Under the pieces are notes generated by a model, which did not search any database, had not been told where the DNA came from, and saw only the letters and a list, made by a program, of their open reading frames with translations. DNA of 64,000 nucleotides. Origin: Marinomonas hwangdonensis (GTDB taxonomy: Bacteria; Pseudomonadota; Gammaproteobacteria; Pseudomonadales; Marinomonadaceae). The DNA lies in NCBI RefSeq assembly GCF_003721245.1, contig NZ_RIZG01000001.1, positions 186,001 to 250,000 of the forward strand. Reading direction: 5' to 3'. Positions 1 through 64,000 of the stretch are shown one piece after another; the first letter of the stretch is position 1; every line of letters starts with the position of its first letter. Both the position numbers and the translations under genes were made by a program.

Positions 1-2
1 AT

Positions 3-920
3 ATTTTTATTGATTTCTTCGTGCCCATGTTGGTTGCGAATCTTATCGCGCTTATTTTTTGTTTGATGGGAGGATATTACTTACTCGTTCGAAAGCAGCC
101 TAAAATCGCCGCCGTTATATTGCAGCTTCTTGTTTCAATTGACAGTTTTTTTCTGATTTTGATCAGTGGAAATGAAGAGTTCGCCCTTGTATTCGCTTTT
201 TTAACCCCCGTTATGGGCATTTTTCTTTTGGGGTATCTGTGGGGGGCCATTCTCAGTATTATTAACTTTGCCGCCATCTTCTACTTTTGCTTTACTCAAA
301 TGGAAACCTGGGGGCCGGTGTTTTTCGATACTGCGAGCTTGATTCATTTCTCAGTGATTTATTTGGTTATTTTGATTGTTTCTTTTTTTTACGATTCCAG
401 TCGTAGAAAAGCTTACCAAATGATGGAAGAGGCAAATTTTAAACTGAGTGAGTTAGCCACCACAGATGCTCTAACCACATTGCGTAACCGTCGCTATCTA
501 GAAGATTGCTTAATGAGTTCTAAGAAAAATCATTATATAGCGATGATTGATGTGGATAATTTCAAGCAAGTCAATGATCTTCTAGGACATGATCAGGGCG
601 ATAAAGTTCTAATAGAATTGGCGCGAGTATTAAAAGAAACGGTTGCCCAAAATGACATTGTTGGTCGCTGGGGAGGAGAAGAGTTCGTGATCATTTTTGC
701 TGAACACAATGCGACACAACTGCAAGCTACCCTAGAAAAGCTCAACCAAGCTGTCGCCAGTCATGATTTTGGGATTAAGCGAGACGTAACTGTCAGTATT
801 GGCTCAACCAATCATAATGCCGCCAGTCATAGGGACAGTATACGCACAGTCGATCAAGCCTTATACACTGCCAAAGCAAACGGTAAAAACCGATATTGCA
901 TTATGACAGAGGCTACTTAG
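3..920 (+). CDS. Membrane-anchored diguanylate cyclase (GGDEF), 5' end outside window
   Basis: Makes the second messenger c-di-GMP from two GTP. The reading frame is open to the window edge, so the true start may lie upstream; an in-frame GTG at 21 and an ATG at 27 are the first internal candidates. Counting from 21, residues 1-125 are hydrophobic with about five membrane segments and no recognisable extracellular domain. A short coiled linker follows (about 125-145), then a GGDEF domain from 'TDALTTLRNRR'. The active-site motif is GGEEF (218-222) and the metal-binding DVDNFK motif is present, so it should be catalytically competent. The RxxD inhibitory site just before GGEEF reads AQND, so product inhibition at the I-site is probably lost. 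The gene stands alone; its neighbour is on the other strand. Family assignment is secure; the input signal is unknown. Confidence 0.9.
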   Translation: MFIDFFVPMLVANLIALIFCLMGGYYLLVRKQPKIAAVILQLLVSIDSFFLILISGNEEFALVFAFLTPVMGIFLLGYLWGAILSIINFAAIFYFCFTQMETWGPVFFDTASLIHFSVIYLVILIVSFFYDSSRRKAYQMMEEANFKLSELATTDALTTLRNRRYLEDCLMSSKKNHYIAMIDVDNFKQVNDLLGHDQGDKVLIELARVLKETVAQNDIVGRWGGEEFVIIFAEHNATQLQATLEKLNQAVASHDFGIKRDVTVSIGSTNHNAASHRDSIRTVDQALYTAKANGKNRYCIMTEAT

Positions 921-1007
921 AGTATTGAGAGTAGATAAGCGGTGATAGCACGTCTTCAACCTTAGAATACGGTATAAGAAAAGCGAAAATCGACTCTGAG
1001 GTCACAG

Positions 1008-1526
1008 TTAGCATGGTGAAATTAACATCAACGCTTTTCCATCGCTTTTGAACATTCCAACAGATGGAGTGTTACCTTGTACGATAATTTCGGCAGAAGC
1101 GTTGGTTATTTCAGAGCCCGAGACGCGAATATTACCAAGCTCACTTTGTGGCAAAGTATCATCCACATCAATCGTAAAGCTAACAGAATCGTTTGCTTGA
1201 ATGCTTTCAATACTAAGAGACAACATGGAATCACCGTCTTCTACCTTGCCTGAAGACAGAAGTTCCATGGTTCCTTTTCTGACTTCAAATGGCTGAAATA
1301 CGTCAACGCCAGCGCCCGTTGAGGTTGTATCAAAGATAAGACCCCCTGAGCTGTTTGATAAATCCAAATTTAAAATTACATCCTTCAATTCACATTGGCC
1401 AGTATTGCTTATGACAAACCGGTCTTTAGGAGCGCTTTCAATGAATGACACTTCTATGTTTGCATGAGCTGAAGCCCCTGCAAAAAGAAATACAGAAACT
1501 GCTGCAGGTAAAAGTGCTTTGAACAT
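1008..1526 (-). CDS. Secreted protein resembling 'aggregation factor core' family
   Basis: A 172-residue exported protein. A clear signal peptide (hydrophobic core around residues 5-18, cleavage probably after AHA) is followed by a beta-rich, acidic mature domain. The mature part starts with the pattern SFIESAPKDRF and contains FDTTSTGAGVDVFQPFEV and SFTIDVDDTLP blocks. These recall small marine bacterial proteins annotated 'aggregation factor core' after a domain of the sponge aggregation factor MAFp3. There are only two cysteines (residue 45 region and the C-terminal residue), which could form one disulfide. No partner gene is adjacent. A role in cell surface or adhesion is suggested only by the family name; no function is shown for the bacterial versions as far as I know. 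The start is the ATG whose upstream purine-rich stretch (AAGGATAG on the minus strand) serves as ribosome binding site. Confidence 0.7.
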   Translation of the reverse strand: MFKALLPAAVSVFLFAGASAHANIEVSFIESAPKDRFVISNTGQCELKDVILNLDLSNSSGGLIFDTTSTGAGVDVFQPFEVRKGTMELLSSGKVEDGDSMLSLSIESIQANDSVSFTIDVDDTLPQSELGNIRVSGSEITNASAEIIVQGNTPSVGMFKSDGKALMLISPC

Positions 1527-1809
1527 GGTGCTATCCTTAAATGTTTGACGTCAATAAAGTTTAAACGGCGTCGCCCAACATACAGATCACTATTAAATCG
1601 AGCAACCCGTTAATCAGTGTCCATGATAGATGGGAATGGCTCAAACTAGGATTTTAAATGGAAAATTATTTATGGATGATTGATCTAATGTAAACACAAA
1701 AGCGATGAGGTAATAATCCTCAACGTATCCCGCTCTTGCTTCAATTCACCCGACCATAAAAGGTTTTGCTTGCGGCTTCTGATAGCGCAATTCCAGGCTG
1801 TGAATTATA
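1527..1809. other. Intergenic stretch without a recognisable gene
   Basis: About 280 bases between the secreted protein and the IS91 remnant. No reading frame of useful size and no family signal were seen. The part nearest the secreted gene should carry its promoter, but no clear -35/-10 pair was identified. The part from about 1740 on may be the decayed 3' end of the IS91-type element. Confidence 0.4.
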
Positions 1810-1851
1810 GGCGAGAACCGCCAACATACGAGTGGTCTCGCCTTATGTTGG
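1810..1851. repeat. Two interlocked inverted repeats (pseudoknot topology) at the IS91 remnant end
   Basis: GGCGAGAACC (1810-1819) is complementary to GGTCTCGCC (1834-1842) apart from one bulged base. CCAACATA (1821-1828) is perfectly complementary to TATGTTGG (1844-1851). The arms are ordered A-B-A'-B', so a single strand could fold as an H-type pseudoknot. It lies at the 3' side of the broken transposase, where IS91-type elements carry structured ends; that link is inference. Confidence 0.5.
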
Positions 1852-2100
1852 TGTGGCTCGGTGAATGGCATTTCGACCACGGAAAAGCACCAATGCGCCA
1901 GGTTCGATTGCCAACCTTTTTTCCGACACTCCAGAGCGGGTAATATAACGGCATAGCCTTTCGAGTTTACTTCTATCCTGTGCGTTGCTCATCATGACGC
2001 CTGCATGGAGACTAAAGCCTGCCACTTTTGTGGCACAGCCTAACGCAAGCCACTGCTCTGCCATAGGTGAAATGGTTTGCAAGACAAAGACCTTTCGTCA
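1843..2100 (-). pseudogene. IS91-family (Y2-type) transposase remnant, C-terminal part
   Basis: A fragment of a rolling-circle IS91-type transposase. Reading leftward from about 2097, the frame RKVFVLQTIS, then KVAGFSLHAGV, DRSKLERLCRYITR and VSEKRLAIEPG, matches the conserved C-terminal region of these transposases. In intact members the order is KVF-LQT, KVAGFSLHAGV, KLERLCRYIxRPxVSEKRL and then a LKTPYRDGTTH-like block. Here the last block appears only in another frame (EMPFTEPHQHK), so there is a frameshift, and the frame stops at 1843. The N-terminal two-thirds, including the catalytic tyrosines and the zinc-binding domain, is missing: at 2098-2103 the sequence switches abruptly to the stop codon of the AFG1-like gene. 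No N-terminal piece was recognised beyond that gene. Non-functional. Confidence 0.8.
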
Positions 2101-3594
2101 TTACCGTCCCCATTCCTTTCCACCCATTTCTACCAACCGAGACGCGGCTCGTCGAAAGGAAAAGGCGAGATCATTGGCTGACGAAAATTGTGCCAGTGAC
2201 ACGCCAATTCGACCCGTCGCCGACCACTCATAATATTTCCCCTCTTTGGTGCGAATCATGGTGGTCGCAAAGGAACTCGAGTTTCCTCCCTTCTCATTGA
2301 CAATCAATTCTTCATCTCCGTCACTGCTTTCGACTTGCGCTTCAAAATCAACAAACAATTCGTCGAGCGGGACTTGTGCCGCCAGCACCAAGCGGGTGCG
2401 AGATTCATAGCACGCGTCAATGAGGGTCACGAATCGTCGCGCTTCGTTGAGGTGATTGGCGTCAAGTTGGGGGACGCGTTCCATGATGATGACCGGAAAT
2501 CGGCGACACAGAGAAATATAATCGGCCGCCCCGAGCGGTTGGTAGCACAACTCGGAAAAGTCAAACCAGGCGCACCGTTCATTCAATCGGGCGACCTGGA
2601 CGGTGCGACCAAAGAGGACGGGAATGATCTCGGCCTCAGTTCCGGATGCAGTGCCACCAAATATTTCTTCCAACTGCGCCTGCATGTCCCTATTAATACT
2701 ATTATCGCCATGATCGTCCTTGTTTGACCAAAAATAGGATTGACCATCCGCTCGACTTTCGAGTCGATAATCCTTCTTAGAATCCTCCATGGAAATAATG
2801 TCGGACGTGTCTTTCAACATGTCGATGAATGGCAAAAAGAGGGAGCGGTTTATGCCTCCCTTATACAAGGCATCGGGGGCTCGATTCGAGGTGGCCACCA
2901 TCACGACATTCCAATCCAATAATAGTGAAAACAGTCGCTTCAAAATCATGGCATCGGCAATGTCTGTCACTTGAAATTCATCGAAACAGAGGAGTTGGGC
3001 TTCTTGTGCCAATTGTTGCGCAATGATGGGCAGTGCATCACCTCGTGGGTGCTTCTGTTTGTAGATAAAGATTCGATGATGGACGTCTAGCATGAATTCA
3101 TGAAAGTGGACGCGGCGTTTGGTCATCTTTGTGTGTTTATGGCTATTATTATTACAGCAAGAATCATCATCAGGAACAGTAACCGACGCGTAAAAGAGAT
3201 CCATTAAAAAGCTTTTGCCGACCCCGACCGGTCCATAAATGTACATGCCTCGCGGTGGTGTACCAAAAAACCACAAATGTAACTTCTTTCGAAGAAAGGA
3301 CTGGGCGGATGCCATAGATCGCGCCAGTAACAGTGGACTGCTGCTTGTAGCGCTGCTCTCTGTCGGATCGTCGGTGCGTACGGGTACTGGTGGGAGCAAG
3401 GCAAGAGACTCGTGCAGGGCATCGAATTTTGCCGCCAGAGCGACTTGCGCGTCATCTCGTCGTACCTCCCCCGCGTCCACCTTGAGTTCATAAGCCGCTG
3501 CCACGGGTCCTGTCGAGAGGCACCGCCGAGCGACCCAATGTTGTGCTATTGTCTTCTTCATCATCATGATTGTCTTCATCGCTTTCTTCTTCAT
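2101..3594 (-). CDS. AFG1/LACE1-type AAA ATPase of eukaryotic (mitochondrial) type
   Basis: P-loop ATPase of the AFG1/ZapE family. Eukaryotic members sit at the mitochondrial inner membrane and help turn over respiratory-chain subunits; the bacterial relative is ZapE. The frame is open from 3747, but the protein probably begins at 3594 or at one of the Met codons down to 3561. These are followed by a basic, arginine/serine-rich stretch (KKTIAQHWVARRCLSTGP) like a mitochondrial presequence. Numbered from the 3747 Met: Walker A GPVGVGKS 172-179, a family HFHEFMLDVH block near 214-223, Walker B LLCFDE 252-257, then FQVTDIADAMILKRLF and VVMVATSNRAPDALY, all close to eukaryotic AFG1. Low-complexity insertions (DDDSCCNNNSH) are atypical of bacterial ZapE (about 370 aa). 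The C-terminus (FRRAASRLVEM) looks complete. No Shine-Dalgarno precedes the start, and codon use and base composition differ visibly from the neighbours. No introns. It may not be expressed here. Stramenopile/diatom origin is a guess; assembly chimera is the main alternative. Confidence 0.75.
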   Translation of the reverse strand: MKKKAMKTIMMMKKTIAQHWVARRCLSTGPVAAAYELKVDAGEVRRDDAQVALAAKFDALHESLALLPPVPVRTDDPTESSATSSSPLLLARSMASAQSFLRKKLHLWFFGTPPRGMYIYGPVGVGKSFLMDLFYASVTVPDDDSCCNNNSHKHTKMTKRRVHFHEFMLDVHHRIFIYKQKHPRGDALPIIAQQLAQEAQLLCFDEFQVTDIADAMILKRLFSLLLDWNVVMVATSNRAPDALYKGGINRSLFLPFIDMLKDTSDIISMEDSKKDYRLESRADGQSYFWSNKDDHGDNSINRDMQAQLEEIFGGTASGTEAEIIPVLFGRTVQVARLNERCAWFDFSELCYQPLGAADYISLCRRFPVIIMERVPQLDANHLNEARRFVTLIDACYESRTRLVLAAQVPLDELFVDFEAQVESSDGDEELIVNEKGGNSSSFATTMIRTKEGKYYEWSATGRIGVSLAQFSSANDLAFSFRRAASRLVEMGGKEWGR

Positions 3595-3818
3595 CGATTT
3601 ATCTTGTCCCGTGTGGCGCTGAGGCGGCGTAACAAACCTAAGTTGATTGTGTTTGTGATCATAGTTATACCAGCTCGTAAACGTTAACACCCACCTCCCG
3701 CCTCTTCTAGACTTTTGATCCCATGAGATTAAACAGTGACCCAGCAAAAAGGTTGTCGTTACCCGCTCTGAGACAACTGCATGATGTCGTTACGCCCAGT
3801 TCATACGCTTTCGAGTTT

Positions 3819-3829
3819 GGGGTCAGATC
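3819..3829. repeat. GGGGTCAGATC motif resembling ends of small IS200/RAYT-type elements
   Basis: The 11-base motif, preceded by GAGTTT and followed by an AT-rich stretch, recalls terminal sequences around REP-associated tyrosine transposases in marine gammaproteobacteria. No transposase reading frame or second copy was found in this window, so it is at most a remnant. It marks the point by which the sequence again looks bacterial after the AFG1-like gene. Confidence 0.3.
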
Positions 3830-3873
3830 AAAAACTTAATTATTTTGACGAATTAAAAATGAGCCGCCGCTCT

Positions 3874-3891
3874 ATACGTCAAATGACGTAT
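3874..3891. promoter_or_regulatory. Palindrome upstream of urtA, possible operator
   Basis: ATACGTCA-AA-TGACGTAT is a perfect 8+8 inverted repeat with a two-base spacer, about 130 bases before the urtA start. It is a plausible dimeric-regulator site for the urt/ure block. The regulator is unknown. No convincing sigma-54 or sigma-70 promoter was recognised beside it. A smaller hairpin (GAGGT ... ACCTC, about 3956-3972) lies nearer the start codon, probably in the leader. Confidence 0.35.
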
Positions 3892-4020
3892 CCCTGTAAG
3901 TCATTTCGCGCATACCTTTCTATCGTTGATTTTTTAATACTGGCTCTACGGATTTGAGGTTCTAAACACCTCACCTGAAGACTCAACAATATTCTAAATC
4001 ACAATAGGACGGCTCCAACT

Positions 4021-5304
4021 ATGAAAATCAAAACGCTTACTTCTGCGATTGTGCTCTCTGGTGCAACGCTTATTGCGCTTCCTTCGCTAGCAGCAGACAC
4101 AATCAAGGTCGGTGTGTTGCACTCCTTGTCTGGCACCATGGCGATTTCTGAAACCACGCTAAAAGACACCGTCTTGATGATGGTGGATGAGCAAAACAAA
4201 AAGGGTGGTTTGTTAGGTAAGAAGATCGAAGCTGTGGTGGTTGACCCAGCATCAAACTGGCCATTGTTTGCAGAAAAAGGTCGTGAGTTATTAACCAAAG
4301 ACAAAGTGGATGTGATTTTTGGTAGTTGGACATCGGTTTCTCGTAAATCGGTATTGCCTGTATTGGAAGAATTGAACGGTTTGATGTTCTACCCAGTTCA
4401 GTACGAAGGCGAAGAGTCGTCTAAAAACGTGTTCTACACAGGGGCGGCGCCAAACCAACAGGCGATTCCTGCGGTGGATTATTTGATGAACGATCTGGGT
4501 GTAGAGCGTTTTGTGCTAGCCGGGACAGATTACGTTTATCCACGTACTACCAACAAAGTACTTGAAGCCTATCTAAAAGGCAAAGGCGTTGCTGCCAGTG
4601 ACATCATGATCAACTACACGCCATTCGGTCATTCTGATTGGCAGTCGATTGTGTCTGACGTCAAAAAATTCGGTAGTGAAGGTAAGAAAACCGCCGTAGT
4701 TTCTACCATCAATGGTGATGCCAACGTGCCTTTCTACAAAGAATTGGGTAACCAAGGTATTTCATCGGAAGACATCCCTGTAGTGGCTTTCTCTGTAGGT
4801 GAAGAAGAGCTTTCTGGTTTAGACACAAAACCATTGGTGGGGCACTTGGCGGCTTGGAACTATTTCCAAAGCGTTGAAACGCCTGAGAACGAAGCCTTCA
4901 TCAAGGCTTGGCACGCATACACAAAAAATTCTGATCGTGTAACCAATGACCCAATGGAAGCCACTTATATCGGTTTCAAAATGTGGGCTAACGCGGTAAC
5001 GAAAGCAGGCACAACGGATGTTGATGCGGTTGAGCAAGCCATGATAGGTCAAACTGTCCCGAATTTAACTGGTGGTATTGCGGTGATGAATAAAAACCAC
5101 CACTTGAGCAAGCCAGTACTGATTGGCGAGATCCAAGACGACGGTCAGTTTGAAGTGGTTTGGGAAACCGATGGTGTGGTTGCGGGTGATGCGTGGTCTG
5201 ACTTTTTACCGGGTTCTAAAGATCTGATTTCAGATTGGACGGCGCCGATCAAGTGCGGTAACTACAACACCAAAACTAAGACGTGTTCTGGTCAGAATTA
5301 CTAA
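4021..5304 (+). CDS. urtA: Urea ABC transporter, substrate-binding protein
   Basis: Periplasmic urea-binding protein of the UrtABCDE high-affinity urea importer (branched-chain amino-acid/HAAT family). The 427-residue product starts with a signal peptide (cleavage near ALPSLAA-D, about residue 25). The mature start DTIKVGVLHSLSGTMAISE is typical of UrtA, and so are FGSWTSVSRKSVLPV and MFYPVQYEGEESS farther on. Length matches the family. A purine-rich AGGACGG precedes the ATG. It is the first gene of the cluster and is separated from urtB by a strong hairpin terminator, as expected for a binding protein needed in excess over the membrane parts. Nitrogen control is likely from family knowledge; the only candidate site seen is the palindrome at 3874-3891. 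Confidence 0.96.
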   Translation: MKIKTLTSAIVLSGATLIALPSLAADTIKVGVLHSLSGTMAISETTLKDTVLMMVDEQNKKGGLLGKKIEAVVVDPASNWPLFAEKGRELLTKDKVDVIFGSWTSVSRKSVLPVLEELNGLMFYPVQYEGEESSKNVFYTGAAPNQQAIPAVDYLMNDLGVERFVLAGTDYVYPRTTNKVLEAYLKGKGVAASDIMINYTPFGHSDWQSIVSDVKKFGSEGKKTAVVSTINGDANVPFYKELGNQGISSEDIPVVAFSVGEEELSGLDTKPLVGHLAAWNYFQSVETPENEAFIKAWHAYTKNSDRVTNDPMEATYIGFKMWANAVTKAGTTDVDAVEQAMIGQTVPNLTGGIAVMNKNHHLSKPVLIGEIQDDGQFEVVWETDGVVAGDAWSDFLPGSKDLISDWTAPIKCGNYNTKTKTCSGQNY

Positions 5305-5329
5305 TCTAACCCACTCCCAGGGGTAACCT

Positions 5330-5370
5330 TGACTCCCTGACTGGCCTGTTTGGTTAGGGAGTCATTTTTT
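5330..5370 (+). terminator. Rho-independent (probably partial) terminator between urtA and urtB
   Basis: TGACTCCCT (5330-5338) pairs perfectly with AGGGAGTCA (5356-5364), loop 17 bases, followed by six T. The remaining urt genes lie downstream in the same direction without an obvious strong promoter. This probably attenuates transcription so that urtA mRNA exceeds urtBCDE. Confidence 0.8.
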
Positions 5371-5414
5371 CCTTCGAATAATATTCTGATTTTCTCAAGC
5401 ACTGCGTTTATTAA

Positions 5415-7070
5415 ATGCAATCGCAAAAAATCACCAAAACATGGAGTATGACCTTGAGACGTATCACCTTGAGACATTTCATTGCACTGTGTTGCTGTCT
5501 TTTCGGGCTCTTTTCCCTTTCTACTCATGCGACTGAATCGGCTTCTTTGGATCCTTTGCTTGCTGAGTTAGGCGAAGCCAAAATCAAAGACATGGAGCCT
5601 ATTCTAGTCAAAATCGAAGCCGTATCCGATGAAACCATACTGCCGCTTCTACGCACCTTATTAAACGGCAACTTGTATTACATTAAGGCTGAAAAAAAGG
5701 TTATTGGTCAATTTGAAACCAACGGCGAAACCTTTTACAAAGATGTATTTACTAACGAAATTAACACTGGCATTGATAAACCTGATGTCGACAAAATTCG
5801 TGTAAACAACAATTTGCGGGGCTATTTACGTAATGCCATTGCCCGCATTCAACTGACGTCCAAATCCCCAAGCGTGCGTGAAAATGCCGTACGCGAATTA
5901 CTGTCCAAATTAGACGACAGCACAGTGGCGACACTTGAACGTCTTTATCCATATGAGAGCAACAAAAAAGTCAAAGAAGCCATGGGGTTGGCGCTCGCTA
6001 TGAACACGGCGTCACAAACGGAATTGGCTGTGTCTAACCGTATCGCTGCGATTGAAACGCTTTCCTCTAGTTTAGAAAACGATGTGCGAAATTTACTGAC
6101 GACCTTAACGCGTGACGACAATGCGGCGGTGGTGACGGCGGCGAATATCGCATTAGAAAAAATCGCACAACGGGCGAATCGTTTTGCCTTTGTCGATCAG
6201 TTATTTTTTGGTTTAAGCCTTGGCTCGGTGTTGTTGCTGGCGTCCATTGGCTTGGCGATTACCTTTGGGGTAATGGGCGTTATTAATATGGCCCATGGCG
6301 AAATGATTATGCTCGGCGCTTACACGACGTACGTGGTGCAGTTAATGATGCCGAATTACATCGATTATTCGATTTGGGTAGCGATTCCTGCGGCGTTTTT
6401 GGTGTCGGGTTTGATGGGCGTGTTGATCGAGCGATTGGTAATTTGTCGTTTGCATGGTCGTCCATTGGAAACCTTGCTGGCGACCTTTGGTATCAGTCTG
6501 ATTTTACAGCAATTAGTGCGGACGATTTTTTCGCCACTTAACCGTCAAGTCTCCTCACCCAGCTGGATGAGTGGTTCTTGGGAAATTAACCCTGTGTTGT
6601 CTCTGACGCTAAACCGTTTATACATTCTTGCCTTTGCTTTGCTGGTGTTCATCGTCTTGGTGATCGTCTTGAAGAAAACGTCCCTTGGTCTAAACGTGCG
6701 TGCGGTATCGCAAAATCGCAACATGGCAAAAGCCATGGGTGTAAAAACCAATTGGGTCGATGCGATGACCTTTGGTTTAGGTTCTGGTATCGCGGGTATT
6801 GCCGGTGTGGCTTTGAGTCAATTGACCAACGTAGGGCCTAACTTGGGACAATCTTACATTATCGACTCTTTCATGGTGGTGGTGTTCGGTGGCGTGGGTA
6901 ACTTGTTGGGTACTTTAGTTGCAGCCTTCACTTTGGGTATTGCGACGAAATTTCTTGAACCAACGACTGGTGCGGTTCTCGCAGCGATTCTGGTGTTGGT
7001 GTTTATTATTCTCTTTATCCAAAAACGTCCTAAGGGACTCTTTCCACAAAAAGGGAGGGCGGCAGAATGA
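5415..7070 (+). CDS. urtB: Urea ABC transporter, permease UrtB
   Basis: First of the two membrane permeases of the urea importer (LivH-like). The 551-residue protein has a signal-like N-terminus (residues about 15-40), a soluble periplasmic-type helical region to about residue 255 that is characteristic of UrtB, then roughly eight membrane segments. The block MGVINMAHGEMIMLGAYTTY (around 288-307) and the motif GLNVRAVSQNRNMAKAMGV are typical of this permease class. The start is uncertain: the ATG at 5415 has no clear ribosome binding site, and an ATG at 5448 gives a shorter signal peptide. It overlaps urtC by the tetranucleotide ATGA, implying translational coupling. Confidence 0.95.
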   Translation: MQSQKITKTWSMTLRRITLRHFIALCCCLFGLFSLSTHATESASLDPLLAELGEAKIKDMEPILVKIEAVSDETILPLLRTLLNGNLYYIKAEKKVIGQFETNGETFYKDVFTNEINTGIDKPDVDKIRVNNNLRGYLRNAIARIQLTSKSPSVRENAVRELLSKLDDSTVATLERLYPYESNKKVKEAMGLALAMNTASQTELAVSNRIAAIETLSSSLENDVRNLLTTLTRDDNAAVVTAANIALEKIAQRANRFAFVDQLFFGLSLGSVLLLASIGLAITFGVMGVINMAHGEMIMLGAYTTYVVQLMMPNYIDYSIWVAIPAAFLVSGLMGVLIERLVICRLHGRPLETLLATFGISLILQQLVRTIFSPLNRQVSSPSWMSGSWEINPVLSLTLNRLYILAFALLVFIVLVIVLKKTSLGLNVRAVSQNRNMAKAMGVKTNWVDAMTFGLGSGIAGIAGVALSQLTNVGPNLGQSYIIDSFMVVVFGGVGNLLGTLVAAFTLGIATKFLEPTTGAVLAAILVLVFIILFIQKRPKGLFPQKGRAAE

Positions 7071-8200
7071 CACGTCTTACAGCTTGGTTTTCTGAAGGGC
7101 GCTCGACGGGCAAACACACTCTGCCATTTGTGGTGATTTTATTGAGTGTGACGATTCTTGCTTCGGCAGCGAATCTATTTTTACCCGCCGACTCGATCTT
7201 CTATGTCAGCACTTACACCATCACGCTTTTGGGTAAGTATTTGTGCTACGCCATGTTGGCGTTAGCGGTGGATATTATTTGGGGTTATTGTGGAATTTTG
7301 AGTTTAGGACATGGGGCGTTTTTCGCCTTGGGCGGTTACGCGATGGGCATGTATTTGATGCGCCAAATCGGTGATCGCGGGGTGTATGGTAATCCTTTAC
7401 TGCCTGACTTTATGGTGTTCTTAGACTGGAAAGAATTGCCTTGGTTTTGGCTGGGCATGGATCAGTTCTGGTTCGCTATGTTAATGGCGGTATTGGTTCC
7501 CGGTCTTTTAGCCTTTGTGTTTGGTTGGTTGGCGTTTCGCTCTCGTGTAACTGGCGTTTATCTTTCCATCATGACGCAGGCCTTAACTTATGCCCTGTTG
7601 CTGGCTTTCTTCCGTAACGAAATGGGCTTTGGCGGCAACAATGGCTTGACCGATTTTAAAGAAATCCTTGGCTTTAATTTGCAAGCGGACAGTACACGCG
7701 TTGCTTTGTTTTTGATTACAGCGATTCTGCTGGCAGTGATTTTCGTAATCAGCCAGAAGATCTTGTCTTCTCGACTTGGCAAGGTGGTGCTGGCGATTCG
7801 TGATTCGGAATCTCGCTCACGCTTTATTGGTTATCGTACCGACAGATACAAGGTGTGGTTGTTTGTCTATTCCGCTGTCATCGCGGGCATAGCTGGCGCT
7901 TTGTATGTGCCGCAAGTGGGCATTATCAACCCGGGTGAGTTTTCCCCAATCAACTCTATTGAGATGGTGATTTGGGTAGCTGTGGGTGGTCGTGGCACCT
8001 TGATTGGCGCCGTTATCGGGGCCTTATTGGTGAACTACGCGAAAACCCGTTTTACCGCGATTATGCCGGATGCTTGGCTGTTCGCCTTGGGTGCCATGTT
8101 TGTTCTGGTTACCTTGTATTTACCGAAAGGTTTGATGGGATTGTATGGTCAGCTAAAGGCCAAGCGAAATGCAGTTATGAATAAGGAATCACAAGCATGA
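7067..8200 (+). CDS. urtC: Urea ABC transporter, permease UrtC
   Basis: Second membrane permease (LivM-like) of the urea importer, 377 residues with about nine or ten membrane segments. The diagnostic region DIIWGYCGILSLGHGAFFAL is near residues 67-86. The cytoplasmic coupling loop with AIRDSESRSRFIGYRTDRYK sits near 240-260, where it contacts the ATPases. It starts inside the urtB stop codon (ATGA overlap) and ends with the same overlap into urtD, so B-C-D-E is translated as one coupled unit. Confidence 0.95.
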   Translation: MTRLTAWFSEGRSTGKHTLPFVVILLSVTILASAANLFLPADSIFYVSTYTITLLGKYLCYAMLALAVDIIWGYCGILSLGHGAFFALGGYAMGMYLMRQIGDRGVYGNPLLPDFMVFLDWKELPWFWLGMDQFWFAMLMAVLVPGLLAFVFGWLAFRSRVTGVYLSIMTQALTYALLLAFFRNEMGFGGNNGLTDFKEILGFNLQADSTRVALFLITAILLAVIFVISQKILSSRLGKVVLAIRDSESRSRFIGYRTDRYKVWLFVYSAVIAGIAGALYVPQVGIINPGEFSPINSIEMVIWVAVGGRGTLIGAVIGALLVNYAKTRFTAIMPDAWLFALGAMFVLVTLYLPKGLMGLYGQLKAKRNAVMNKESQA

Positions 8201-9048
8201 GTACGTTAGATAGCACCCGTGAACTCTTCCGTCGAGATCAGGTTTGGCCATTTCTAGCGCCAGCGCAGGCCGAGGTCAATGTCGGTAATCAGATGATTCT
8301 GTACGTGGAAGATTTGAATTTGAGCTTCGATGGCTTCAAAGCGCTAAACAATCTTAATCTTTATATCAACGACGGTGAATTACGTTGTTTGATCGGTGCC
8401 AATGGCGCGGGTAAAACCACCTTGATGGATGTGATTACCGGCAAAACTCAGTGTGATTCAGGCACGGTGTTCTTTGGGCAGAACCACAACTTATTGAACA
8501 AAGACGAAGCCGAAATTGCGCAGCTTGGTATTGGTCGTAAATTCCAAAAACCAACCGTGTTTGAAGAGCAAACCGTGTTCGATAATTTAGAGTTGTCTCT
8601 TAAAACCGACAAGCGTGTATTGCCGACTTTGTTCTCGCGTTTAACACCGACACAAATCGACCGTATTGATGACGTATTAAAAACCATTGGTTTGGCTAAG
8701 CATAGATTCATGTTAGCGGGTGCCTTGTCTCATGGTCAAAAACAATGGTTAGAAATCGGTATGTTGCTGGTGGCTGAGCCAAGACTTTTGTTGATCGATG
8801 AACCTGTAGCAGGCATGACAGCGCAAGAAACCGAACGTACAGCTGAACTGCTAACGTCTCTGGCGGGTGAGCGTACGGTGATTGTGGTCGAACACGATAT
8901 GGAATTTGTGCGCAGTATTGCTCGCACGGTAACGGTATTGCATCAAGGTTCTGTCTTGGCCGAAGGCACTATGGATCAGATTCAAAGTAACAAAGACGTG
9001 ATTGAAGTGTACCTTGGTGAAGAGGCTGCGGCAGGAGAACAGGCATGA
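8197..9048 (+). CDS. urtD: Urea ABC transporter, ATP-binding protein UrtD
   Basis: LivG-like ATPase of the urea importer. The 283 residues include an N-terminal extension of about 30 residues before the ABC core. Walker A is GANGAGKT (67-74). The signature reads LSHGQKQWLEIG, with the LSHGQ variant usual for UrtD, followed by Walker B LLLIDEP. It pairs with UrtE as a heterodimeric motor. ATGA overlaps join it to urtC and urtE. Confidence 0.95.
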   Translation: MSTLDSTRELFRRDQVWPFLAPAQAEVNVGNQMILYVEDLNLSFDGFKALNNLNLYINDGELRCLIGANGAGKTTLMDVITGKTQCDSGTVFFGQNHNLLNKDEAEIAQLGIGRKFQKPTVFEEQTVFDNLELSLKTDKRVLPTLFSRLTPTQIDRIDDVLKTIGLAKHRFMLAGALSHGQKQWLEIGMLLVAEPRLLLIDEPVAGMTAQETERTAELLTSLAGERTVIVVEHDMEFVRSIARTVTVLHQGSVLAEGTMDQIQSNKDVIEVYLGEEAAAGEQA

Positions 9049-9752
9049 TTTCAATTAACAAAGTTGATCAACTTTACGGCGGCACACAGATTCTTTGGGG
9101 CTTGGATTTAGAGATAGTCCCCGGTTCGATTACTTGCATCATGGGTCGAAACGGCGTGGGCAAAACCACCTTGCTAAAAGCCATCATGGGTTTGTTGCCG
9201 ATCAAAAGTGGTGAGATCACCATGGAAGGCGAAACCCTAAACAAGCAAAGCGCAGAAAAGCGCGCTTACTCAGGTATCGGTTACGTTCCTCAAGGTCGAG
9301 ACATTTTCCCCATGCTCACCGTAGAAGAAAATTTGCGCATTGGTTTACCTGTACGAAGTAAACGCACCAAAGACAGTCCGAAAGACATCCCAGAGAAAAT
9401 CTTTGAGCTTTTTCCGGTATTGAAAGACATGTTGCATCGTCGTGGTGGTGATTTATCTGGTGGTCAACAGCAGCAACTGGCCATTGGTCGCGCCTTGGTG
9501 TTAGAGCCAAAAGTCTTGATCTTGGACGAACCAAACGAAGGCATTCAGCCCAACATTGTGAAGCAAATTGGCGATGTGATTTTAAAGCTAAATGCGGAAG
9601 AAGGTTTAACCGTTATCTTGGTGGAACAAAAGCTCGGTTTCGCCCGTCGCGTGGGTAAAGAATTTCGTCTGATGGAAAAGGGACGCATTGTAGCGGCGGA
9701 TAAAATGGAGAATCTCAACGACTCGCTAATAAAACAATACTTGGCGGTCTAG
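9045..9752 (+). CDS. urtE: Urea ABC transporter, ATP-binding protein UrtE
   Basis: LivF-like ATPase, 235 residues. Walker A GRNGVGKT is at 34-41, the signature is LSGGQQQQLAIG and Walker B VLILDEP is followed by NEGIQP, a UrtE hallmark. It completes the ABC importer and is coupled to urtD by an ATGA overlap. After the stop there are about 200 non-coding bases with a structured element before the urease genes. Confidence 0.95.
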   Translation: MISINKVDQLYGGTQILWGLDLEIVPGSITCIMGRNGVGKTTLLKAIMGLLPIKSGEITMEGETLNKQSAEKRAYSGIGYVPQGRDIFPMLTVEENLRIGLPVRSKRTKDSPKDIPEKIFELFPVLKDMLHRRGGDLSGGQQQQLAIGRALVLEPKVLILDEPNEGIQPNIVKQIGDVILKLNAEEGLTVILVEQKLGFARRVGKEFRLMEKGRIVAADKMENLNDSLIKQYLAV

Positions 9753-9804
9753 TTTTTCAGGTCTAGTTTTTGCATTGGCTCAATAAGCAGTTATTTGGCA
9801 AAAC

Positions 9805-9899
9805 AAAATTTTAAGCCTGTAGACCAGCCGTCAGGATGACGGCGAAGGCCCAACCGGCACAGGGAGGTGCCGTATGGGCCGGGTCGAAGGATGAATTTT
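9805..9899 (+). other. Highly structured intergenic element between urtE and ureD
   Basis: Nested complementarity predicts a three-way-junction fold. AAAATT (9805-9810) can pair with AATTTT (9894-9899) and GACC (9822-9825) with GGTC (9882-9885). Inside are two hairpins: GCCGTCA/TGACGGC (9827-9833/9837-9843), and a two-step stem GGCCCA/TGGGCC (9847-9852/9875-9880) with GGCAC/GTGCC (9856-9860/9867-9871) closing an AGGGAG loop. It is much more GC-rich than its surroundings. No T-run follows, so it is not a simple terminator. It could be a structured RNA in the urt-ure transcript, an RNA processing or stability element, or a dispersed repeat. It matches no riboswitch class I recognise. Confidence 0.5.
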
Positions 9900-9951
9900 A
9901 TTGGAGCCACCATAAAAACTAACAATAATCGAGAACATAACTTCTGTCGCC

Positions 9952-10899
9952 ATGTGTGAAAACGCTTATAGGGCATCAATGAATAATAAACATAATCTTG
10001 CTTTGGCAGAACAATACGACCAAAAGCCGCTGCCAGAAACAAACATGCCAGTGACGGGGGAAGCTTCACACTGGCATGCGTTTCTGACCTTAGGCTTTTC
10101 TCAAACAACTCGCGGTACTGTGTTGAAAACCTGTGATCACAAAGGGCCTTTGTACGTACAAAAGCCCTTTTATCCTGAAGGTCGAGACACGGCGCACGTC
10201 TATTTATTGCATCCACCGGGCGGTTTGGTATCGGGAGATCGCCTCACGATTACGGCAAACTTAGCCGAAAATACACACGTTTTAATCACTACGCCGGGTG
10301 CTGGTCGTGTTTATCGTGCTCGTAAAGATAAAACCCTACAACATCAAATTACCCAGTTGAACGTGGCTGAAAACAGCTTAATGGAATGGTTACCACAAGA
10401 AACCATCCTCTATCCGAATGCTCATACTCGCCTTGAAAACTGCATCGACCTTGCTGATAACGCTAAGTTCATCGGCTGGGAAATCACTTGCTTTGGCTTG
10501 CCAGCTAACAAAGAAGATTTTGGCGAAGGCCACGCAGAGCAAGGCTTTCAGATTCGTCAGAATGGTCGTCTTAAAGTGCGAGAGCGCTTGGTGATAGACG
10601 ATAGCAGCCGTGCTGTTTTTACGGCCAAAGCCGGACTAGATGGTAAACCTATTAATGGTTTGATGATTGCGGGGCCTTTTGATTCAGTCAATCAAGACGA
10701 TTTGATCAATTCTTTACGTCATCACTGTACCCAGCATGGGTCATTAAGTGGCGTAAGCATGGTAGGCGAGTACATCTTAGTTCGCAGTCTTCACGATGAT
10801 TCGGAACAAGTGAAACAGCTATTTATCCAGTGCTGGCGCGATATTCGTCCCACATTAATCAACAAAGAATCCAACGAACCGAGAATTTGGTCGACCTAA
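9952..10899 (+). CDS. ureD: Urease accessory protein UreD (UreH)
   Basis: Scaffold protein that binds apo-urease and recruits UreF and UreG for nickel insertion. The 315 residues contain the family blocks TTPGAGRVYRA (around 122-132), LMEWLPQETILYPNA and IGWEITCFGLPA. The first ATG (9952) has no clear ribosome binding site. A second in-frame ATG at 9979 gives 306 residues and sits after a weak AGGGC, so it may be the true start. First gene of the urease operon; about 70 bases separate it from ureA. Confidence 0.93.
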   Translation: MCENAYRASMNNKHNLALAEQYDQKPLPETNMPVTGEASHWHAFLTLGFSQTTRGTVLKTCDHKGPLYVQKPFYPEGRDTAHVYLLHPPGGLVSGDRLTITANLAENTHVLITTPGAGRVYRARKDKTLQHQITQLNVAENSLMEWLPQETILYPNAHTRLENCIDLADNAKFIGWEITCFGLPANKEDFGEGHAEQGFQIRQNGRLKVRERLVIDDSSRAVFTAKAGLDGKPINGLMIAGPFDSVNQDDLINSLRHHCTQHGSLSGVSMVGEYILVRSLHDDSEQVKQLFIQCWRDIRPTLINKESNEPRIWST

Positions 10900-10970
10900 A
10901 ACGGTGCGGGTGATCCATTTTGGTTCATATAAATCTATTTAAGAGTGACATGAAGAGGCATTAAATAAAA

Positions 10971-11273
10971 ATGGAACTACTCCCAAGAGAAAAAGACAAG
11001 CTGCTTGTATTTACTGCAGCCTTGCTTGCCGAACGTCGTTTGAATCGCGGTCTTAAATTGAATTACCCTGAAGCCATGGCGTATATCACCATGGAAATTA
11101 TCGAGGGCGCTCGCGATGGTAAAACCGTGGCGGAGTTGATGGCGTTTGGTAAGACAGTATTGAGTGCGGAACAAGTGATGGATGGCGTGGTGGAATTGAT
11201 CCACGAAGTGCAGGTGGAAGCGACTTTCCCAGATGGGACGAAACTTGTCACCGTTCATAATCCTATAAATTAG
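10971..11273 (+). CDS. ureA: Urease gamma subunit
   Basis: Small structural subunit of the (UreABC)3 urease, 100 residues as usual for bacteria. The start [23 protein letters not shown] and the [18 protein letters not shown] and [21 protein letters not shown] blocks are canonical. The ureB start follows 15 bases after the stop codon, with a strong GGAAGGAG ribosome binding site between them. Confidence 0.97.
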
Positions 11274-11288
11274 GGAAGGAGAACCTCC

Positions 11289-11606
11289 ATGATTCCAGGT
11301 GAAATACAGGTAGCCGCAGGCGTTATTGAACTCAATGTAGGGCGCAAGACGGTGAAAGTTCGTGTTGAAAATACCGGTGATCGTCCTGTGCAAATTGGCT
11401 CCCATTACCATTTTTATGAAGTAAATCCCGCTTTGTCCTTTGATCGTGCTGTGACGAAAGGCTTTCGTCTGAACATTGCTTCTGGCACCGCGGTGCGCTT
11501 TGAACCCGGCCAAGGTCGCGAAGTGGAGTTGGTCGAATACGCTGGCACGAAAACCATTTATGGCTTCCGTGGTGACGTCATGGGCACATTGGGAGGAGCA
11601 GAATAA
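11289..11606 (+). CDS. ureB: Urease beta subunit
   Basis: Structural subunit of urease, 105 residues, beginning MIPGEIQ and containing [17 protein letters not shown] and GFRGDVMG, all diagnostic. The GGAAGGAG ribosome binding site is strong. Its stop codon shares one base with the ureC start (TAATG), so the two are coupled. Confidence 0.97.
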
Positions 11607-13312
11607 TGGCGACGATGGATAGACACAGTTACGCGCAAATGTTCGGTCCAACCACGGGCGACCGCTTGCGTTTAGGCGATACCGATATCTGGATTCAGGT
11701 GGAAAAAGATTTCACCGTGTATGGCGACGAAGTGAAATTCGGCGGTGGCAAGGTCATCCGTGACGGCATGGGGCAAAGCCAAGTGACCAATGATGTTGCC
11801 GTGGATTTGGTGATTACCAATGCCTTGGTGCTGGATCATTGGGGCATTGTGAAGGCGGACGTTGGCATCAAAGAAGGCCGTATTTTTAAAGTCGGTAAAG
11901 CCGGTAATCCAGACGTGCAAGATAACGTCGATATTGTGATTGGACCGGGAACGGAAGTCATCGCTGGCGAAGGTTCTATTTTGACCGCGGGTGGCATCGA
12001 TGCGCACATTCATTTTATTTGTCCGCAGCAAATTGAAGAAGCCTTGACCTCTGGCGTCACCACCATGATTGGCGGCGGCACAGGGCCTGCGACGGGAACC
12101 AAAGCGACGACGTGTACGCCGGGACCTTGGTATCTTGGCAAGATGTTACAAGCCACCGACAGCATGCCGATGAACTTGGGCTTTTTGGGCAAAGGCAACG
12201 CCAGTCTGCCAGAAGCCTTAGAAGAACAGTTAGAAGCCGGCGCTTGTGGTCTGAAATTACACGAAGATTGGGGCACCACGCCCGCGTCGATTGATTGTTG
12301 TTTGAGTGTGGCGGAAAAATACGATGTGCAAGTGGCGATTCACACCGACACCTTGAACGAATCGGGTTTTGTCGACAGCACCATTGATGCCTTTAAAGAT
12401 CGCGTGATTCACACCTACCATACAGAAGGCGCAGGCGGCGGTCACGCTCCCGATATTATTCGCGCGGCGGGTAATCCGAATGTTTTGCCATCGTCGACCA
12501 ATCCAACGCGCCCTTATACGCGCAACACGGTAGACGAGCATTTAGACATGCTGATGGTGTGTCATCATTTAGATAGCAATATCCCAGAAGACGTGGCCTT
12601 TGCCGATTCACGTATTCGCAAAGAAACCATCGCAGCAGAGGATATTTTTCATGACCGTGGTGCCTTCAGCATGATCTCGTCTGACTCCCAAGCCATGGGT
12701 CGAGTAGGCGAAGTCGTGACTCGCACATGGCAAACTGCACACAAGATGAAGCAGCAGTTTGGCTTATTACCAGAAGACCAAGAGCTTGGTGCCGATAATT
12801 TTCGTGCACGTCGTTACATCGCTAAATACACCATTAACCCAGCGATTGCTCATGGTATTAGCCATGAAGTGGGCTCCATTGAGCCTGGCAAAATGGCGGA
12901 TTTAGTCTTGTGGAAGCCCGCTTTTTTTGCAGTTAAACCTTCAATGATTATTAAAGGCGGTATGATTGCTAGCGCGCCAATGGGCGATCCTAATGCCTCT
13001 ATTCCGACACCTCAGCCCGTGCATTATCGTCCTATGTTTGGTTCGTTTGGTAAGGCTGCTGCGGCGACGTCTGTGACCTTTGTTTCTCAGGCAGCACTGA
13101 ACAATGGCCTGAAAGAATCGCTCGGTTTGGATCGGACTTTGGTGGCCTGTAAAAACACACGCAATATTTCCAAGCTCGACATGATTCATAACGATTGGCT
13201 GCCGAACATTACCGTCGATCCGCAAACCTATGAAGTGCGCGCCGATGGCGAATTATTAACCTGTGAGCCAGCTGAAGTATTGCCCTTGGCTCAGCTTTAC
13301 ACTCTCTTTTAG
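11606..13312 (+). CDS. ureC: Urease alpha subunit (catalytic)
   Basis: Catalytic subunit that hydrolyses urea to ammonia and carbamate at a di-nickel centre; 568 residues, normal length. Visible active-site elements are the nickel ligands in DAHIHF, the carbamylated lysine in GLKLHEDWG, histidines in AIHTDTLNE and the [13 protein letters not shown] block, and the flap MVCHHLD carrying the catalytic histidine. All appear intact, so the enzyme should be active once loaded with nickel by UreDEFG. Confidence 0.98.
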
Positions 13313-13321
13313 GAAGTTAGC

Positions 13322-13765
13322 ATGCTAGATATTTACGAAAGATTAGGCACCCATTGTCACGATCCAGTTCACACTACTGTGACGCTAACTCATGAACAGC
13401 GTGACCGCGGTAGATTGAAACTTATAGGTGACAATAGCGAAGAGGTTCGTGTGTTTCTTGAGCGCGGTAAGCCACTGTTAGTCGGAGAGTTTTTAAAGTC
13501 CGAATGCGGCAAGATAGTGCAAGTTAATGGCGCGGTGGAAGACGTAGCCCATGCCAGCTGTGAAGACTGGGAAGCTTTTTCCAAAGCCTGTTATCACTTG
13601 GGTAATCGTCACACCAAAATCCAAATTGGCGAACGCTGGTTGCGCATCAAACCGGACCACGTTTTAGAAGACATGCTGCACATGCTTGGTTTGATCGTTA
13701 CCCATGAAGAGGGCGTGTTTGTCCCAGAATCTGGAGCTTATAGTCATGGGCACAGTCACCACTAG
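13322..13765 (+). CDS. ureE: Urease accessory protein UreE (nickel metallochaperone)
   Basis: Delivers nickel to the UreDFG-urease complex. The 147 residues contain the peptide-binding N-terminal domain and the metal-binding C-terminal domain with CYHLGNRH and MLHMLGL. The tail GAYSHGHSHH has four histidines, a short version of the His-rich tail seen in several UreE proteins. An AGGAAG ribosome binding site precedes the ATG. The 3' end overlaps the start of ureF by about 20 bases. Confidence 0.95.
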   Translation: MLDIYERLGTHCHDPVHTTVTLTHEQRDRGRLKLIGDNSEEVRVFLERGKPLLVGEFLKSECGKIVQVNGAVEDVAHASCEDWEAFSKACYHLGNRHTKIQIGERWLRIKPDHVLEDMLHMLGLIVTHEEGVFVPESGAYSHGHSHH

Positions 13766-14453
13766 CACAGTCACTAGTAACATTGTCACCACTGACATTA
13801 GCTTATTACGGCTTTTGCAGCTAAGCAGCGTCGGTTTGCCAGTGGGTGGTTTTGCCTTTTCCCAAGGCATGGAATACGCCATCGATCAAGGCTGGGTTAA
13901 AAATAAAGCCGAAGTGTCCGATTGGATCGGTTTGCAGCTGCAGCAGTCTGTGGCGCGTGTGGATTTACCTGTGCTGCGGTTATGTATGGCTGCGGCCAAG
14001 CAGCAAGATACAGAACGATTATTCGAGCTGAATGATTTGGTGTTAGCTTGCCGCGAAACCAAAGAGCTGCGTTTAAACGATACCGCCATGGGCGAAGCCT
14101 TATTTCGCTTGATGGGCAGCTTGCATATAGACACGCCGTTTAAGCGTTTAGACGAAATGAGCTTTGTCATTCTGTTTGCCATTGCAGCGAGCCATTGGAG
14201 CCTGAAACCTGATCTTGCTTCATTGGGTTTTGCGTGGTCTTGGCTGGAAAACCAAATCGCAGCGGCGACCAAATTGGTTCCTCTTGGGCAAACCCAAGCA
14301 CAAGAATTGTTAGGTGAATTACAGACAGACATTCGGCACGCCATTGCCATGTCGTTAACCATTGAAGAAGACCGCATTGGCGCGGGATTACCAGCCATTG
14401 CCATTGCCAGTGCTCAGCACGAAACACAATATTCGCGGCTTTTTCGCTCTTAA
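13746..14453 (+). CDS. ureF: Urease accessory protein UreF
   Basis: Helical accessory protein that gates GTP hydrolysis by UreG during nickel insertion. I chose the ATG at 13746 (235 residues): it has GGAG about ten bases upstream and gives the usual length. The upstream ATG at 13704 would add 14 non-conserved residues deep inside ureE. Conserved blocks: SVGLPVGGFAFSQGMEYA near residues 27-44, CRETKELR and MGEALFRLM. A threonine-rich N-terminal leader (TTSTVTSNIVTTD) is unusual but harmless. Confidence 0.93.
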   Translation: MGTVTTSTVTSNIVTTDISLLRLLQLSSVGLPVGGFAFSQGMEYAIDQGWVKNKAEVSDWIGLQLQQSVARVDLPVLRLCMAAAKQQDTERLFELNDLVLACRETKELRLNDTAMGEALFRLMGSLHIDTPFKRLDEMSFVILFAIAASHWSLKPDLASLGFAWSWLENQIAAATKLVPLGQTQAQELLGELQTDIRHAIAMSLTIEEDRIGAGLPAIAIASAQHETQYSRLFRS

Positions 14454-14476
14454 GTGTATTTTAAAAGGAACCCAGT

Positions 14477-15118
14477 ATGAAAAAACAAACGTTACGAATT
14501 GGTGTAGGTGGTCCAGTAGGATCAGGAAAAACGGCGTTGCTGCGTTCTTTATGTAGCGCGATGCGTGACCATTACAACATTGCCGTGGTGACCAATGATA
14601 TTTATACCCAAGAAGACGCGAAGTTCTTAACTCAGCATGAAGCCTTGGATGCGGACCGTATTATCGGTGTCGAAACCGGTGGTTGTCCGCATACGGCGAT
14701 TCGTGAGGACGCGTCGATGAACTTAGCGGCGATTGATCAATTATTAGAGCGCCATGGCGAATTGGATGTGGTGTTTGTGGAAAGTGGTGGCGACAACCTG
14801 AGCGCGACTTTTAGCCCAGAGCTGTCAGATTTTACCATTTATGTCATTGATGTCTCCGCAGGCGACAAGATTCCTCGTAAAGGTGGCCCCGGTATTACTA
14901 AGTCCGATTTGTTGATTATTAATAAAACTGACTTAGCGCCTTTGGTTGGTGCGTCTTTGGATGTGATGGCGCACGACGCCAAGACTCAACGAGGTGATCG
15001 TCCGTTCATCTTTTCGAATCTAAAAAAAGCTCAAGGCTTGGATGAGATTATTCAGATCATTGTGTCTGAAGGCATGTTGGAAGCAAAAGAAATTCCAGCA
15101 GCAAAAGCCGTCGTTTAG
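14477..15118 (+). CDS. ureG: Urease accessory GTPase UreG
   Basis: SIMIBI-class GTPase that drives nickel insertion into urease. The 213 residues carry the P-loop GPVGSGKT near 12-19 and the nickel-binding CPH motif in [17 protein letters not shown]. The [15 protein letters not shown] block and the guanine-specificity motif NKTD are also present. AAAAGGAA precedes the ATG. Last of the canonical assembly genes, 40 bases before hupE. Confidence 0.97.
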
Positions 15119-15158
15119 AAATATGCGGATTTGAATTAAAAGTATTAGGAGATAGATT

Positions 15159-15758
15159 ATGAGTGCAATGAAAGAAAGAGTATTGAAAACAAAAGGTTTG
15201 TTGGTATCGGCTTCTGTTTTAGCGTCAGGTTCCGTTCTTGCTCATCCGGGGCATGAACAGGCTTCTAGCGTTATGACGGGTTTTGCTCACCCGATGGGCG
15301 GTTTGGATCACCTTTTAGCCATGGTGGCGATTGGTCTTTGGGCCGCGAGCATGGGGGGTCGCGCTTTGTGGGTGATTCCGGCCGCGTTTGTTGTGACCAT
15401 GTTGTTAGGTGGTGGCTTAGCCGTGGCGGGTTTGACTGTGCCATTTATTGAGCAAGGGATTCTATTGTCTGTCATTGTATTGGGCGCTTTGGTGTTGTTT
15501 GCTAAGCGCTTACCAACAGCGGTTTGCGTGGCAATTGCGGGTGGCTTTGCGTTATTCCACGGAGCCGCCCATGGAATGGAAATGCCATTGAATGCTAATG
15601 GTCTGCAATATGCGCTGGGCTTTGCTTTGGCAACGGCAGGCTTGCATCTAGTTGGACTTGGCTTTGGGCAGTGGATGGTTAAAATCGGTACGCCTTTAGT
15701 AGCACGCATGAGTGGTTTTATTATTACTGTGGCAGGTTTAATGCTGGCTTTTGTTTAA
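15159..15758 (+). CDS. HupE/UreJ family membrane protein, probable nickel transporter
   Basis: A 199-residue membrane protein with a signal-like N-terminus ending at VLAHPGHE and about six further membrane segments. The HPMGGLDHLLAM motif and the FALFHGAAHGMEMP histidine motif are the hallmark metal-binding segments of the HupE/UreJ family, members of which move nickel into the cell. The position immediately after ureG supports nickel supply for urease. GGAGATAG precedes the start. 'ureJ' would be the usual name in this context. Confidence 0.9.
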   Translation: MSAMKERVLKTKGLLVSASVLASGSVLAHPGHEQASSVMTGFAHPMGGLDHLLAMVAIGLWAASMGGRALWVIPAAFVVTMLLGGGLAVAGLTVPFIEQGILLSVIVLGALVLFAKRLPTAVCVAIAGGFALFHGAAHGMEMPLNANGLQYALGFALATAGLHLVGLGFGQWMVKIGTPLVARMSGFIITVAGLMLAFV

Positions 15759-15812
15759 CTTACTTTTGCTCAACAAAAGACACGCCATTTTATAGCCTGA
15801 CCGTGAGACTTT

Positions 15813-18800
15813 ATGACGGCTGCACAAAAGATCTTTAAAGTGCGACGCCACTATAATAAGTGGGTCGCCAATCAAACCATGGAAGATTATGCCCTGCGAT
15901 ATACCTCAAGGCATGACAGCGCTTCTACGCACAGTTATGCCATGACCATCGAGCGAATAGGTCATACAGCGCTTGGTGCAACGGCGTTTTTGGCACTTGA
16001 AGGGTTGGCCGCGGTTATTACTCTGGCGTACGGTTTTACCAACGCGGTGGCGGCGATTCTCACCGTGTTGGCTGTGTTTTTTGTGACGGGTTTCCCCATT
16101 GCCTATTATTCTGCTAAGCATGGTTTAGACATAGATTTATTGACTCGAGGAGCCGGCTTTGGCTACCTCGGATCGACCATTACCTCACTGATTTATGCCA
16201 CTTTCACCTTTATTTTCTTTGCCATTGAAGCGGCTATTTTAGCCTCGGCGATGGAGGTGTTGTTGGGCATACCTTTGGCACTGGGCTATGCGCTTTCTTC
16301 TTTTTTTGTGATACCCATTGTAACGCACGGGATTCGCGCTATCAGTCGTTTTCAAAACGGCACTCAATGGATCTGGTTGGTGTTACAAGTCGCGGCTATC
16401 GGTGTGGTAGTTACTCAGGAATACCAAAATTTTGAAGGCTGGACGCAATACACTCCGGTGGATTTACCGCAAAGTCAGTATTTTGATTGGATTCTGTTTG
16501 GTTCGGCAGCGTCTGTATTATTTGCCTTGATGGCGCAGATTGGTGAGCAAGTCGACTACTTACGATTTTTTCCTATAAAGAACAAACAAAATCGTCGTCG
16601 CTGGTGGTTTTGGCTTATTTTAGCGGGTCCTGGCTGGGTATTTATTGGTGCAATCAAAATGCTATTGGGTTCGTTTTTAGCCTATTTGGCAATTTCCGAT
16701 GGCGCCAGTACGATACAAGCCACAGACCCAACCTATTTGTATCAGCGCATTTTTTTCTTTTTAACCACGTCTCCTACCACAGCATTACTTTTAGCCGCGG
16801 TGTTTGTGTTTATTTGTCAGATGAAAATCAATTTGACTAATGCCTATGCTGGCTCTATTGCTTGGTCTAATTTTTTCTCTCGTTTAACCCATTCTCATCC
16901 GGGTCGTGTTGTTTGGCTCGTTTTTAACGTGATGATTGCTTTGTTGCTGATGGAGTTGGGAATTTATCAAGCGTTAGGTGCTATTTTAGGTGTATTTGCT
17001 ATCGCCGCGGTGAGTTGGCTAGGCAGTTTGTCAGCGGATTTATTAATCAACAAACCCTTGGGGTTAAGCCCTAATTATGTCGAGTTTAAACGCGCGCATT
17101 TATACGACATTAACCCTGTTGGAACGGGCTCGATGTTGATCGCAACGACCTTGGGTTTAGTGAGTTATTTAGGTGTCTTTGGCGAAGTGGCGAAAAGTCT
17201 ATGTCACTTTATTTCGCTGGGTTCTTGTTTTGTTTTTGTGCCGCTGATTGCTTGGATTACCAAGGGCAAATATTACCTTGCGCGTCAAAGCCCAGAACTG
17301 ATTCCGATGATCGAGCTGGCAAAGCAGCGTAACCCTAAGTATGTCACTTTGACCTGCGGGATTTGTGAGAATGCGTTCGAAACAGAAGACATGAGTTTTT
17401 GCTCAGCTTATATGCAGCCGATTTGTTCTTTGTGTTGCTCCTTGGACGTGCGCTGTTTAGACAGCTGTAAGCCACAAGCGAGCATAGGTCAGCAGAGTGA
17501 TTATTTTTTAAAGCTTTTTTTGCCCAAAAGCTTAGTAAAAGCACTGAATTCTCGTTTGGGGCGTTTTGCGTCGTTATTGTTGATGATCAACATTGTTAAC
17601 GCGGCACTGATGATGTTGATTTATAAACAAATGGCACCGAGTTCACCTAGTGAGGAACTCTTGCTGCAAAATACTATGTTAGCGCTGTTTTTCACCTTGT
17701 TAATTGTGTCTGGGGTGTTGTCATGGTTGTTTTTATTGGCTCATGAAAGTCGAGTGGTGGCGCAGAAAGAGTCTAATCGACAAACGAGAAAGTTGATTCG
17801 CGAGATTGATGCTCACCAAGAAACGGATAAAGCATTACAAAATGCTAAAGAGCAAGCTGAGCGGGCAAATGAGGCGAAAAGTCGTTATCTTACGGGTATT
17901 AGTCATGAATTACGTACTCCGCTGCAATCTATTATTGGCTATGCGCAACTCTTGTCGGAAAAAGCCAATACGCCATCTGGGCATCAAAACGGCTTAGATA
18001 TTATCCATCGCAGTGGTTTGTATTTGGCGGATTTGATTGAAGGTTTGTTGGATATTTCGAAGATCGAAGCGGGGCGCTTTGATCTGTACCGCAATACGAT
18101 GGATTTGCCGAAATTGATCGATCAGTTAAACAGCATGTTTGCCATGCAGGCTCGTGACAAAGGTATTCAATTGCAATCGAAAATTCTCGCGCCTTTGCCT
18201 CAACACGTGGTAACAGACGAAAAGCGTTTGCGACAAATTTTGATCAATTTGTTGTCAAATGCGGTGAAATACACGCCAAAAGGATCGGTTTTGTTCGAAG
18301 TGAATTATCGCAACCAAGTAGCGGAGTTTGTCATTCGAGACACGGGTGTTGGTATAAAAGAAGGTCATTTAAAACGTATTTTTGATCCGTTTGAGCGAGT
18401 CCGTGACATCAGCACCGGCAATTTACCCGGCACAGGCTTGGGCTTGACCATAGTGAAGTTGCTGACGGAAATTATGGGCGGTGATTTGCAGGCGCATTCT
18501 GTGGTCGGCGAGGGCAGTGAGTTTCGCGTTAGCCTGATGTTGCCTTGGGTCAGCCAAGGCGATGGCTCGGCTTATGAAAATAAACGCATCGTGAGTTATC
18601 GTGGTTATCAGCGTACTCTGATGGTAGTGGATGATGATCCTGTGGTGCGCGGTTTGTTGTCGGATATTCTCGTGCCGCTTGGTTTTAATGTCTTGGAAGC
18701 CGCCGATGCTGAAAGCTGCTTGGATGAGCTGGAATCCTGTTCGCCAGATTTATTCGTATTAGATGTCTCAATGCCCGGAATGGATGGTTTGAGCTTGGCT

Positions 18801-19277
18801 AAGCTGTTACGAGATCGCACTTATACTACGCCGATTATTATGTTGTCCGCTGACGCTGCTGAAAATCAGCGTAAGCCTGACGAGCAAGCGGCATTTAATC
18901 AGTATTTAGTCAAACCGGTGAACAACAGTGCTTTGTTGGATGCGATTAAAAACTGGCTGGTGCTGGAGTGGGTATATCAAGAAACAGAAATAGACACCTT
19001 GGCACCGATTGCTATTGAGAAGCTTTCGAGCAGCAGTGAAAAAACGGATCAGATCGCGTCAGATGAGCAACAACAAGTTAACATTCCAGACCATGAAAGT
19101 GTGCGCGAATTGATGGCGTTCGCTGAAATGGGTTACAAAAAAGGCGTGCGTGGCGTGCTGGATCAATTGGCTAAAACAGATGTGATGGCCCCGAGCCATT
19201 TGCAGCAATTGGAAAGTTTGTATCAAAGTTTTCAGTTCGATGCGATTGCTCAGTACATACAGCAACATTCCTCATAA
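15813..19277 (+). CDS. NCS1-permease-like sensor hybrid histidine kinase
   Basis: A 1154-residue fusion. Residues about 45-490 resemble a whole nucleobase:cation symporter-1 (NCS1; purine, cytosine, allantoin and hydantoin permeases) with about twelve membrane segments. A cytoplasmic cysteine cluster follows (C515, C518, C530, C538, C541, C542, C548, C552), probably a zinc or other metal site. Two more membrane helices lie at about 585-605 and 620-645, then a coiled coil. The kinase core has DHp motif SHELRTP with phospho-acceptor H698, N-box N816 and G-boxes DTGVG and GTGLGL. A receiver domain has phospho-acceptor D984, and about 90 unassigned C-terminal residues follow. By analogy with the transporter-kinase CbrA it may couple substrate transport or binding to signalling. 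The place after the urease genes suggests a nitrogen compound as signal. The cognate regulator gene follows at once. Domain calls are firm; the ligand is inference. Confidence 0.88.
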   Translation: MTAAQKIFKVRRHYNKWVANQTMEDYALRYTSRHDSASTHSYAMTIERIGHTALGATAFLALEGLAAVITLAYGFTNAVAAILTVLAVFFVTGFPIAYYSAKHGLDIDLLTRGAGFGYLGSTITSLIYATFTFIFFAIEAAILASAMEVLLGIPLALGYALSSFFVIPIVTHGIRAISRFQNGTQWIWLVLQVAAIGVVVTQEYQNFEGWTQYTPVDLPQSQYFDWILFGSAASVLFALMAQIGEQVDYLRFFPIKNKQNRRRWWFWLILAGPGWVFIGAIKMLLGSFLAYLAISDGASTIQATDPTYLYQRIFFFLTTSPTTALLLAAVFVFICQMKINLTNAYAGSIAWSNFFSRLTHSHPGRVVWLVFNVMIALLLMELGIYQALGAILGVFAIAAVSWLGSLSADLLINKPLGLSPNYVEFKRAHLYDINPVGTGSMLIATTLGLVSYLGVFGEVAKSLCHFISLGSCFVFVPLIAWITKGKYYLARQSPELIPMIELAKQRNPKYVTLTCGICENAFETEDMSFCSAYMQPICSLCCSLDVRCLDSCKPQASIGQQSDYFLKLFLPKSLVKALNSRLGRFASLLLMINIVNAALMMLIYKQMAPSSPSEELLLQNTMLALFFTLLIVSGVLSWLFLLAHESRVVAQKESNRQTRKLIREIDAHQETDKALQNAKEQAERANEAKSRYLTGISHELRTPLQSIIGYAQLLSEKANTPSGHQNGLDIIHRSGLYLADLIEGLLDISKIEAGRFDLYRNTMDLPKLIDQLNSMFAMQARDKGIQLQSKILAPLPQHVVTDEKRLRQILINLLSNAVKYTPKGSVLFEVNYRNQVAEFVIRDTGVGIKEGHLKRIFDPFERVRDISTGNLPGTGLGLTIVKLLTEIMGGDLQAHSVVGEGSEFRVSLMLPWVSQGDGSAYENKRIVSYRGYQRTLMVVDDDPVVRGLLSDILVPLGFNVLEAADAESCLDELESCSPDLFVLDVSMPGMDGLSLAKLLRDRTYTTPIIMLSADAAENQRKPDEQAAFNQYLVKPVNNSALLDAIKNWLVLEWVYQETEIDTLAPIAIEKLSSSSEKTDQIASDEQQQVNIPDHESVRELMAFAEMGYKKGVRGVLDQLAKTDVMAPSHLQQLESLYQSFQFDAIAQYIQQHSS

Positions 19278-19302
19278 TGAGCGCTATAAAGTGGAACCAG
19301 TA

Positions 19303-20217
19303 ATGATAACCCCAAGCAATAAAAGTGACATTGTATTAGTGGTCGACGACTCGCCAGATGCGTTGAGCCTAATTCATGACACCTTGGAAGCGGCCAAAAT
19401 GGATGTGCTTGTCGCCCTTGAAGGCAAGCAAGCCTTAACTATTGCTCGACGGATTCGACCTGACATTATTTTGCTCGATGCTATCATGCCGAATATGGAT
19501 GGTTTTGAAACTTGTCGAGCGCTCAAAGCCGACCAAAGCTTGGCATCGATTCCGGTTATTTTTATGACAGGGTTGAGCGATACCGATGACATTGTGCGTG
19601 GTTTAGAAGCGGGCGGCGTGGATTATCTTACTAAGCCAATTCAACCCAATGAGTTGATTGCTCGCATGCGTGTGCACTTGTCTAATGCTCGTTTGAGCAA
19701 CAACGCGCAATCAGCCCTTGATAGCATGGGACAGTATTTGATGACGACAACCTACGCAGGGGAAATCGCTTGGGCAACGCCGCAAACTTACGCCTTGCTT
19801 GCCAAAGCACGCGCTAGCAGCGAATGGCAAAGTACGGAACTCGCCTTGCAAATACGTCTTTGGTTAGCTCATCAACCTGTGGTGGGTAACCTGTTGAAAC
19901 TCAGCGGTTTGGACTATCCTCTGGCGCTGAAAATGATGGGCGTCACCGAGCAAAAAGAAGTGCTATTACGACTGGAGGACGGTGATAAACCAGCAGGTCC
20001 TGCTTTGTTGAAGAAAGAGCTTGATCTAACGGATCGAGAATCAGAAGTGTTGCACTGGATTGCCAATGGTAAGACCAACCGGGAAATCGCCGAAATTCTC
20101 GAAATGAGCCCGCGTACAGTTAACAAGCATCTAGAGCAAATTTTTCCAAAACTTGGTGTCGAAAATCGTACTTCAGCCGCTGGTGTGGCGCTGCGGGTAT
20201 TGTCGGCTGAGCGTTAA
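19303..20217 (+). CDS. Response regulator, REC plus LuxR-type HTH
   Basis: DNA-binding response regulator, 304 residues from the ATG at 19303. That start has GGAAC seven bases upstream; an earlier in-frame ATG at 19240 lies inside the kinase gene and gives 325 residues. The receiver domain has acidic residues VVDDSP, phospho-acceptor D59 in ILLDAIMPNMDG and lysine in TKP. A middle region of about 90 residues has no clear family. A LuxR/FixJ-type helix-turn-helix (LTDRESEVLHWIANGKTNREIAEILEM, split here only for description) is near 235-300. It follows the NCS1-kinase by 25 bases and is almost certainly its partner. Likely targets are the urea genes or other nitrogen genes; no site was identified. 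Confidence 0.88.
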   Translation: MITPSNKSDIVLVVDDSPDALSLIHDTLEAAKMDVLVALEGKQALTIARRIRPDIILLDAIMPNMDGFETCRALKADQSLASIPVIFMTGLSDTDDIVRGLEAGGVDYLTKPIQPNELIARMRVHLSNARLSNNAQSALDSMGQYLMTTTYAGEIAWATPQTYALLAKARASSEWQSTELALQIRLWLAHQPVVGNLLKLSGLDYPLALKMMGVTEQKEVLLRLEDGDKPAGPALLKKELDLTDRESEVLHWIANGKTNREIAEILEMSPRTVNKHLEQIFPKLGVENRTSAAGVALRVLSAER

Positions 20218-20316
20218 CTATGTCAGTTGAATGTTTAGGTAAGCATCTACCTATTTTATAAGCTCATAAATTACTCTATGCTGCTGTTTTATCGCATCGT
20301 GAAAGGTGTCTTCCTC

Positions 20317-20754
20317 ATGTCTAATAAGTTGTCTACAGAACTGCCTATCCAGTACAAAGTGAATCAGGTAATTACGGCGGCTCAGTTTATTGAGCTGCTG
20401 TCGAAAACCACATTAGGTGCGCGTCGTCCTATTGATAATCTAGAGACAGTCAACGCAATGCTGGAAAACGCCAATTTGTTGATTACGGCATGGCAGGGTG
20501 AAGCTTTGGTTGGGGTGTCTCGTTCGGTGACGGATTTTGCTTTTTGCTGCTATTTATCAGACTTGGCGGTGGACGAAACAGTGCAAGCCTCCGGAATCGG
20601 TAAAACCTTAGTGCGCATGACCAAGGAAGCGTTACAACCTAAGTGTTCTTTGATTCTTTTGTCTGCTCCTCAGGCAGTGGATTATTATCCTAAAATTGGT
20701 TTTACTCAGCACAATAGTGCGTGGGTACTGACGAATATTGATGATTTGAAATAA
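20317..20754 (+). CDS. GNAT-family N-acetyltransferase
   Basis: A 145-residue protein of the acetyl-CoA-dependent N-acetyltransferase superfamily. The acetyl-CoA-binding segment is LAVDETVQASGIGKTLV (variant of the Q/RxxGxG/A motif), preceded by a strand with FCCYLSDLAV, and the C-terminal YYPKIGF is usual for the fold. I chose the ATG at 20317 because AAAGGTG lies about nine bases upstream; an ATG at 20278 adds 13 residues. Substrate unknown. It stands between the response regulator and a cupin gene, all on the plus strand. Confidence 0.85.
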   Translation: MSNKLSTELPIQYKVNQVITAAQFIELLSKTTLGARRPIDNLETVNAMLENANLLITAWQGEALVGVSRSVTDFAFCCYLSDLAVDETVQASGIGKTLVRMTKEALQPKCSLILLSAPQAVDYYPKIGFTQHNSAWVLTNIDDLK

Positions 20755-20858
20755 TATAACTTGACCCGAATTTTTAGCTAACGCCTACTAGGCTTAGAGT
20801 AATGCTTCTTAAATTCAGTCGCATTTTATTACCTAGAAAAGGATATAGGACGTTAGTT

Positions 20859-21188
20859 ATGAAGATAACAGATTTACCCTTTGGTGTGACAGATTGGCAA
20901 AGTGTGGAGAAGACTACCCATAAAGGTGAAAGTGGGTTCGCTTATTGGAAGACAAAGCAGTTTGGCGATATCCGTGTGCGTCTGGTGACATACTCGGCTG
21001 GGTATTTGGCGGATCATTGGTGTACTAAAGGTCACATACTTTTTTGCATCAGTGGCGAGCTAAAAACAATTTTAAAAGACGGCCGTACCTTTGTTTTGTC
21101 TGCCGGCATGAGTTATCAAGTGGCTGATGACGCTGAACCTCATCGTTCTTCAACATCTGAAGGGGCAACATTGTTTATTGTCGATTGA
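20859..21188 (+). CDS. Small cupin with DHCW motif
   Basis: A 109-residue single-domain cupin beta-barrel from the ATG at 20859, which has AGGAC/AGGAT upstream; the in-frame ATG at 20802 would add 19 unrelated residues. It belongs to the 'DHCW motif cupin' group: the motif reads ADHWCTKGHILFCI. The second cupin segment is SAGMSYQVADDAEPHRSS. The histidines and cysteine could bind a metal. Enzymatic role unknown for the group. Monocistronic, ending at a convergent hairpin before rhlE. Confidence 0.82.
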   Translation: MKITDLPFGVTDWQSVEKTTHKGESGFAYWKTKQFGDIRVRLVTYSAGYLADHWCTKGHILFCISGELKTILKDGRTFVLSAGMSYQVADDAEPHRSSTSEGATLFIVD

Positions 21189-21193
21189 GGCAT

Positions 21194-21221
21194 TGCCCCC
21201 CAGATATATCTGGAGGGGGCA
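21194..21221. terminator. Hairpin between convergent cupin and rhlE genes
   Basis: TGCCCCC (21194-21200) pairs with GGGGGCA (21215-21221) and the inner CAGATATATCTG is itself palindromic. The stem is strong and lies between converging stop codons, but there is no T-run on either side, so it is a less certain bidirectional terminator. Confidence 0.55.
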
Positions 21222-21230
21222 TGATTAAGT

Positions 21231-22610
21231 TCAGCTGTTACTGCTAGGTTTGCGATTACGACGCGCCGGCGCAAGAGGCTTGCTACGCAGACCTGGGCCA
21301 GGTGTGACTTCGGCTTTCGGTGCAGTAGGGCGACGGTTACCAGACTTAGGTGCGTTGCCTTGTTTTGCGCCATTGCCTTGTCTCGGTGCATTGGTTTGTT
21401 CACGTGGTCTTTTTGGTTTGTTAGGCTTGATTGGGCGCGTATCCAGCGTGGTATCAGGCAACATGTGTGTTGGCATGAAGTCGTCTTCATAACGACGCTC
21501 AATCAATTTTTGTGTCAAACGTTCGATAGCGCGTAATTGGTCGAGTTCGTCAGCGGCCACCAAGGAAATAGCTTTGCCTGTTGCGCCAGCACGGCCAGTA
21601 CGACCGATGCGGTGAACGTAATCTTCGGCTACATCAGGCAAGTCAAAGTTCACCACGTGAGGAAGTTGTTCAATGTCTAATCCGCGAGCCGCAATGTCTG
21701 TGGCGACCAAAATCCGTATACGACCTTCTTTAAAGTCAGCAAGAGCACGAGTACGAGCCCCTTGGCTCTTGTTACCGTGAATAGCACTGGCACGAATACC
21801 TGCGTCTTCAAGTTGTTTGGTGATCTTGTTTGCACCGTGTTTGGTGCGAGAGAATACCAAGGCTTGATCCCAACGTCCGTCGGCTATCAGTTGGATCAAT
21901 AGCTCCGTTTTACGTTTCTTGTCTACTGGGTGAAGCCATTGTTCAACAGACACGGCTGTGGCATTGCGCGGCGTTACAGAAATCTCGATAGGATTGTTGA
22001 CTAAGCCCTTAGCGAGCTGGCGAATTTCTGGTGAAAAAGTGGCAGAGAATAAAAGGTTCTGGCGCTTCTTTGGCAGAATGGCGAGAATTTTTTTGATGTC
22101 ATGAATGAAGCCCATGTCTAGCATGCGGTCTGCTTCATCTAATACCAGTATTTCGAGTTTGTCGAATTTCACCGCGTTTTGATTGTATAGGTCCATCATA
22201 CGACCCGGAGTAGCAATCAAAATATCTGCTCCACGACGCAATGCCATCATCTGTGGATTGATTTTTACACCACCAAATACCACGGTTGATTTAAGGGCTA
22301 GATGACGACCGTAGTCTTTGACGCTTTCAGCAACCTGAGCGGCTAGTTCCCGTGTTGGGGTTAATACTAATGCACGAACCTGATTGCCTTGAGCATGCTC
22401 GCCATGGCTTAGTAACTCGAGAAGTGGCAAGGTAAAGCCAGCAGTTTTGCCTGTGCCGGTTTGGGCTGCGGCCATCACATCTTGACCTTCAAGGATGGCC
22501 GGTATTGCCTGAGCTTGTATCGCAGATGGCTCAGTATAGCCTTGATCTTCAATGGCTTTAAGAATGGGGGCAGAAAGCCCAAGGTTGTTGAAACTCATAG
22601 GTGTACTCAT
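21231..22610 (-). CDS. rhlE: DEAD-box RNA helicase RhlE
   Basis: ATP-dependent RNA helicase, 459 residues, involved in RNA turnover and ribosome maturation in related bacteria. The N-terminal Q-motif region reads [20 protein letters not shown]. Motif I is AQTGTGKT (49-56), then DEAD ([12 protein letters not shown]), SAT (FSATFSP), and the second RecA domain with [18 protein letters not shown] and [10 protein letters not shown]. The C-terminal tail (about 385-459) is basic, proline/asparagine-rich and low-complexity, typical for RhlE. A second in-frame Met is at residue 5. Single gene with an upstream intergenic region of 200 bases. Confidence 0.93.
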
Positions 22611-22712
22611 GTTATATCAAAGGCAGGCGCAAAGCTGATAGGTCAGGTTATGCAATAATTGTGCGAAGCTTACCCTATATTCGCTTTGGTTACTATCAGA
22701 CACATCGAATAA

Positions 22713-22750
22713 GCCCGTATTCAGGCTGCTAGAGCCGTTTGAGTACGGGC
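22713..22750. terminator. Hairpin downstream of the transglutaminase operon
   Basis: GCCCGTATTCA (22713-22723) pairs with TGAGTACGGGC (22740-22750) with one G-T wobble; an inner AGGCT/AGCC extends it. It lies about 60 bases past the stop of the minus-strand operon (22811) and before rhlE. On the minus strand it is followed by only a short TTATT, so termination is plausible but weak. Confidence 0.4.
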
Positions 22751-22810
22751 AAGATAGTCTTTTATCCTTATGTATATTAGGTGAGCAGAAGATCTTTTAA
22801 GACGACAAAA

Positions 22811-23692
22811 TCATACTCTTCTGACATCGACAGATACGGATAATTGCTGGGAGCCACCGCCTTCAAAAATAACGCCTTGTAGGGGTGAAACATCCGCGTA
22901 ATCTCGGCCCCATGCCGTGACTATGTGTTGTTCGTTTGGCATGACGTCATTGGTTGGGTCGAATTCTACCCAGCCAAATTCTGGTGTGTAGACTGCGAAC
23001 CAAGCGTGGGAAGCATCCGCACCGACCAGCTTCTCTTGTCCTGGTGGTGGCAAGGTTTCGAGATAACCGCTCATGTAGCGAGCCGGTATACCGACCGAGC
23101 GAAGACAGCCAATGGCAAGATGAGCAAAATCTTGACACACACCACTGCGTTGTTTGAGAACCTGTTCAAGGGGCGTTGCAACCGTAGTGGTATTGGGGTC
23201 AAACTTAAATTCGCTAAAAATTTTATGGGTAAAATCCATGGCGGCTTGTAGCACGCAGGCTTGGTCCGTGAAGAGACTTTGAGCATAGTCTTTTAAGTCG
23301 TCGGATCGGCGAATTTGCGGCGAGTCAAGTAAGTACTCTTTTGCCATACGTAGCTCGGGCGTGGTGGGCATGTCTAACAAGGCACGCAACTCTCCACAGG
23401 TGAGTAGGCTGTTTTTGAGTAGTGCTGTCACATCGATCGCAGAAATTTCAAAGTCCGTTCTGACATCAATGACGAGCTTTTTGTGTGCTTCTTGAATAGA
23501 AAAGTAAAACGTTTGATTGCCAAAGTAATCTTCCCCTTCGCTTTGATAAACAGGAGGGGGATTGATCTGCACTTTTTGATAAATACAACGTTGGTTGTGC
23601 GTGTCTCTGGGGAGTAGGTGAGCCATGTTATAACACAAGCTCACCGGTGCACCGTAGCTGTATTCGGTAATGTGACGAACGCGATATCTCAT
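22811..23692 (-). CDS. Transglutaminase-like cysteine peptidase-fold protein
   Basis: A 293-residue protein with the bacterial transglutaminase N-terminal beta domain (residues 1-90) and a transglutaminase core. The Cys-His-Asp triad is visible: C186 in RSGVCQDFAH, H229 in ADASHAWF and D245 in WVEFDPTND, all intact. Enzymes of this fold cleave or transfer at amide bonds. It overlaps the preceding ATP-grasp/alpha-E gene by ATGA and is the last gene of the five-gene operon. In the predicted amidoligase clusters described by comparative genomics it would act on the peptide made by the ATP-grasp partner. Natural substrate unknown. Confidence 0.87.
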   Translation of the reverse strand: MRYRVRHITEYSYGAPVSLCYNMAHLLPRDTHNQRCIYQKVQINPPPVYQSEGEDYFGNQTFYFSIQEAHKKLVIDVRTDFEISAIDVTALLKNSLLTCGELRALLDMPTTPELRMAKEYLLDSPQIRRSDDLKDYAQSLFTDQACVLQAAMDFTHKIFSEFKFDPNTTTVATPLEQVLKQRSGVCQDFAHLAIGCLRSVGIPARYMSGYLETLPPPGQEKLVGADASHAWFAVYTPEFGWVEFDPTNDVMPNEQHIVTAWGRDYADVSPLQGVIFEGGGSQQLSVSVDVRRV

Positions 23693-26268
23693 AAGTCTGT
23701 TTCCCCAACAATTTTTATCAATGACTGAGGGCCAGCCGTATGGTCAAAATACTTTTCACTGATTAATACCGTAAATTGTTCTAGCTGAGCCAACAGTTCA
23801 GTCATGAGTTTTTCTAACTTAGACCGACTGAGTGTTTTTTTATCAACCTCAGCCAGTTCTTCTAAATCGGCGAGCTGGATGGAGCTTAAAGATCTGATAA
23901 TAATCTTATTTTCTGGGCTTAGTCCGGCCGTTGTTGTTTCATTTCTGGGTAGCTCATTAATGCATTTGCGTAGCTGTTCTACTTGGTACAACAACGAGCG
24001 TGGGTTAGTACCATCAATCATTAGAAGGTCTAAACCGTAGGCCACGCGGGCACGGTTACGATAGCGACGACGGAAAGAGATGAGAGCTTCGACGCTTAAT
24101 AATACCGATTCCAGAATCTGCTGCTGGGGAGCAGAAGATAACGGCTTAGTGAGGGCTGAACGCAGTAGGGTAGCAGTTTGCAACGCTCGTTCTGTGCGTC
24201 GGCCAATTTCCTGAAAAGTCCAGTCCAAGCCGCGAAGCATGCTTTCATGGTTAAGACCTGAAAGAGCAAGCAAAGAAGTGACTAGGCTGTCTAAGGATTC
24301 TTCTGGGGCAGACGGAAGACCGTTTGTGTAGGTACGGTCAAGCTCATGAATATGGTCGCGCAATTCGTTGATGATGATGCGAGTATCAGCCGAAAGCATC
24401 TCTTTGACTTGTTCGCCACAGCTTAGCATGGCTTGTAAGTTTGCTTTCACCGATCCAGCTCGGTTCCCATCTGTGATGATAGACACTAATTCCGCTTCAG
24501 GATTGGCCAGCATATCTTCATCGGCCTCGGTAAAACCTGGTAAACAAGCTGTTTGTACGGAAGCCATGGTAAGCAGGGTGCGCAGGCTTTCTTCTGGTAA
24601 AGGATCAACGCCATTCATTTGCTTAAAAATAGTACGTAATAGACGCATACTGACTTCTGCGCGCTCTGCGTAACGTCCCATCCAAAATAGATTTTCTACC
24701 ACTCGGCTAGGTAAATTGGCCTGTAATGCTTCTTCGTGCAGAATGATTTGATCAGCAATAGGGGCTGTTTGTGTTTCGGGTTCCGCCGCCAATACCCAGG
24801 TGTCTTTACTTTTTGAACTGGCAATATTGGATACGATCATCTCGGTTTTGGAATCGCCAACCCGAGATAAGCCACCAGGCATGGCGTTGTAGCCTTTGGG
24901 GGTCGCAACCGTAAAGGCACGCAGTAAGCTGGGTCTAGCCTGTAATTTGCCGCCAGACCAAATAGGGGCTCTTGAGCCTGGAATATAGCTTTGCGCCACA
25001 TACATGTGCGGGTGTTTTTTGATTTTTTCTATGGTGCTGAGTGTTTGTTTTTCGGTCAGGGTATGACCATAAACGCTGCTACTGTCGAAACGACGAATCG
25101 CGGGTTTGATAATAAGATTTTGAATGTTTGCAAGGACATATTGTAAGTCATTTGCATCGCCACACCACCAGGTTGTGACGGAGGGCAGAGTGAGTTGCTC
25201 GCCCATCAAAAACTCACTGATCGCGGGTAAAAACTTAATCAAAGCCGGTGCTTCTAAAATACCGCTACCTAGAGGGTTAGCTAATACCACGTTACCCGCT
25301 CGAACGACTTCTAAAAGCCCAGGCACACCCAAAAATGAGTCGGCACGCAGTTCGGCTTGATCACAAAGGGCATCATCCACACGTCGTAAAATCACATCAA
25401 CACGGGCTAGACCATTCAGCGATTTCATCCACACCGCGCCATTGCGTACGGTTAGGTCACTGCCTTGAACAAGGGGGAAACCCAAAAAGTTGGACAAGTA
25501 AGCCTGTTCAAAGTAAGTGCTGCTTAATGCCCCAGGGCTAAGCATGACAATGCGTGGCGTATCTGTCCATTGGCAAGCAAGGGACGAGAGCATGTTTTTA
25601 AAGGACTGAAAAAAGCCCGCTAATCGCCGTACTTGGCTGTCTCGAAAACTGTTGGGGATCACTCGTGAAACAACGGTTCGATTCTCTAGCGCGTATCCTG
25701 CTCCGCTGGGTGCCTGAGTGCGATCACCGATCACTTGAAATTGCCCTGTAGGATCACGCACGAGATCAACCGCATGGAGTAACAAGTGGTGGGCGCCAGG
25801 AACAGAAACGCCATGACATTGGCGTAAAAATCCCGGGTGACTAAAAATAATTTCTGAGGGGATGATGCCGTTTTTCAACAGTTCTTGAGGGCCGTATAGG
25901 TCCTTTAGCATTAGGTCGAATAGGGTCGAACGTTGATTCAGCCCCTGTTCAATAGCGCACCATTCCTCTGTTGGAATGATGTTTGGAATAAGGTCCAGCG
26001 ACCACACACTGGGCGTGAGTGGATCGCTGGTAAGATTATAGGTCGCACCGTCTTCACGGAGAATGCGCTGAGCGCGGCGCTGCCGGTCAAGCATTTCCTC
26101 GTTAGTAAAGCTCCCCATACTGCGCATGACAGATTCCCAATGGGGACGCGGTTGGCGATCTTCCGTGAAGGCCTCATCATAAGCATTTATCGGTGTATCG
26201 TAGGCGGATGATAACGTCGGTTTTTCATCCATTACCGACGTTACAAAGGTACCTGTTTGAAGTTGCAT
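23689..26268 (-). CDS. Circularly permuted ATP-grasp ligase fused to alpha-E domain
   Basis: An 859-residue protein. Residues about 60-500 form a circularly permuted ATP-grasp type 2 module (former DUF404/DUF407), with landmarks APSGAGYALENR, VMLSPG, VDVILRRVDD, VRAGNVVLANPLGSGI, IKPAIRRFDSS and GGLSRVGD. Residues about 520-830 are an alpha-E helical domain (former DUF403), starting SRVVENLFWMGRYAERAEVSMRLL and containing RTERALQTATLLR. It is thus the fused version of the two separate genes at 30601 and 29654, so the operon has both forms. The VIKPA segment lacks the usual NESGG found in the other copy (PANESGGYGM at 30601-32055), so this copy may have diverged in activity. Probable ATP-dependent amide-bond ligase; products unknown. 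It begins 29 bases after the DUF2126 gene. Confidence 0.88.
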   Translation of the reverse strand: MQLQTGTFVTSVMDEKPTLSSAYDTPINAYDEAFTEDRQPRPHWESVMRSMGSFTNEEMLDRQRRAQRILREDGATYNLTSDPLTPSVWSLDLIPNIIPTEEWCAIEQGLNQRSTLFDLMLKDLYGPQELLKNGIIPSEIIFSHPGFLRQCHGVSVPGAHHLLLHAVDLVRDPTGQFQVIGDRTQAPSGAGYALENRTVVSRVIPNSFRDSQVRRLAGFFQSFKNMLSSLACQWTDTPRIVMLSPGALSSTYFEQAYLSNFLGFPLVQGSDLTVRNGAVWMKSLNGLARVDVILRRVDDALCDQAELRADSFLGVPGLLEVVRAGNVVLANPLGSGILEAPALIKFLPAISEFLMGEQLTLPSVTTWWCGDANDLQYVLANIQNLIIKPAIRRFDSSSVYGHTLTEKQTLSTIEKIKKHPHMYVAQSYIPGSRAPIWSGGKLQARPSLLRAFTVATPKGYNAMPGGLSRVGDSKTEMIVSNIASSKSKDTWVLAAEPETQTAPIADQIILHEEALQANLPSRVVENLFWMGRYAERAEVSMRLLRTIFKQMNGVDPLPEESLRTLLTMASVQTACLPGFTEADEDMLANPEAELVSIITDGNRAGSVKANLQAMLSCGEQVKEMLSADTRIIINELRDHIHELDRTYTNGLPSAPEESLDSLVTSLLALSGLNHESMLRGLDWTFQEIGRRTERALQTATLLRSALTKPLSSAPQQQILESVLLSVEALISFRRRYRNRARVAYGLDLLMIDGTNPRSLLYQVEQLRKCINELPRNETTTAGLSPENKIIIRSLSSIQLADLEELAEVDKKTLSRSKLEKLMTELLAQLEQFTVLISEKYFDHTAGPQSLIKIVGETDL

Positions 26269-26297
26269 AATGTGCTTGAGCCTAAAAAAATTAATTA

Positions 26298-29200
26298 TTA
26301 GAGAACATTATACTGCTTCCTTAGATCTAATGTATGCGGATATTCATTCATTGGCTCTTCCGCTGGTGGTGACATGGCTCGAGGCTCGTCTCCATTCGGG
26401 TAAAAAGCGCGTAATGCACTGAACGCCGGTGGTGGAGATAATGGACCTTGAGTGAAACCATAATCCCAAAAACGATTGACTCGACGGGCTTCCGCTTCGT
26501 TACTATTAACCGGCAAGTTGTCGTAAGTTCGTCCACCTGGGTGCGATACATGATAAGTACAGCCGCCCACTGACATGCCGTTCCAAGTATCAATCAGATC
26601 GAATACTAGCGGCGTGTCTGTGCCCAAAGTAGGGTGCAACGCCGATGGTGGCGCCCAGGCTTTGTAGCGGACCGCGCCAACGTATTCGCCTTTACGTCCG
26701 GTTGAACGAATGGGAACACGACGACCATTACAACTTAAAACATAGCGACCATCGGTTAATCCTGTCAGTTTTACCTGCAAGCGTTCGACGGAAGAATCCA
26801 CATAGCGAGCGGTACCCGATCCAGTGATCTCTTCACCTAGAACGTGCCAAGGCTCAATGGCCCAGCGTAGCTCGATTTCCATGTCGTCAATTTTCTTACG
26901 ACCGTAATGTGGGAAACGAAACTCTTCAAACGGGGCAAGCCATTCCAGTTTAAATGGGAAACCATGACGCTGAAGATCTTCCACCACCTCTTTCACGTCT
27001 TGCCAAACAAAATGTGGCAGCATGAATTTGTCATGCAAGCTGGTGCCCCAACGAACTAAAGGCTTTTTGTACGGTTCTTTCCAGAAGCGTGCAACTAAGC
27101 AGCGCAACAACAGCATTTGCACGAGAGACATGTGCGGATGCGGTGGCATTTCAAAACCACGGAATTCCAATAAACCTTGTCTACCGCTGGCGCTGCCTGC
27201 AGCATACAGTTTATCGATACAGAACTCAGAACGGTGAGTGTTACCGGTGATATCGACCAGTAAGTTACGCATCAAACGATCAACCAACCAAGGTTCTTCT
27301 ACAAAACCAGATGGCATGTTTTGGAAAGCGATTTCCATTTCATACAAGGCTTCATCACGCCCTTCATCTGGACGTGGTGCTTGGCTAGTTGGGCCAATGA
27401 ACATGCCAGAGAAAAGATAAGATAGACCAGGATGATGCTGCCAGAAGGTGACCAAACTTTGCAATAACTCAGGACGACGCAGCAGCGGACTGTCTGCTGG
27501 AGTGCGGCCACCAAGAGTTACGTGATTGCCGCCACCTGTGCCAGTATGACGACCATCCAGCATGAATTTTTCCGCGCCAAGGCGAGATAAATAAGCTTGG
27601 TGATACAAGGTTTCTGTGTTGTGAACCAGCTCTTCCCAATTGGCTGCAGGGTGGATATTAACCTCAATCACACCGGGGTCTGGTGTGATTAGGAACTTCT
27701 GCAAGCGCGGATCTTTTGGTGGCTCGTAACCTTCGATAACGATGGGTTTATCAAGGGTTTTCGCAACCGCTTCAAGATGCTCAAGAACATTCACAAAATG
27801 CTCAAGATGCGTCATAGGTGGCATGAATACATGCAAGCGGCCATCACGTGGTTCGATACACAAAGTAGTGCGAATCACGTTTTTCAACGTTTTTTCTGGC
27901 GCTAAGGCAGGTGCTGCTGGTTTTTTAGCGAAATGCTGCTTGGCAACGCTTTCTAATACAGCGCTGTCTTTTTTGTTCGCCAAAGGTTGGCGAGGATCAA
28001 ACGGATCACGCTCAGGGATGCGATCTTCTTCCGCTTGTGCTGGTAAAGAATTCAGTGGTAAACGATAACCCATTGGGCTATCGCCGGGAATCAAGGTGAT
28101 AACGTCACTGCGCATTGGCCAAAGAGAACTATTCCAACGATTGTTTACCGTATCGAATTCTAGCGGCAATACGAAGCCTGTTGTGGTGCTTAAACCACGA
28201 CTAAGCAGTTTTGCCAGACGACGGCGTTCTAAGTCATCTTTTAAATCGGCTTTGGTTGGATCGGCATCCGCAGGAAGTGATTGCTCCATCCACAAATAAT
28301 ACAGAGTGTCTTCGTAAGTGCTTTGTAGATATTGCTTATCCAAGGCGAGTTTTTCACACAATAATTCGCCAAAAGTTTGGGCATCTTTAATGGTGTGTTT
28401 GTAGTCTTTGTCTACGCGAGCCAAATATTTAGGATCATTCCATAAGGCTTCGCCGTCGGTGCGCCAGAAACAACCCAGCGCCCAGCGAGGTACTTCTTCA
28501 CCTGGATACCACTTGCCTTGACCATAATGCAGTAAGCCATTGGCACCGAATTCTTGCTTCATCTTGATTAGCAAGTCTTTGGCTAATTTAAGTTTTTCTG
28601 CGCCCAATGCACCCGTATTCCACTGTTCTGAATCCATGTCATCGATGGAAACGAAGGTGGGTTCACCGCCCATTGTCAGGCGGACATCACCGTCTTCTAG
28701 TTCTTTATCGACAGCAAAGCCCAGTGCTTTTATTGTGTCCCATTCACCTTCGGCGTAGGGTTTGGTGACACGTGGGTCTTCGTGGATACGAGTGACGATA
28801 TTGCTGTAGCTGAATTCACATTCGCATTCGTCGACAAAGCCTGTGATTGGCGCTGCGGATGCGGGTTCTGGTGTACAGGCTAAAGGAATATGACCTTCGC
28901 CAGCGAACAAGCCAGAGGTTGGGTCTAAGCCAACCCAGCCGGCACCCGGTAAAAAGACTTCACACCAAGCATGTAAGTCGGTGAAATCTTCCTCTGGACC
29001 GGATGGGCCATCGAGGGCTTTTACATCGGCGGTTAATTGCACCAAGTAGCCGGATGCAAAGCGCGCAGCTAAACCCAGACTACGAAGAATTTGTACGAGC
29101 AACCAAGAGGTATCTCGGCATGACCCTTTCTTCAAGGTTAAGGTTTCTTCACAGGTTTGGACGCCGGGTTCTAAACGGATGCCATAGCCAATGTCTGCAG

Positions 29201-29657
29201 CCAGACGGCTGTTTATGGCGACTAAAAAGTCATTGATCGGAGTGTTTTTGCGATCGACAGTAGACAGCCATTTGTCCAGTAATGGGCAGGATTCGGTGAC
29301 TTGTAGGTACGGCTCTAATTCTTTTTTGAGCGCCTTGTCGTAGGCAAATGGATACTCTTCCGCATAACTTTCCACAAAGAAATCGAATGGGTTTATCACC
29401 GTCATGTCGGCGATGACTTCCACATAGAATTCGAGCTTGTTGGTTTTTTCAGGAAATACCAGACGCGTCTGAAAGTTGCCAAAAGGGTCTTGTTGGACGT
29501 TGACGAAATGCGTTTCGGGTAACACTTTAAGCGAATAAGCGTGAATCTTAGTGCGAGAGTGCGCCGCGGGTTGCAGCCTCAAAATGTGGGGGGCGACGTT
29601 TACGAAGCGGTCAAACTCATAAGTCGTTTTATGTTGTATTGCGACTCTAATGGTCAT
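26298..29657 (-). CDS. Transglutaminase-like domain fused to DUF2126
   Basis: An 1119-residue protein. The N-terminal quarter is a transglutaminase-like domain with intact triad C180 (KKGSCRDTSW), H229 (DLHAWCEV) and D245 (WVGLDPTSG). The rest is DUF2126, with blocks LTMGGEPTFVSIDDMD, GRHTGTGGGNHVTLGG, NTHRSEFCIDKL and LLEFRGFEMPPHPHM. The EFCIDKL/LEFRGFEM segments recall the glutamine-synthetase-like or carboxylate-amine ligase fold proposed for this domain, but that is recollection and not shown here. It overlaps the alpha-E gene by ATGA. DUF2126 is found almost only beside ATP-grasp/alpha-E genes. Confidence 0.88.
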   Translation of the reverse strand: MTIRVAIQHKTTYEFDRFVNVAPHILRLQPAAHSRTKIHAYSLKVLPETHFVNVQQDPFGNFQTRLVFPEKTNKLEFYVEVIADMTVINPFDFFVESYAEEYPFAYDKALKKELEPYLQVTESCPLLDKWLSTVDRKNTPINDFLVAINSRLAADIGYGIRLEPGVQTCEETLTLKKGSCRDTSWLLVQILRSLGLAARFASGYLVQLTADVKALDGPSGPEEDFTDLHAWCEVFLPGAGWVGLDPTSGLFAGEGHIPLACTPEPASAAPITGFVDECECEFSYSNIVTRIHEDPRVTKPYAEGEWDTIKALGFAVDKELEDGDVRLTMGGEPTFVSIDDMDSEQWNTGALGAEKLKLAKDLLIKMKQEFGANGLLHYGQGKWYPGEEVPRWALGCFWRTDGEALWNDPKYLARVDKDYKHTIKDAQTFGELLCEKLALDKQYLQSTYEDTLYYLWMEQSLPADADPTKADLKDDLERRRLAKLLSRGLSTTTGFVLPLEFDTVNNRWNSSLWPMRSDVITLIPGDSPMGYRLPLNSLPAQAEEDRIPERDPFDPRQPLANKKDSAVLESVAKQHFAKKPAAPALAPEKTLKNVIRTTLCIEPRDGRLHVFMPPMTHLEHFVNVLEHLEAVAKTLDKPIVIEGYEPPKDPRLQKFLITPDPGVIEVNIHPAANWEELVHNTETLYHQAYLSRLGAEKFMLDGRHTGTGGGNHVTLGGRTPADSPLLRRPELLQSLVTFWQHHPGLSYLFSGMFIGPTSQAPRPDEGRDEALYEMEIAFQNMPSGFVEEPWLVDRLMRNLLVDITGNTHRSEFCIDKLYAAGSASGRQGLLEFRGFEMPPHPHMSLVQMLLLRCLVARFWKEPYKKPLVRWGTSLHDKFMLPHFVWQDVKEVVEDLQRHGFPFKLEWLAPFEEFRFPHYGRKKIDDMEIELRWAIEPWHVLGEEITGSGTARYVDSSVERLQVKLTGLTDGRYVLSCNGRRVPIRSTGRKGEYVGAVRYKAWAPPSALHPTLGTDTPLVFDLIDTWNGMSVGGCTYHVSHPGGRTYDNLPVNSNEAEARRVNRFWDYGFTQGPLSPPPAFSALRAFYPNGDEPRAMSPPAEEPMNEYPHTLDLRKQYNVL

Positions 29658-30598
29658 GCAGCGTCTCCTTGCCGAAAATGAAACCAGTTCTCGGTAATCT
29701 GGTGATGTATTTCAATAATTGCAATCTGTAGCTCATTTATGTGGTTGTGAAAGTTGTCATTCAGATCTTCTGAACTAACAAGTGGATAGTTAAACTCAAG
29801 AATCTTATCGACTTTGGCACGAATGGAATCTGCACGTGGCAGCTGGGCCGCTGATTCGGTTATTTGACCAAGACAATACGCTAGGGTACGAGGAAAACAG
29901 GGATCGTTCATTAAAAACGTCGCCGCTTTCGCCCCATTAATAGACGATCTTACAGTACGACGATAATCTAAATAGGCGCTCTGTGATTTCAGTACTTTTG
30001 ACCAAGTTACTTGGCCAAGCTGAATACGAGTTTCAGGTTTGGATTGCAGCATTAACGCGACAGCTGCATCGAGAATACGCGTTCCCATGTCCGCACGCTC
30101 AAGATAGCGCCCCATAATCAAAAAATGCCAACCCGCATCGCGGCTTTTTGTGCCAGCAAATAACCCGATGATTTTTTGACACCCTTCAATAATGGTGTTT
30201 AGAAACAGGTGACGTTCTGAGCGATTGATTCCCTGTTTGATATTCTGCTGGGCATAGAGATCTAGCTCATTGATAAGTTCCCATGTTTCTTTGGGTACCA
30301 CATCGCGAGTAGTGCGGATGTTTTCCCGAACCATTTTTAGCGATGACAGGATTGAACTGCTATTGGTGTCGTCAGCCAGTAAAAACTTCACCACATTGCG
30401 TTCGTCTTTTACTTTGTAGCGTTGTTCAAATGCGTCTTCATTGCTGAGGATTTCGATCAAGTTAAACCAAGATACCTCGATATCTTTGGGTAGGTCGAAC
30501 AGTAAATCGTCGTACACACTAACCAAACGAGCGGTATTTTCGACGCGCTCCAAATAACGGGCGCTCCAATATAAGCGTTCTGCGACTCTTGATAACAT
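29654..30598 (-). CDS. Alpha-E domain protein (former DUF403)
   Basis: A 314-residue all-helical protein beginning MLSRVAERLYWSARYLERVENTARLV, which is the diagnostic alpha-E start, and containing GRYLERADMGTRILDAAV. Alpha-E proteins accompany circularly permuted ATP-grasp ligases and are thought to be scaffolds or partners, without known catalysis. The gene starts two bases after the ATP-grasp stop codon and overlaps the DUF2126 gene by four bases, so stoichiometric coupled synthesis is likely. Confidence 0.88.
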   Translation of the reverse strand: MLSRVAERLYWSARYLERVENTARLVSVYDDLLFDLPKDIEVSWFNLIEILSNEDAFEQRYKVKDERNVVKFLLADDTNSSSILSSLKMVRENIRTTRDVVPKETWELINELDLYAQQNIKQGINRSERHLFLNTIIEGCQKIIGLFAGTKSRDAGWHFLIMGRYLERADMGTRILDAAVALMLQSKPETRIQLGQVTWSKVLKSQSAYLDYRRTVRSSINGAKAATFLMNDPCFPRTLAYCLGQITESAAQLPRADSIRAKVDKILEFNYPLVSSEDLNDNFHNHINELQIAIIEIHHQITENWFHFRQGDAA

Positions 30599-30600
30599 AA

Positions 30601-32055
30601 TTATTGCCCCTTTGTTTCCACAATCCAGGTGTCTTTACTGCCGCCGCCTTGTGATGAATTGACCACTAAGGAGCCTTTTTTCATTGCAACGCGAGTTAGT
30701 CCACCTGTTGTAACGTAGGTGTCTTTGGCTTGCAGAATGAAAGGACGCAAATCCAAATGGCGTGGTTCTAACACACCTTTTGAAATAAGCGTTGGCGCAG
30801 TGGACAGTTTTAGCGTGGGTTGGGCAATATAGTTACGTGGGTTTTTGGTAATTAATTCGGCAAATAACGCCTGCTCTTTTTTCGTAGAGTGGGGGCCAAC
30901 CAACATACCGTATCCGCCGGACTCGTTAGCCGGTTTAACCACTAATTTGTCTAGATTTTCCAGTACATAGGCTCGTTGCTCTGGGTCATCACATAAGAAG
31001 GTTTCGACATTGTTAAGAATGGGCTCTTCGTCTAGGTAATAGCGAATAATAGCGGGTACATAAGCGTACACGACTTTATCATCAGCGACGCCAGCTCCTG
31101 GCGCATTGGCTAAGGCAACGTTGCCTTTACGCCATGCTCGCATCAATCCTGCCACACCGAGTACAGATTCAGGGTCAAACGCTTCAGGGTCAATGAATAA
31201 ATCGTCAATGCGACGATAAATGACATCTACTCGTTCAGGTCCGTCAATGGTTTTCATGTAAACGCAGTCGTCACTGTCAACAAACAAGTCACTGCCTTCG
31301 ACCAACTCTGCGCCCATTTGTTGCGCCAAAAAAGCGTGCTCAAAGTATGCTGAGTTATAGATGCCTGGTGTCAACACGACAATCTCAGGGTTTTCTATAT
31401 CTCGCGGTGACAGTGCTGCTAAGGTGTCGAACAACTGCGACGTGTAGGAGTTGATGGGTAAAATAGATTCGTTTTCAAACAGTTCAGGCAAAACTCGCTT
31501 GGTAATAGCGCGGTTCTCTAGCATGTAAGAGACGCCTGAGGGGACACGTAAGTTATCTTCTAAGACAAAAAAGTCGCCGTTTTCATCGCGCACCAAGTCG
31601 GTACCGCAGATGTGCGCCCAAACACCGTAGGCAGGCGTAATGCCGACGCATTCTGGTCTGAAGTTTTTTGAGTCTTTAATGATGTGTTCTGGGATGATGC
31701 CGTCTTTGATGACGTTTTGATCGTGGTAGAGGTCGTTGATGAAGAGGTTAAGTGCTTTGAGGCGTTGCTTTAGTCCAGCCTCGGCGATCTTCCAGTCAGC
31801 GGCTTCGATCGTTCGCGGTATGATATCGAACGGCCATGCCCTGTCTATGTTACCTTCGCCTGTATAGACGGTGAAGCTAATGCCCATTTCTTGAATAGTG
31901 GCTTCTGCGGTGATACGTCTTTTTTCTAACTCTTCTTCAGAAAGGCTATCTAGGTAGCCTAAAAGTTGTTTTGCTGGCGCTCTGGCGACGCCTTTTTCAT
32001 CGATTAATTCATCAAAAAACATCGATGATTGATAGTGGCTTGTTAATTTGTCCAT
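30601..32055 (-). CDS. Circularly permuted ATP-grasp type 2 protein
   Basis: First gene of the five-gene minus-strand operon, 484 residues. Landmarks of the type 2 circularly permuted ATP-grasp fold: VLEDNLRVPSGVSYMLENR (around 166-184), VVLTPGIYNSAYFEH, ERVDVIYRRIDD, GNVALANAPGAGVADDK and VVKPANESGGYGM for nucleotide binding near 365-380. The C-terminal block GGLTRVA is followed by QGGGSKDTW. It should use ATP to join a carboxylate to an amine, like gamma-glutamyl and glutathionylspermidine-type ligases. A clean AGAGGTAACT ribosome binding site precedes the ATG. The promoter must lie in the 350-base region shared with the divergent monooxygenase gene. Confidence 0.9.
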   Translation of the reverse strand: MDKLTSHYQSSMFFDELIDEKGVARAPAKQLLGYLDSLSEEELEKRRITAEATIQEMGISFTVYTGEGNIDRAWPFDIIPRTIEAADWKIAEAGLKQRLKALNLFINDLYHDQNVIKDGIIPEHIIKDSKNFRPECVGITPAYGVWAHICGTDLVRDENGDFFVLEDNLRVPSGVSYMLENRAITKRVLPELFENESILPINSYTSQLFDTLAALSPRDIENPEIVVLTPGIYNSAYFEHAFLAQQMGAELVEGSDLFVDSDDCVYMKTIDGPERVDVIYRRIDDLFIDPEAFDPESVLGVAGLMRAWRKGNVALANAPGAGVADDKVVYAYVPAIIRYYLDEEPILNNVETFLCDDPEQRAYVLENLDKLVVKPANESGGYGMLVGPHSTKKEQALFAELITKNPRNYIAQPTLKLSTAPTLISKGVLEPRHLDLRPFILQAKDTYVTTGGLTRVAMKKGSLVVNSSQGGGSKDTWIVETKGQ

Positions 32056-32406
32056 AGTTACCTCTTTTTCCTATTTCACTAGTAGGACAATAATTTTTCA
32101 ACGACTCATTATACTTTGCCCAACGTGTTGAAAAGGCAGCTAGCGCCTCTATCTCAGAGCAGTATCGTGACTGGTTTCTACTTATTGCGACCTATTAATG
32201 CTGAATCTTGTGTCTAGTTACTGTTAGTCTTGTCGCATTACTACAGAAATAAAGCAAGTATTGAGCCATATTATTTATTTTCGTCGTCGGTTTTTTTTAG
32301 CAGACGGATTCATGATATGGATCGCTGTAATCAGACCAAGATTCGTTATTATTGTGTTCCTAATACGCCATTAGCATAACAGTGTCTTGAATAAGAGGAT
32401 AGGTAA
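32056..32406. promoter_or_regulatory. Divergent intergenic region, ATP-grasp operon / FAD monooxygenase
   Basis: About 350 bases without a coding frame of interest. It must hold promoters for both divergent transcription units. It is AT-rich with a T-run at about 32289-32297, but I could not single out a convincing -35/-10 pair or operator palindrome. Confidence 0.4.
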
Positions 32407-33615
32407 GTGAATCAGGTAAACAAGGTTATCGTGGCTGGCGCCGGTATCGGTGGTTTATGTGCCGCCTTGTCTTTTGCTAGGCAGGGTAAGCAGGTCATCG
32501 TGTGTGAGCAGTCAGCCAATTTGGCTGAAGTGGGTGCTGGCCTTCAGATTAGCCCCAATGCCTTAAAAGTCCTGCGTGAGCTTGGCCTTGTGCCAGCGTT
32601 AAAGTCATTAGCGTTTGTGCCACACAATGCGGTCATTCGTCATTACAAGACCGGTGAATACTATTTAAAAGCCCCTTTGGCTGCAGAGGCAGAATTGCGT
32701 TATGGCGCGCCTTATTGGCATCTACATCGTGCAGACTTACATCGTGTGTTAGTCACTGCGTGTGAAGAAGCGGGGGTAACGTTAATACTGAACGCTGCGG
32801 TGGAAAAATATCAACAAGATCAACAAGCTCATCAGGTGTGTTTAGTACTCAAAGATGGACGCACTTTATCGGCTGATTTGCTAATAGGCGCAGATGGTAT
32901 TCGCTCTATGGTTCGAGAACAAATGCTAGGGGCGGAACGTGCAACTTTTATGGGGCAGGTGGCATGGCGTGGTGTTATTCCTGTCAGTGGATTGCAGTGT
33001 GATATTCAGCCCGATGCCTGTGTTTGGGCTGGGCCAGGTCGGCATTTCGTCAGTTATTACGTGCGCGGTGGTGACTATGTGAATTTTGTGGCCGTTGAGG
33101 AACGGGATGATTGGCGCTCTGAGTCCTGGCGCGAAGAGGGAGATATTGATGCTTTGAGGCACGCTTTTTCAGGTTGGCACCCTGAGGTGAGTGGCTTGCT
33201 AAAATCCGCGACTCATACTTTTTTGTGGGCTTTAAATGGACGTGAGGAATTGACCACTTGGCACAGTGGTCGAGTGGTTTTGTTAGGGGACGCTTGTCAC
33301 CCCATGTTGCCTTTTATGGCGCAAGGCGCGGCGATGGCTATTGAGGATGCCTATGTATTGTCCCAGTGTGTGGCTCGTTATCCATTGGCTGAAGCGTTAA
33401 AGCACTATGAGCAAGATCGTAAGCCGAGGGCGACTAAAATCCAACAAATGTCGAAAGCCAACGCGGGTTTGTATCATATGCAGGGTGGCGTACTGGGTAG
33501 AATCAAGCTAAGGGCTTTGCAAGTGGCTGGTCGTATGATGCCGAGTGTGATTCAAGCTAAATTGGACGCAGTCTACGGTCATGATGTTATTAAAGAATGC
33601 CAAAAAATGCCGTAA
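32407..33615 (+). CDS. FAD-dependent aromatic-ring monooxygenase
   Basis: Class A flavoprotein monooxygenase, 402 residues, similar in pattern to salicylate or 3-hydroxybenzoate hydroxylases. The dinucleotide-binding GAGIGG is at 11-16 with the ribose-binding E near 35. A mid-protein motif LIGADGIRS follows, then the second FAD motif GRVVLLGDACHPMLPFMAQGAAMAIEDA near 288-315. The start is GTG at 32407, supported by AGAGGATAGG upstream. The gene stands alone, followed by a terminator, so there is no pathway context to fix the substrate. Confidence 0.88.
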   Translation: MNQVNKVIVAGAGIGGLCAALSFARQGKQVIVCEQSANLAEVGAGLQISPNALKVLRELGLVPALKSLAFVPHNAVIRHYKTGEYYLKAPLAAEAELRYGAPYWHLHRADLHRVLVTACEEAGVTLILNAAVEKYQQDQQAHQVCLVLKDGRTLSADLLIGADGIRSMVREQMLGAERATFMGQVAWRGVIPVSGLQCDIQPDACVWAGPGRHFVSYYVRGGDYVNFVAVEERDDWRSESWREEGDIDALRHAFSGWHPEVSGLLKSATHTFLWALNGREELTTWHSGRVVLLGDACHPMLPFMAQGAAMAIEDAYVLSQCVARYPLAEALKHYEQDRKPRATKIQQMSKANAGLYHMQGGVLGRIKLRALQVAGRMMPSVIQAKLDAVYGHDVIKECQKMP

Positions 33616-33629
33616 TGGAAATCAGACAG

Positions 33630-33672
33630 TGCAAATGCAATATCAGAAAAGGAGCCTGCATTTGCATTTTTT
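33630..33672 (+). terminator. Rho-independent terminator after the monooxygenase gene
   Basis: Perfect 10-base inverted repeat TGCAAATGCA (33630-33639) and TGCATTTGCA (33657-33666), followed by six T. Confidence 0.85.
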
Positions 33673-33844
33673 ATTCTCATTTGGAATATAAAATATAATT
33701 TCATGGTTTATTTGTTATAACGTTTTGTCACTACCACATCACGATTTATTATTGGTCTGAGGCGCTGGTTTTGACTATTATCTGCGCCTTTCCTCCCAAG
33801 ACCACAAGTTATGGGACTCACTCACTCTGGAAACCTCAGACGAT

Positions 33845-35158
33845 ATGACTTCTAAATCTCCTTTGGCGCTCTTGCCATTACTATTGTTTCTTGTTCTTTT
33901 TGTTGGCAGTGGCCTCTGGTATCAATCTCAAGGGGTCGACTTTGCGTTTTATCAAATCTCTGCCCCAGTGGCTATTTTACCCGCGATTGCTTTGGCTATT
34001 TTGCTGGGTAAAGGCCACTTTAATCAGCGTATAGAAACCTTTATTAATGGGGTAGGTGATAACACCATTATCACCATGGTGCTGATTTACTTGTTGGCGG
34101 GTGCGTTTGCCAGTGTGGCTAAAAGCGTTGGTGGTGTGGATGCAACGGTCAATTTTGGCTTGAGTATTGTTCCTCCCTCTTTATTGTTGCCGGGGTTATT
34201 TGTTATTACGGCGTTTGTGGCTACGTCTATGGGGACTTCCATGGGCACTATCGCCGCGATTGCTCCGATTGCGATTGGGGTTGCTGAAGCGGCCGATCTT
34301 CCTTTGTTATTAACCGTTGGTACCGTGATTGGTGGCGCCATGTTTGGTGACAATTTGTCGATCATTTCCGATACCACCATAGCCGCAACGCGTACTCAAG
34401 GCTGTGAAATGCGAGACAAGTTTCGCATGAATTTTAAAATTGCTTTGCCTGCGGCTCTTATTACGCTGGTGTGGTTGTTTTTTCAAAGTAGTGGCGCCGG
34501 TATTGATGAAGTAGGTGACTATGACTTGATTCGTGTTTTGCCTTATGTGGCGGTGTTAGGATTGGCGGTTGCCGGGGTGAATGTGATCTTGGTGTTGTTT
34601 AGCGGCATTATTATGGCGGGTATTATTGGGCTAACGATGCAGGCTGACTACTCAGTCGCTTCTTGGTCATCCGATATTTATGCCGGCTACACCAGCATGC
34701 AGGAAATTTTGATTCTTTCACTGTTGATTGGTGGTTTGGGTGCCTTGATGAAATCCCAAGGCGGTTTGGATTGGCTGGTAGGAGCGATTGAACGCATCAG
34801 TCAAGCACTTGGGGCGAAAGAAGGATCAACGAGAGCCGGTGAACTCAGCATCAGTGCGTCGGTTGCTCTGACGAACTTATGCACGGCAAATAATACGGTA
34901 TCCATTTTAATTAATGGTTCGGTCGCTAAGAATATTGCGCAACGTTACAATGTTGACCCAAAGCGCAGTGCCAGTTTATTGGACATTTTCTCGTGTGTGG
35001 TGCAAGGCGTGCTACCTTATGGTGCGCAAATACTCTTGGCTTCTTCGTTAGCCAGTGTGTCTCCGTTAGCGCTGATCGGTTATGTTCAGTACAGTTGGTT
35101 ATTGGCGGCTGCGGCGTTTATTTCCATCATGATGGCTTGGCCTAAAAACGCGAAATAA
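33845..35158 (+). CDS. NhaC-family Na+/H+ antiporter
   Basis: A 437-residue inner-membrane protein with about eleven to twelve helices. The pattern TSMGTSMGTIAAIAPIAIGVAEAA and GTVIGGAMFGDNLSIISDTTIAATRTQGC is characteristic of the NhaC superfamily, which exchanges sodium for protons or, in some members, organic acids. A sodium-linked role fits a marine bacterium, but the precise substrate cannot be read. Flanked by terminators on both sides, so a single-gene unit. Start: the ATG after CAGACGAT has only a poor ribosome binding site. Confidence 0.85.
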   Translation: MTSKSPLALLPLLLFLVLFVGSGLWYQSQGVDFAFYQISAPVAILPAIALAILLGKGHFNQRIETFINGVGDNTIITMVLIYLLAGAFASVAKSVGGVDATVNFGLSIVPPSLLLPGLFVITAFVATSMGTSMGTIAAIAPIAIGVAEAADLPLLLTVGTVIGGAMFGDNLSIISDTTIAATRTQGCEMRDKFRMNFKIALPAALITLVWLFFQSSGAGIDEVGDYDLIRVLPYVAVLGLAVAGVNVILVLFSGIIMAGIIGLTMQADYSVASWSSDIYAGYTSMQEILILSLLIGGLGALMKSQGGLDWLVGAIERISQALGAKEGSTRAGELSISASVALTNLCTANNTVSILINGSVAKNIAQRYNVDPKRSASLLDIFSCVVQGVLPYGAQILLASSLASVSPLALIGYVQYSWLLAAAAFISIMMAWPKNAK

Positions 35159-35194
35159 ATCACCCAAACTTTTATTTATAGAAAAATTCAGCTT

Positions 35195-35243
35195 AAAAGC
35201 TTGTTTGCCTGCACGTAAATGTGCAACGTAAACAAGCTTTTTT
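35195..35243 (+). terminator. Rho-independent terminator after the antiporter gene
   Basis: AAAAGCTTGTTT (35195-35206) pairs with AAACAAGCTTTT (35230-35241), with an inner TGCAC/GTGCA hairpin, and ends in a T-run. It lies just before the start of the next gene. Confidence 0.8.
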
Positions 35244-35275
35244 ATGTTTTGAAGAATATACACGAGGGAAGTAAT

Positions 35276-36169
35276 GTGAAGACCGCAGGTTACATCAGCG
35301 CTGAAAGTATTCTGGTTGTTGTTACCATTCTCGCTGCCGCTGGATGGATTTTCTCTAAAGAAGCATTGGTCGGATTGCCCCCGCTGTTTTTTATGGGGAT
35401 GCGCTTTATTATCGCAGGCTTTGTATTGTTTTTGGCAGGGCAAAAGTACTTTCGTGGTCTGGTTTGGGAAGACGTGAAACGCGCCAGCTTTGTTGGTGTG
35501 GTTATGGGTATCACCATGATGTTTTGGATTACTGGGTTAGATCAGAGTTCAAACCTGGGTGTAGGAGCTTTCATTACGAGCTTAGGGGTGGTGTTGGTGC
35601 CGGTTTTGGCACGGTTTATGTTTGGCGCTAGACCGCCTATGACGATTTGGCTTGCATTGCCTATTGCGGTGTTAGGGCTTGGTTTGTTGGCACTAAATAA
35701 TGGCTTAAACTTTGAATTTGCTCAGATATATTTTTTAGGTGCGGCTTTTGGCTCTGCATTACAGCTTAATTTGCTATCGCGTTTTTCCATGCGTATGCAT
35801 TCACTGGTCCTTACTGCTATTCAATTAAGCGTGTCCGGCGGCCTTCTGTTGTGCGTGTCGTTGCTAACAGAAACACGACCTTCCGATATTAGTATGGAGG
35901 TGGCTGGGTGGTTTTTAGCCAGCACTTTAATTGCGACAAGCTTGCGGTTTTGGTTGCAAACTTATGGCATGAGTCTAACTCAAGTCAGTCATGCTGCGGT
36001 TATTATGAATTTAGAGCCCGTTTGGACGGCGATTTTAGCGATGCTGTGGTTTAGTGAAGTCATGGGTGTCGTGCAGTTAGTTGGTTGTGTTTTAATTTTC
36101 ATAGCCATGTTGGTGAGTCGATGGTCTCAGATTAAAGCCGCGATCCGTTATAAAAATAGGGTGAAGTGA
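35276..36169 (+). CDS. EamA-family (DMT) transporter
   Basis: A drug/metabolite-type permease, 297 residues from GTG at 35276, which has GAGGGAAG upstream. The ATG at 35219 falls inside the terminator hairpin and gives a non-hydrophobic leader, so it is rejected. Ten membrane helices in two EamA repeats; the first repeat contains FFMGMRFIIAGFVLF and the second a SHAAVIMNLEPVWTAI signature near the end, typical of metabolite exporters of the RhtA/EamA kind. Substrate unknown. A weak GTGCA/TGCAC hairpin follows at about 36199-36215. Confidence 0.85.
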   Translation: MKTAGYISAESILVVVTILAAAGWIFSKEALVGLPPLFFMGMRFIIAGFVLFLAGQKYFRGLVWEDVKRASFVGVVMGITMMFWITGLDQSSNLGVGAFITSLGVVLVPVLARFMFGARPPMTIWLALPIAVLGLGLLALNNGLNFEFAQIYFLGAAFGSALQLNLLSRFSMRMHSLVLTAIQLSVSGGLLLCVSLLTETRPSDISMEVAGWFLASTLIATSLRFWLQTYGMSLTQVSHAAVIMNLEPVWTAILAMLWFSEVMGVVQLVGCVLIFIAMLVSRWSQIKAAIRYKNRVK

Positions 36170-36296
36170 TAAAAATAGATGCCTTGCTTCTAACAGTGCA
36201 CATTTATTTGCACGTTTTGGCGTAGGTAAGGGCACACGCTTAGATTATAGTGTTAGGTAATGAATACTCTGCTTATATCAAAAGGAAGTCATCTCA

Positions 36297-37490
36297 ATGC
36301 TGTCTAAGTTCAAGTACGCTTCAGGTTTGTTACTTACCTTATTTCTTTTCGGTTGCCAACAAGACGAATCCCCTCAAGCCTCGGCTCCGCCACCGCCTAA
36401 ACCTCAAGTTGGAGTAACGGTGATACAACCACAAAAAATTGATCTCATCACAGAGCTGCCAGGACGTACGACTTCAAGCCTAGTAGCTGAGATACGTCCT
36501 CAAGTGGGGGGTATTGTTAAAAAACGCTTTTTTGAGGAAGGTCAAACCGTAAAAGCGGGCGATTTATTGTATGAATTAGATGATTCGACATATGTGTCAT
36601 CTTATAAACAAGCGCAAGCTACTTTGGAATCGGCTAACGCCAGTGTGAAATCTGCACAGTTAAAGTTCGAGCGGTATACGCAATTGCGTAGACAAAACAA
36701 CGTCTCACAGCAAGATCTTGATGATGCACAAGTGGCTTTCTTAGAGGCGTCGGCCAGACAAAAAGGCTCGGAAGCCGCATTAGAAAGTGCAAAAATCAAC
36801 CTAGATTACACTAAAATTCGCTCCCCTATTGATGGTCGCATTGGTATTTCCCAGGTGACGGTGGGCGCGCTCGTAACAGGTAGTCAAGCAACGGTGATGA
36901 CTACGGTTAGGTCCTTAGACCCAATTTTCGTTGATTTGGCTCAGACCAGTTTGGACCAACTTAAGCAGCGCACCTTTCTCGCTCAAGAGAATGTTGAAAA
37001 AGGCTCTAACAAAGTCATTTTGATATTAGAAGACGGTAGTATTTACCCGTATGAAGGCACTTTAAAAGCGCGAGAGGTTAGCGTGAATGAATCGACGGGT
37101 AGCGTCACTTTGCGAGCGGAATTCCCCAATCCGGACGATCTTTTGTTGCCAGGTATGTTTGTTCGTGGTCGCATTCATGAGCTGACTCATAACGCGGCGC
37201 TTTTAGCCCCACAGCAAGGGGTATCGCGTGATGTGAAAGGCAATCCGACTGCGTTGGTGGTGAATGCAAACAAGGTGATTGAGAGCCGCGTGCTGAGCGT
37301 TGAACGCACCATTGGAAATCAGTGGTTAGTGTTAGATGGTTTGTCGGCCGGTGAGCAAATCGTTGTCGAAGGTTCTTTAAAAGTACGTGCTGGTAGTGAA
37401 GTAAGAACCGTAGAGATGGCCCGAAACAGCGAAACGGGCGCTATGGTAACAGTCACGGCGGCAAACAATGCTTCGCCAGAAGGGAATTAA
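36297..37490 (+). CDS. RND efflux periplasmic adaptor (membrane fusion) lipoprotein
   Basis: AcrA/MexA-like adaptor, 397 residues. A lipobox (LFGC, Cys20) predicts anchoring to the inner membrane; a proline-rich linker follows. The barrel-sandwich halves with GRTTSSLVAEIRPQVGGIV and DYTKIRSPIDGRIGIS flank a coiled-coil hairpin (about residues 95-160). AAAAGGAAG precedes the ATG. It lies three bases before the pump gene. No TolC-type outer-membrane gene and no local regulator is adjacent, so the pump likely uses a TolC encoded elsewhere. Confidence 0.92.
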   Translation: MLSKFKYASGLLLTLFLFGCQQDESPQASAPPPPKPQVGVTVIQPQKIDLITELPGRTTSSLVAEIRPQVGGIVKKRFFEEGQTVKAGDLLYELDDSTYVSSYKQAQATLESANASVKSAQLKFERYTQLRRQNNVSQQDLDDAQVAFLEASARQKGSEAALESAKINLDYTKIRSPIDGRIGISQVTVGALVTGSQATVMTTVRSLDPIFVDLAQTSLDQLKQRTFLAQENVEKGSNKVILILEDGSIYPYEGTLKAREVSVNESTGSVTLRAEFPNPDDLLLPGMFVRGRIHELTHNAALLAPQQGVSRDVKGNPTALVVNANKVIESRVLSVERTIGNQWLVLDGLSAGEQIVVEGSLKVRAGSEVRTVEMARNSETGAMVTVTAANNASPEGN

Positions 37491-37493
37491 GTT

Positions 37494-40400
37494 ATGTTTG
37501 CGCAATTTTTCATTAATCGTCCGGTATTTGCGTGGGTAATTTCCATTGCCATTATGCTGGCAGGCCTTGCTTCGATAATAAACCTACCTATCTCCCAGTA
37601 TCCTGATGTGGCGCCACCGACCATCAGTATTTCAGCGACCTATTCAGGGGCATCGGCGGAAACAGTAGAAAACAGTGTTACCCAAGTATTAGAGCAGCAA
37701 TTAACGGGGCTAGACGGCCTCTTGTATTTCTCTTCGTCGAGCAGTTCAACGGGGCGCAGTAGCATCAACGTGACGTTTGAACAGGGCACGGACGCTGATA
37801 TAGCTCAAGTCCAAGTGCAAAATAAAATACAGCAAATTTCCTCTAGTTTGCCCACTTCAGTGCAGCAAAATGGTGTGTCGGTAAAAAAATCCAACACAGG
37901 TTTTTTGTTAGTCGCTGCTATTTACGATGAAACGGACCAAGACACAGCAAGCGATATTTCTGATTTTCTAGTATCCAGTGTTCAAGATTCGGTTTCACGC
38001 GTTGGTGGTGTGGGCAGTATTCAGGTGTTTGGCGCAGAATATGCGATGCGTATTTGGTTGGACCCTTTAAAACTGGCGTCCTATAAATTGATGCCATCGG
38101 ATATTTCTGCTGCCATTAGAACCCAAAATACCCAGGTAGCTGCAGGTAGTCTCGGGGCTTATCCCGTTGTGGAAGGCCAAGAACTCAATGTCACTGTGAC
38201 TGCCCAGTCTAAGCTACAAACGGCAGAACAATTCAAAAACATTATCTTGTCCTATGACGATAGTGGGGCAACAGTACGTTTAAGTGACGTAGCCAATGTG
38301 GAGTTGGGCAGTCAGTCTTATGCTTATATAGCACGTCTAAATGGGCATCCGGCTTCAGGTTTGGCGGTCATGTTGGCCCCTGGTGCCAATGCCCTATCGA
38401 CGTCTGAGTCGGTCAAAGAAGTGTTAAACGGCATGTCTGGTAGTCTACCAGACGGTTATAAACTGGCTTTTCCTGTCGACAATACAAGTTTTATTCGGAT
38501 ATCGATCGAAGAAGTGGTGAAAACACTGTTCGAAGCCATTTTCTTGGTGATCTTGGTGATGTTCATTTTCTTACAAAATTGGCGTGCCACCTTAATTCCC
38601 GCCATCGCAGTACCGGTTGTCTTGCTAGGGACCTTTGGTATTCTTCAGCTATTTGGTTTTTCGATTAATACGTTAACCATGTTTGGGGTGGTGTTATCGA
38701 TTGGTCTATTGGTAGATGATGCAATCGTTGTGGTTGAAAACGTTGAGCGGATTATGACAGAAGAAAAACTGTCTGCTAAAGAAGCCACGATTAAATCCAT
38801 GAAGGAAATTACCAGTGCGCTGATCGGTATTGCGGTTGTGCTGTCTGCGGTGTTTGTTCCAATGGCCTTTTTTAGTGGCTCAACCGGGGTTATTTACCGA
38901 CAGTTCTCGATCACTATCGTTTCAGCCATGGTGTTGTCTGTGATTGTGGCTTTGACATTGACACCAGCTTTGTGCGCCACCTTTTTGAAAGTCAATCATG
39001 GTTCAAGCGAAAAAGGCCTGGGCGCTTGGTTTAACGGTCATTTTGACCGTATAACTAGCAAGTATTTTAACGGTGTCTCTCGTTTGGTTAAGCAGCCTAT
39101 ACGCTGGATGCTGGGTTATGGTGTCATTGTGGCGGGTCTTAGCTGGTTAATGGTGACTTTACCTTCTGGCTTTTTACCGACAGAAGATCAAGGTCGTGTG
39201 ATGGTTATGGTGTCTTTGCCTGAAGGCGCGTCCATGTCCCGTACAGACAAAGTGATGCGAGACGTTGAGCAGCATTTTTTGAATGCGGAAGCCGACAATG
39301 TAAACGCTATCTTTACCATTTCGGGCTTTAACTTCATGGGCAGTGGTCAGAATGCTGGTATGGCGTTTATTTCTTTAAAAGATTGGAGTGAACGACCAGG
39401 GCCAGCGAACAGTGCCAGTGCCATTGTGGGTCGATCCTACGGCGCTTTTGCGAGCTTACGCGATGCCAGGATATTCTCTTTGATACCCCCGTCAATTCAA
39501 GGGTTAGGCCAAAGTAGCGGTTTTACCTTTCAGCTACAGGCCACGGGGAATACTGATCGTGCTGCCTTGTTAGAAATGCGTGATGCCTTGTTGCAAAATG
39601 CCAATGCTAGCCCTTTGTTGACGGGGGTTCGTTTAGGGTCTGACTCCGAAGCGCCTCAGCTGCACATCGACATAGACCAAGAAAAAGCCTCCGCTTTAGG
39701 GTTGTCGCTTTCTGATATCAGCGCCACGTTAAGCAGTGCGTGGGCAGGGTCTTATGTGAATGACTTTATCGATCGCGGTCGTGTGAAAACGGTATACATG
39801 CAAGGTGACGCTCAGTATCGATCTTCTCCAGAAGATCTGCAGCACTGGTATGTTCGTGGTAACGACAATACCATGACGCCGTTTTCTGCTTTTGCCAGTT
39901 CAGAATGGACCTACGGACCAAAGAGTCTTTCGCGTTTTAATGGCTTAGCGTCTTATCAAATACAAGGCTCGGGTGCCGATGGTGTCAGTTCTGGTGATGC
40001 TATGGATGAATTACAGCGTGTTGCTGATGATTTACCCGCTGGTGTTACAGGTGCTTGGAGTGGTTTATCCTATCAAGAGCGTTTGTCCAGCGGTCAGACT
40101 CAACTGCTTTATGCTATTTCCATCTTGGTTGTGTTCTTGTGTCTTGCGGCGCTATACGAAAGCTGGACTGTGCCCTTATCTGTTATTTTGGTTATTCCTT
40201 TAGGGGTGATTGGATCGGCGATTGCGGCCCATTTGCGTGGTCTTGAAAACGACGTTTACTTCCAGGTGGCTTTGCTAGCAACGATTGGTTTGTCATCAAA
40301 AAATGCCATTCTTATCATAGAGTTTGCGGAAGCGGGGTATCGAAGGGGGCTTAATGCTTGGGATGCCGCCGCTAACGCAGCGCGTTTGCGTTTGCGTCCC

Positions 40401-40622
40401 ATTATTATGACGTCTTTGGCCTTTATGGTGGGCACCATGCCGTTGGCATTGTCATCTGGCGCTGGGGCGAACAGCCGGATTTCGATAGGCTCTGCTATTG
40501 TGGGCGGCACCTTTACCGCGACGGTTTTGGCTATTTTCTTCGTACCCCTGTTTTTCGTTGTGGTACGTCGTATATTTCCTAAGCGTCCGGACGGCCTTTT
40601 AGAAAAACAGCAGGGTGAATGA
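37494..40622 (+). CDS. RND multidrug efflux pump (HAE1 family)
   Basis: AcrB/MexB-like proton-driven pump, 1042 residues, full length. N-terminus MFAQFFINRPVFAWVISIAIM is typical. The proton-relay pair D408-D409 is intact in GLLVDDAIVVVENVERIM, and the twelve helices and two large periplasmic loops are in place. Substrates cannot be inferred reliably; HAE1 pumps export drugs, dyes, detergents or bile-like compounds. Co-transcribed with the adaptor and followed by a clear terminator. Confidence 0.94.
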   Translation: MFAQFFINRPVFAWVISIAIMLAGLASIINLPISQYPDVAPPTISISATYSGASAETVENSVTQVLEQQLTGLDGLLYFSSSSSSTGRSSINVTFEQGTDADIAQVQVQNKIQQISSSLPTSVQQNGVSVKKSNTGFLLVAAIYDETDQDTASDISDFLVSSVQDSVSRVGGVGSIQVFGAEYAMRIWLDPLKLASYKLMPSDISAAIRTQNTQVAAGSLGAYPVVEGQELNVTVTAQSKLQTAEQFKNIILSYDDSGATVRLSDVANVELGSQSYAYIARLNGHPASGLAVMLAPGANALSTSESVKEVLNGMSGSLPDGYKLAFPVDNTSFIRISIEEVVKTLFEAIFLVILVMFIFLQNWRATLIPAIAVPVVLLGTFGILQLFGFSINTLTMFGVVLSIGLLVDDAIVVVENVERIMTEEKLSAKEATIKSMKEITSALIGIAVVLSAVFVPMAFFSGSTGVIYRQFSITIVSAMVLSVIVALTLTPALCATFLKVNHGSSEKGLGAWFNGHFDRITSKYFNGVSRLVKQPIRWMLGYGVIVAGLSWLMVTLPSGFLPTEDQGRVMVMVSLPEGASMSRTDKVMRDVEQHFLNAEADNVNAIFTISGFNFMGSGQNAGMAFISLKDWSERPGPANSASAIVGRSYGAFASLRDARIFSLIPPSIQGLGQSSGFTFQLQATGNTDRAALLEMRDALLQNANASPLLTGVRLGSDSEAPQLHIDIDQEKASALGLSLSDISATLSSAWAGSYVNDFIDRGRVKTVYMQGDAQYRSSPEDLQHWYVRGNDNTMTPFSAFASSEWTYGPKSLSRFNGLASYQIQGSGADGVSSGDAMDELQRVADDLPAGVTGAWSGLSYQERLSSGQTQLLYAISILVVFLCLAALYESWTVPLSVILVIPLGVIGSAIAAHLRGLENDVYFQVALLATIGLSSKNAILIIEFAEAGYRRGLNAWDAAANAARLRLRPIIMTSLAFMVGTMPLALSSGAGANSRISIGSAIVGGTFTATVLAIFFVPLFFVVVRRIFPKRPDGLLEKQQGE

Positions 40623-40648
40623 TCATTAGGTAACAGTGTAAAGACATG

Positions 40649-40675
40649 AAAAGGAACCTTAATGGGTTCCTTTTT
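40649..40675 (+). terminator. Rho-independent terminator after the RND operon
   Basis: AAAAGGAACC (40649-40658), loop of six bases, GGTTCCTTTT (40665-40674), ending in T. A textbook intrinsic terminator about 25 bases past the stop. Confidence 0.85.
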
Positions 40676-40705
40676 AATTTTAATACCGCTCATCTTATTG
40701 TCAAA

Positions 40706-40801
40706 ATCAAGATTGAGTGCGTCACAGATTTCAATAATCTCTTCGGCATAGCCGTCTAGTGTCTTATAGCGTTCAGTCGAGCCAGGAAAACTTAGACTGT
40801 C
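40706..40801 (-). pseudogene. Remnant of an RsbQ-like alpha/beta hydrolase gene
   Basis: On the minus strand the frame reads FPGSTERYKTLDGYAEEI then IEICDALNLD. This matches the segment of RsbQ-type hydrolases that reads roughly ...[21 protein letters not shown] just before the nucleophile GHS motif. The rest of the gene, including the catalytic serine and histidine, is absent, so this is a short decayed fragment. It lies in the otherwise non-coding 40676-40977 gap, beside a PAS-rich sensor module; RsbQ-type proteins commonly pair with PAS sensors, so a functional partner may have been lost. No other coding signal was seen in the rest of this gap. Confidence 0.6.
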
Positions 40802-40977
40802 AATGATTTTAAAAAAACTAGCAGATTAGGTAGGGAATATTTTACAGTGAATAAGCACTTAGAAATATGCCCGCTAACTGAGGTCTGTTTTTTTAAATTA
40901 ATAATGCCGTCTTATTTTGAATGCAGTGCTATTGTTGGAAACATATATTTTTTGGTTCCGTTTTTTGTGGAGGCATC

Positions 40978-41376
40978 ATGCAATTAAGTAGCATCTTACA
41001 CGTAGAAGATGATGAATCGATCAGAGCCATTGTTGAAATGGCATTGGTTGATTTACACGGTTTCACTCTTTTTTCTTTTAGTAATGGTCAAGAAGCAAGT
41101 GAAGCGGTATTTGAGTTACAGCCGGATTTAATTTTGTTGGATGCCATGATGCCAGGTATGGATGGCTTACAAACATTATTAGCGATCCGCAAAAACGTCA
41201 GCTGTCAGTCAATCCCCGTTGTGTTTATGACTGCCCGAGTGCAAAAATCTGAGAAGCAGCAATATTTTGATGCTGGTGCCATAGAGGTCATTGAAAAGCC
41301 TTTTAATGCATCAAATTTGGGCAATGATTTAGCGTCTATCTTCGAAAAACATACGAAGACAATAAGTGCGCAATAA
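40978..41376 (+). CDS. Single-domain response regulator (CheY-like)
   Basis: A 132-residue receiver domain. Acidic pocket HVEDDES, phospho-acceptor D55 in LILLDAMMPGMDGL, T/K residues FMTAR and EKPF. No output domain, so it acts by protein-protein contact or as a phosphorelay intermediate. I chose the ATG at 40978, which has GTGGAGG nine bases upstream; an upstream in-frame ATG adds cysteine-rich nonsense. First gene of a three-gene signalling unit with 16 bases to the kinase. Confidence 0.88.
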   Translation: MQLSSILHVEDDESIRAIVEMALVDLHGFTLFSFSNGQEASEAVFELQPDLILLDAMMPGMDGLQTLLAIRKNVSCQSIPVVFMTARVQKSEKQQYFDAGAIEVIEKPFNASNLGNDLASIFEKHTKTISAQ

Positions 41377-41392
41377 TTTGTAGGTATTCTTT

Positions 41393-44137
41393 ATGCAAGT
41401 GCCAGAAAAGCCTGTTAACGAAGATGATAGACTCGCTGCTCTCGAGTTGACGAAATTATTAGACACGGCACCAGAGCCACGTTTTGACCGATTAACTCGT
41501 TTGGCTCAGTTGACTTTAAACATTGAAACAGTACTTGTTTCACTGGTAGACGATAATCGCCAGTGGTTTAAGTCAAAGCAAGGACTAACCGCTTGTGAGA
41601 CAGAGCGCGACGTATCGTTTTGTGGTCATGCTATTTTAGACGAGGCTATTTTTGAAGTACCTGATACTTTAAAGGATAAGCGTTTTGCAAATAACCCTTT
41701 AGTGCTGGGGGAACCATTCATTCGTTTTTACGCTGGAGTGCCGCTAAAACACATGGGGTACTTGATTGGTACGCTGTGCTTTATTAGTTCGAAACCACGT
41801 ATTTTGTCCGAGACAGAGCGCGAGATCGCCATAGGGTTTGCTGCTGCGATTGAGCAGGAAATTCAAGACCGGTTGCAGGAGCATGATCACGAGAAACTGC
41901 TTGCTAGTGAATTGATGTATCGGTCTGTGCTTGAAGGTACTCGAATTGGTACTTGGCAATGGAATGTTCAGACGGGAGAGACGATATTCAACGAGCGCTG
42001 GGCCGATATTCTTGGTTACCAGTTGGCTGAATTAGAACCAGTATCTATCGATACCTGGTTGTCATTTGCTCATCCTGATGACTTGGTAGAGTCGGGTCGT
42101 TTGCTGCAAGAGCATTTTGATGGCGTCAATTCTTTTTATGACTGCAAATGCCGTATGAAACATAAAAATGGCAGCTATGTGTGGGTGCACGATCGAGGAC
42201 GCGTGGTGTCATGGACCCAAGATGGTAAACCTTTGATGATGTATGGCACCCACGCAGATATTTCTGAGCAGAAAATGGCCGAGCTGTCTTTACTAGAAAG
42301 TAGAGACCAATTTAAGACTTTGGTTGCGAATATCCCAGGTATTACCTTTCGCTGTAAAGCAGACAAAGATTGGACCATGCTATTTATGAGTGGTCACATT
42401 GATCCTTTGTCTGGTTATCCGTCGAGTGATTTTATTGGCAATGCGGTTCGAACTTATGACAGTGTGATTCACCCAGATGACAAAGAGCATCTTGGTCGTT
42501 CGATTGAGGTGGCGATTCGTGAAAGATCCAGCTGGATATTAAATTATCGTATTTTGCATGCTAATGGTTCTATTCGTTGGGTAGAAGAGAGAGGCGCTGC
42601 AGAATACGACGAATCTGGCCAAGTGACGTTTCTGGATGGCTTTATATTGGATATAAGCAATGAAAAAAAACTACAAGATCAACTGGTTAAGCTAACTCAG
42701 CAGTTGCCTGGTGTGGTGTATCAATTTCAACTTTGGCCGGATGGTCGTTCAGCTTTTCCTTATGCCAGTGACACAATTAAAGCCATTTACGGTGTGACAC
42801 CCGAAGAGGTCGCTGACGATGCAACGACGGCATTTGCTCGCATTTATCCAGACGATTTTGAAGGGGTGGTGCAAAGTATTAATTATTCTCGTGATCAGCA
42901 AGCAGTCTGGCAACACGAGTATCGAGTGTATCGAGAAGATCAATCTGTTATTTGGCTGTCGGGGAATGCAATGCCTGAACCTATGACGGATGGCAGTACT
43001 CTGTGGCACGGTTATATCCAAGATGTGACTCAAACGAAAGAATATTACCTTCAGCTTGAACAGCTAAATCAGCAGTTGAGTGTTGCACAGCAAAGCTTAG
43101 ACCTTGCCAGCGAGCAGGCGCAAATGGGCTATTGGCAAGCGTCTTTAAAAAATGGCACCTTGTGGTGGTCCCCTAGCATCTATCAGATATTCGGTTTTGA
43201 TCCTGATGAGATTACTCCCAGTGTGGTGTTGTTCAAAAGCATGGTTCATCCCGACGATGTAGAAAAAGTGGAGCAAAGTGAAGAGAAAGCCAAGCTAACA
43301 GGGGTTCATAATGTGGAGCATCGAATTATTCGTTCAGACGGGGAAATCCGTTGGGTGCATGAACTTGCACAACTGGTACCAGAAGCGCAAAACCCTGAAC
43401 TGATTATGGTGGGGTCAGTGCAGGACATCACGGAAAGGATGAAATTGCAGCAAATGAAAGAAGAGTTCATTTCCACTGTCAGCCATGAGTTGAGAACCCC
43501 ACTCACATCGATCTCGGGGGCGTTGAATTTATTGCAGTCCACTGGGTTGGTTGGTTCATCGGAGAAAGCGGCTAAGTTAATTGGTATTGCGAGTAACAAC
43601 TGTACACAGCTGATTCATCTGATCAGTGATTTATTGGACATAGAAAAACTGGTGGCTGGTAAAATGTCGTTTGAAATGAGGCCTATTAATATTCGATCAG
43701 TACTTCAAAGGGCCATGCATGACCATCAACTGTATTCGGGCAGTAAAAATATTCATTTTGTTCTTGATGTCGATGCTAAAGTCGATGGCATTAACTTGGT
43801 TGCCGATGAACATCGGCTTATGCAAATATTAGCGAATTTTCTATCTAACGCGGTTAAATACTCGCCAAGCTGTGGGCGGATAACCTTGTCGGCGAACAAT
43901 CAAGCAGATTATATTGAAATTGCTGTGGAAGACGAAGGGGAAGGTGTGCCTGAGGCATTCAGATCGCGAATTTTTCAGCGCTTTTCACAGGCCGATGCCG
44001 GTATTTCCAAAATGAAAGGCGGGACAGGGTTAGGGCTTTCTTTAAATAAGGAATTAGCGGAAGGTATGGGTGGGAGTATAGGTTATACTTCTATTGTGGG
44101 TTGTGGCGCGAGGTTTTATGTTCGCTTGCCTATATAG
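41393..44137 (+). CDS. GAF/multi-PAS sensor histidine kinase
   Basis: A 914-residue cytoplasmic sensor kinase with no membrane segment. Order: GAF domain about 15-160 (RFDRLTRLAQLTL, SFCGHAIL), then four PAS/PAC units at about 170-295, 300-425, 435-550 and 565-685 (each ending in a PAC-type GYIQDVTQ or GSVQDITER segment). The DHp domain has phospho-acceptor H698 in STVSHELRTPLTSISG, and the HATPase domain has the N-box FLSNAVKYS and GTGLGLS. With a soluble multi-PAS front it probably senses redox, light or small ligands inside the cell. No heme or flavin residue could be identified. Likely signals to the CheY-like protein before it and the cyclase after it. Confidence 0.88.
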   Translation: MQVPEKPVNEDDRLAALELTKLLDTAPEPRFDRLTRLAQLTLNIETVLVSLVDDNRQWFKSKQGLTACETERDVSFCGHAILDEAIFEVPDTLKDKRFANNPLVLGEPFIRFYAGVPLKHMGYLIGTLCFISSKPRILSETEREIAIGFAAAIEQEIQDRLQEHDHEKLLASELMYRSVLEGTRIGTWQWNVQTGETIFNERWADILGYQLAELEPVSIDTWLSFAHPDDLVESGRLLQEHFDGVNSFYDCKCRMKHKNGSYVWVHDRGRVVSWTQDGKPLMMYGTHADISEQKMAELSLLESRDQFKTLVANIPGITFRCKADKDWTMLFMSGHIDPLSGYPSSDFIGNAVRTYDSVIHPDDKEHLGRSIEVAIRERSSWILNYRILHANGSIRWVEERGAAEYDESGQVTFLDGFILDISNEKKLQDQLVKLTQQLPGVVYQFQLWPDGRSAFPYASDTIKAIYGVTPEEVADDATTAFARIYPDDFEGVVQSINYSRDQQAVWQHEYRVYREDQSVIWLSGNAMPEPMTDGSTLWHGYIQDVTQTKEYYLQLEQLNQQLSVAQQSLDLASEQAQMGYWQASLKNGTLWWSPSIYQIFGFDPDEITPSVVLFKSMVHPDDVEKVEQSEEKAKLTGVHNVEHRIIRSDGEIRWVHELAQLVPEAQNPELIMVGSVQDITERMKLQQMKEEFISTVSHELRTPLTSISGALNLLQSTGLVGSSEKAAKLIGIASNNCTQLIHLISDLLDIEKLVAGKMSFEMRPINIRSVLQRAMHDHQLYSGSKNIHFVLDVDAKVDGINLVADEHRLMQILANFLSNAVKYSPSCGRITLSANNQADYIEIAVEDEGEGVPEAFRSRIFQRFSQADAGISKMKGGTGLGLSLNKELAEGMGGSIGYTSIVGCGARFYVRLPI

Positions 44138-44177
44138 TCGATTTTTTAAATGCACATGTTCAAAGGAATAACAGATT

Positions 44178-45812
44178 TTGCCTATTAAAAAGTCACCTGA
44201 AGACATACAGTTGGCAATGAAATCGTTGCAGGCTAATTTTGAGCAAATTTTAAGTCAAAAAATGTCCTTCTTTTCGGCGGTTTCTTTGTCATTACGTCAG
44301 CACGATTTTACCGAATTACCCGAAATAGTTAGCCAAGCCCATCAATTGGCCGGATCTTGTGGTAGTTTTGGGTTGCATTTTTTAGGTCGTTTGGCGCGTC
44401 AAATTGAAGTGAATGCGCTACTTGTTCGCGAATCCTCAGATTCTGACATTGCGCAGCTTAACTTGTGTGAAGCGATTGATCATTTTGTAAAAGAATTAAA
44501 CCAAGATCGCTCAGTGGTCAATCAGCCTGTCGTCAAAACATTGGACGCAGTGAAGACGGCGCAAGACGTTTGGTTTGTGTTATCCGATTCGGATTTTCGT
44601 TCGGGGCTTGAAGCCCAACTAACTACATTCGATTTTACAGTGCGCAGCTTTTCGTCTTACGCGGATTGTAAGCTTGCGTTAAAAGAGCGTCTTCCTGCCT
44701 TATTATTTTGTGCGACAAAATTAGCTGATGAATCCTTATTTTCTCAAGATGCCTTGCTTGATTGTGTGGTTCAGAATAAGACGAAGCTAATGCTTTGCTC
44801 CAAAGAAGATGACTTTGAAACACGGGCTAATGCTGTACGACATCAAGCCCAAGCTTTTTTTGTCGGTTTACCTGATACCACCCATGTATTGCAAAGAATC
44901 ACTCGACTGTTTGATGAGATGAACTTCTTGGATAAAAAAGTCAGCATTTTAGATGACGATTTATTGTTGGCAGAACATTACAGCTGGGTACTTGAATCAG
45001 CGGGTATAGAGGTTCAGGTTATTGAGTATCCAGATCAAGTGGTGTCAGATTTGTTATCGTTTAAGCCAGATTTGTTACTGCTGGACATGCACATGCCAGA
45101 ATACTCGGGTTCTGAGGTGTCTGGTGTAATTCGTCAGTACGATTCATTGAGCAGTCTGCATATTACGTTTTTATCAGCGGAATATGATATTCAGCAGCAA
45201 TTACAGGCTTTGTCGTTTGGGGCTGATGATTTTATTACAAAACCGATTAGCAATCAGAATTTGGTCAGCGCAGTTAAACTGCGATTGGCGCGTAATCGTG
45301 ACATTAAGTCACTGATCGAGCGTGACAGTTTAACCGGATTAGTGCGACATGGTGCGATTAAAGATACGGTTTACAGTGAGTTTGAAAGAGTGAAGCGTAG
45401 CGGCGAGCATTTTTGTGTCGCCATGGTTGATCTTGATCACTTTAAAAGTGTCAATGACACTCACGGGCATGCTGTGGGTGACATAGTAATCAGCACGATA
45501 GCTAACTTGTTGCAAAAAAGGCTACGTCGCAGTGACCGCGCTGGTCGCTATGGTGGTGAAGAGTTTTTGGTCGTCTTGCCTGATTGCTCAGCTGCGAACG
45601 CAAAAAGACTGCTTGAGTCACTGCTGAGTGCGTTTAAAAACATACAGTTTAGCGGCCCTGAGGGTCAATTCACTTGCACCTTTTCAGCGGGGCTGGTGTC
45701 CAGTGCGGGTGGTTTTGCTGATTCTGATACCCTCATTGAAGCGGCCGATCAGGCGCTTTATCAGGCCAAACACAATGGTAGAAATCAGGTGGTTATTCTA
45801 GAAGACATGTAA
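44178..45812 (+). CDS. Hpt-REC-GGDEF diguanylate cyclase
   Basis: A 544-residue cytoplasmic protein. Residues 1-110 form a histidine phosphotransfer domain (H55 in SQAHQLAGSCGSFG). Residues about 128-245 are a degenerate receiver lacking the acidic pocket (VLSDSDF) and the acceptor aspartate. Residues about 254-370 are a complete receiver with D303 in LLLLDMHMPEYSG. Residues 380-544 are a GGDEF domain with active GGEEF (459-463) and an intact I-site R450-x-x-D453. It should be an active, feedback-inhibited cyclase controlled by phosphorelay. The start is probably TTG at 44178 (AAAGGAATAACAG upstream); the next in-frame ATG (44217) would cut into the Hpt domain. Completes the three-gene module. 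Confidence 0.87.
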   Translation: MPIKKSPEDIQLAMKSLQANFEQILSQKMSFFSAVSLSLRQHDFTELPEIVSQAHQLAGSCGSFGLHFLGRLARQIEVNALLVRESSDSDIAQLNLCEAIDHFVKELNQDRSVVNQPVVKTLDAVKTAQDVWFVLSDSDFRSGLEAQLTTFDFTVRSFSSYADCKLALKERLPALLFCATKLADESLFSQDALLDCVVQNKTKLMLCSKEDDFETRANAVRHQAQAFFVGLPDTTHVLQRITRLFDEMNFLDKKVSILDDDLLLAEHYSWVLESAGIEVQVIEYPDQVVSDLLSFKPDLLLLDMHMPEYSGSEVSGVIRQYDSLSSLHITFLSAEYDIQQQLQALSFGADDFITKPISNQNLVSAVKLRLARNRDIKSLIERDSLTGLVRHGAIKDTVYSEFERVKRSGEHFCVAMVDLDHFKSVNDTHGHAVGDIVISTIANLLQKRLRRSDRAGRYGGEEFLVVLPDCSAANAKRLLESLLSAFKNIQFSGPEGQFTCTFSAGLVSSAGGFADSDTLIEAADQALYQAKHNGRNQVVILEDM

Positions 45813-46017
45813 TCTTGTTTTTTTGTGCCGTTTTAAGAGCATTTATGTGATCAAGCTTGTCTTCTGGTTAGCATTGATTGTTTAAAATCGTCAGATCAGC
45901 GAAAATAGCCGCAAACGAAATCACAATCAACATGATGGGGCTGTCGGTATAAGGTCATTGTTTGCTGGCCTTTTTAATACGAACACAATCCTGCGTACAA
46001 CTTAAAAGACTTTTTTA

Positions 46018-47604
46018 ATGGCAAATCAACATTTTCTCAACGAAGTTAACGATCGTAAGACTTTCGCAATTATTTCCCACCCTGATGCTGGTAAGACAAC
46101 CATTACCGAGAAACTCTTGCTGTTAGGTCAGCTTATTCAGACAGCAGGCTCGGTTAAAGGCCGAAAAGGCGATAAACACGCCACTTCTGACTGGATGGCA
46201 ATGGAGAAGCAACGTGGTATTTCAATTACGTCTTCGGTGATGCAATTCCCTTATAAAGACCGTACTGTCAATTTGCTCGATACACCTGGGCATGAAGATT
46301 TCTCGGAAGATACTTACCGAACGCTTACCGCCGTTGACTCTGTATTAATGATCATTGATGGCGCGAAAGGGGTCGAGGACAGAACCATCAAATTGATGGA
46401 CGTCTGTCGTTTGCGAGATACGCCTATTTTGACCTTTATCAATAAAATGGACCGAGATATTCGGGATCCTATCGAATTATTAGACGAAGTTGAAGACGTT
46501 CTTAAAATCGCCGCCGCGCCCATTACTTGGCCTATCGGTATGAGCGATTTTTTCAAAGGGGTGTATAACCTCTACACGGACACCATTCATGTTTTTGTGC
46601 GTGGCCGTGGTCATACCTTGATGGATGATATTCGCATTCAAGGTCTGCAGTCTGACGAGGCAAAAACCTTGCTTGGGGATGACTGGGAAGCCTATGTAGA
46701 GGAAATCGACTTGGTGCGTGGTGCCAGTCATGAATTTGATCACGCCGCTTATTTAGCCGGTGAACTCACGCCAGTCTTTTTTGGTACGGCGCTGTCAAAC
46801 TTTGGTGTTCGTGAAATGCTGGATGGCTTTGTTGAATGGGCGCCGTCTCCTATTGACCGTGAAACCAACAGTCGTATGGTATCGGCTGTGGAAGAAAAAT
46901 TCTCTGGTTTCATCTTCAAAATACAGGCCAATATGGATCCTAAGCACCGCGATCGTATTGCTTTTATGCGTGTCTGTTCTGGCACCTACAGTCGTGGTAT
47001 GAAAATGCGTCATTGTCGCATTGGCAAAGACATTAAAGTGACGGATGCCGTTTCTTTTACAGCGGGAGACCGTGAAGGCGTTGAAGAGGCGTTTTCAGGC
47101 GACATCATAGGTTTGCATAACCACGGTACGATCCAAATAGGTGACACTTTTACGGAGGGGGAGGACCTTAAATTCACGGGTATTCCACATTTCGCTCCGG
47201 AACTGTATCGTCGTGTGCGCCTGAAAGATCCGATGAAAATGAAGGCGCTGCAAAAAGGCTTGCAGCAGCTTTCAGAAGAAGGTTCAACCCAGTTGTTTAT
47301 GCCGCAACGTAATAATGAATTAATCGTTGGTGCTGTGGGACAATTGCAGTTTGAAGTGGTAGCTTATCGCCTTCAAGACGAATACAAGGTGGAATGTATT
47401 TACGAGCCTGTCAACGTGAATACGGCCCGTTGGGTGGATTGTGACGATGCGAAAAAATTTGAAGAATTTAAAAACAAATGTCGTGATAATTTAGCGGTAG
47501 ATGGTGGTGGTCACCTGACTTACTTGGCGCCGACACGTGTAAACTTGATGATGGCGGAAGAAAAATGGCCTCAGGTACGTTTCCGTGCGACACGAGAACA
47601 TTGA
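46018..47604 (+). CDS. prfC: Peptide chain release factor 3
   Basis: GTPase that recycles RF1/RF2 from the ribosome after peptide release; 528 residues, full length. G1 motif [10 protein letters not shown]2 region [10 protein letters not shown]3 DTPGHEDF and G4 NKMD are all intact, and the C-terminal [22 protein letters not shown] is typical of RF3. Single gene with a 205-base upstream region in which no clear promoter was identified. Start ATG confirmed by alignment-like similarity of the N-terminus ([22 protein letters not shown]) to the family. Confidence 0.96.
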
Positions 47605-47607
47605 TCA

Positions 47608-47641
47608 ATACTTGACTAAATTACTAGGTTAAGCGGATAAT
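47608..47641 (+). promoter_or_regulatory. erpA promoter with overlapping IscR type-1-like site
   Basis: A sigma-70 pair TTGACT (47612-47617) and GATAAT (47636-47641), spacer 18, lies just upstream of erpA. The stretch 47608-47632 matches the published IscR type-1 consensus (ATASYYGACTRWWWYAGTCRRSTAT, from memory) at 21 of 25 positions and covers the -35 box. That is the arrangement by which [2Fe-2S]-IscR represses Fe-S biogenesis genes. Confidence 0.6.
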
Positions 47642-47674
47642 CCTTTTATCAGTAATCGTTATAGTGGTGTTCTA

Positions 47675-48022
47675 ATGAGTATGGTTGAATCGGTTGATCC
47701 TATCGAATTTACAGACGCAGCGGCCGCGAAGTTGCAATCTTTGATCGAAGAAGAAGAAAATAACCGGCTCATGTTGCGCGTCTATGTAACGGGTGGTGGA
47801 TGTTCAGGGTTTCAGTATGGCTTTGCCTTCGATGAAGAGCATCAAGAAGATGATACAGAAGTGACGCGCCATGGTGTGACCTTGGTTGTTGATCCATTGA
47901 GTTTTCAATATTTGGTCGGGTCAGAAGTAGACTACAAAGAAAATCTTGAAGGTTCTCGATTTGTGGTGCAAAACCCTAATGCCACATCAACTTGTGGTTG
48001 TGGTGCCAGCTTTAGTATCTAG
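47675..48022 (+). CDS. erpA: Iron-sulfur cluster insertion protein ErpA
   Basis: A-type Fe-S carrier, 115 residues. The three cluster-binding cysteines are present: C in GGGCSGFQY and the CGCG pair in STCGCGASF. It delivers clusters to enzymes such as Isp[21 protein letters not shown] is the expected N-terminus. Ribosome binding site is weak (GTGGTG). Followed by a terminator shared with the convergent gene. Expression is probably controlled by IscR (see upstream site). Confidence 0.95.
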
Positions 48023-48046
48023 CCGTCCCAATTGGATAAAACAATC

Positions 48047-48083
48047 AACCCTTTGTGTGTTAGCGCATACAGAGGGTTTTTTT
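48047..48083 (+). terminator. Rho-independent terminator after erpA
   Basis: AACCCT (48047-48052) pairs with AGGGTT (48073-48078), with inner TGT/ACA, followed by a run of T. It touches the stop codon of the convergent gene. Confidence 0.75.
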
Positions 48084-48903
48084 ATGCCTTCACATTGAGT
48101 CTGTTCTGGGTGAGTGTTCTTTCTTCTTCGCTAATGGCATGGGTGTTAATGAGATTGTAATGCCCTACAAATACAAGACCAAGGTTGATATCACCGAGAA
48201 CCACGGGTGTTAAGCGGTTGTTTTTTATTCTCCAAACTCTCAGTCCTGCCAAGTGGGGTGTTTGCTTATTCTGTTTCAGATGTTGAAGCACCGACAATTG
48301 GTCAGGTTCGCCATCTTGATCAATTAATAGGCGGTAGTGAGTGACTTGTTGATTAAGGAAGTCAGGTGGATACGGAGTGCGTAAAACGGGCAATGGATTT
48401 TCTTTTGCCAGGGATTGAAAAAATGGCGGGTGTTTAGGCGAACCGTTGTGCGTGGACAGCGACAATGTCATGTCAATCGGAAGCCCAAAGGCGGGTTTGA
48501 CAGGGACATAAAACAAAACCTGTTTTGTCGGTAGCGGGTGCTGTATTTCTGACGTTGTGTAGTCAGAGCGTTTATTTGTCGTATTGTTGGCAGTAGGGGG
48601 CACCTGCAAAGAGATCCGCCATGTTTTTTTGTCCGTATCCAATTCTTCTGGAGATTGTAACACTACGTTAGATTGATAAATGTAACTAAGGGCGTGTTCT
48701 ATTATATTGGCAAAGATACTGCTCGAAGCGGTGAGCGAATTTTTATCCTCGCTGCTGATAAAAATTTCTATTACCTCATGGGCCGCGGGACTGAGATCAA
48801 CAGAATCGTGTGAGTAGGGCGTGGGGCGCTGTTTGTGCCTTAATGCATGCTTTTTTTCATTTGGCAGTGTGTTGGTTCGAGTGAGTGCCTCAATAAACAG
48901 CAT
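48082..48903 (-). CDS. Hypothetical protein, 273 aa
   Basis: I do not recognise a family. The protein has no signal peptide or membrane segment. The first 60 residues are polar and basic with KKHALRHKQRPTPYSHD, followed by LSPAAHEVIEIFISSED. The middle is strand-rich (WRISLQVPP, KQVLFYVPVKPAFGLPIDMTLSLST) and the C-terminal third has VTHYRLLIDQDGEPDQLSVLQHL and LGDINLGLVFVGHYNLI, suggesting a compact soluble domain. It has few cysteines. A good GGAG ribosome binding site precedes the ATG, and codon use looks native, so it is probably expressed. Convergent with erpA, same direction as yhbY but separated by about 115 bases. A flagellar or envelope accessory role cannot be excluded; nothing supports one. 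Confidence 0.7.
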   Translation of the reverse strand: MLFIEALTRTNTLPNEKKHALRHKQRPTPYSHDSVDLSPAAHEVIEIFISSEDKNSLTASSSIFANIIEHALSYIYQSNVVLQSPEELDTDKKTWRISLQVPPTANNTTNKRSDYTTSEIQHPLPTKQVLFYVPVKPAFGLPIDMTLSLSTHNGSPKHPPFFQSLAKENPLPVLRTPYPPDFLNQQVTHYRLLIDQDGEPDQLSVLQHLKQNKQTPHLAGLRVWRIKNNRLTPVVLGDINLGLVFVGHYNLINTHAISEEERTLTQNRLNVKA

Positions 48904-49019
48904 AACGAAACTCCTGATCTAGAAGTTCATGGTATCGGCTGTGTTGCTAAAGAGTTTAGAGATAGTCTGTTTAAGGCAAAAGACTATCTCTTAATGTGGG
49001 TTTAGCGCATTAGGGGAAG

Positions 49020-49322
49020 TTAGCGCAGTAAGTTGGAAAGTTTTGGGTTTGGCTTAAGCGCTGCTCGGTAAAAAAGCGCCACTTTACCAATGGTCTGAAC
49101 GGTCTCGCATTTCATAATTTTGCTGATTTCGGCGATTAGGGCATTACGCGTTTCACGATCTGCGATGCTGATACGAACTTTGATCAGTTCATGATCTTCT
49201 AGCGCACGATCGACTTCGGTTAATACGGTTTCCGTTAAACCGTTGCCCGCAATCATAACCACTGGGTTAAGTGAGTGGCCGATTAGACGATATTGCTTTT
49301 TTTGGGCGTTTGTAAGACTCAT
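49020..49322 (-). CDS. yhbY: Ribosome-assembly RNA-binding protein YhbY (CRM domain)
   Basis: A 100-residue single CRM domain protein that binds pre-50S ribosomal particles. Landmarks: LTNAQKKQYRLIGHSLNPVVMIAGNGLTETVL with the GxxG-like loop GLTE, and LIKVRIS. It is divergently arranged with rlmE, the classical gammaproteobacterial yhbY / rlmE-ftsH order. Promoters of both lie in the 99-base gap. Confidence 0.94.
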   Translation of the reverse strand: MSLTNAQKKQYRLIGHSLNPVVMIAGNGLTETVLTEVDRALEDHELIKVRISIADRETRNALIAEISKIMKCETVQTIGKVALFYRAALKPNPKLSNLLR

Positions 49323-49421
49323 AGTAAAATTTTCTCATATTAGTTGACCCTCTTTATTGGAGGCTGAAGAGGTTAAAGGATATTATAGCGGAATATAGAC
49401 TGATTTAGGTATGATGAAAAC

Positions 49422-50042
49422 GTGGCAAGATCAAAAAGTAGTAATAATTGGATGAAGGAACATTTTGATGATCCGTATGTCAAAAAATCGCAACAGGATG
49501 GCTATCGCTCTAGAGCGAGCTATAAACTGCTTGAGATAAATGACAAGGACAAATTATTTCGTCCTGCTATGCGTGTTGTCGACCTTGGTGCAGCCCCCGG
49601 TGGCTGGTCACAGGTTGCAGCAAAGTTGGTGGGAGATAATGGAACCATTGTTGCGTCGGATATATTGGAAATGGCACCATTGCCAGGTGTGCGATTTGTT
49701 CAGGGCGACTTTACTGAGCAGGAAGTATACGAAGCGATTTTGGCTGAGATTGGTGATCAAAAAGCCGATCTTGTAATTTCAGATATGGCCCCCAACATGA
49801 GTGGTAACAGTTCTGCTGATCAGCCCCAAGCTATGTATCTTGTAGAGCTTGCTTTGGATATGGCAACTCAAGTGTTGCGCCCAGGTGGGAATTTTTTGGT
49901 GAAAGTGTTTCAGGGGGAGGGGTTTGAAGAATACCTTAAAACCATGAGAGCTCAGTTTGATGCTGTCATAACACGCAAACCAGATGCGTCGCGAGCGAGA
50001 AGTCGCGAAGTTTACTTGCTAGGAAGACAATATAAAGGTTAA
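49422..50042 (+). CDS. rlmE: 23S rRNA (U2552) 2'-O-methyltransferase RlmE/FtsJ
   Basis: SAM-dependent methyltransferase, 206 residues, that methylates U2552 of 23S rRNA late in 50S assembly. SAM motif [15 protein letters not shown] near 48-62, catalytic aspartate in [12 protein letters not shown] and lysine in [12 protein letters not shown]-terminus [19 protein letters not shown]... is family-typical. The start is GTG at 49422. Upstream of ftsH by 60 bases. Confidence 0.96.
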
Positions 50043-50102
50043 TTATCCATGTTCTGGTATGATAGCCAGAGGCATTAACAATAACCGTTTAGAGGTGTGC
50101 TC

Positions 50103-52079
50103 TTGAACGATATGATGAAAAATATACTGTTGTGGTTGGTGATTGCTGCAGTACTACTAACAGTTTTTAACAACTTTAATACAACGCCCGACACGAATCG
50201 GATTTCTTATTCTGAGTTTGTCAAAGAGGTACAAGAAGGCCGTGTGGCAAAGGTTATCGTTGATGGCTATACCATTAGCGGTAGTCGTACCAATGGTGCA
50301 ACGTTTGACACAGTAAGACCGGCTGCTTCAGATCCAAAAATTATGGATGATCTGTTAAGCAATAATGTCGTTGTCGAAGGGCGTATGCCTGACCAGCAAA
50401 GTATATGGACTCAGCTCTTGTTAGCCAGTTTCCCTATTCTGCTCATTTTGGCTATTTTTGTGTTTTTCATGCGTCAAATGCAAGGGGGTGCCGGCGGTAA
50501 AGGTGGCCCTATGTCGTTTGGTAAGTCCAAGGCGCGCTTACTACCGGAAGATCAGATCAAAACGACTTTCGCGGATGTAGCGGGTTGTGATGAGGCAAAA
50601 GAAGATACTAGCGAGCTGGTAGACTTTTTGCGCGAGCCAAGCAAGTTTCAGCGTCTTGGCGGTAAGATTCCTCGTGGTATCTTGATGTGTGGGCCTCCAG
50701 GTACAGGTAAAACTTTGCTTGCAAAGGCGATTGCTGGTGAAGCTAAAGTACCTTTCTTTACTATCTCTGGTTCTGATTTCGTTGAAATGTTTGTGGGTGT
50801 CGGTGCGTCTCGTGTTCGTGACATGTTTGAACAAGCGAAGAAACACGCACCTTGCATTATCTTTATTGATGAGATTGATGCGGTTGGTCGTAATCGTGGC
50901 TCCGGTATGGGCGGGGGTAACGACGAACGTGAGCAAACATTAAACCAGTTATTGGTTGAAATGGATGGCTTCGAAGGTAATGAAGGTATTATCGTTATCG
51001 CGGCAACTAACCGTCCTGATGTGTTAGACCCAGCTTTGTTGCGCCCTGGTCGTTTTGACCGTCAAGTGCAAGTGGGTTTGCCTGACATTCGTGGTCGTGA
51101 ACAGATTTTGAAGGTGCATTTGCGTAAAGTGCCTTGTGATGATGATGTTGAGCCAAAAAACATTGCCCGTGGTACGCCTGGCTTTTCTGGTGCTGACTTG
51201 GCGAATTTGGTCAACGAAGCCGCTTTGTTTGCTGCCCGTTCTAACCGTCGTCTTGTTAACATGGAACAGCTAGAGCTAGCGAAAGATAAAATTCTCATGG
51301 GGGCTGAACGCAAAACCATGGTGATGAGTGACAGAGAAAAGTTGAATACGGCTTATCATGAAGCTGGCCACACTATTATTGGCTACTTGATGCCAGAGCA
51401 TGATCCTGTTTATAAGGTTTCGATTATTCCTCGTGGTCGCGCTTTGGGTGTCACCATGTACTTGCCAGAAGAAGACAAATACAGCATCAGTAAGCGCGGA
51501 CTTGAGAGTCAGGTTTGTAGCCTTTATGGTGGTCGTATTGCTGAAGAAATGATTCATGGTTTTGATGGTGTTTCCACGGGTGCCTCTAATGATATCGAGC
51601 GTGCAACAAGTATTGCTCGAAACATGGTTACCAAATGGGGGTTGTCTGAAAAATTAGGTCCATTTGCTTACGAAGAAGATGATCACAGTGGCAGTTACAT
51701 CACTGGGCCTACAGGTAGCAAGGCAAACTATTTCTCACCTGAGACTGGTAAGGTAATAGATTCTGAAGTGCAAGATATCATCAGTCGCTGTTACGAAAAA
51801 GCGACCAAAATCTTGGTCGACAACCGTGCTAAATTAGATGTTATGGCGGAAGCATTGGTTCAATATGAAACAATTGATGCCAAGCAAATTAAAGAAATAA
51901 TGGATGGTAATAAGCCTTCGCCTCCAGATGGGTGGACTGATCCGGGTGCTATGTCAAAAGACGATGATGCTGTTCAGAAGTCATCTTCTGAAGACGACGC
52001 TGTCAATAAAGACGGTGAAGTTACAGGAGACAGTGACGATGCTTCAGGGCAGGCGTCACCTAAGCCTGCAAGCGAATAG
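50103..52079 (+). CDS. ftsH: ATP-dependent zinc metalloprotease FtsH
   Basis: Membrane-anchored AAA+ protease for quality control and regulated proteolysis, 658 residues. Two N-terminal membrane helices flank a periplasmic domain. Walker A GPPGTGKT is at 197-204, Walker B IIFIDEID, the second region of homology ends with LLRPGRFDR and the zinc motif HEAGH is at 419-423. The best start is TTG at 50103: AGAGGTG lies six bases upstream and the protein then begins [14 protein letters not shown] as in relatives. A GTG at 50097 would add two residues inside that site. The C-terminal tail is acidic and serine-rich. Confidence 0.96.
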
Positions 52080-52113
52080 TAAAATGATTGTTCGTTATTA
52101 GAGTGGTTATTGC

Positions 52114-52947
52114 ATGTCATTAATGCCATTTGGGGACAAGTCGTTAGACTTGTCCCTTCCTCATGTAATGGGGATACTTAATGTCACACCAGATTCATTT
52201 TCTGACGGTGGGGCGTTTGACTCGCTAGACACGGCCCTGCGCCAAGCTGAAAAAATGATTTGTGAAGGTGCCAGTATTATTGATGTGGGAGGAGAATCCA
52301 CGCGTCCAGGTGCTGCCCCTGTCACAGTCCAGCAAGAGCTTGATCGTGTTATGCCAGTAATTGAGGCCATTAAACAACGTATTGATGTGATTGTGTCGGT
52401 GGATACCAGTACACCCGATGTTATGGTTGGTGCCGCTTCTTTGGGGGCAGGTTTGATCAATGATGTGCGTGCTCTCGAGCGTGATGGTGCTTTGGTTGCG
52501 GCGGCGAATACAGGGCTGCCCGTGTGTTTGATGCATATGAAAGGCTCCCCACAAACTATGCAAAATCAACCAGATTATGTTTCCGTTGTGGATGAGGTTG
52601 TCGACTATCTTATTGGTCGCGTTGCAGCGTGTCGCAATGTCGGTATCGACCAGTCGCGGATTATATTGGACCCTGGTATTGGGTTTGGTAAAACACTGTC
52701 GCATAATTTATTACTATTGCAAAATACACATGTTTTAAAGCAGCTGGGGTTTGAGGTGTTGATTGGTCTTTCGCGAAAAACCATGATCGCAGAGGCCTTG
52801 AATTTACCCGTTGAAGAGCGCTTGTTTGGATCAATGGGGGCGAATGCTTCTGCTTTTTCAAAGGGGGCGCGTATTTTTAGAGTTCATGATGTTAGGCCGC
52901 ACGTCGAGATGCTGGCGCTGATGTCCCGTATTGAGAGAGAAAGTTAA
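52114..52947 (+). CDS. folP: Dihydropteroate synthase
   Basis: Condenses dihydropterin pyrophosphate with p-aminobenzoate in folate synthesis; the target of sulfonamides. 277 residues, (beta/alpha)8 fold. Motifs: [34 protein letters not shown] and GLSRKT. The stop codon shares a base with the glmM start (TAATG). It follows ftsH by 34 bases as in many gammaproteobacteria. Confidence 0.96.
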
Positions 52948-54308
52948 TGCGTAAATATTTTGGTACAGATGGAATACGAGGGAAAGTAGGTACGGCGCCG
53001 ATCACACCTGAGTTTATGCTGAAGTTAGGGTGGGCCGCTGGCCAAGTTTTTAAGGAAAATGATAAGAAAATTCTCATCGGTAAAGATACGCGTATTTCTG
53101 GTTATATGTTTGAGTCGGCGCTTGAGTCTGGCATTGTCGCAGCAGGGGCAGATGTTCGTCTAGTGGGGCCAATGCCAACGCCGGCGATCGCTTATTTGAC
53201 GCGTACTTTTCGTGCCAGTGCAGGTATAGTGATCAGTGCGTCTCATAACCCTTACACTGACAATGGTATTAAGTTTTTCTCTGCGCAAGGTGGAAAAATA
53301 TCTGACGAAGTTGAAGAGCAGATCGAATATTACCTTGAGCAACCGATGGAAGTGGTTGAATCTAGCTTAATTGGTCGTGCTAAACGAATTGATGATGCGG
53401 CAGGGCGTTACATAGAATATTGCAAAGGAACCTTTCCTATTGGGTTGCAGTTAAGTGGTCTGAAAATCGTCGTCGATTGTGCTGATGGTGCCACTTACCA
53501 TGTCGCTCCAAGAGTGTTTTCTGAGTTAGGCGCTGAGGTGATTGCTGTTGGTGTGAATCCGGATGGCCTAAATATTAATGAATACAGTGGTGCGACCAAG
53601 CCTGAATTACTGAGAAAAAACGTGTTGGCCGAAGAGGCAGACTTGGGTATTGCGCTTGATGGTGATGGAGACCGTTTGATACTGGTTGATCGTCATGGTG
53701 TTGTGCGTGATGGTGACGATATTCTTTTCATCATTGCCAATCACTTAATGCGCACCGGACGTTTTAGCGGTGGTGTGGTGGGGACCTTAATGAGTAATTT
53801 TGGCCTTGAATTGGCGTTTTCTGAGACGGGGATTGGCTTTAGTCGAGCCGCTGTGGGGGATCGTTATGTAAACGAGAAACTTGCTCACCACGGTTGGGTG
53901 TTGGGTGGTGAGCCGTCTGGCCACATCGTGTGTCGTTCCATTACCACAACGGGTGATGGGATTATTGCTGCCCTACAAGTTTTAAGAGCCATGGTTGAAG
54001 AGGGGAAATCCCTTGATGAGCTATTGGTTGGTTTGGTTAAATTCCCGCAAAAATTAAAAAATATTCGTGTCGCAAAACGTTTTGTGCCGAATGAAGAGCC
54101 TGCTCTACAAAAAGCCATTGCCGTGGCAAATGAGCGATTAAATGGTTTGGGTCGGGTTTTGTTAAGGGCGTCAGGTACAGAACCGTTAATACGAGTGATG
54201 GTTGAAGGTCGAGATGACGCAACAGTCAATGAGCTTGTTGATTATTTGGTTGATGAGGTTAAATCTGTTGTTGCGGCCAAGGTAGCAGACGATTTGCTGG
54301 GCCAGTAG
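52947..54308 (+). CDS. glmM: Phosphoglucosamine mutase
   Basis: Converts glucosamine-6-phosphate to glucosamine-1-phosphate for peptidoglycan and LPS precursors. 453 residues. The active phosphoserine is S99 in ISASHNP; the metal loop DGDGDR, the sugar loop GEPSGH and the phosphate loop [15 protein letters not shown] are intact. The N-terminus [11 protein letters not shown] is diagnostic. Translationally coupled to folP. Confidence 0.97.
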
Positions 54309-54341
54309 TGTAAAATTTATGGTTTTGGTGTGAATAAATAC

Positions 54342-54370
54342 TTGAAACAAATCGGGGCTTTCCATAGAAT
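54342..54370 (+). promoter_or_regulatory. Sigma-70 promoter upstream of tpiA
   Basis: TTGAAA (54342-54347) and TAGAAT (54365-54370) with an ideal 17-base spacer, 27 bases before the tpiA ATG; GGGGTT serves as weak ribosome binding site. Confidence 0.65.
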
Positions 54371-54397
54371 GGGCGCCTCGAATTTAGGGGTTAGAAT

Positions 54398-55147
54398 ATG
54401 ATTCGTCAAAAGATTGTTGCTGGTAACTGGAAAATGAACGGTTCAAAAGAATCTGTTTCGTTGTTGGTTGATGGCTTGCTTAAGATGGAAGGTTCTAGCG
54501 CCCAGGTAGTTGTTGCTCCAGCTTTTCCTTATTTGTCACAAGTAAGTGGAATGCTGTCTGGGTCGCACATTGTTTTAGCGGCTCAAAATGCCAGTGATCA
54601 ACCAAAAGGTGCTTTCACTGGTGAGGTATCAACCTCAATGTTGAATGACTTTGGCGTTAAATATGTGTTGGCAGGTCATTCAGAGCGCCGTTCGTTATAC
54701 GGTGAGTCAGACGCAATGGTCGCCCACAAGGTGAAAGCGATTTTAGCAGAAGAATTGATTCCTATGCTTTGTATAGGTGAGACTCTGGAAGAACGGAAGT
54801 CTGATAAAACACTTGAAGTGTGTGAGCGTCAACTTAATGCCGTCATTGAACTTGTTGGTATCGATGCGTTTGAAAATATTGTTATCGCTTATGAACCTGT
54901 TTGGGCTATTGGTACTGGCGTTTCTGCGAGTGCAGAGCAAGCTCAAGGTGTTCATGAGTCTATAAGGAAGTATTTGTCGACATTCTCTGTGTCTGTTTCT
55001 CAACAATCTCAGATACTGTATGGCGGCAGTGTGAAAGCATCAAGTAGTCAGGCGTTATTTGCGATGCCTGATATAGATGGTGCCCTAGTTGGCGGTGCCT
55101 CTCTAGATGCAGATGAATTTATCGCAATAATTAAGGCAGCGGGTTAA
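54398..55147 (+). CDS. tpiA: Triose-phosphate isomerase
   Basis: Glycolytic interconversion of dihydroxyacetone phosphate and glyceraldehyde-3-phosphate. 249 residues. Catalytic K in GNWKMNGS, H94 in LAGHSERR, catalytic E166 in AYEPVWAIGTG and the phosphate-binding YGGSVKASS are intact. The secG gene starts three bases after the stop, forming the common tpiA-secG pair. Confidence 0.97.
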   Translation: MIRQKIVAGNWKMNGSKESVSLLVDGLLKMEGSSAQVVVAPAFPYLSQVSGMLSGSHIVLAAQNASDQPKGAFTGEVSTSMLNDFGVKYVLAGHSERRSLYGESDAMVAHKVKAILAEELIPMLCIGETLEERKSDKTLEVCERQLNAVIELVGIDAFENIVIAYEPVWAIGTGVSASAEQAQGVHESIRKYLSTFSVSVSQQSQILYGGSVKASSSQALFAMPDIDGALVGGASLDADEFIAIIKAAG

Positions 55148-55150
55148 TTA

Positions 55151-55510
55151 ATGGAATCACTAATTTTAGTTTTGCATGTTCTAGCGGCAATATTGATTAT
55201 TGCGTTAGTGTTACTGCAGCAAGGTAAAGGTGCTGATGCTGGTGCTGCCTTTGGTGGTGGTGCGTCACAGACTGTTTTTGGTAGTCAGGGTGGCGGTAGT
55301 TTTTTCGGTAAATTGACGGCTTTGTTTGCCTTGATATTTTTCCTAACTAGCTTTGGTTTGGCTTTTTATGCCAGCGAAAAAGCGAAGAGTGTTTCAGGTT
55401 CTCTTGATTTTGTTCCTTCAGCTCCTCAGGTTGAAGAAATGGTTGAGTTGCCAGAATTGGGTAACACAAGTAAATCATCTTCAGCGTCAGACATACCGAC
55501 TGTAGAATAA
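55151..55510 (+). CDS. secG: Protein translocase subunit SecG
   Basis: Auxiliary membrane subunit of SecYEG, 119 residues with two membrane helices (about 3-20 and 55-75). They are joined by a glycine-rich loop GADAGAAFGGGASQTVFGSQG, split here only by description, that is typical of SecG. A C-terminal acidic/serine tail is of the length seen in marine gammaproteobacteria. Followed by a leucine tRNA gene. Confidence 0.94.
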   Translation: MESLILVLHVLAAILIIALVLLQQGKGADAGAAFGGGASQTVFGSQGGGSFFGKLTALFALIFFLTSFGLAFYASEKAKSVSGSLDFVPSAPQVEEMVELPELGNTSKSSSASDIPTVE

Positions 55511-55577
55511 GTTAGCAGCCTCATCTTTTGTGCTTCGCAAAGATGAAGTGATAGTGTTTTTGATAAAGAAAAGTTTT

Positions 55578-55663
55578 GCGGATGTGGCGGAATTGGTAGA
55601 CGCGCCACCTTGAGGGGGTGGTGAGCATCGCTCGTGGGGGTTCGAGTCCCCCCATCCGCACCA
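55578..55663 (+). tRNA. tRNA-Leu, anticodon GAG
   Basis: An 86-base class II tRNA. Acceptor stem GCGGATG (55578-55584) pairs with CATCCGC (55653-55659), followed by discriminator A and an encoded CCA (55661-55663). The anticodon stem CCACC/GGTGG encloses TTGAGGG with anticodon GAG at 55612-55614. There is a long variable arm as required for leucine, and a T-arm with GTTCGAGTC. Its place after secG is conserved in gammaproteobacteria. Confidence 0.97.
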
Positions 55664-55861
55664 ATATTGAATTAATATTCTACATTGTGTATCATGTGTG
55701 AATATTGATTAAGAGTGATCTGGTTTGTTGGGAAGAAAGATGTTTTGTTTTATTCTCGGTTCACCTTATTAAGGTTGACGCAGCGGTTTGCTCTTGGTGT
55801 TAGGTGTCAGATAAGCCTTCCTAGAAGGTCGTTTTCTCTGTTACAGGGAAAACATTAAGAG

Positions 55862-55880
55862 CCCCTTTATGGGGTTTTTT
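55862..55880 (+). terminator. First intrinsic terminator in the rimP leader
   Basis: CCCC (55862-55865), five-base loop, GGGG (55871-55874), six T. Short but canonical. Confidence 0.65.
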
Positions 55881-55912
55881 GTTATCTGCATTGTAATTCT
55901 TTCAAATAAAAT

Positions 55913-55932
55913 GGGCCTTGAGCCCGTTTTTT
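55913..55932 (+). terminator. Second intrinsic terminator in the rimP leader
   Basis: GGGC (55913-55916), CTTGA loop region, GCCC (55922-55925), G, then six T (55927-55932), 40 bases before the rimP start. Confidence 0.65.
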
Positions 55933-55971
55933 GTTTCTGCGTTTTACAAAATGGGTTTTCGGAGAAAACGA

Positions 55972-56433
55972 TTGTCAGCAAAATACACGATTTTAGAAGA
56001 GCTTATTCGACCCGTTGTTGAGGGTTTGGAGTTTGAGTTTTGGGGGATGGAATACCTTTCCTTGGGGAAAGATTCTGTACTCCGTATTTACATCGAAACA
56101 GATGCCGAGAAAGGTATTGATGTAGAAGATTGCGCGCGTGTTAGTCGTCAAGTCAGCTCTATTTTAGATGTTGAAGACCCTATCACGGGAGAATACAACC
56201 TAGAAGTGTCATCGCCAGGTTTGGATCGGCCTTTATTTAGTTTGGCTCAGTATCAAGCCTATATTGGTTCTATTGTTTCATTGCGTTTGCGTGTTCCTTT
56301 TGATGGGCGTCGTAAGTTCAAGGGGCAACTAATGGGGATCGAAGGCGAAGATATTGTTATTCGCGTCGATCAAGAAGAATACCTCTTGCCAATTGATCTG
56401 ATTGATAAGGCAAATGTTGTTCCACAATTTTAA
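55972..56433 (+). CDS. rimP: Ribosome maturation factor RimP
   Basis: Assists 30S subunit maturation. I chose TTG at 55972: GGAGA lies six bases upstream and the product (153 residues, starting MSAKYTILEELIRPVVEGL) matches the length and N-terminus of RimP. An upstream ATG at 55951 adds seven basic residues, and a TTG at 55918 would start inside the terminator. The conserved IYIETDAEKGIDVEDCARVSR and EVSSPGLDRPLF blocks are present. First gene of the nusA operon. Confidence 0.92.
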   Translation: MSAKYTILEELIRPVVEGLEFEFWGMEYLSLGKDSVLRIYIETDAEKGIDVEDCARVSRQVSSILDVEDPITGEYNLEVSSPGLDRPLFSLAQYQAYIGSIVSLRLRVPFDGRRKFKGQLMGIEGEDIVIRVDQEEYLLPIDLIDKANVVPQF

Positions 56434-56461
56434 AAATTAACTTTAAAGAGAGGCTAAAAGG

Positions 56462-57952
56462 ATGAGCAAAGAGATTCTTTTGGTAGTAGAAGCGGTTTCC
56501 AACGAGAAAGATGTTCCGAAACAAGTGATTTTCGAAGCTGTTGAGATTGCTTTAGCGAGTGCTGCCAAACGTCGTTTTGAAGAAGACGCATTAATTCGTG
56601 TATCCATCGATCAACGCACAGGTGATTATAAAACGTATCGCCAATGGAACATTGTTGCTGATGAAGATTATTCTGCGCCAGCGTCTGAGTTGACTATTGA
56701 TGACTCAGAAGAACAAAATCTTGGCTTGGGTATCGGTGAAGTTTACGAGGAAGAGGTGGAGTCTGAAGCCTTTGGTCGTATTGCCGCGCAGACAGCGAAA
56801 CAAGTGATTGTACAGAAAGTGCGTGAAGCGGAACGTGCAAAAATGGTTGCGCTTTACACTGAAAAAGTAGGCAAGCTTGTTCATGGTCAAGTGAAAAAAG
56901 TGACACGTGATAGCTTGATTATCGATTTAGGTGAGAACGCTGAAGCGTCTTTGCCAAAAGATCAGCTGATTGCTCGTGAGAGCTTCCGAATGAATGATCG
57001 TATTCGCGCTTTGTTGCTCGAAATTCGTGAAGACAGTCGTGGTGCTCAATTGATTTTGTCCCGTAATGCCCCGGCCTTTATGATCGAGTTATTTCGTTTA
57101 GAAGTGCCGGAAATCTCTGAAGAAGTCATTGAAATTCGCGGCGCCGCTCGTGATCCAGGTTTGCGTGCTAAAATTGCAGTGAAGACCAATGATCGTCGCA
57201 TTGACCCTATCGGCGCTTGTGTTGGTATGCGTGGCGCTCGTGTGCAAGCCGTTTCGAATGAAATGAACGGTGAGCGTGTAGACATAGTGCTTTGGGATGA
57301 TAATCCAGCCCAACTGGTCATTAATGCGATGGCGCCAGCGGAAGTTGATTCTATTGTAATTGACGAAGATGCTCATTCCATGGATGTGGCGGTTAAGAGC
57401 GATAATTTAGCTCAGGCAATTGGCCGTAACGGACAAAACGTTCGTTTAGCATCAACCTTAACCGGTTGGGCATTAAATGTCATGACCAGTGAAGACGCCC
57501 AAGCGAAGCAGCAAGAAGAATCACAGAAGCTGATTGATCTGTTTGTTTCTGGTCTCGACATCGATGATGATTTGGCTATCCAGATGGTGGATGAAGGCTT
57601 CACTTCGTTAGAAGAAGTGGCTTATATCCCAATGGAAGAGATGCTAGAAATTGATGGTTTTGATGAAGATTTGGTAAACGAGTTACGTTCACGAGCCAAA
57701 GAAGCGCTTTTAAATCGCGCGCTACAAGCTGAAGAAAAGTTAGATGATGCAAAACCTGCCGCTGATTTGTTAGCGATGGCAGGAATGGATAATCATCTTG
57801 CTTTGGTGCTTGCTTCTATGGGGGTAGTTACTATGGAAGATTTGGCTGAGCAGTCAGTTGATGAGTTGCTTGACGTTGAAGGCATGACAGAAGAGCGTGC
57901 TGCTAGCCTCATATTGACAGCTCGTGCGCCTTGGTTTGCTGAATCTGAATAA
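56462..57952 (+). CDS. nusA: Transcription termination/antitermination factor NusA
   Basis: RNA polymerase-associated factor controlling pausing, termination and antitermination. 496 residues: N-terminal polymerase-binding domain (1-125), S1 domain (about 135-200), KH1 and KH2 (about 200-345, with [14 protein letters not shown] and [13 protein letters not shown] GxxG motifs) and two acidic helix-hairpin repeats (about 360-495) typical of gammaproteobacteria. AGAGAGG precedes the ATG. Confidence 0.97.
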
Positions 57953-57978
57953 AATCTGAGTACATAAGGGGGAACTTA

Positions 57979-60549
57979 ATGACAGTTCAAACCGTAAAGA
58001 TACTATCCGAGTTGGTGAATACACCAGTCGAGAAGCTGCTGACTCAGATGAAAGATGCTGGCCTGCCTCAAACGAGTGCATCGCAAGAAGTTTCTGACGT
58101 CGAAAAGCAAAAATTATTGGATTATTTGAAGCGTCAGCATGGCGAAGGAACAGATACTAGCCAGCGTATTACTTTGCAGCGTAAAACAACCAGTACGATA
58201 TCTCGCGATGGTGGCAAAGCCGTTAACGTCGCAGTAAAGAAAAAGCGTACTTATGTTAAGCGTGATGAAGTGAGCAGCGAAGCACAACAGCAAGAAGAGT
58301 TGTTAGCTCAACAGCGTCTTGCAGAAGAACAGGCGCGTTTAGCAGCAGAAGAGCAAGCGCGTCTAGATGCTGAACGCAAAGCAGAAGAAGAGAAGGTGGC
58401 TAAAGCAAAAGCTGAAGCCGAAGAAAAAGCGCGTCGTGACGCAGCGGCTAATGCCGCAAAAGCGGATGTTGGCGCGGTCAATGAAACGGAGCAGTATGTT
58501 TCCGGTATAGGAGCGGCAGAACCCGTGGAATCACCGAAGCCAAAAGCGGCAAAAAAAGTATCTCAACCAGCAGTGGACAACAAAAAGCCATCATCAGCGC
58601 CAAAAGGCAAGAAAAGTCCACCACGATACGAGAGCGATAAAGACAAGCCTCGTGGTCGTGTTAACCCAGACAACAAGCGTACGTCTCGCGTCAATGTAAA
58701 CGACGAAGACGAATTTACCCGTCGTGGTAAGTTAGGCCGTAAAGGTAAGAAACCAGCTAAGCAAGAGCACGGTTTCCAAAAACCTACCGCTAAAATGATC
58801 CATGAAGTTCTGTTGCCAGAAAGTATCACGGTTGCAGACCTTGCGGAGAGAATGGCGGTTAAAGGCGCAGAAGTCATTAAAGTGATGTTTAAAATGGGCG
58901 CAATGGCAACCATTAACCAGACGATTGATCGTGATACAGCCACCTTGGTTGTTGAAGAGATGGGTCATACGGTGAAGCTTTATGATGAAAATGCGGTCGA
59001 AAACGACATGATTGAAGCGATCGATTACGAGGGCGAGGCCATTAAACGTGCGCCTGTTGTCACTGTAATGGGTCACGTAGACCACGGTAAAACATCGTTA
59101 CTGGATTTTATCCGTACAACTCGTGTTGCAGATGGTGAGTCTGGTGGTATTACACAACACATTGGTGCTTACCATGTTGAAACGCCACAAGGCATGATCA
59201 GTTTCCTAGATACACCTGGACACGCAGCATTTACGTCAATGCGTGCTCGTGGTGCTAAAGCCACAGACGTGGTTATCTTGGTTTGTGCAGCGGATGACGG
59301 TGTGATGCCACAAACGATTGAGGCGATTCAGCATTCTCGTGCCGCAGGCGTACCAATGGTTGTTGCTATCACTAAAATTGATAAAGATGGCGCTGATATT
59401 GACCGTGTTAAAAACGAGTTGGTAGCGCAAGAAGTTGTGCCTGAAGAATGGGGCGGTGACGTTCAATTTGTTGGTGTGTCGGCTAAGTCGGGTGAAGGCA
59501 TTGATGCTTTACTTGAGGCTGTCCTGTTGCAGGCTGAAGTACTTGAGCTGACAGCGGTTCCTAGCTCGCCAGGTAAAGGTGTGGTGGTTGAATCACGTCT
59601 TGACCGTGGTCGTGGTCCTGTCGCGACACTACTTGTACAAAATGGTACCTTGCGCAAAGGTGACATTGTATTAGCTGGTTTACAGATGGGCCGTGTTCGT
59701 GCACTGCTTGATGAAAATGGTAAGGCGATTACTGAAGCCGGTCCCTCTATTCCAGTAGAGATTTTAGGTCTTGATGGCACACCGGAAGCGGGTGAAGAAT
59801 TCATCGTTGTTGCAGATGAGCGTAAAGCACGCGAAGTGGCTAACTTCCGTCAAGGCAAATACCGTGAAGTACGTTTTGCTCGTCAGCACACAGCCAAATT
59901 GGAGAATTTATTCTCTGAAATGGGCAAAGACGAAGTTCGTACTCTCAATGTGGTTCTGAAAGCAGACGTTCGTGGTTCTCTTGAAGCATTGATCAAGTCT
60001 TTGACTGACATGAACACAGATGAGGTTCAGGTTAACATAGTATCAAGCGGTGTCGGTGGTATCACAGAAACGGATGCAACCTTGGCGCTCGCGTCTGACG
60101 CGGTTATCTTTGGTTTCAATGTTCGTGCGGACAGCTCTGCGAAACAGTTTATTGAGCGTGAAAGTATCGATCTTCGTTACTACAGCATTATTTATAACAT
60201 CATCGATGATGTGAAATCGGCCTTGTCTGGTATGTTGTCACCGGATCTGCGTGAAGATATTAAGGGTACTGCTGAGGTTCGTGATGTGTTCCGTTCTCCT
60301 AAGTTCGGTCTAATTGCGGGTTGTATGGTGGTTGAAGGAACGGTTTACCGGAATAAGCAGATCCGCGTTTTACGTGATGATGTGGTTATTTATGAAGGTG
60401 AGCTTGAGTCTCTACGTCGCTTCAAAGATGTCGTGAACGAAGTGAGCCGTGGTATGGAATGTGGTATCGGTGTGAAAAATTACAACGATGTCAAAGTAGG
60501 CGATAAGATCGAGGTTTTTGAAACCGTCGAAGTAGCGCGTACACTTTAA
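57979..60549 (+). CDS. infB: Translation initiation factor IF-2
   Basis: GTPase placing initiator tRNA on the 30S subunit. 856 residues. An N-terminal IF2-associated domain (1-55) precedes a long charged Ala/Glu/Lys/Arg coiled segment (about 95-170) and a basic linker. The G domain has G1 GHVDHGKT (365-372), DTPGHAAF and TKID, followed by the C1/C2 tRNA-binding domains. Start codon with GGGGGAA upstream. Internal in-frame starts may give a shorter isoform as in E. coli; none was verified. Confidence 0.97.
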
Positions 60550-60561
60550 TAGGACAGAATC

Positions 60562-60954
60562 ATGGCAGGCGAATTTAGTCGTACTAGTCGGATTGGTGAC
60601 CAGCTCCAAAAGGAGCTGGCGTCCTTGATCCAGTTTGAAGTAAAAGACCCACGTTTAGGGTTGGTTACTGTCAACGAAGTGCGTGTAGCAAAAGATTTGG
60701 GTTACGCAGATATCTATTACACTGTCCTTGGCAAAGATGATCAGCCTGAAATAATTGCTGAAAATCAAGCGGCTTTAGACAGTGCAAAAGGATTTTTGCG
60801 TCGCCGTTTAGCACAAGAAGTGAAGCTTCGTATCATGCCGCATTTGCGTTTTCATTATGACCAAAGTGTCGTTAATGGTTCACGAATGTCGGCTCTGATT
60901 GACGAAGTGATTCGAGATGACGAAGCAAAAAGTGCGAACGAAGACGAAAAATAG
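60562..60954 (+). CDS. rbfA: 30S ribosome-binding factor RbfA
   Basis: Cold-adaptive 16S maturation factor, 130 residues. KH-like fold with SRTSRIGDQLQKELASLI and LRFHYDQSV blocks near the ends; normal length. AGGAC upstream. It lies between infB and truB with 12- and 6-base gaps. Confidence 0.96.
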   Translation: MAGEFSRTSRIGDQLQKELASLIQFEVKDPRLGLVTVNEVRVAKDLGYADIYYTVLGKDDQPEIIAENQAALDSAKGFLRRRLAQEVKLRIMPHLRFHYDQSVVNGSRMSALIDEVIRDDEAKSANEDEK

Positions 60955-60960
60955 GTTGGT

Positions 60961-61890
60961 ATGTCTAAGACAAAGTGGCGACCAGTCGATGGTATTGTAT
61001 TACTGGATAAACCCATTGGGCTGAGCTCAAACCAAGCGTTACAGCGTGTTAGGCGTCTGTTTCGTGCAGCCAAGGCAGGTCACACTGGGGCGCTTGATCC
61101 TCTGGCGACAGGTATGTTGCCATTGTGTTTAGGTGAAGCGACCAAGTTTTCTCAGTTCCTGTTGGATGCAGATAAACGATACATTACCTGTATTCAACTG
61201 GGCAAGAGAACGACCACAGGCGACAGGGAAGGTGATGTTTTAACGGATCTGCCTGTTCCTGACCTGACGGATGAAGCGTTAGAGTCTGTATTGAATCGCT
61301 TTCGTGGCGAGATCGAGCAAATTCCTCCGATGTATTCAGCGCTGAAGCACGAAGGTAAACCTTTATACGAATATGCGCGTCAAGGCATTGTGATTGAAAG
61401 AAAGCGTCGTCAAGTGACCATTGCCGATTTAACGCTTGTTTCAAGAACCGCGGATACCTTAACGCTCGACATACGTTGTTCAAAAGGCACCTATATTCGC
61501 ACCATTGGTGAGGATATCGGTGAGATGCTTGGGTGTGGTGCACATTTGCATTCGCTGCATCGAGTTTCAACAGCAGGGTATTCAGCAGAAAATATGTTGA
61601 CCCTAGAGGCGTTTGAAAAAATTGCCGAACAGGGTGAAGATGCACTAGACGCCTTACTTTTGCCAATGGATACGGCTGTAGAGCACTTTGAAAAAGTCTT
61701 CTTTTCGCCAGAACAAACCAAAGACATGATGTTTGGACGAAGTGTTCCTAACGAAACATTGTTAATGGATGGTAGTTTGGTGAGATTGTATGACCAGAAG
61801 ACACAGCGTTTTTTGGGATTAGGGATTTTAAAAGAGTCTATTATTCGGCCCCACAGGCTCGTAAATACCAGTGAGTTAGTTAATATTTAA
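60961..61890 (+). CDS. truB: tRNA pseudouridine(55) synthase TruB
   Basis: Makes pseudouridine 55 in the T-loop of tRNAs. 309 residues. Catalytic D46 in GHTGALDPLATGMLP, YSALKHEGKPLYEYAR and the RCSKGTYIRT motif are intact. N-terminal GIVLLDKPIGLSS is canonical. The start follows the rbfA stop by six bases with AGGTTGGT as weak ribosome binding site. Confidence 0.97.
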   Translation: MSKTKWRPVDGIVLLDKPIGLSSNQALQRVRRLFRAAKAGHTGALDPLATGMLPLCLGEATKFSQFLLDADKRYITCIQLGKRTTTGDREGDVLTDLPVPDLTDEALESVLNRFRGEIEQIPPMYSALKHEGKPLYEYARQGIVIERKRRQVTIADLTLVSRTADTLTLDIRCSKGTYIRTIGEDIGEMLGCGAHLHSLHRVSTAGYSAENMLTLEAFEKIAEQGEDALDALLLPMDTAVEHFEKVFFSPEQTKDMMFGRSVPNETLLMDGSLVRLYDQKTQRFLGLGILKESIIRPHRLVNTSELVNI

Positions 61891-61975
61891 TGTTATACTG
61901 ACTTGCATAGGATGACTGAAAATATGCTCGGCTATCCTTTATTTTTAATAGCATATTAATTTGGAGATTAAGATT

Positions 61976-62245
61976 ATGGCATTGTCTGCAGAATCAAAAG
62001 CAGCGTTGGTAAAAGAGTTTCAAGTAGCGGAAGGCGACACTGGTTCTCCTGAAGTTCAAGTAGCATTGTTGACTAAGAACATCGAAGGTCTTCAAGGTCA
62101 CTTTAAAGCTCATATCCACGACCATCATTCTCGTCGCGGTCTAATCCGCATGGTAAACCAGCGTCGTAAGTTGTTGGATTATCTAAAGCGTAAAGATGCA
62201 GCTCGTTACACTAGTTTGATCAAAAAACTAGGTCTGCGTCGCTAA
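61976..62245 (+). CDS. rpsO: 30S ribosomal protein S15
   Basis: Primary 16S rRNA-binding protein, 89 residues from ATG 61976, exactly the usual length; TTGGAG lies ten bases upstream. Sequence [15 protein letters not shown]..., [14 protein letters not shown] and [22 protein letters not shown] is canonical. The upstream gap of 85 bases probably holds its own promoter and the pseudoknot site for S15 autoregulation, which I did not resolve. Confidence 0.97.
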
Positions 62246-62252
62246 GACTGAG

Positions 62253-62285
62253 AAAGGGCCATAAGTGATTATGGCCCTTTTTTTA
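62253..62285 (+). terminator. Rho-independent terminator between rpsO and pnp
   Basis: AAAGGGCCATAA (62253-62264), four-base loop, TTATGGCCCTTT (62269-62280) with an uninterrupted 12-pair stem, then T-run. It matches the attenuating t1 terminator known between rpsO and pnp. Confidence 0.9.
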
Positions 62286-62289
62286 TTGG

Positions 62290-62396
62290 TCTCCCAAGGG
62301 ACAGCCTGTACTTCATATGTGCTTTTTCTTCCGTAAAAATCGGAAAGTACTAAAAGAGTTCATATGAGTACTGGCTTAAAAAGAGGTCTTTGGGAG
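62290..62396 (+). promoter_or_regulatory. Long stem-loop leader of pnp (RNase III type)
   Basis: The left arm, beginning TCTCCCAA at 62290 and ending CATATG at 62319, pairs with the right arm from CATATG (62361) to TTTGGGAGA (62390-62396). Internal complementary blocks are AGCC/GGCT and GTACT/AGTAC. An apical TTCCG/CGGAA hairpin fills the loop. In enterobacteria an equivalent hairpin is cleaved by RNase III and then used by PNPase to repress its own mRNA; that mechanism is inferred here from position and shape. Confidence 0.75.
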
Positions 62397-62424
62397 AAGA
62401 AATTTTTTAATAAAAGGAATACGT

Positions 62425-64000
62425 GTGAGTATTACGACAAAAACTTTCCAGTTCGGTAACGATACCGTAACGCTAGAAACAGGCCGCATTGCTCGTCAAG
62501 CAACAGGTGCTGTTCTTTGTACAATTGGTGATGCACAAGTACTTGCTACTGTTGTAGGTGCTAAATCAGCGAAAGCTGGTCAAGACTTTTTCCCATTGTC
62601 TGTTCATTATCAAGAGCGTGCTTACGCGGTTGGTAAAATTCCAGGTGGCTTCCTAAAACGTGAAGGCCGTCCCTCTGAAAAAGAAACACTGACTTCTCGT
62701 TTGATCGACCGCCCAATCCGTCCATTATTCCCTAAAGGGTTCATGAACGAAGTTCAGGTTGTTTGTACGGTTATGTCTACTAACACTAACTTAGACGCTG
62801 ATATTGCGGCTATGTTGGCAACGTCTGCAGCATTGACTATTTCTGGTATTCCATTCAATGGTCCTATCGGTGCAGCTCGTGTTGGTTTTAATGATGAGTC
62901 TGGTTACGTTCTTAACCCAAGCTATTCAGATCTAGATGGTTCTTTGCTAGACATGGTAGTAGCGGGTACTAAAGATGCAGTATTAATGGTTGAGTCTGAA
63001 GCGCAAGAGCTTACAGAAGACGAAATGCTAGGTGCTGTACTTTACGCTCATAAAGAAATGCAAGTGGCTATTTCTGCTATTACTGAGTTCGCAGCTGAGT
63101 GCGCTAAGCCTCGTTGGGATTGGGTGGCAGATGCAGCAAACGTTTCTTTAACCGATGCGCTTCAATCTGGTTACGCGGCTCAAATCGAAGAAGCCTACGG
63201 AATCAGTGAAAAAATGGCTCGTTACGCTCAACTAGGTGTTGTTCGTGATGCAGCTGTTGCTGCACTGGTTACTGAAGAAGGTGAGTTCTCAGAAGCCGAT
63301 GTGACAGGTGCGTTTGCTAAATTAGAAAAACGTATTGTTCGTCGTCGTGTTATCGATGGCCAGCCTCGTATCGATGGTCGTGACAACAAAACTGTTCGTC
63401 CAATCAACGTTGAAGTCGGTCTACTAAGCAAAACTCACGGTTCTGCTTTGTTCACACGCGGTGAAACTCAGGCGATCGCAACCTGTACGCTAGGAACGAG
63501 CCGCGATGCACAAATGTCTGATGGCTTGACAGGCGAAAGCAAAGACAGCTTCATGCTTCATTATAACTTCCCTCCATATTCTGTAGGTGAGTGTGGTCGT
63601 ATGGGTGGTGTTGGTCGTCGTGAGATTGGTCACGGTCGTCTAGCTCGTCGTGGTGTACAAGCGGTATTGCCTTCTGAAGATGAATTCCCGTACACAATCC
63701 GTATCGTGTCTGAGATCACTGAATCTAACGGTTCAAGCTCTATGGCCTCTGTATGTGGCGCGTCTTTGGCTATGATGGACGCTGGTGTTCCTCTTAAAGC
63801 ACCCGTTGCGGGTATCGCAATGGGTCTTATCAAAGAAGACGATGGTTTTGCTGTACTTACGGATATATTGGGTGACGAAGATCACCTTGGCGATATGGAC
63901 TTTAAAGTAGCGGGTACTGCAGAAGGTATCACTGCACTTCAAATGGACATTAAAATCGAAGGCATCAACGAAGAAATTATGGATATCGCCTTGAGCCAAG
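62425..64000 (+). CDS. pnp: Polynucleotide phosphorylase, 3' end outside window
   Basis: 3'-5' phosphorolytic exoribonuclease and degradosome enzyme. It begins at GTG 62425 (AAAAGGAAT upstream) with [15 protein letters not shown]. About 525 codons are visible to the window end without a stop; the full protein is about 700 residues, so the KH and S1 domains are missing here. The first RNase PH domain ([30 protein letters not shown], long block described by position near residues 74-103) and the helical linker are complete. The second RNase PH domain is partly present: [18 protein letters not shown] is followed by MHYNFPP-type [13 protein letters not shown]. Confidence 0.95.

Follow-up and report, generated by a model that had tools for sequence, protein, structure and literature searches.

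A horizontally spread AFG1-type ATPase gene of mitochondrial-like make-up beside an ISCR transposase remnant in Marinomonas hwangdonensis

The window (the whole stretch of 64,000 nucleotides analyzed here) contains on its minus strand an open frame of 548 codons at 2101–3747, which starts with TTG and encodes 548 aa. A sequence-only reading had singled out this uninterrupted frame as a eukaryotic-type AFG1 gene, and both the frame and the AFG1 motifs quoted there were recovered: the protein scores 269.5 bits with profile PF03969 (AFG1_ATPase; gathering score 27) and 318.2 bits with the ZapE model NF040713 (cut-off 140), compared to 443.2 bits for the native ZapE and 419 bits for an alphaproteobacterial ZapE (L101). 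The residues that we take to be the Walker A, Walker B and sensor positions are found among the invariant columns in an alignment of 19 sequences; as far as this alignment indicates, the catalytic residues of the family are conserved. The features of the locus are as follows:

1743–1922, minus strand: HalD-like Fe/2OG halogenase gene, 3′ end only, truncated by the cassette (its DNA matches the tail of the full-length gene in Marinomonas polaris at 92.8%)
1743–3853, minus strand: unit in common with M. polaris (window −1752 to +358 versus −1783 to +358 in the M. polaris locus L035, 94.0%)
1906–2097, minus strand: transposase fragment of ISCR clade Ia (IS91-like, Y2_Tnp), residues ∼290–361 of 509, adjoining the ATPase stop
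2101–3594, minus strand: AFG1/ZapE-family AAA+ ATPase gene (PF03969; genus matches from residue 42–61; invariant motifs; dN/dS)
3595–3696, minus strand: remnant of an IS3-type (rve) transposase C-terminus, fused in frame into the ATPase gene
3868–5304, plus strand: native Marinomonas flank, urtA and its upstream region (urtA named from the operon reading)

Residues 18–60 of the frame correspond to the end of 301-aa rve transposases in two genomes (G013 and G047; Pfam was run on the G047 copy), and 10 of the 11 other copies in the genus match the frame only from residue 42–61 onward. The eleventh copy, in M. polaris (L035/L006), has the transposase remnant in common with the window, with a TAG only there. 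Because of where the genus matches begin, the likely start of the ATPase gene is the ATG at 3594 (Met52), and the first 51 residues of the frame are read here as an IS3-type transposase remnant outside the gene; start codons of all copies were picked by rule from the sequence only. An Arg/Ser-rich, presequence-like N-terminus had been described for the frame: the start of the frame itself belongs to the IS3-type remnant, but a different stretch that begins at ATG 3594, MKKKAMKTIMMMKKTIAQHWVARRCLSTGPV, is presequence-like, with 8 basic and no acidic residues among its first 28. No AGGAGG-like box was seen by eye before 3594, in agreement with the earlier remark on the absent ribosome binding site. 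In the family consensus 5′ of the start a short frame, MLINSSGP, was noted by eye; its TGA overlaps an ATGATG start, a possible case of translational coupling. The window gene ends with TAA at 2101–2103; most other copies are one codon longer and end in CAA TGA. The base composition, said to be unlike that of the flanks, is indeed higher in GC than in adjacent 500-base windows (0.45–0.52 over 2001–3750 versus 0.39–0.44 to the left and 0.41–0.48 at 4–7 kb), but since values of 0.50–0.53 also occur at 11–13 kb, GC alone is not decisive for foreignness. Promoter-like sites were near the shuffled count (5 versus 3.3 ± 1.7), and terminator-like sites numbered 4 versus 2.7 ± 1.7 in shuffles.

The ISCR fragment next to the ATPase stop gives 27.9 bits with Y2_Tnp (cut-off 20.9) and 54 bits with NF052416, far below the whole-protein cut-off of 925; no other ISCR clade Ia match was found in this genome, nor, besides the same fragment, in M. 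polaris. The fragment, the ATPase gene and the IS3-type remnant lie between a halogenase tail, cut near 1920, and the urtA upstream region. The 32-aa tail alone yields no Pfam match; the HalD assignment comes from M. polaris, in which the full-length halogenase gene reaches 72 bits with PF23169 (HalD). A whole halogenase gene lies beside urtA in genome G037, and only the halogenase tail does so in G001. These arrangements show the insertion of the cassette into a HalD-like halogenase gene next to urtA. In M. polaris the 2.1-kb unit is found in other surroundings: around it lie a full-length halogenase gene and, on both sides of the cassette, a 522-bp direct repeat of the halogenase gene end (∼3053–3574 and 5737–6258 of L035, 93.1% identity); except for this second halogenase tail, the two stretches gave no further match. 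An initial candidate for this repeat, of about 178 bases, was dropped once 522 bp had been measured. Window positions 3850–4300 have a match in 41 of the 48 genomes of the genus; at 19 other loci the match begins at 3867–3875 in 18 cases and, in L175, in two pieces from 3871 and 3991. Position 3868 was considered as insertion border and dropped, as it may merely mark the start of the conserved urtA upstream region.

Three AFG1/ZapE genes are present in this genome of 3.46 Mb and 25 contigs: the window gene, a second ZapE-like gene and a native zapE, which was found at C23:116816–117898 and whose product is 33–36% identical to the window ATPase. The second ZapE-like gene (C1:107160–108269, 382 aa) lies outside the window and is distinct from native zapE; many genomes of the genus likewise give a weaker, second ZapE-like match. 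Bacterial ZapE and the ATPase family are alike in their AFG1/ZapE core, including the Walker A, Walker B and sensor residues. In contrast to bacterial ZapE, the family carries an insert of ∼57 aa near the C-terminus, an Asn/Asp-rich insert after Walker A and a charged N-terminal extension, occurs in a mobile context and forms a separate clade (100/100). The loop from RRF..D to SRL.EM measures 99–103 aa in 60 of 63 family copies (three escaped the pattern) versus 42–44 aa in bacterial ZapEs, of which 56 out of 61 could be measured and five escaped it, these 61 being sequences fetched for comparison and no random sample; the ∼57-aa insert is thus found in none of the 56 measurable bacterial ZapEs. 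In animal AFG1L a long loop precedes the last helix too. An N-terminus with no acidic residue and a net charge of at least +5 within 28 residues was observed in 33 of 63 copies versus 3 of 453 flanking ORFs. A predicted model of the window protein had a mean pLDDT of 66.4 and a pTM of 0.54; its core was better predicted than the inserts, both of which stayed below 50. Foldseek searches with this model gave DnaI, DnaC, IstB and DnaA-type AAA+ proteins as best matches over part of the chain. A sequence search of solved structures with the window protein returned nothing convincing (best E 0.074), and PADLOC gave one negligible match (E 0.0054). The earlier description of a foreign, intact gene holds, for a protein unlike native ZapE and with features absent from the bacterial ZapEs measured.

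We found copies in 12 of 48 Marinomonas-group genomes (80–100% identical), some of which consist of one or few contigs, and at no fewer than 66 GTDB loci (L035–L100; 74–94% identical in the best segment) under 21 genus labels; the GTDB scan reported 334 relatives, of which 80 were kept, with patterns that favour close relatives. This distribution supports neither a transfer private to this genome nor, the gene being present in many assemblies, a chimeric contig. Where stated, the titles of the 66 loci name Gammaproteobacteria, one reading ‘uncultured proteobacterium’ only, and most of the genera are ones that we take to be marine or saline. In even samples the gene is rare, with copies in 2 of 369 Gammaproteobacteria and 3 of 398 Pseudomonadota, while in the family of G395 it occurs in 26 of 295 genomes. 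The other 14 of the 80 kept GTDB loci match at ≤44%. Neither for the 398 Pseudomonadota genomes nor among the 80 kept loci did the listed matches include one with an identity between 48% and 74%; next after the family come alphaproteobacterial ZapEs at ≤48%. Glaciecola sp. XM2 carries the cassette twice, in differing copies on separate contigs (L039, L049). Searches of viral contigs found no relative, and no copy was found on a phage or plasmid; these gave, besides two matches to the IS3-type stretch, only ordinary ZapE at <45%. The two matches are H78 (residues 19–100) and H79 (residues 18–51), the latter being the sole plasmid match at 60–80% identity. Our literature search, in the portions of papers retrieved, found no published description of the ATPase family.

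Copies from different families reach 98–99% DNA identity; those of Nitrincola, Alishewanella, Rheinheimera, Saccharospirillum, Marinospirillum and Arsukibacterium are about 97–99% identical, and the stretch shared among near-identical copies extends no more than a few hundred bases beyond the gene. Between the window and Marinobacter goseongensis the ATPase gene is 91.0% identical versus 65–68% for three transport-operon pieces beside urtA. The GC content of the gene is 50.1 ± 1.0% in 58 copies, with flanks ranging from 38.8 to 61.1%. The gene tree splits Alteromonas and Glaciecola, with at least three changes each forced by starred branches, which by themselves are no proof of transfer. Within subgroups the neighbourhood is held in common (L036, L040, L041 and L050 in Marinomonas; L059, L062, L065 and L078 in Alteromonas), as vertical descent would give. 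Pairwise dN/dS among 63 full copies has a median of 0.28 (5–95% range 0.20–0.39; 1950 non-independent pairs). The identity across families, the host-independent GC content and the dN/dS of ∼0.28 together show that the ATPase gene has spread horizontally among its hosts and is under purifying selection. For the 33 full copies with an ISCR tail, whose DNA identity falls to 77.5%, the median is 0.30 (525 pairs); as they kept the tail, these copies most likely diverged in bacteria. No stop follows the chosen start in 61 of the 63 full copies. The other two, L079 and L080, have a stop in the N-terminal region, and a later start is possible; upstream or N-terminal stops were seen in L035, L075, L079 and L080. 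In the family of G395 there are stops in G897 and G808 and partial matches in G939, G1017, G1041 and G1063. The G660 copy is split across two frames.

The junction with ISCR sequence recurs: an ISCR tail, called present at ≥20 matches to a 26-base tail consensus, directly follows the stop in 34 of 62 copies versus 0 of 169 background positions. The ATPase gene is thus found where ISCR cargo lies, next to ISCR transposase sequence, and the preservation of the junction in these copies suggests ISCR capture. In a Paraglaciecola MAG contig (L051) transposase residues 377–515 lie upstream and residues 300–371 downstream of the gene, as if a circle of ISCR and gene had been opened inside the transposase gene, with breaks at residues 371 and 377. 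Fourteen other loci contain pieces of 31–223 bases of the spacer between the C-terminal transposase part and the gene. About +1 to +193 is absent from three Alteromonas copies (L059, L062, L065), and short GGCAATRACGA repeats border the gap in the manner expected of a deletion; the ISCR-containing form therefore looks ancestral. Against ISCR as the mover, no more than 34 of 62 copies keep the tail, and a search with the intact ISCR of G016 matched only 4 of 64 loci; the L051 fragment matched 10 of 64, in nine cases after the stop. At E 0.001, ISCR clade Ia matches occur in 4 of 48 genus genomes, three of which hold the ATPase gene; the 44 genomes without a match include 9 of the 12 gene holders, some of which do keep the short tail. 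No copy was seen directly beside an intact ISCR among the loci examined; in L049 an ISCR-like gene in two pieces lies ∼8 kb from the ATPase copy. The one intact ISCR of the clade that was checked for an accompanying ATPase gene is L116 (G016:C113:673–2199; 1144.5 bits), and the ATPase gene of that genome lies on a different contig.

Two further border types were observed. In L055 (an Oleiphilaceae MAG) and L063, ∼45 bases of ISCR tail are followed by integron-integrase-like sequence; the piece at L055:2474–2890 gives 67.8 bits with PF00589 and 55.1 bits with TIGR02249, below its cut-off of 265, and a MAG titled Pseudomonas has DNA in common with this region. Repeats of the type GGTCGCAAAGCGAACATT were seen by eye at or near the cassette borders of L045, L047, L054, L057, L061 and L072 (Marinobacter group). 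As in ISCR elements that capture genes, clade Ia transposase sequence abuts the gene in many hosts, and on both sides in L051, but here the transposase is truncated; in the ISCR literature retrieved the cargo is antibiotic resistance genes, whereas here it is an ATPase. We infer that ISCR was the mover of the ATPase gene.

The family was placed with a tree whose 58 rows comprise 10 family members, 40 alpha-type and 8 gammaproteobacterial ZapEs. The family forms one clade (100/100) on a stem of 1.53 changes per column; it is separated from gammaproteobacterial ZapE (100/100), and falls among deep alphaproteobacterial branches, inside no sampled line. The ATPase gene is thereby no orthologue of gammaproteobacterial zapE, and a native zapE is present as well. 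For the sequence-only reading, which had named a position within bacterial ZapE as its refutation, the outcome is divided: the family does branch among alphaproteobacterial lines, but inside none of those sampled. One animal AFG1 sequence stands apart from the family when gammaproteobacterial ZapE is included and weakly joins it (62/53) when it is left out. The place of the family among these lines fits both a eukaryotic and an alphaproteobacterial source. According to the retrieved part of Pyrih et al. (2020, PMC7314023), eukaryotic ZapE/Afg1 is sister to, or within, alphaproteobacterial ZapE; that part contains no mention of a gammaproteobacterial group with eukaryotes. Mitochondrial AFG1/LACE1 (AFG1L) thus has its reported place in the same part of the tree, and resembles the family in its AFG1 core and, for 33 of 63 copies, in a presequence-like composition of the N-terminus, but the family is encoded in bacterial chromosomes. 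A eukaryotic origin is our leading, unproven reading; a diatom as donor, as had been proposed, has even less support.

A less probable donor than a eukaryote is an alphaproteobacterium, unsampled or evolving fast, in whose line the insert and the charged N-terminus would have arisen. The best prokaryotic matches outside the family are alpha-type ZapEs, the family branches among deep alphaproteobacterial lines, and PMC7314023, in the part retrieved, reports transfers of alpha-type ZapE to other Proteobacteria, Nitrosomonas among them, two Nitrosomonas sequences (L105, L108) falling among alpha-type ZapE in our tree as well. Against such a donor speak the empty range between 48% and 74% identity in both samples, the ∼57-aa insert, found in 0 of 56 measurable bacterial ZapEs, and the presequence-like N-terminus. 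That the gene is a neutral hitchhiker without function in bacteria, its low dN/dS a leftover from the donor, is unlikely: the ISCR-tailed copies combine a median of 0.30 with identities down to 77.5%, and nearly all full copies (61 of 63) are free of stops after the chosen start, even though the patchy presence, the composition unadapted to the hosts, the near-shuffled number of promoter-like sites and some damaged copies would suit such a gene.

The ATPase could also serve the mobile element itself, as the helper IstB does for IS21, instead of being a passenger. It is joined to ISCR sequence, DnaI, DnaC, IstB and DnaA-type proteins were its best Foldseek matches, and the shared unit contains only the ATPase gene; yet the transposase is truncated or lost while the ATPase stays intact, and the sequence match is to AFG1/ZapE, which makes this role very improbable. 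An assembly chimera or eukaryotic contamination, which the odd composition and the eukaryote-like protein might suggest, is practically out of the question: the same gene occurs in independent assemblies of named strains and in genomes of few contigs (G032, one contig; G037, five), and its junctions are with decayed bacterial mobile elements. For the window in particular, the contig is not considered chimeric here because the gene was found in many assemblies.

With moderate confidence we therefore favour a mitochondrial-like AFG1-type gene, most likely eukaryotic, that was fused once to ISCR, was scattered among Gammaproteobacteria and is kept by selection. A gene for an AFG1-type AAA+ ATPase, mitochondrial-like in its make-up and most likely from a eukaryote, would have been joined in a single fusion to the gene of an ISCR (IS91-like rolling-circle) transposase in a gammaproteobacterium. 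As an ISCR-borne single-gene cassette it would then have been scattered among mostly marine Gammaproteobacteria, probably via circular intermediates, with selection keeping the ATPase intact in its hosts; in this Marinomonas the cassette would have come to lie inside the broken HalD-like halogenase gene upstream of urtA. AFG1/ZapE interacts with Oxa1 according to the retrieved part of PMC7314023, and by analogy the product is probably an inner-membrane-linked ATPase that affects membrane-protein insertion or turnover; its partner would be the YidC/Oxa1 insertase or membrane proteases, and it would act alongside the resident ZapE. More tentatively, a nuclear gene for a mitochondrial ATPase, captured from a marine eukaryote by ISCR, may now be a selected mobile cassette that tunes inner-membrane protein insertion or quality control beside ZapE in marine Gammaproteobacteria. 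If the source is eukaryotic, the gene would exemplify a rare event, transfer from a eukaryote to a bacterium, here followed by wide success and with its likely vehicle, ISCR, still visible. The locus also places ISCR sequence beside cargo other than resistance genes in environmental bacteria, and two AFG1/ZapE proteins per cell would offer a natural test of the role of this ATPase.
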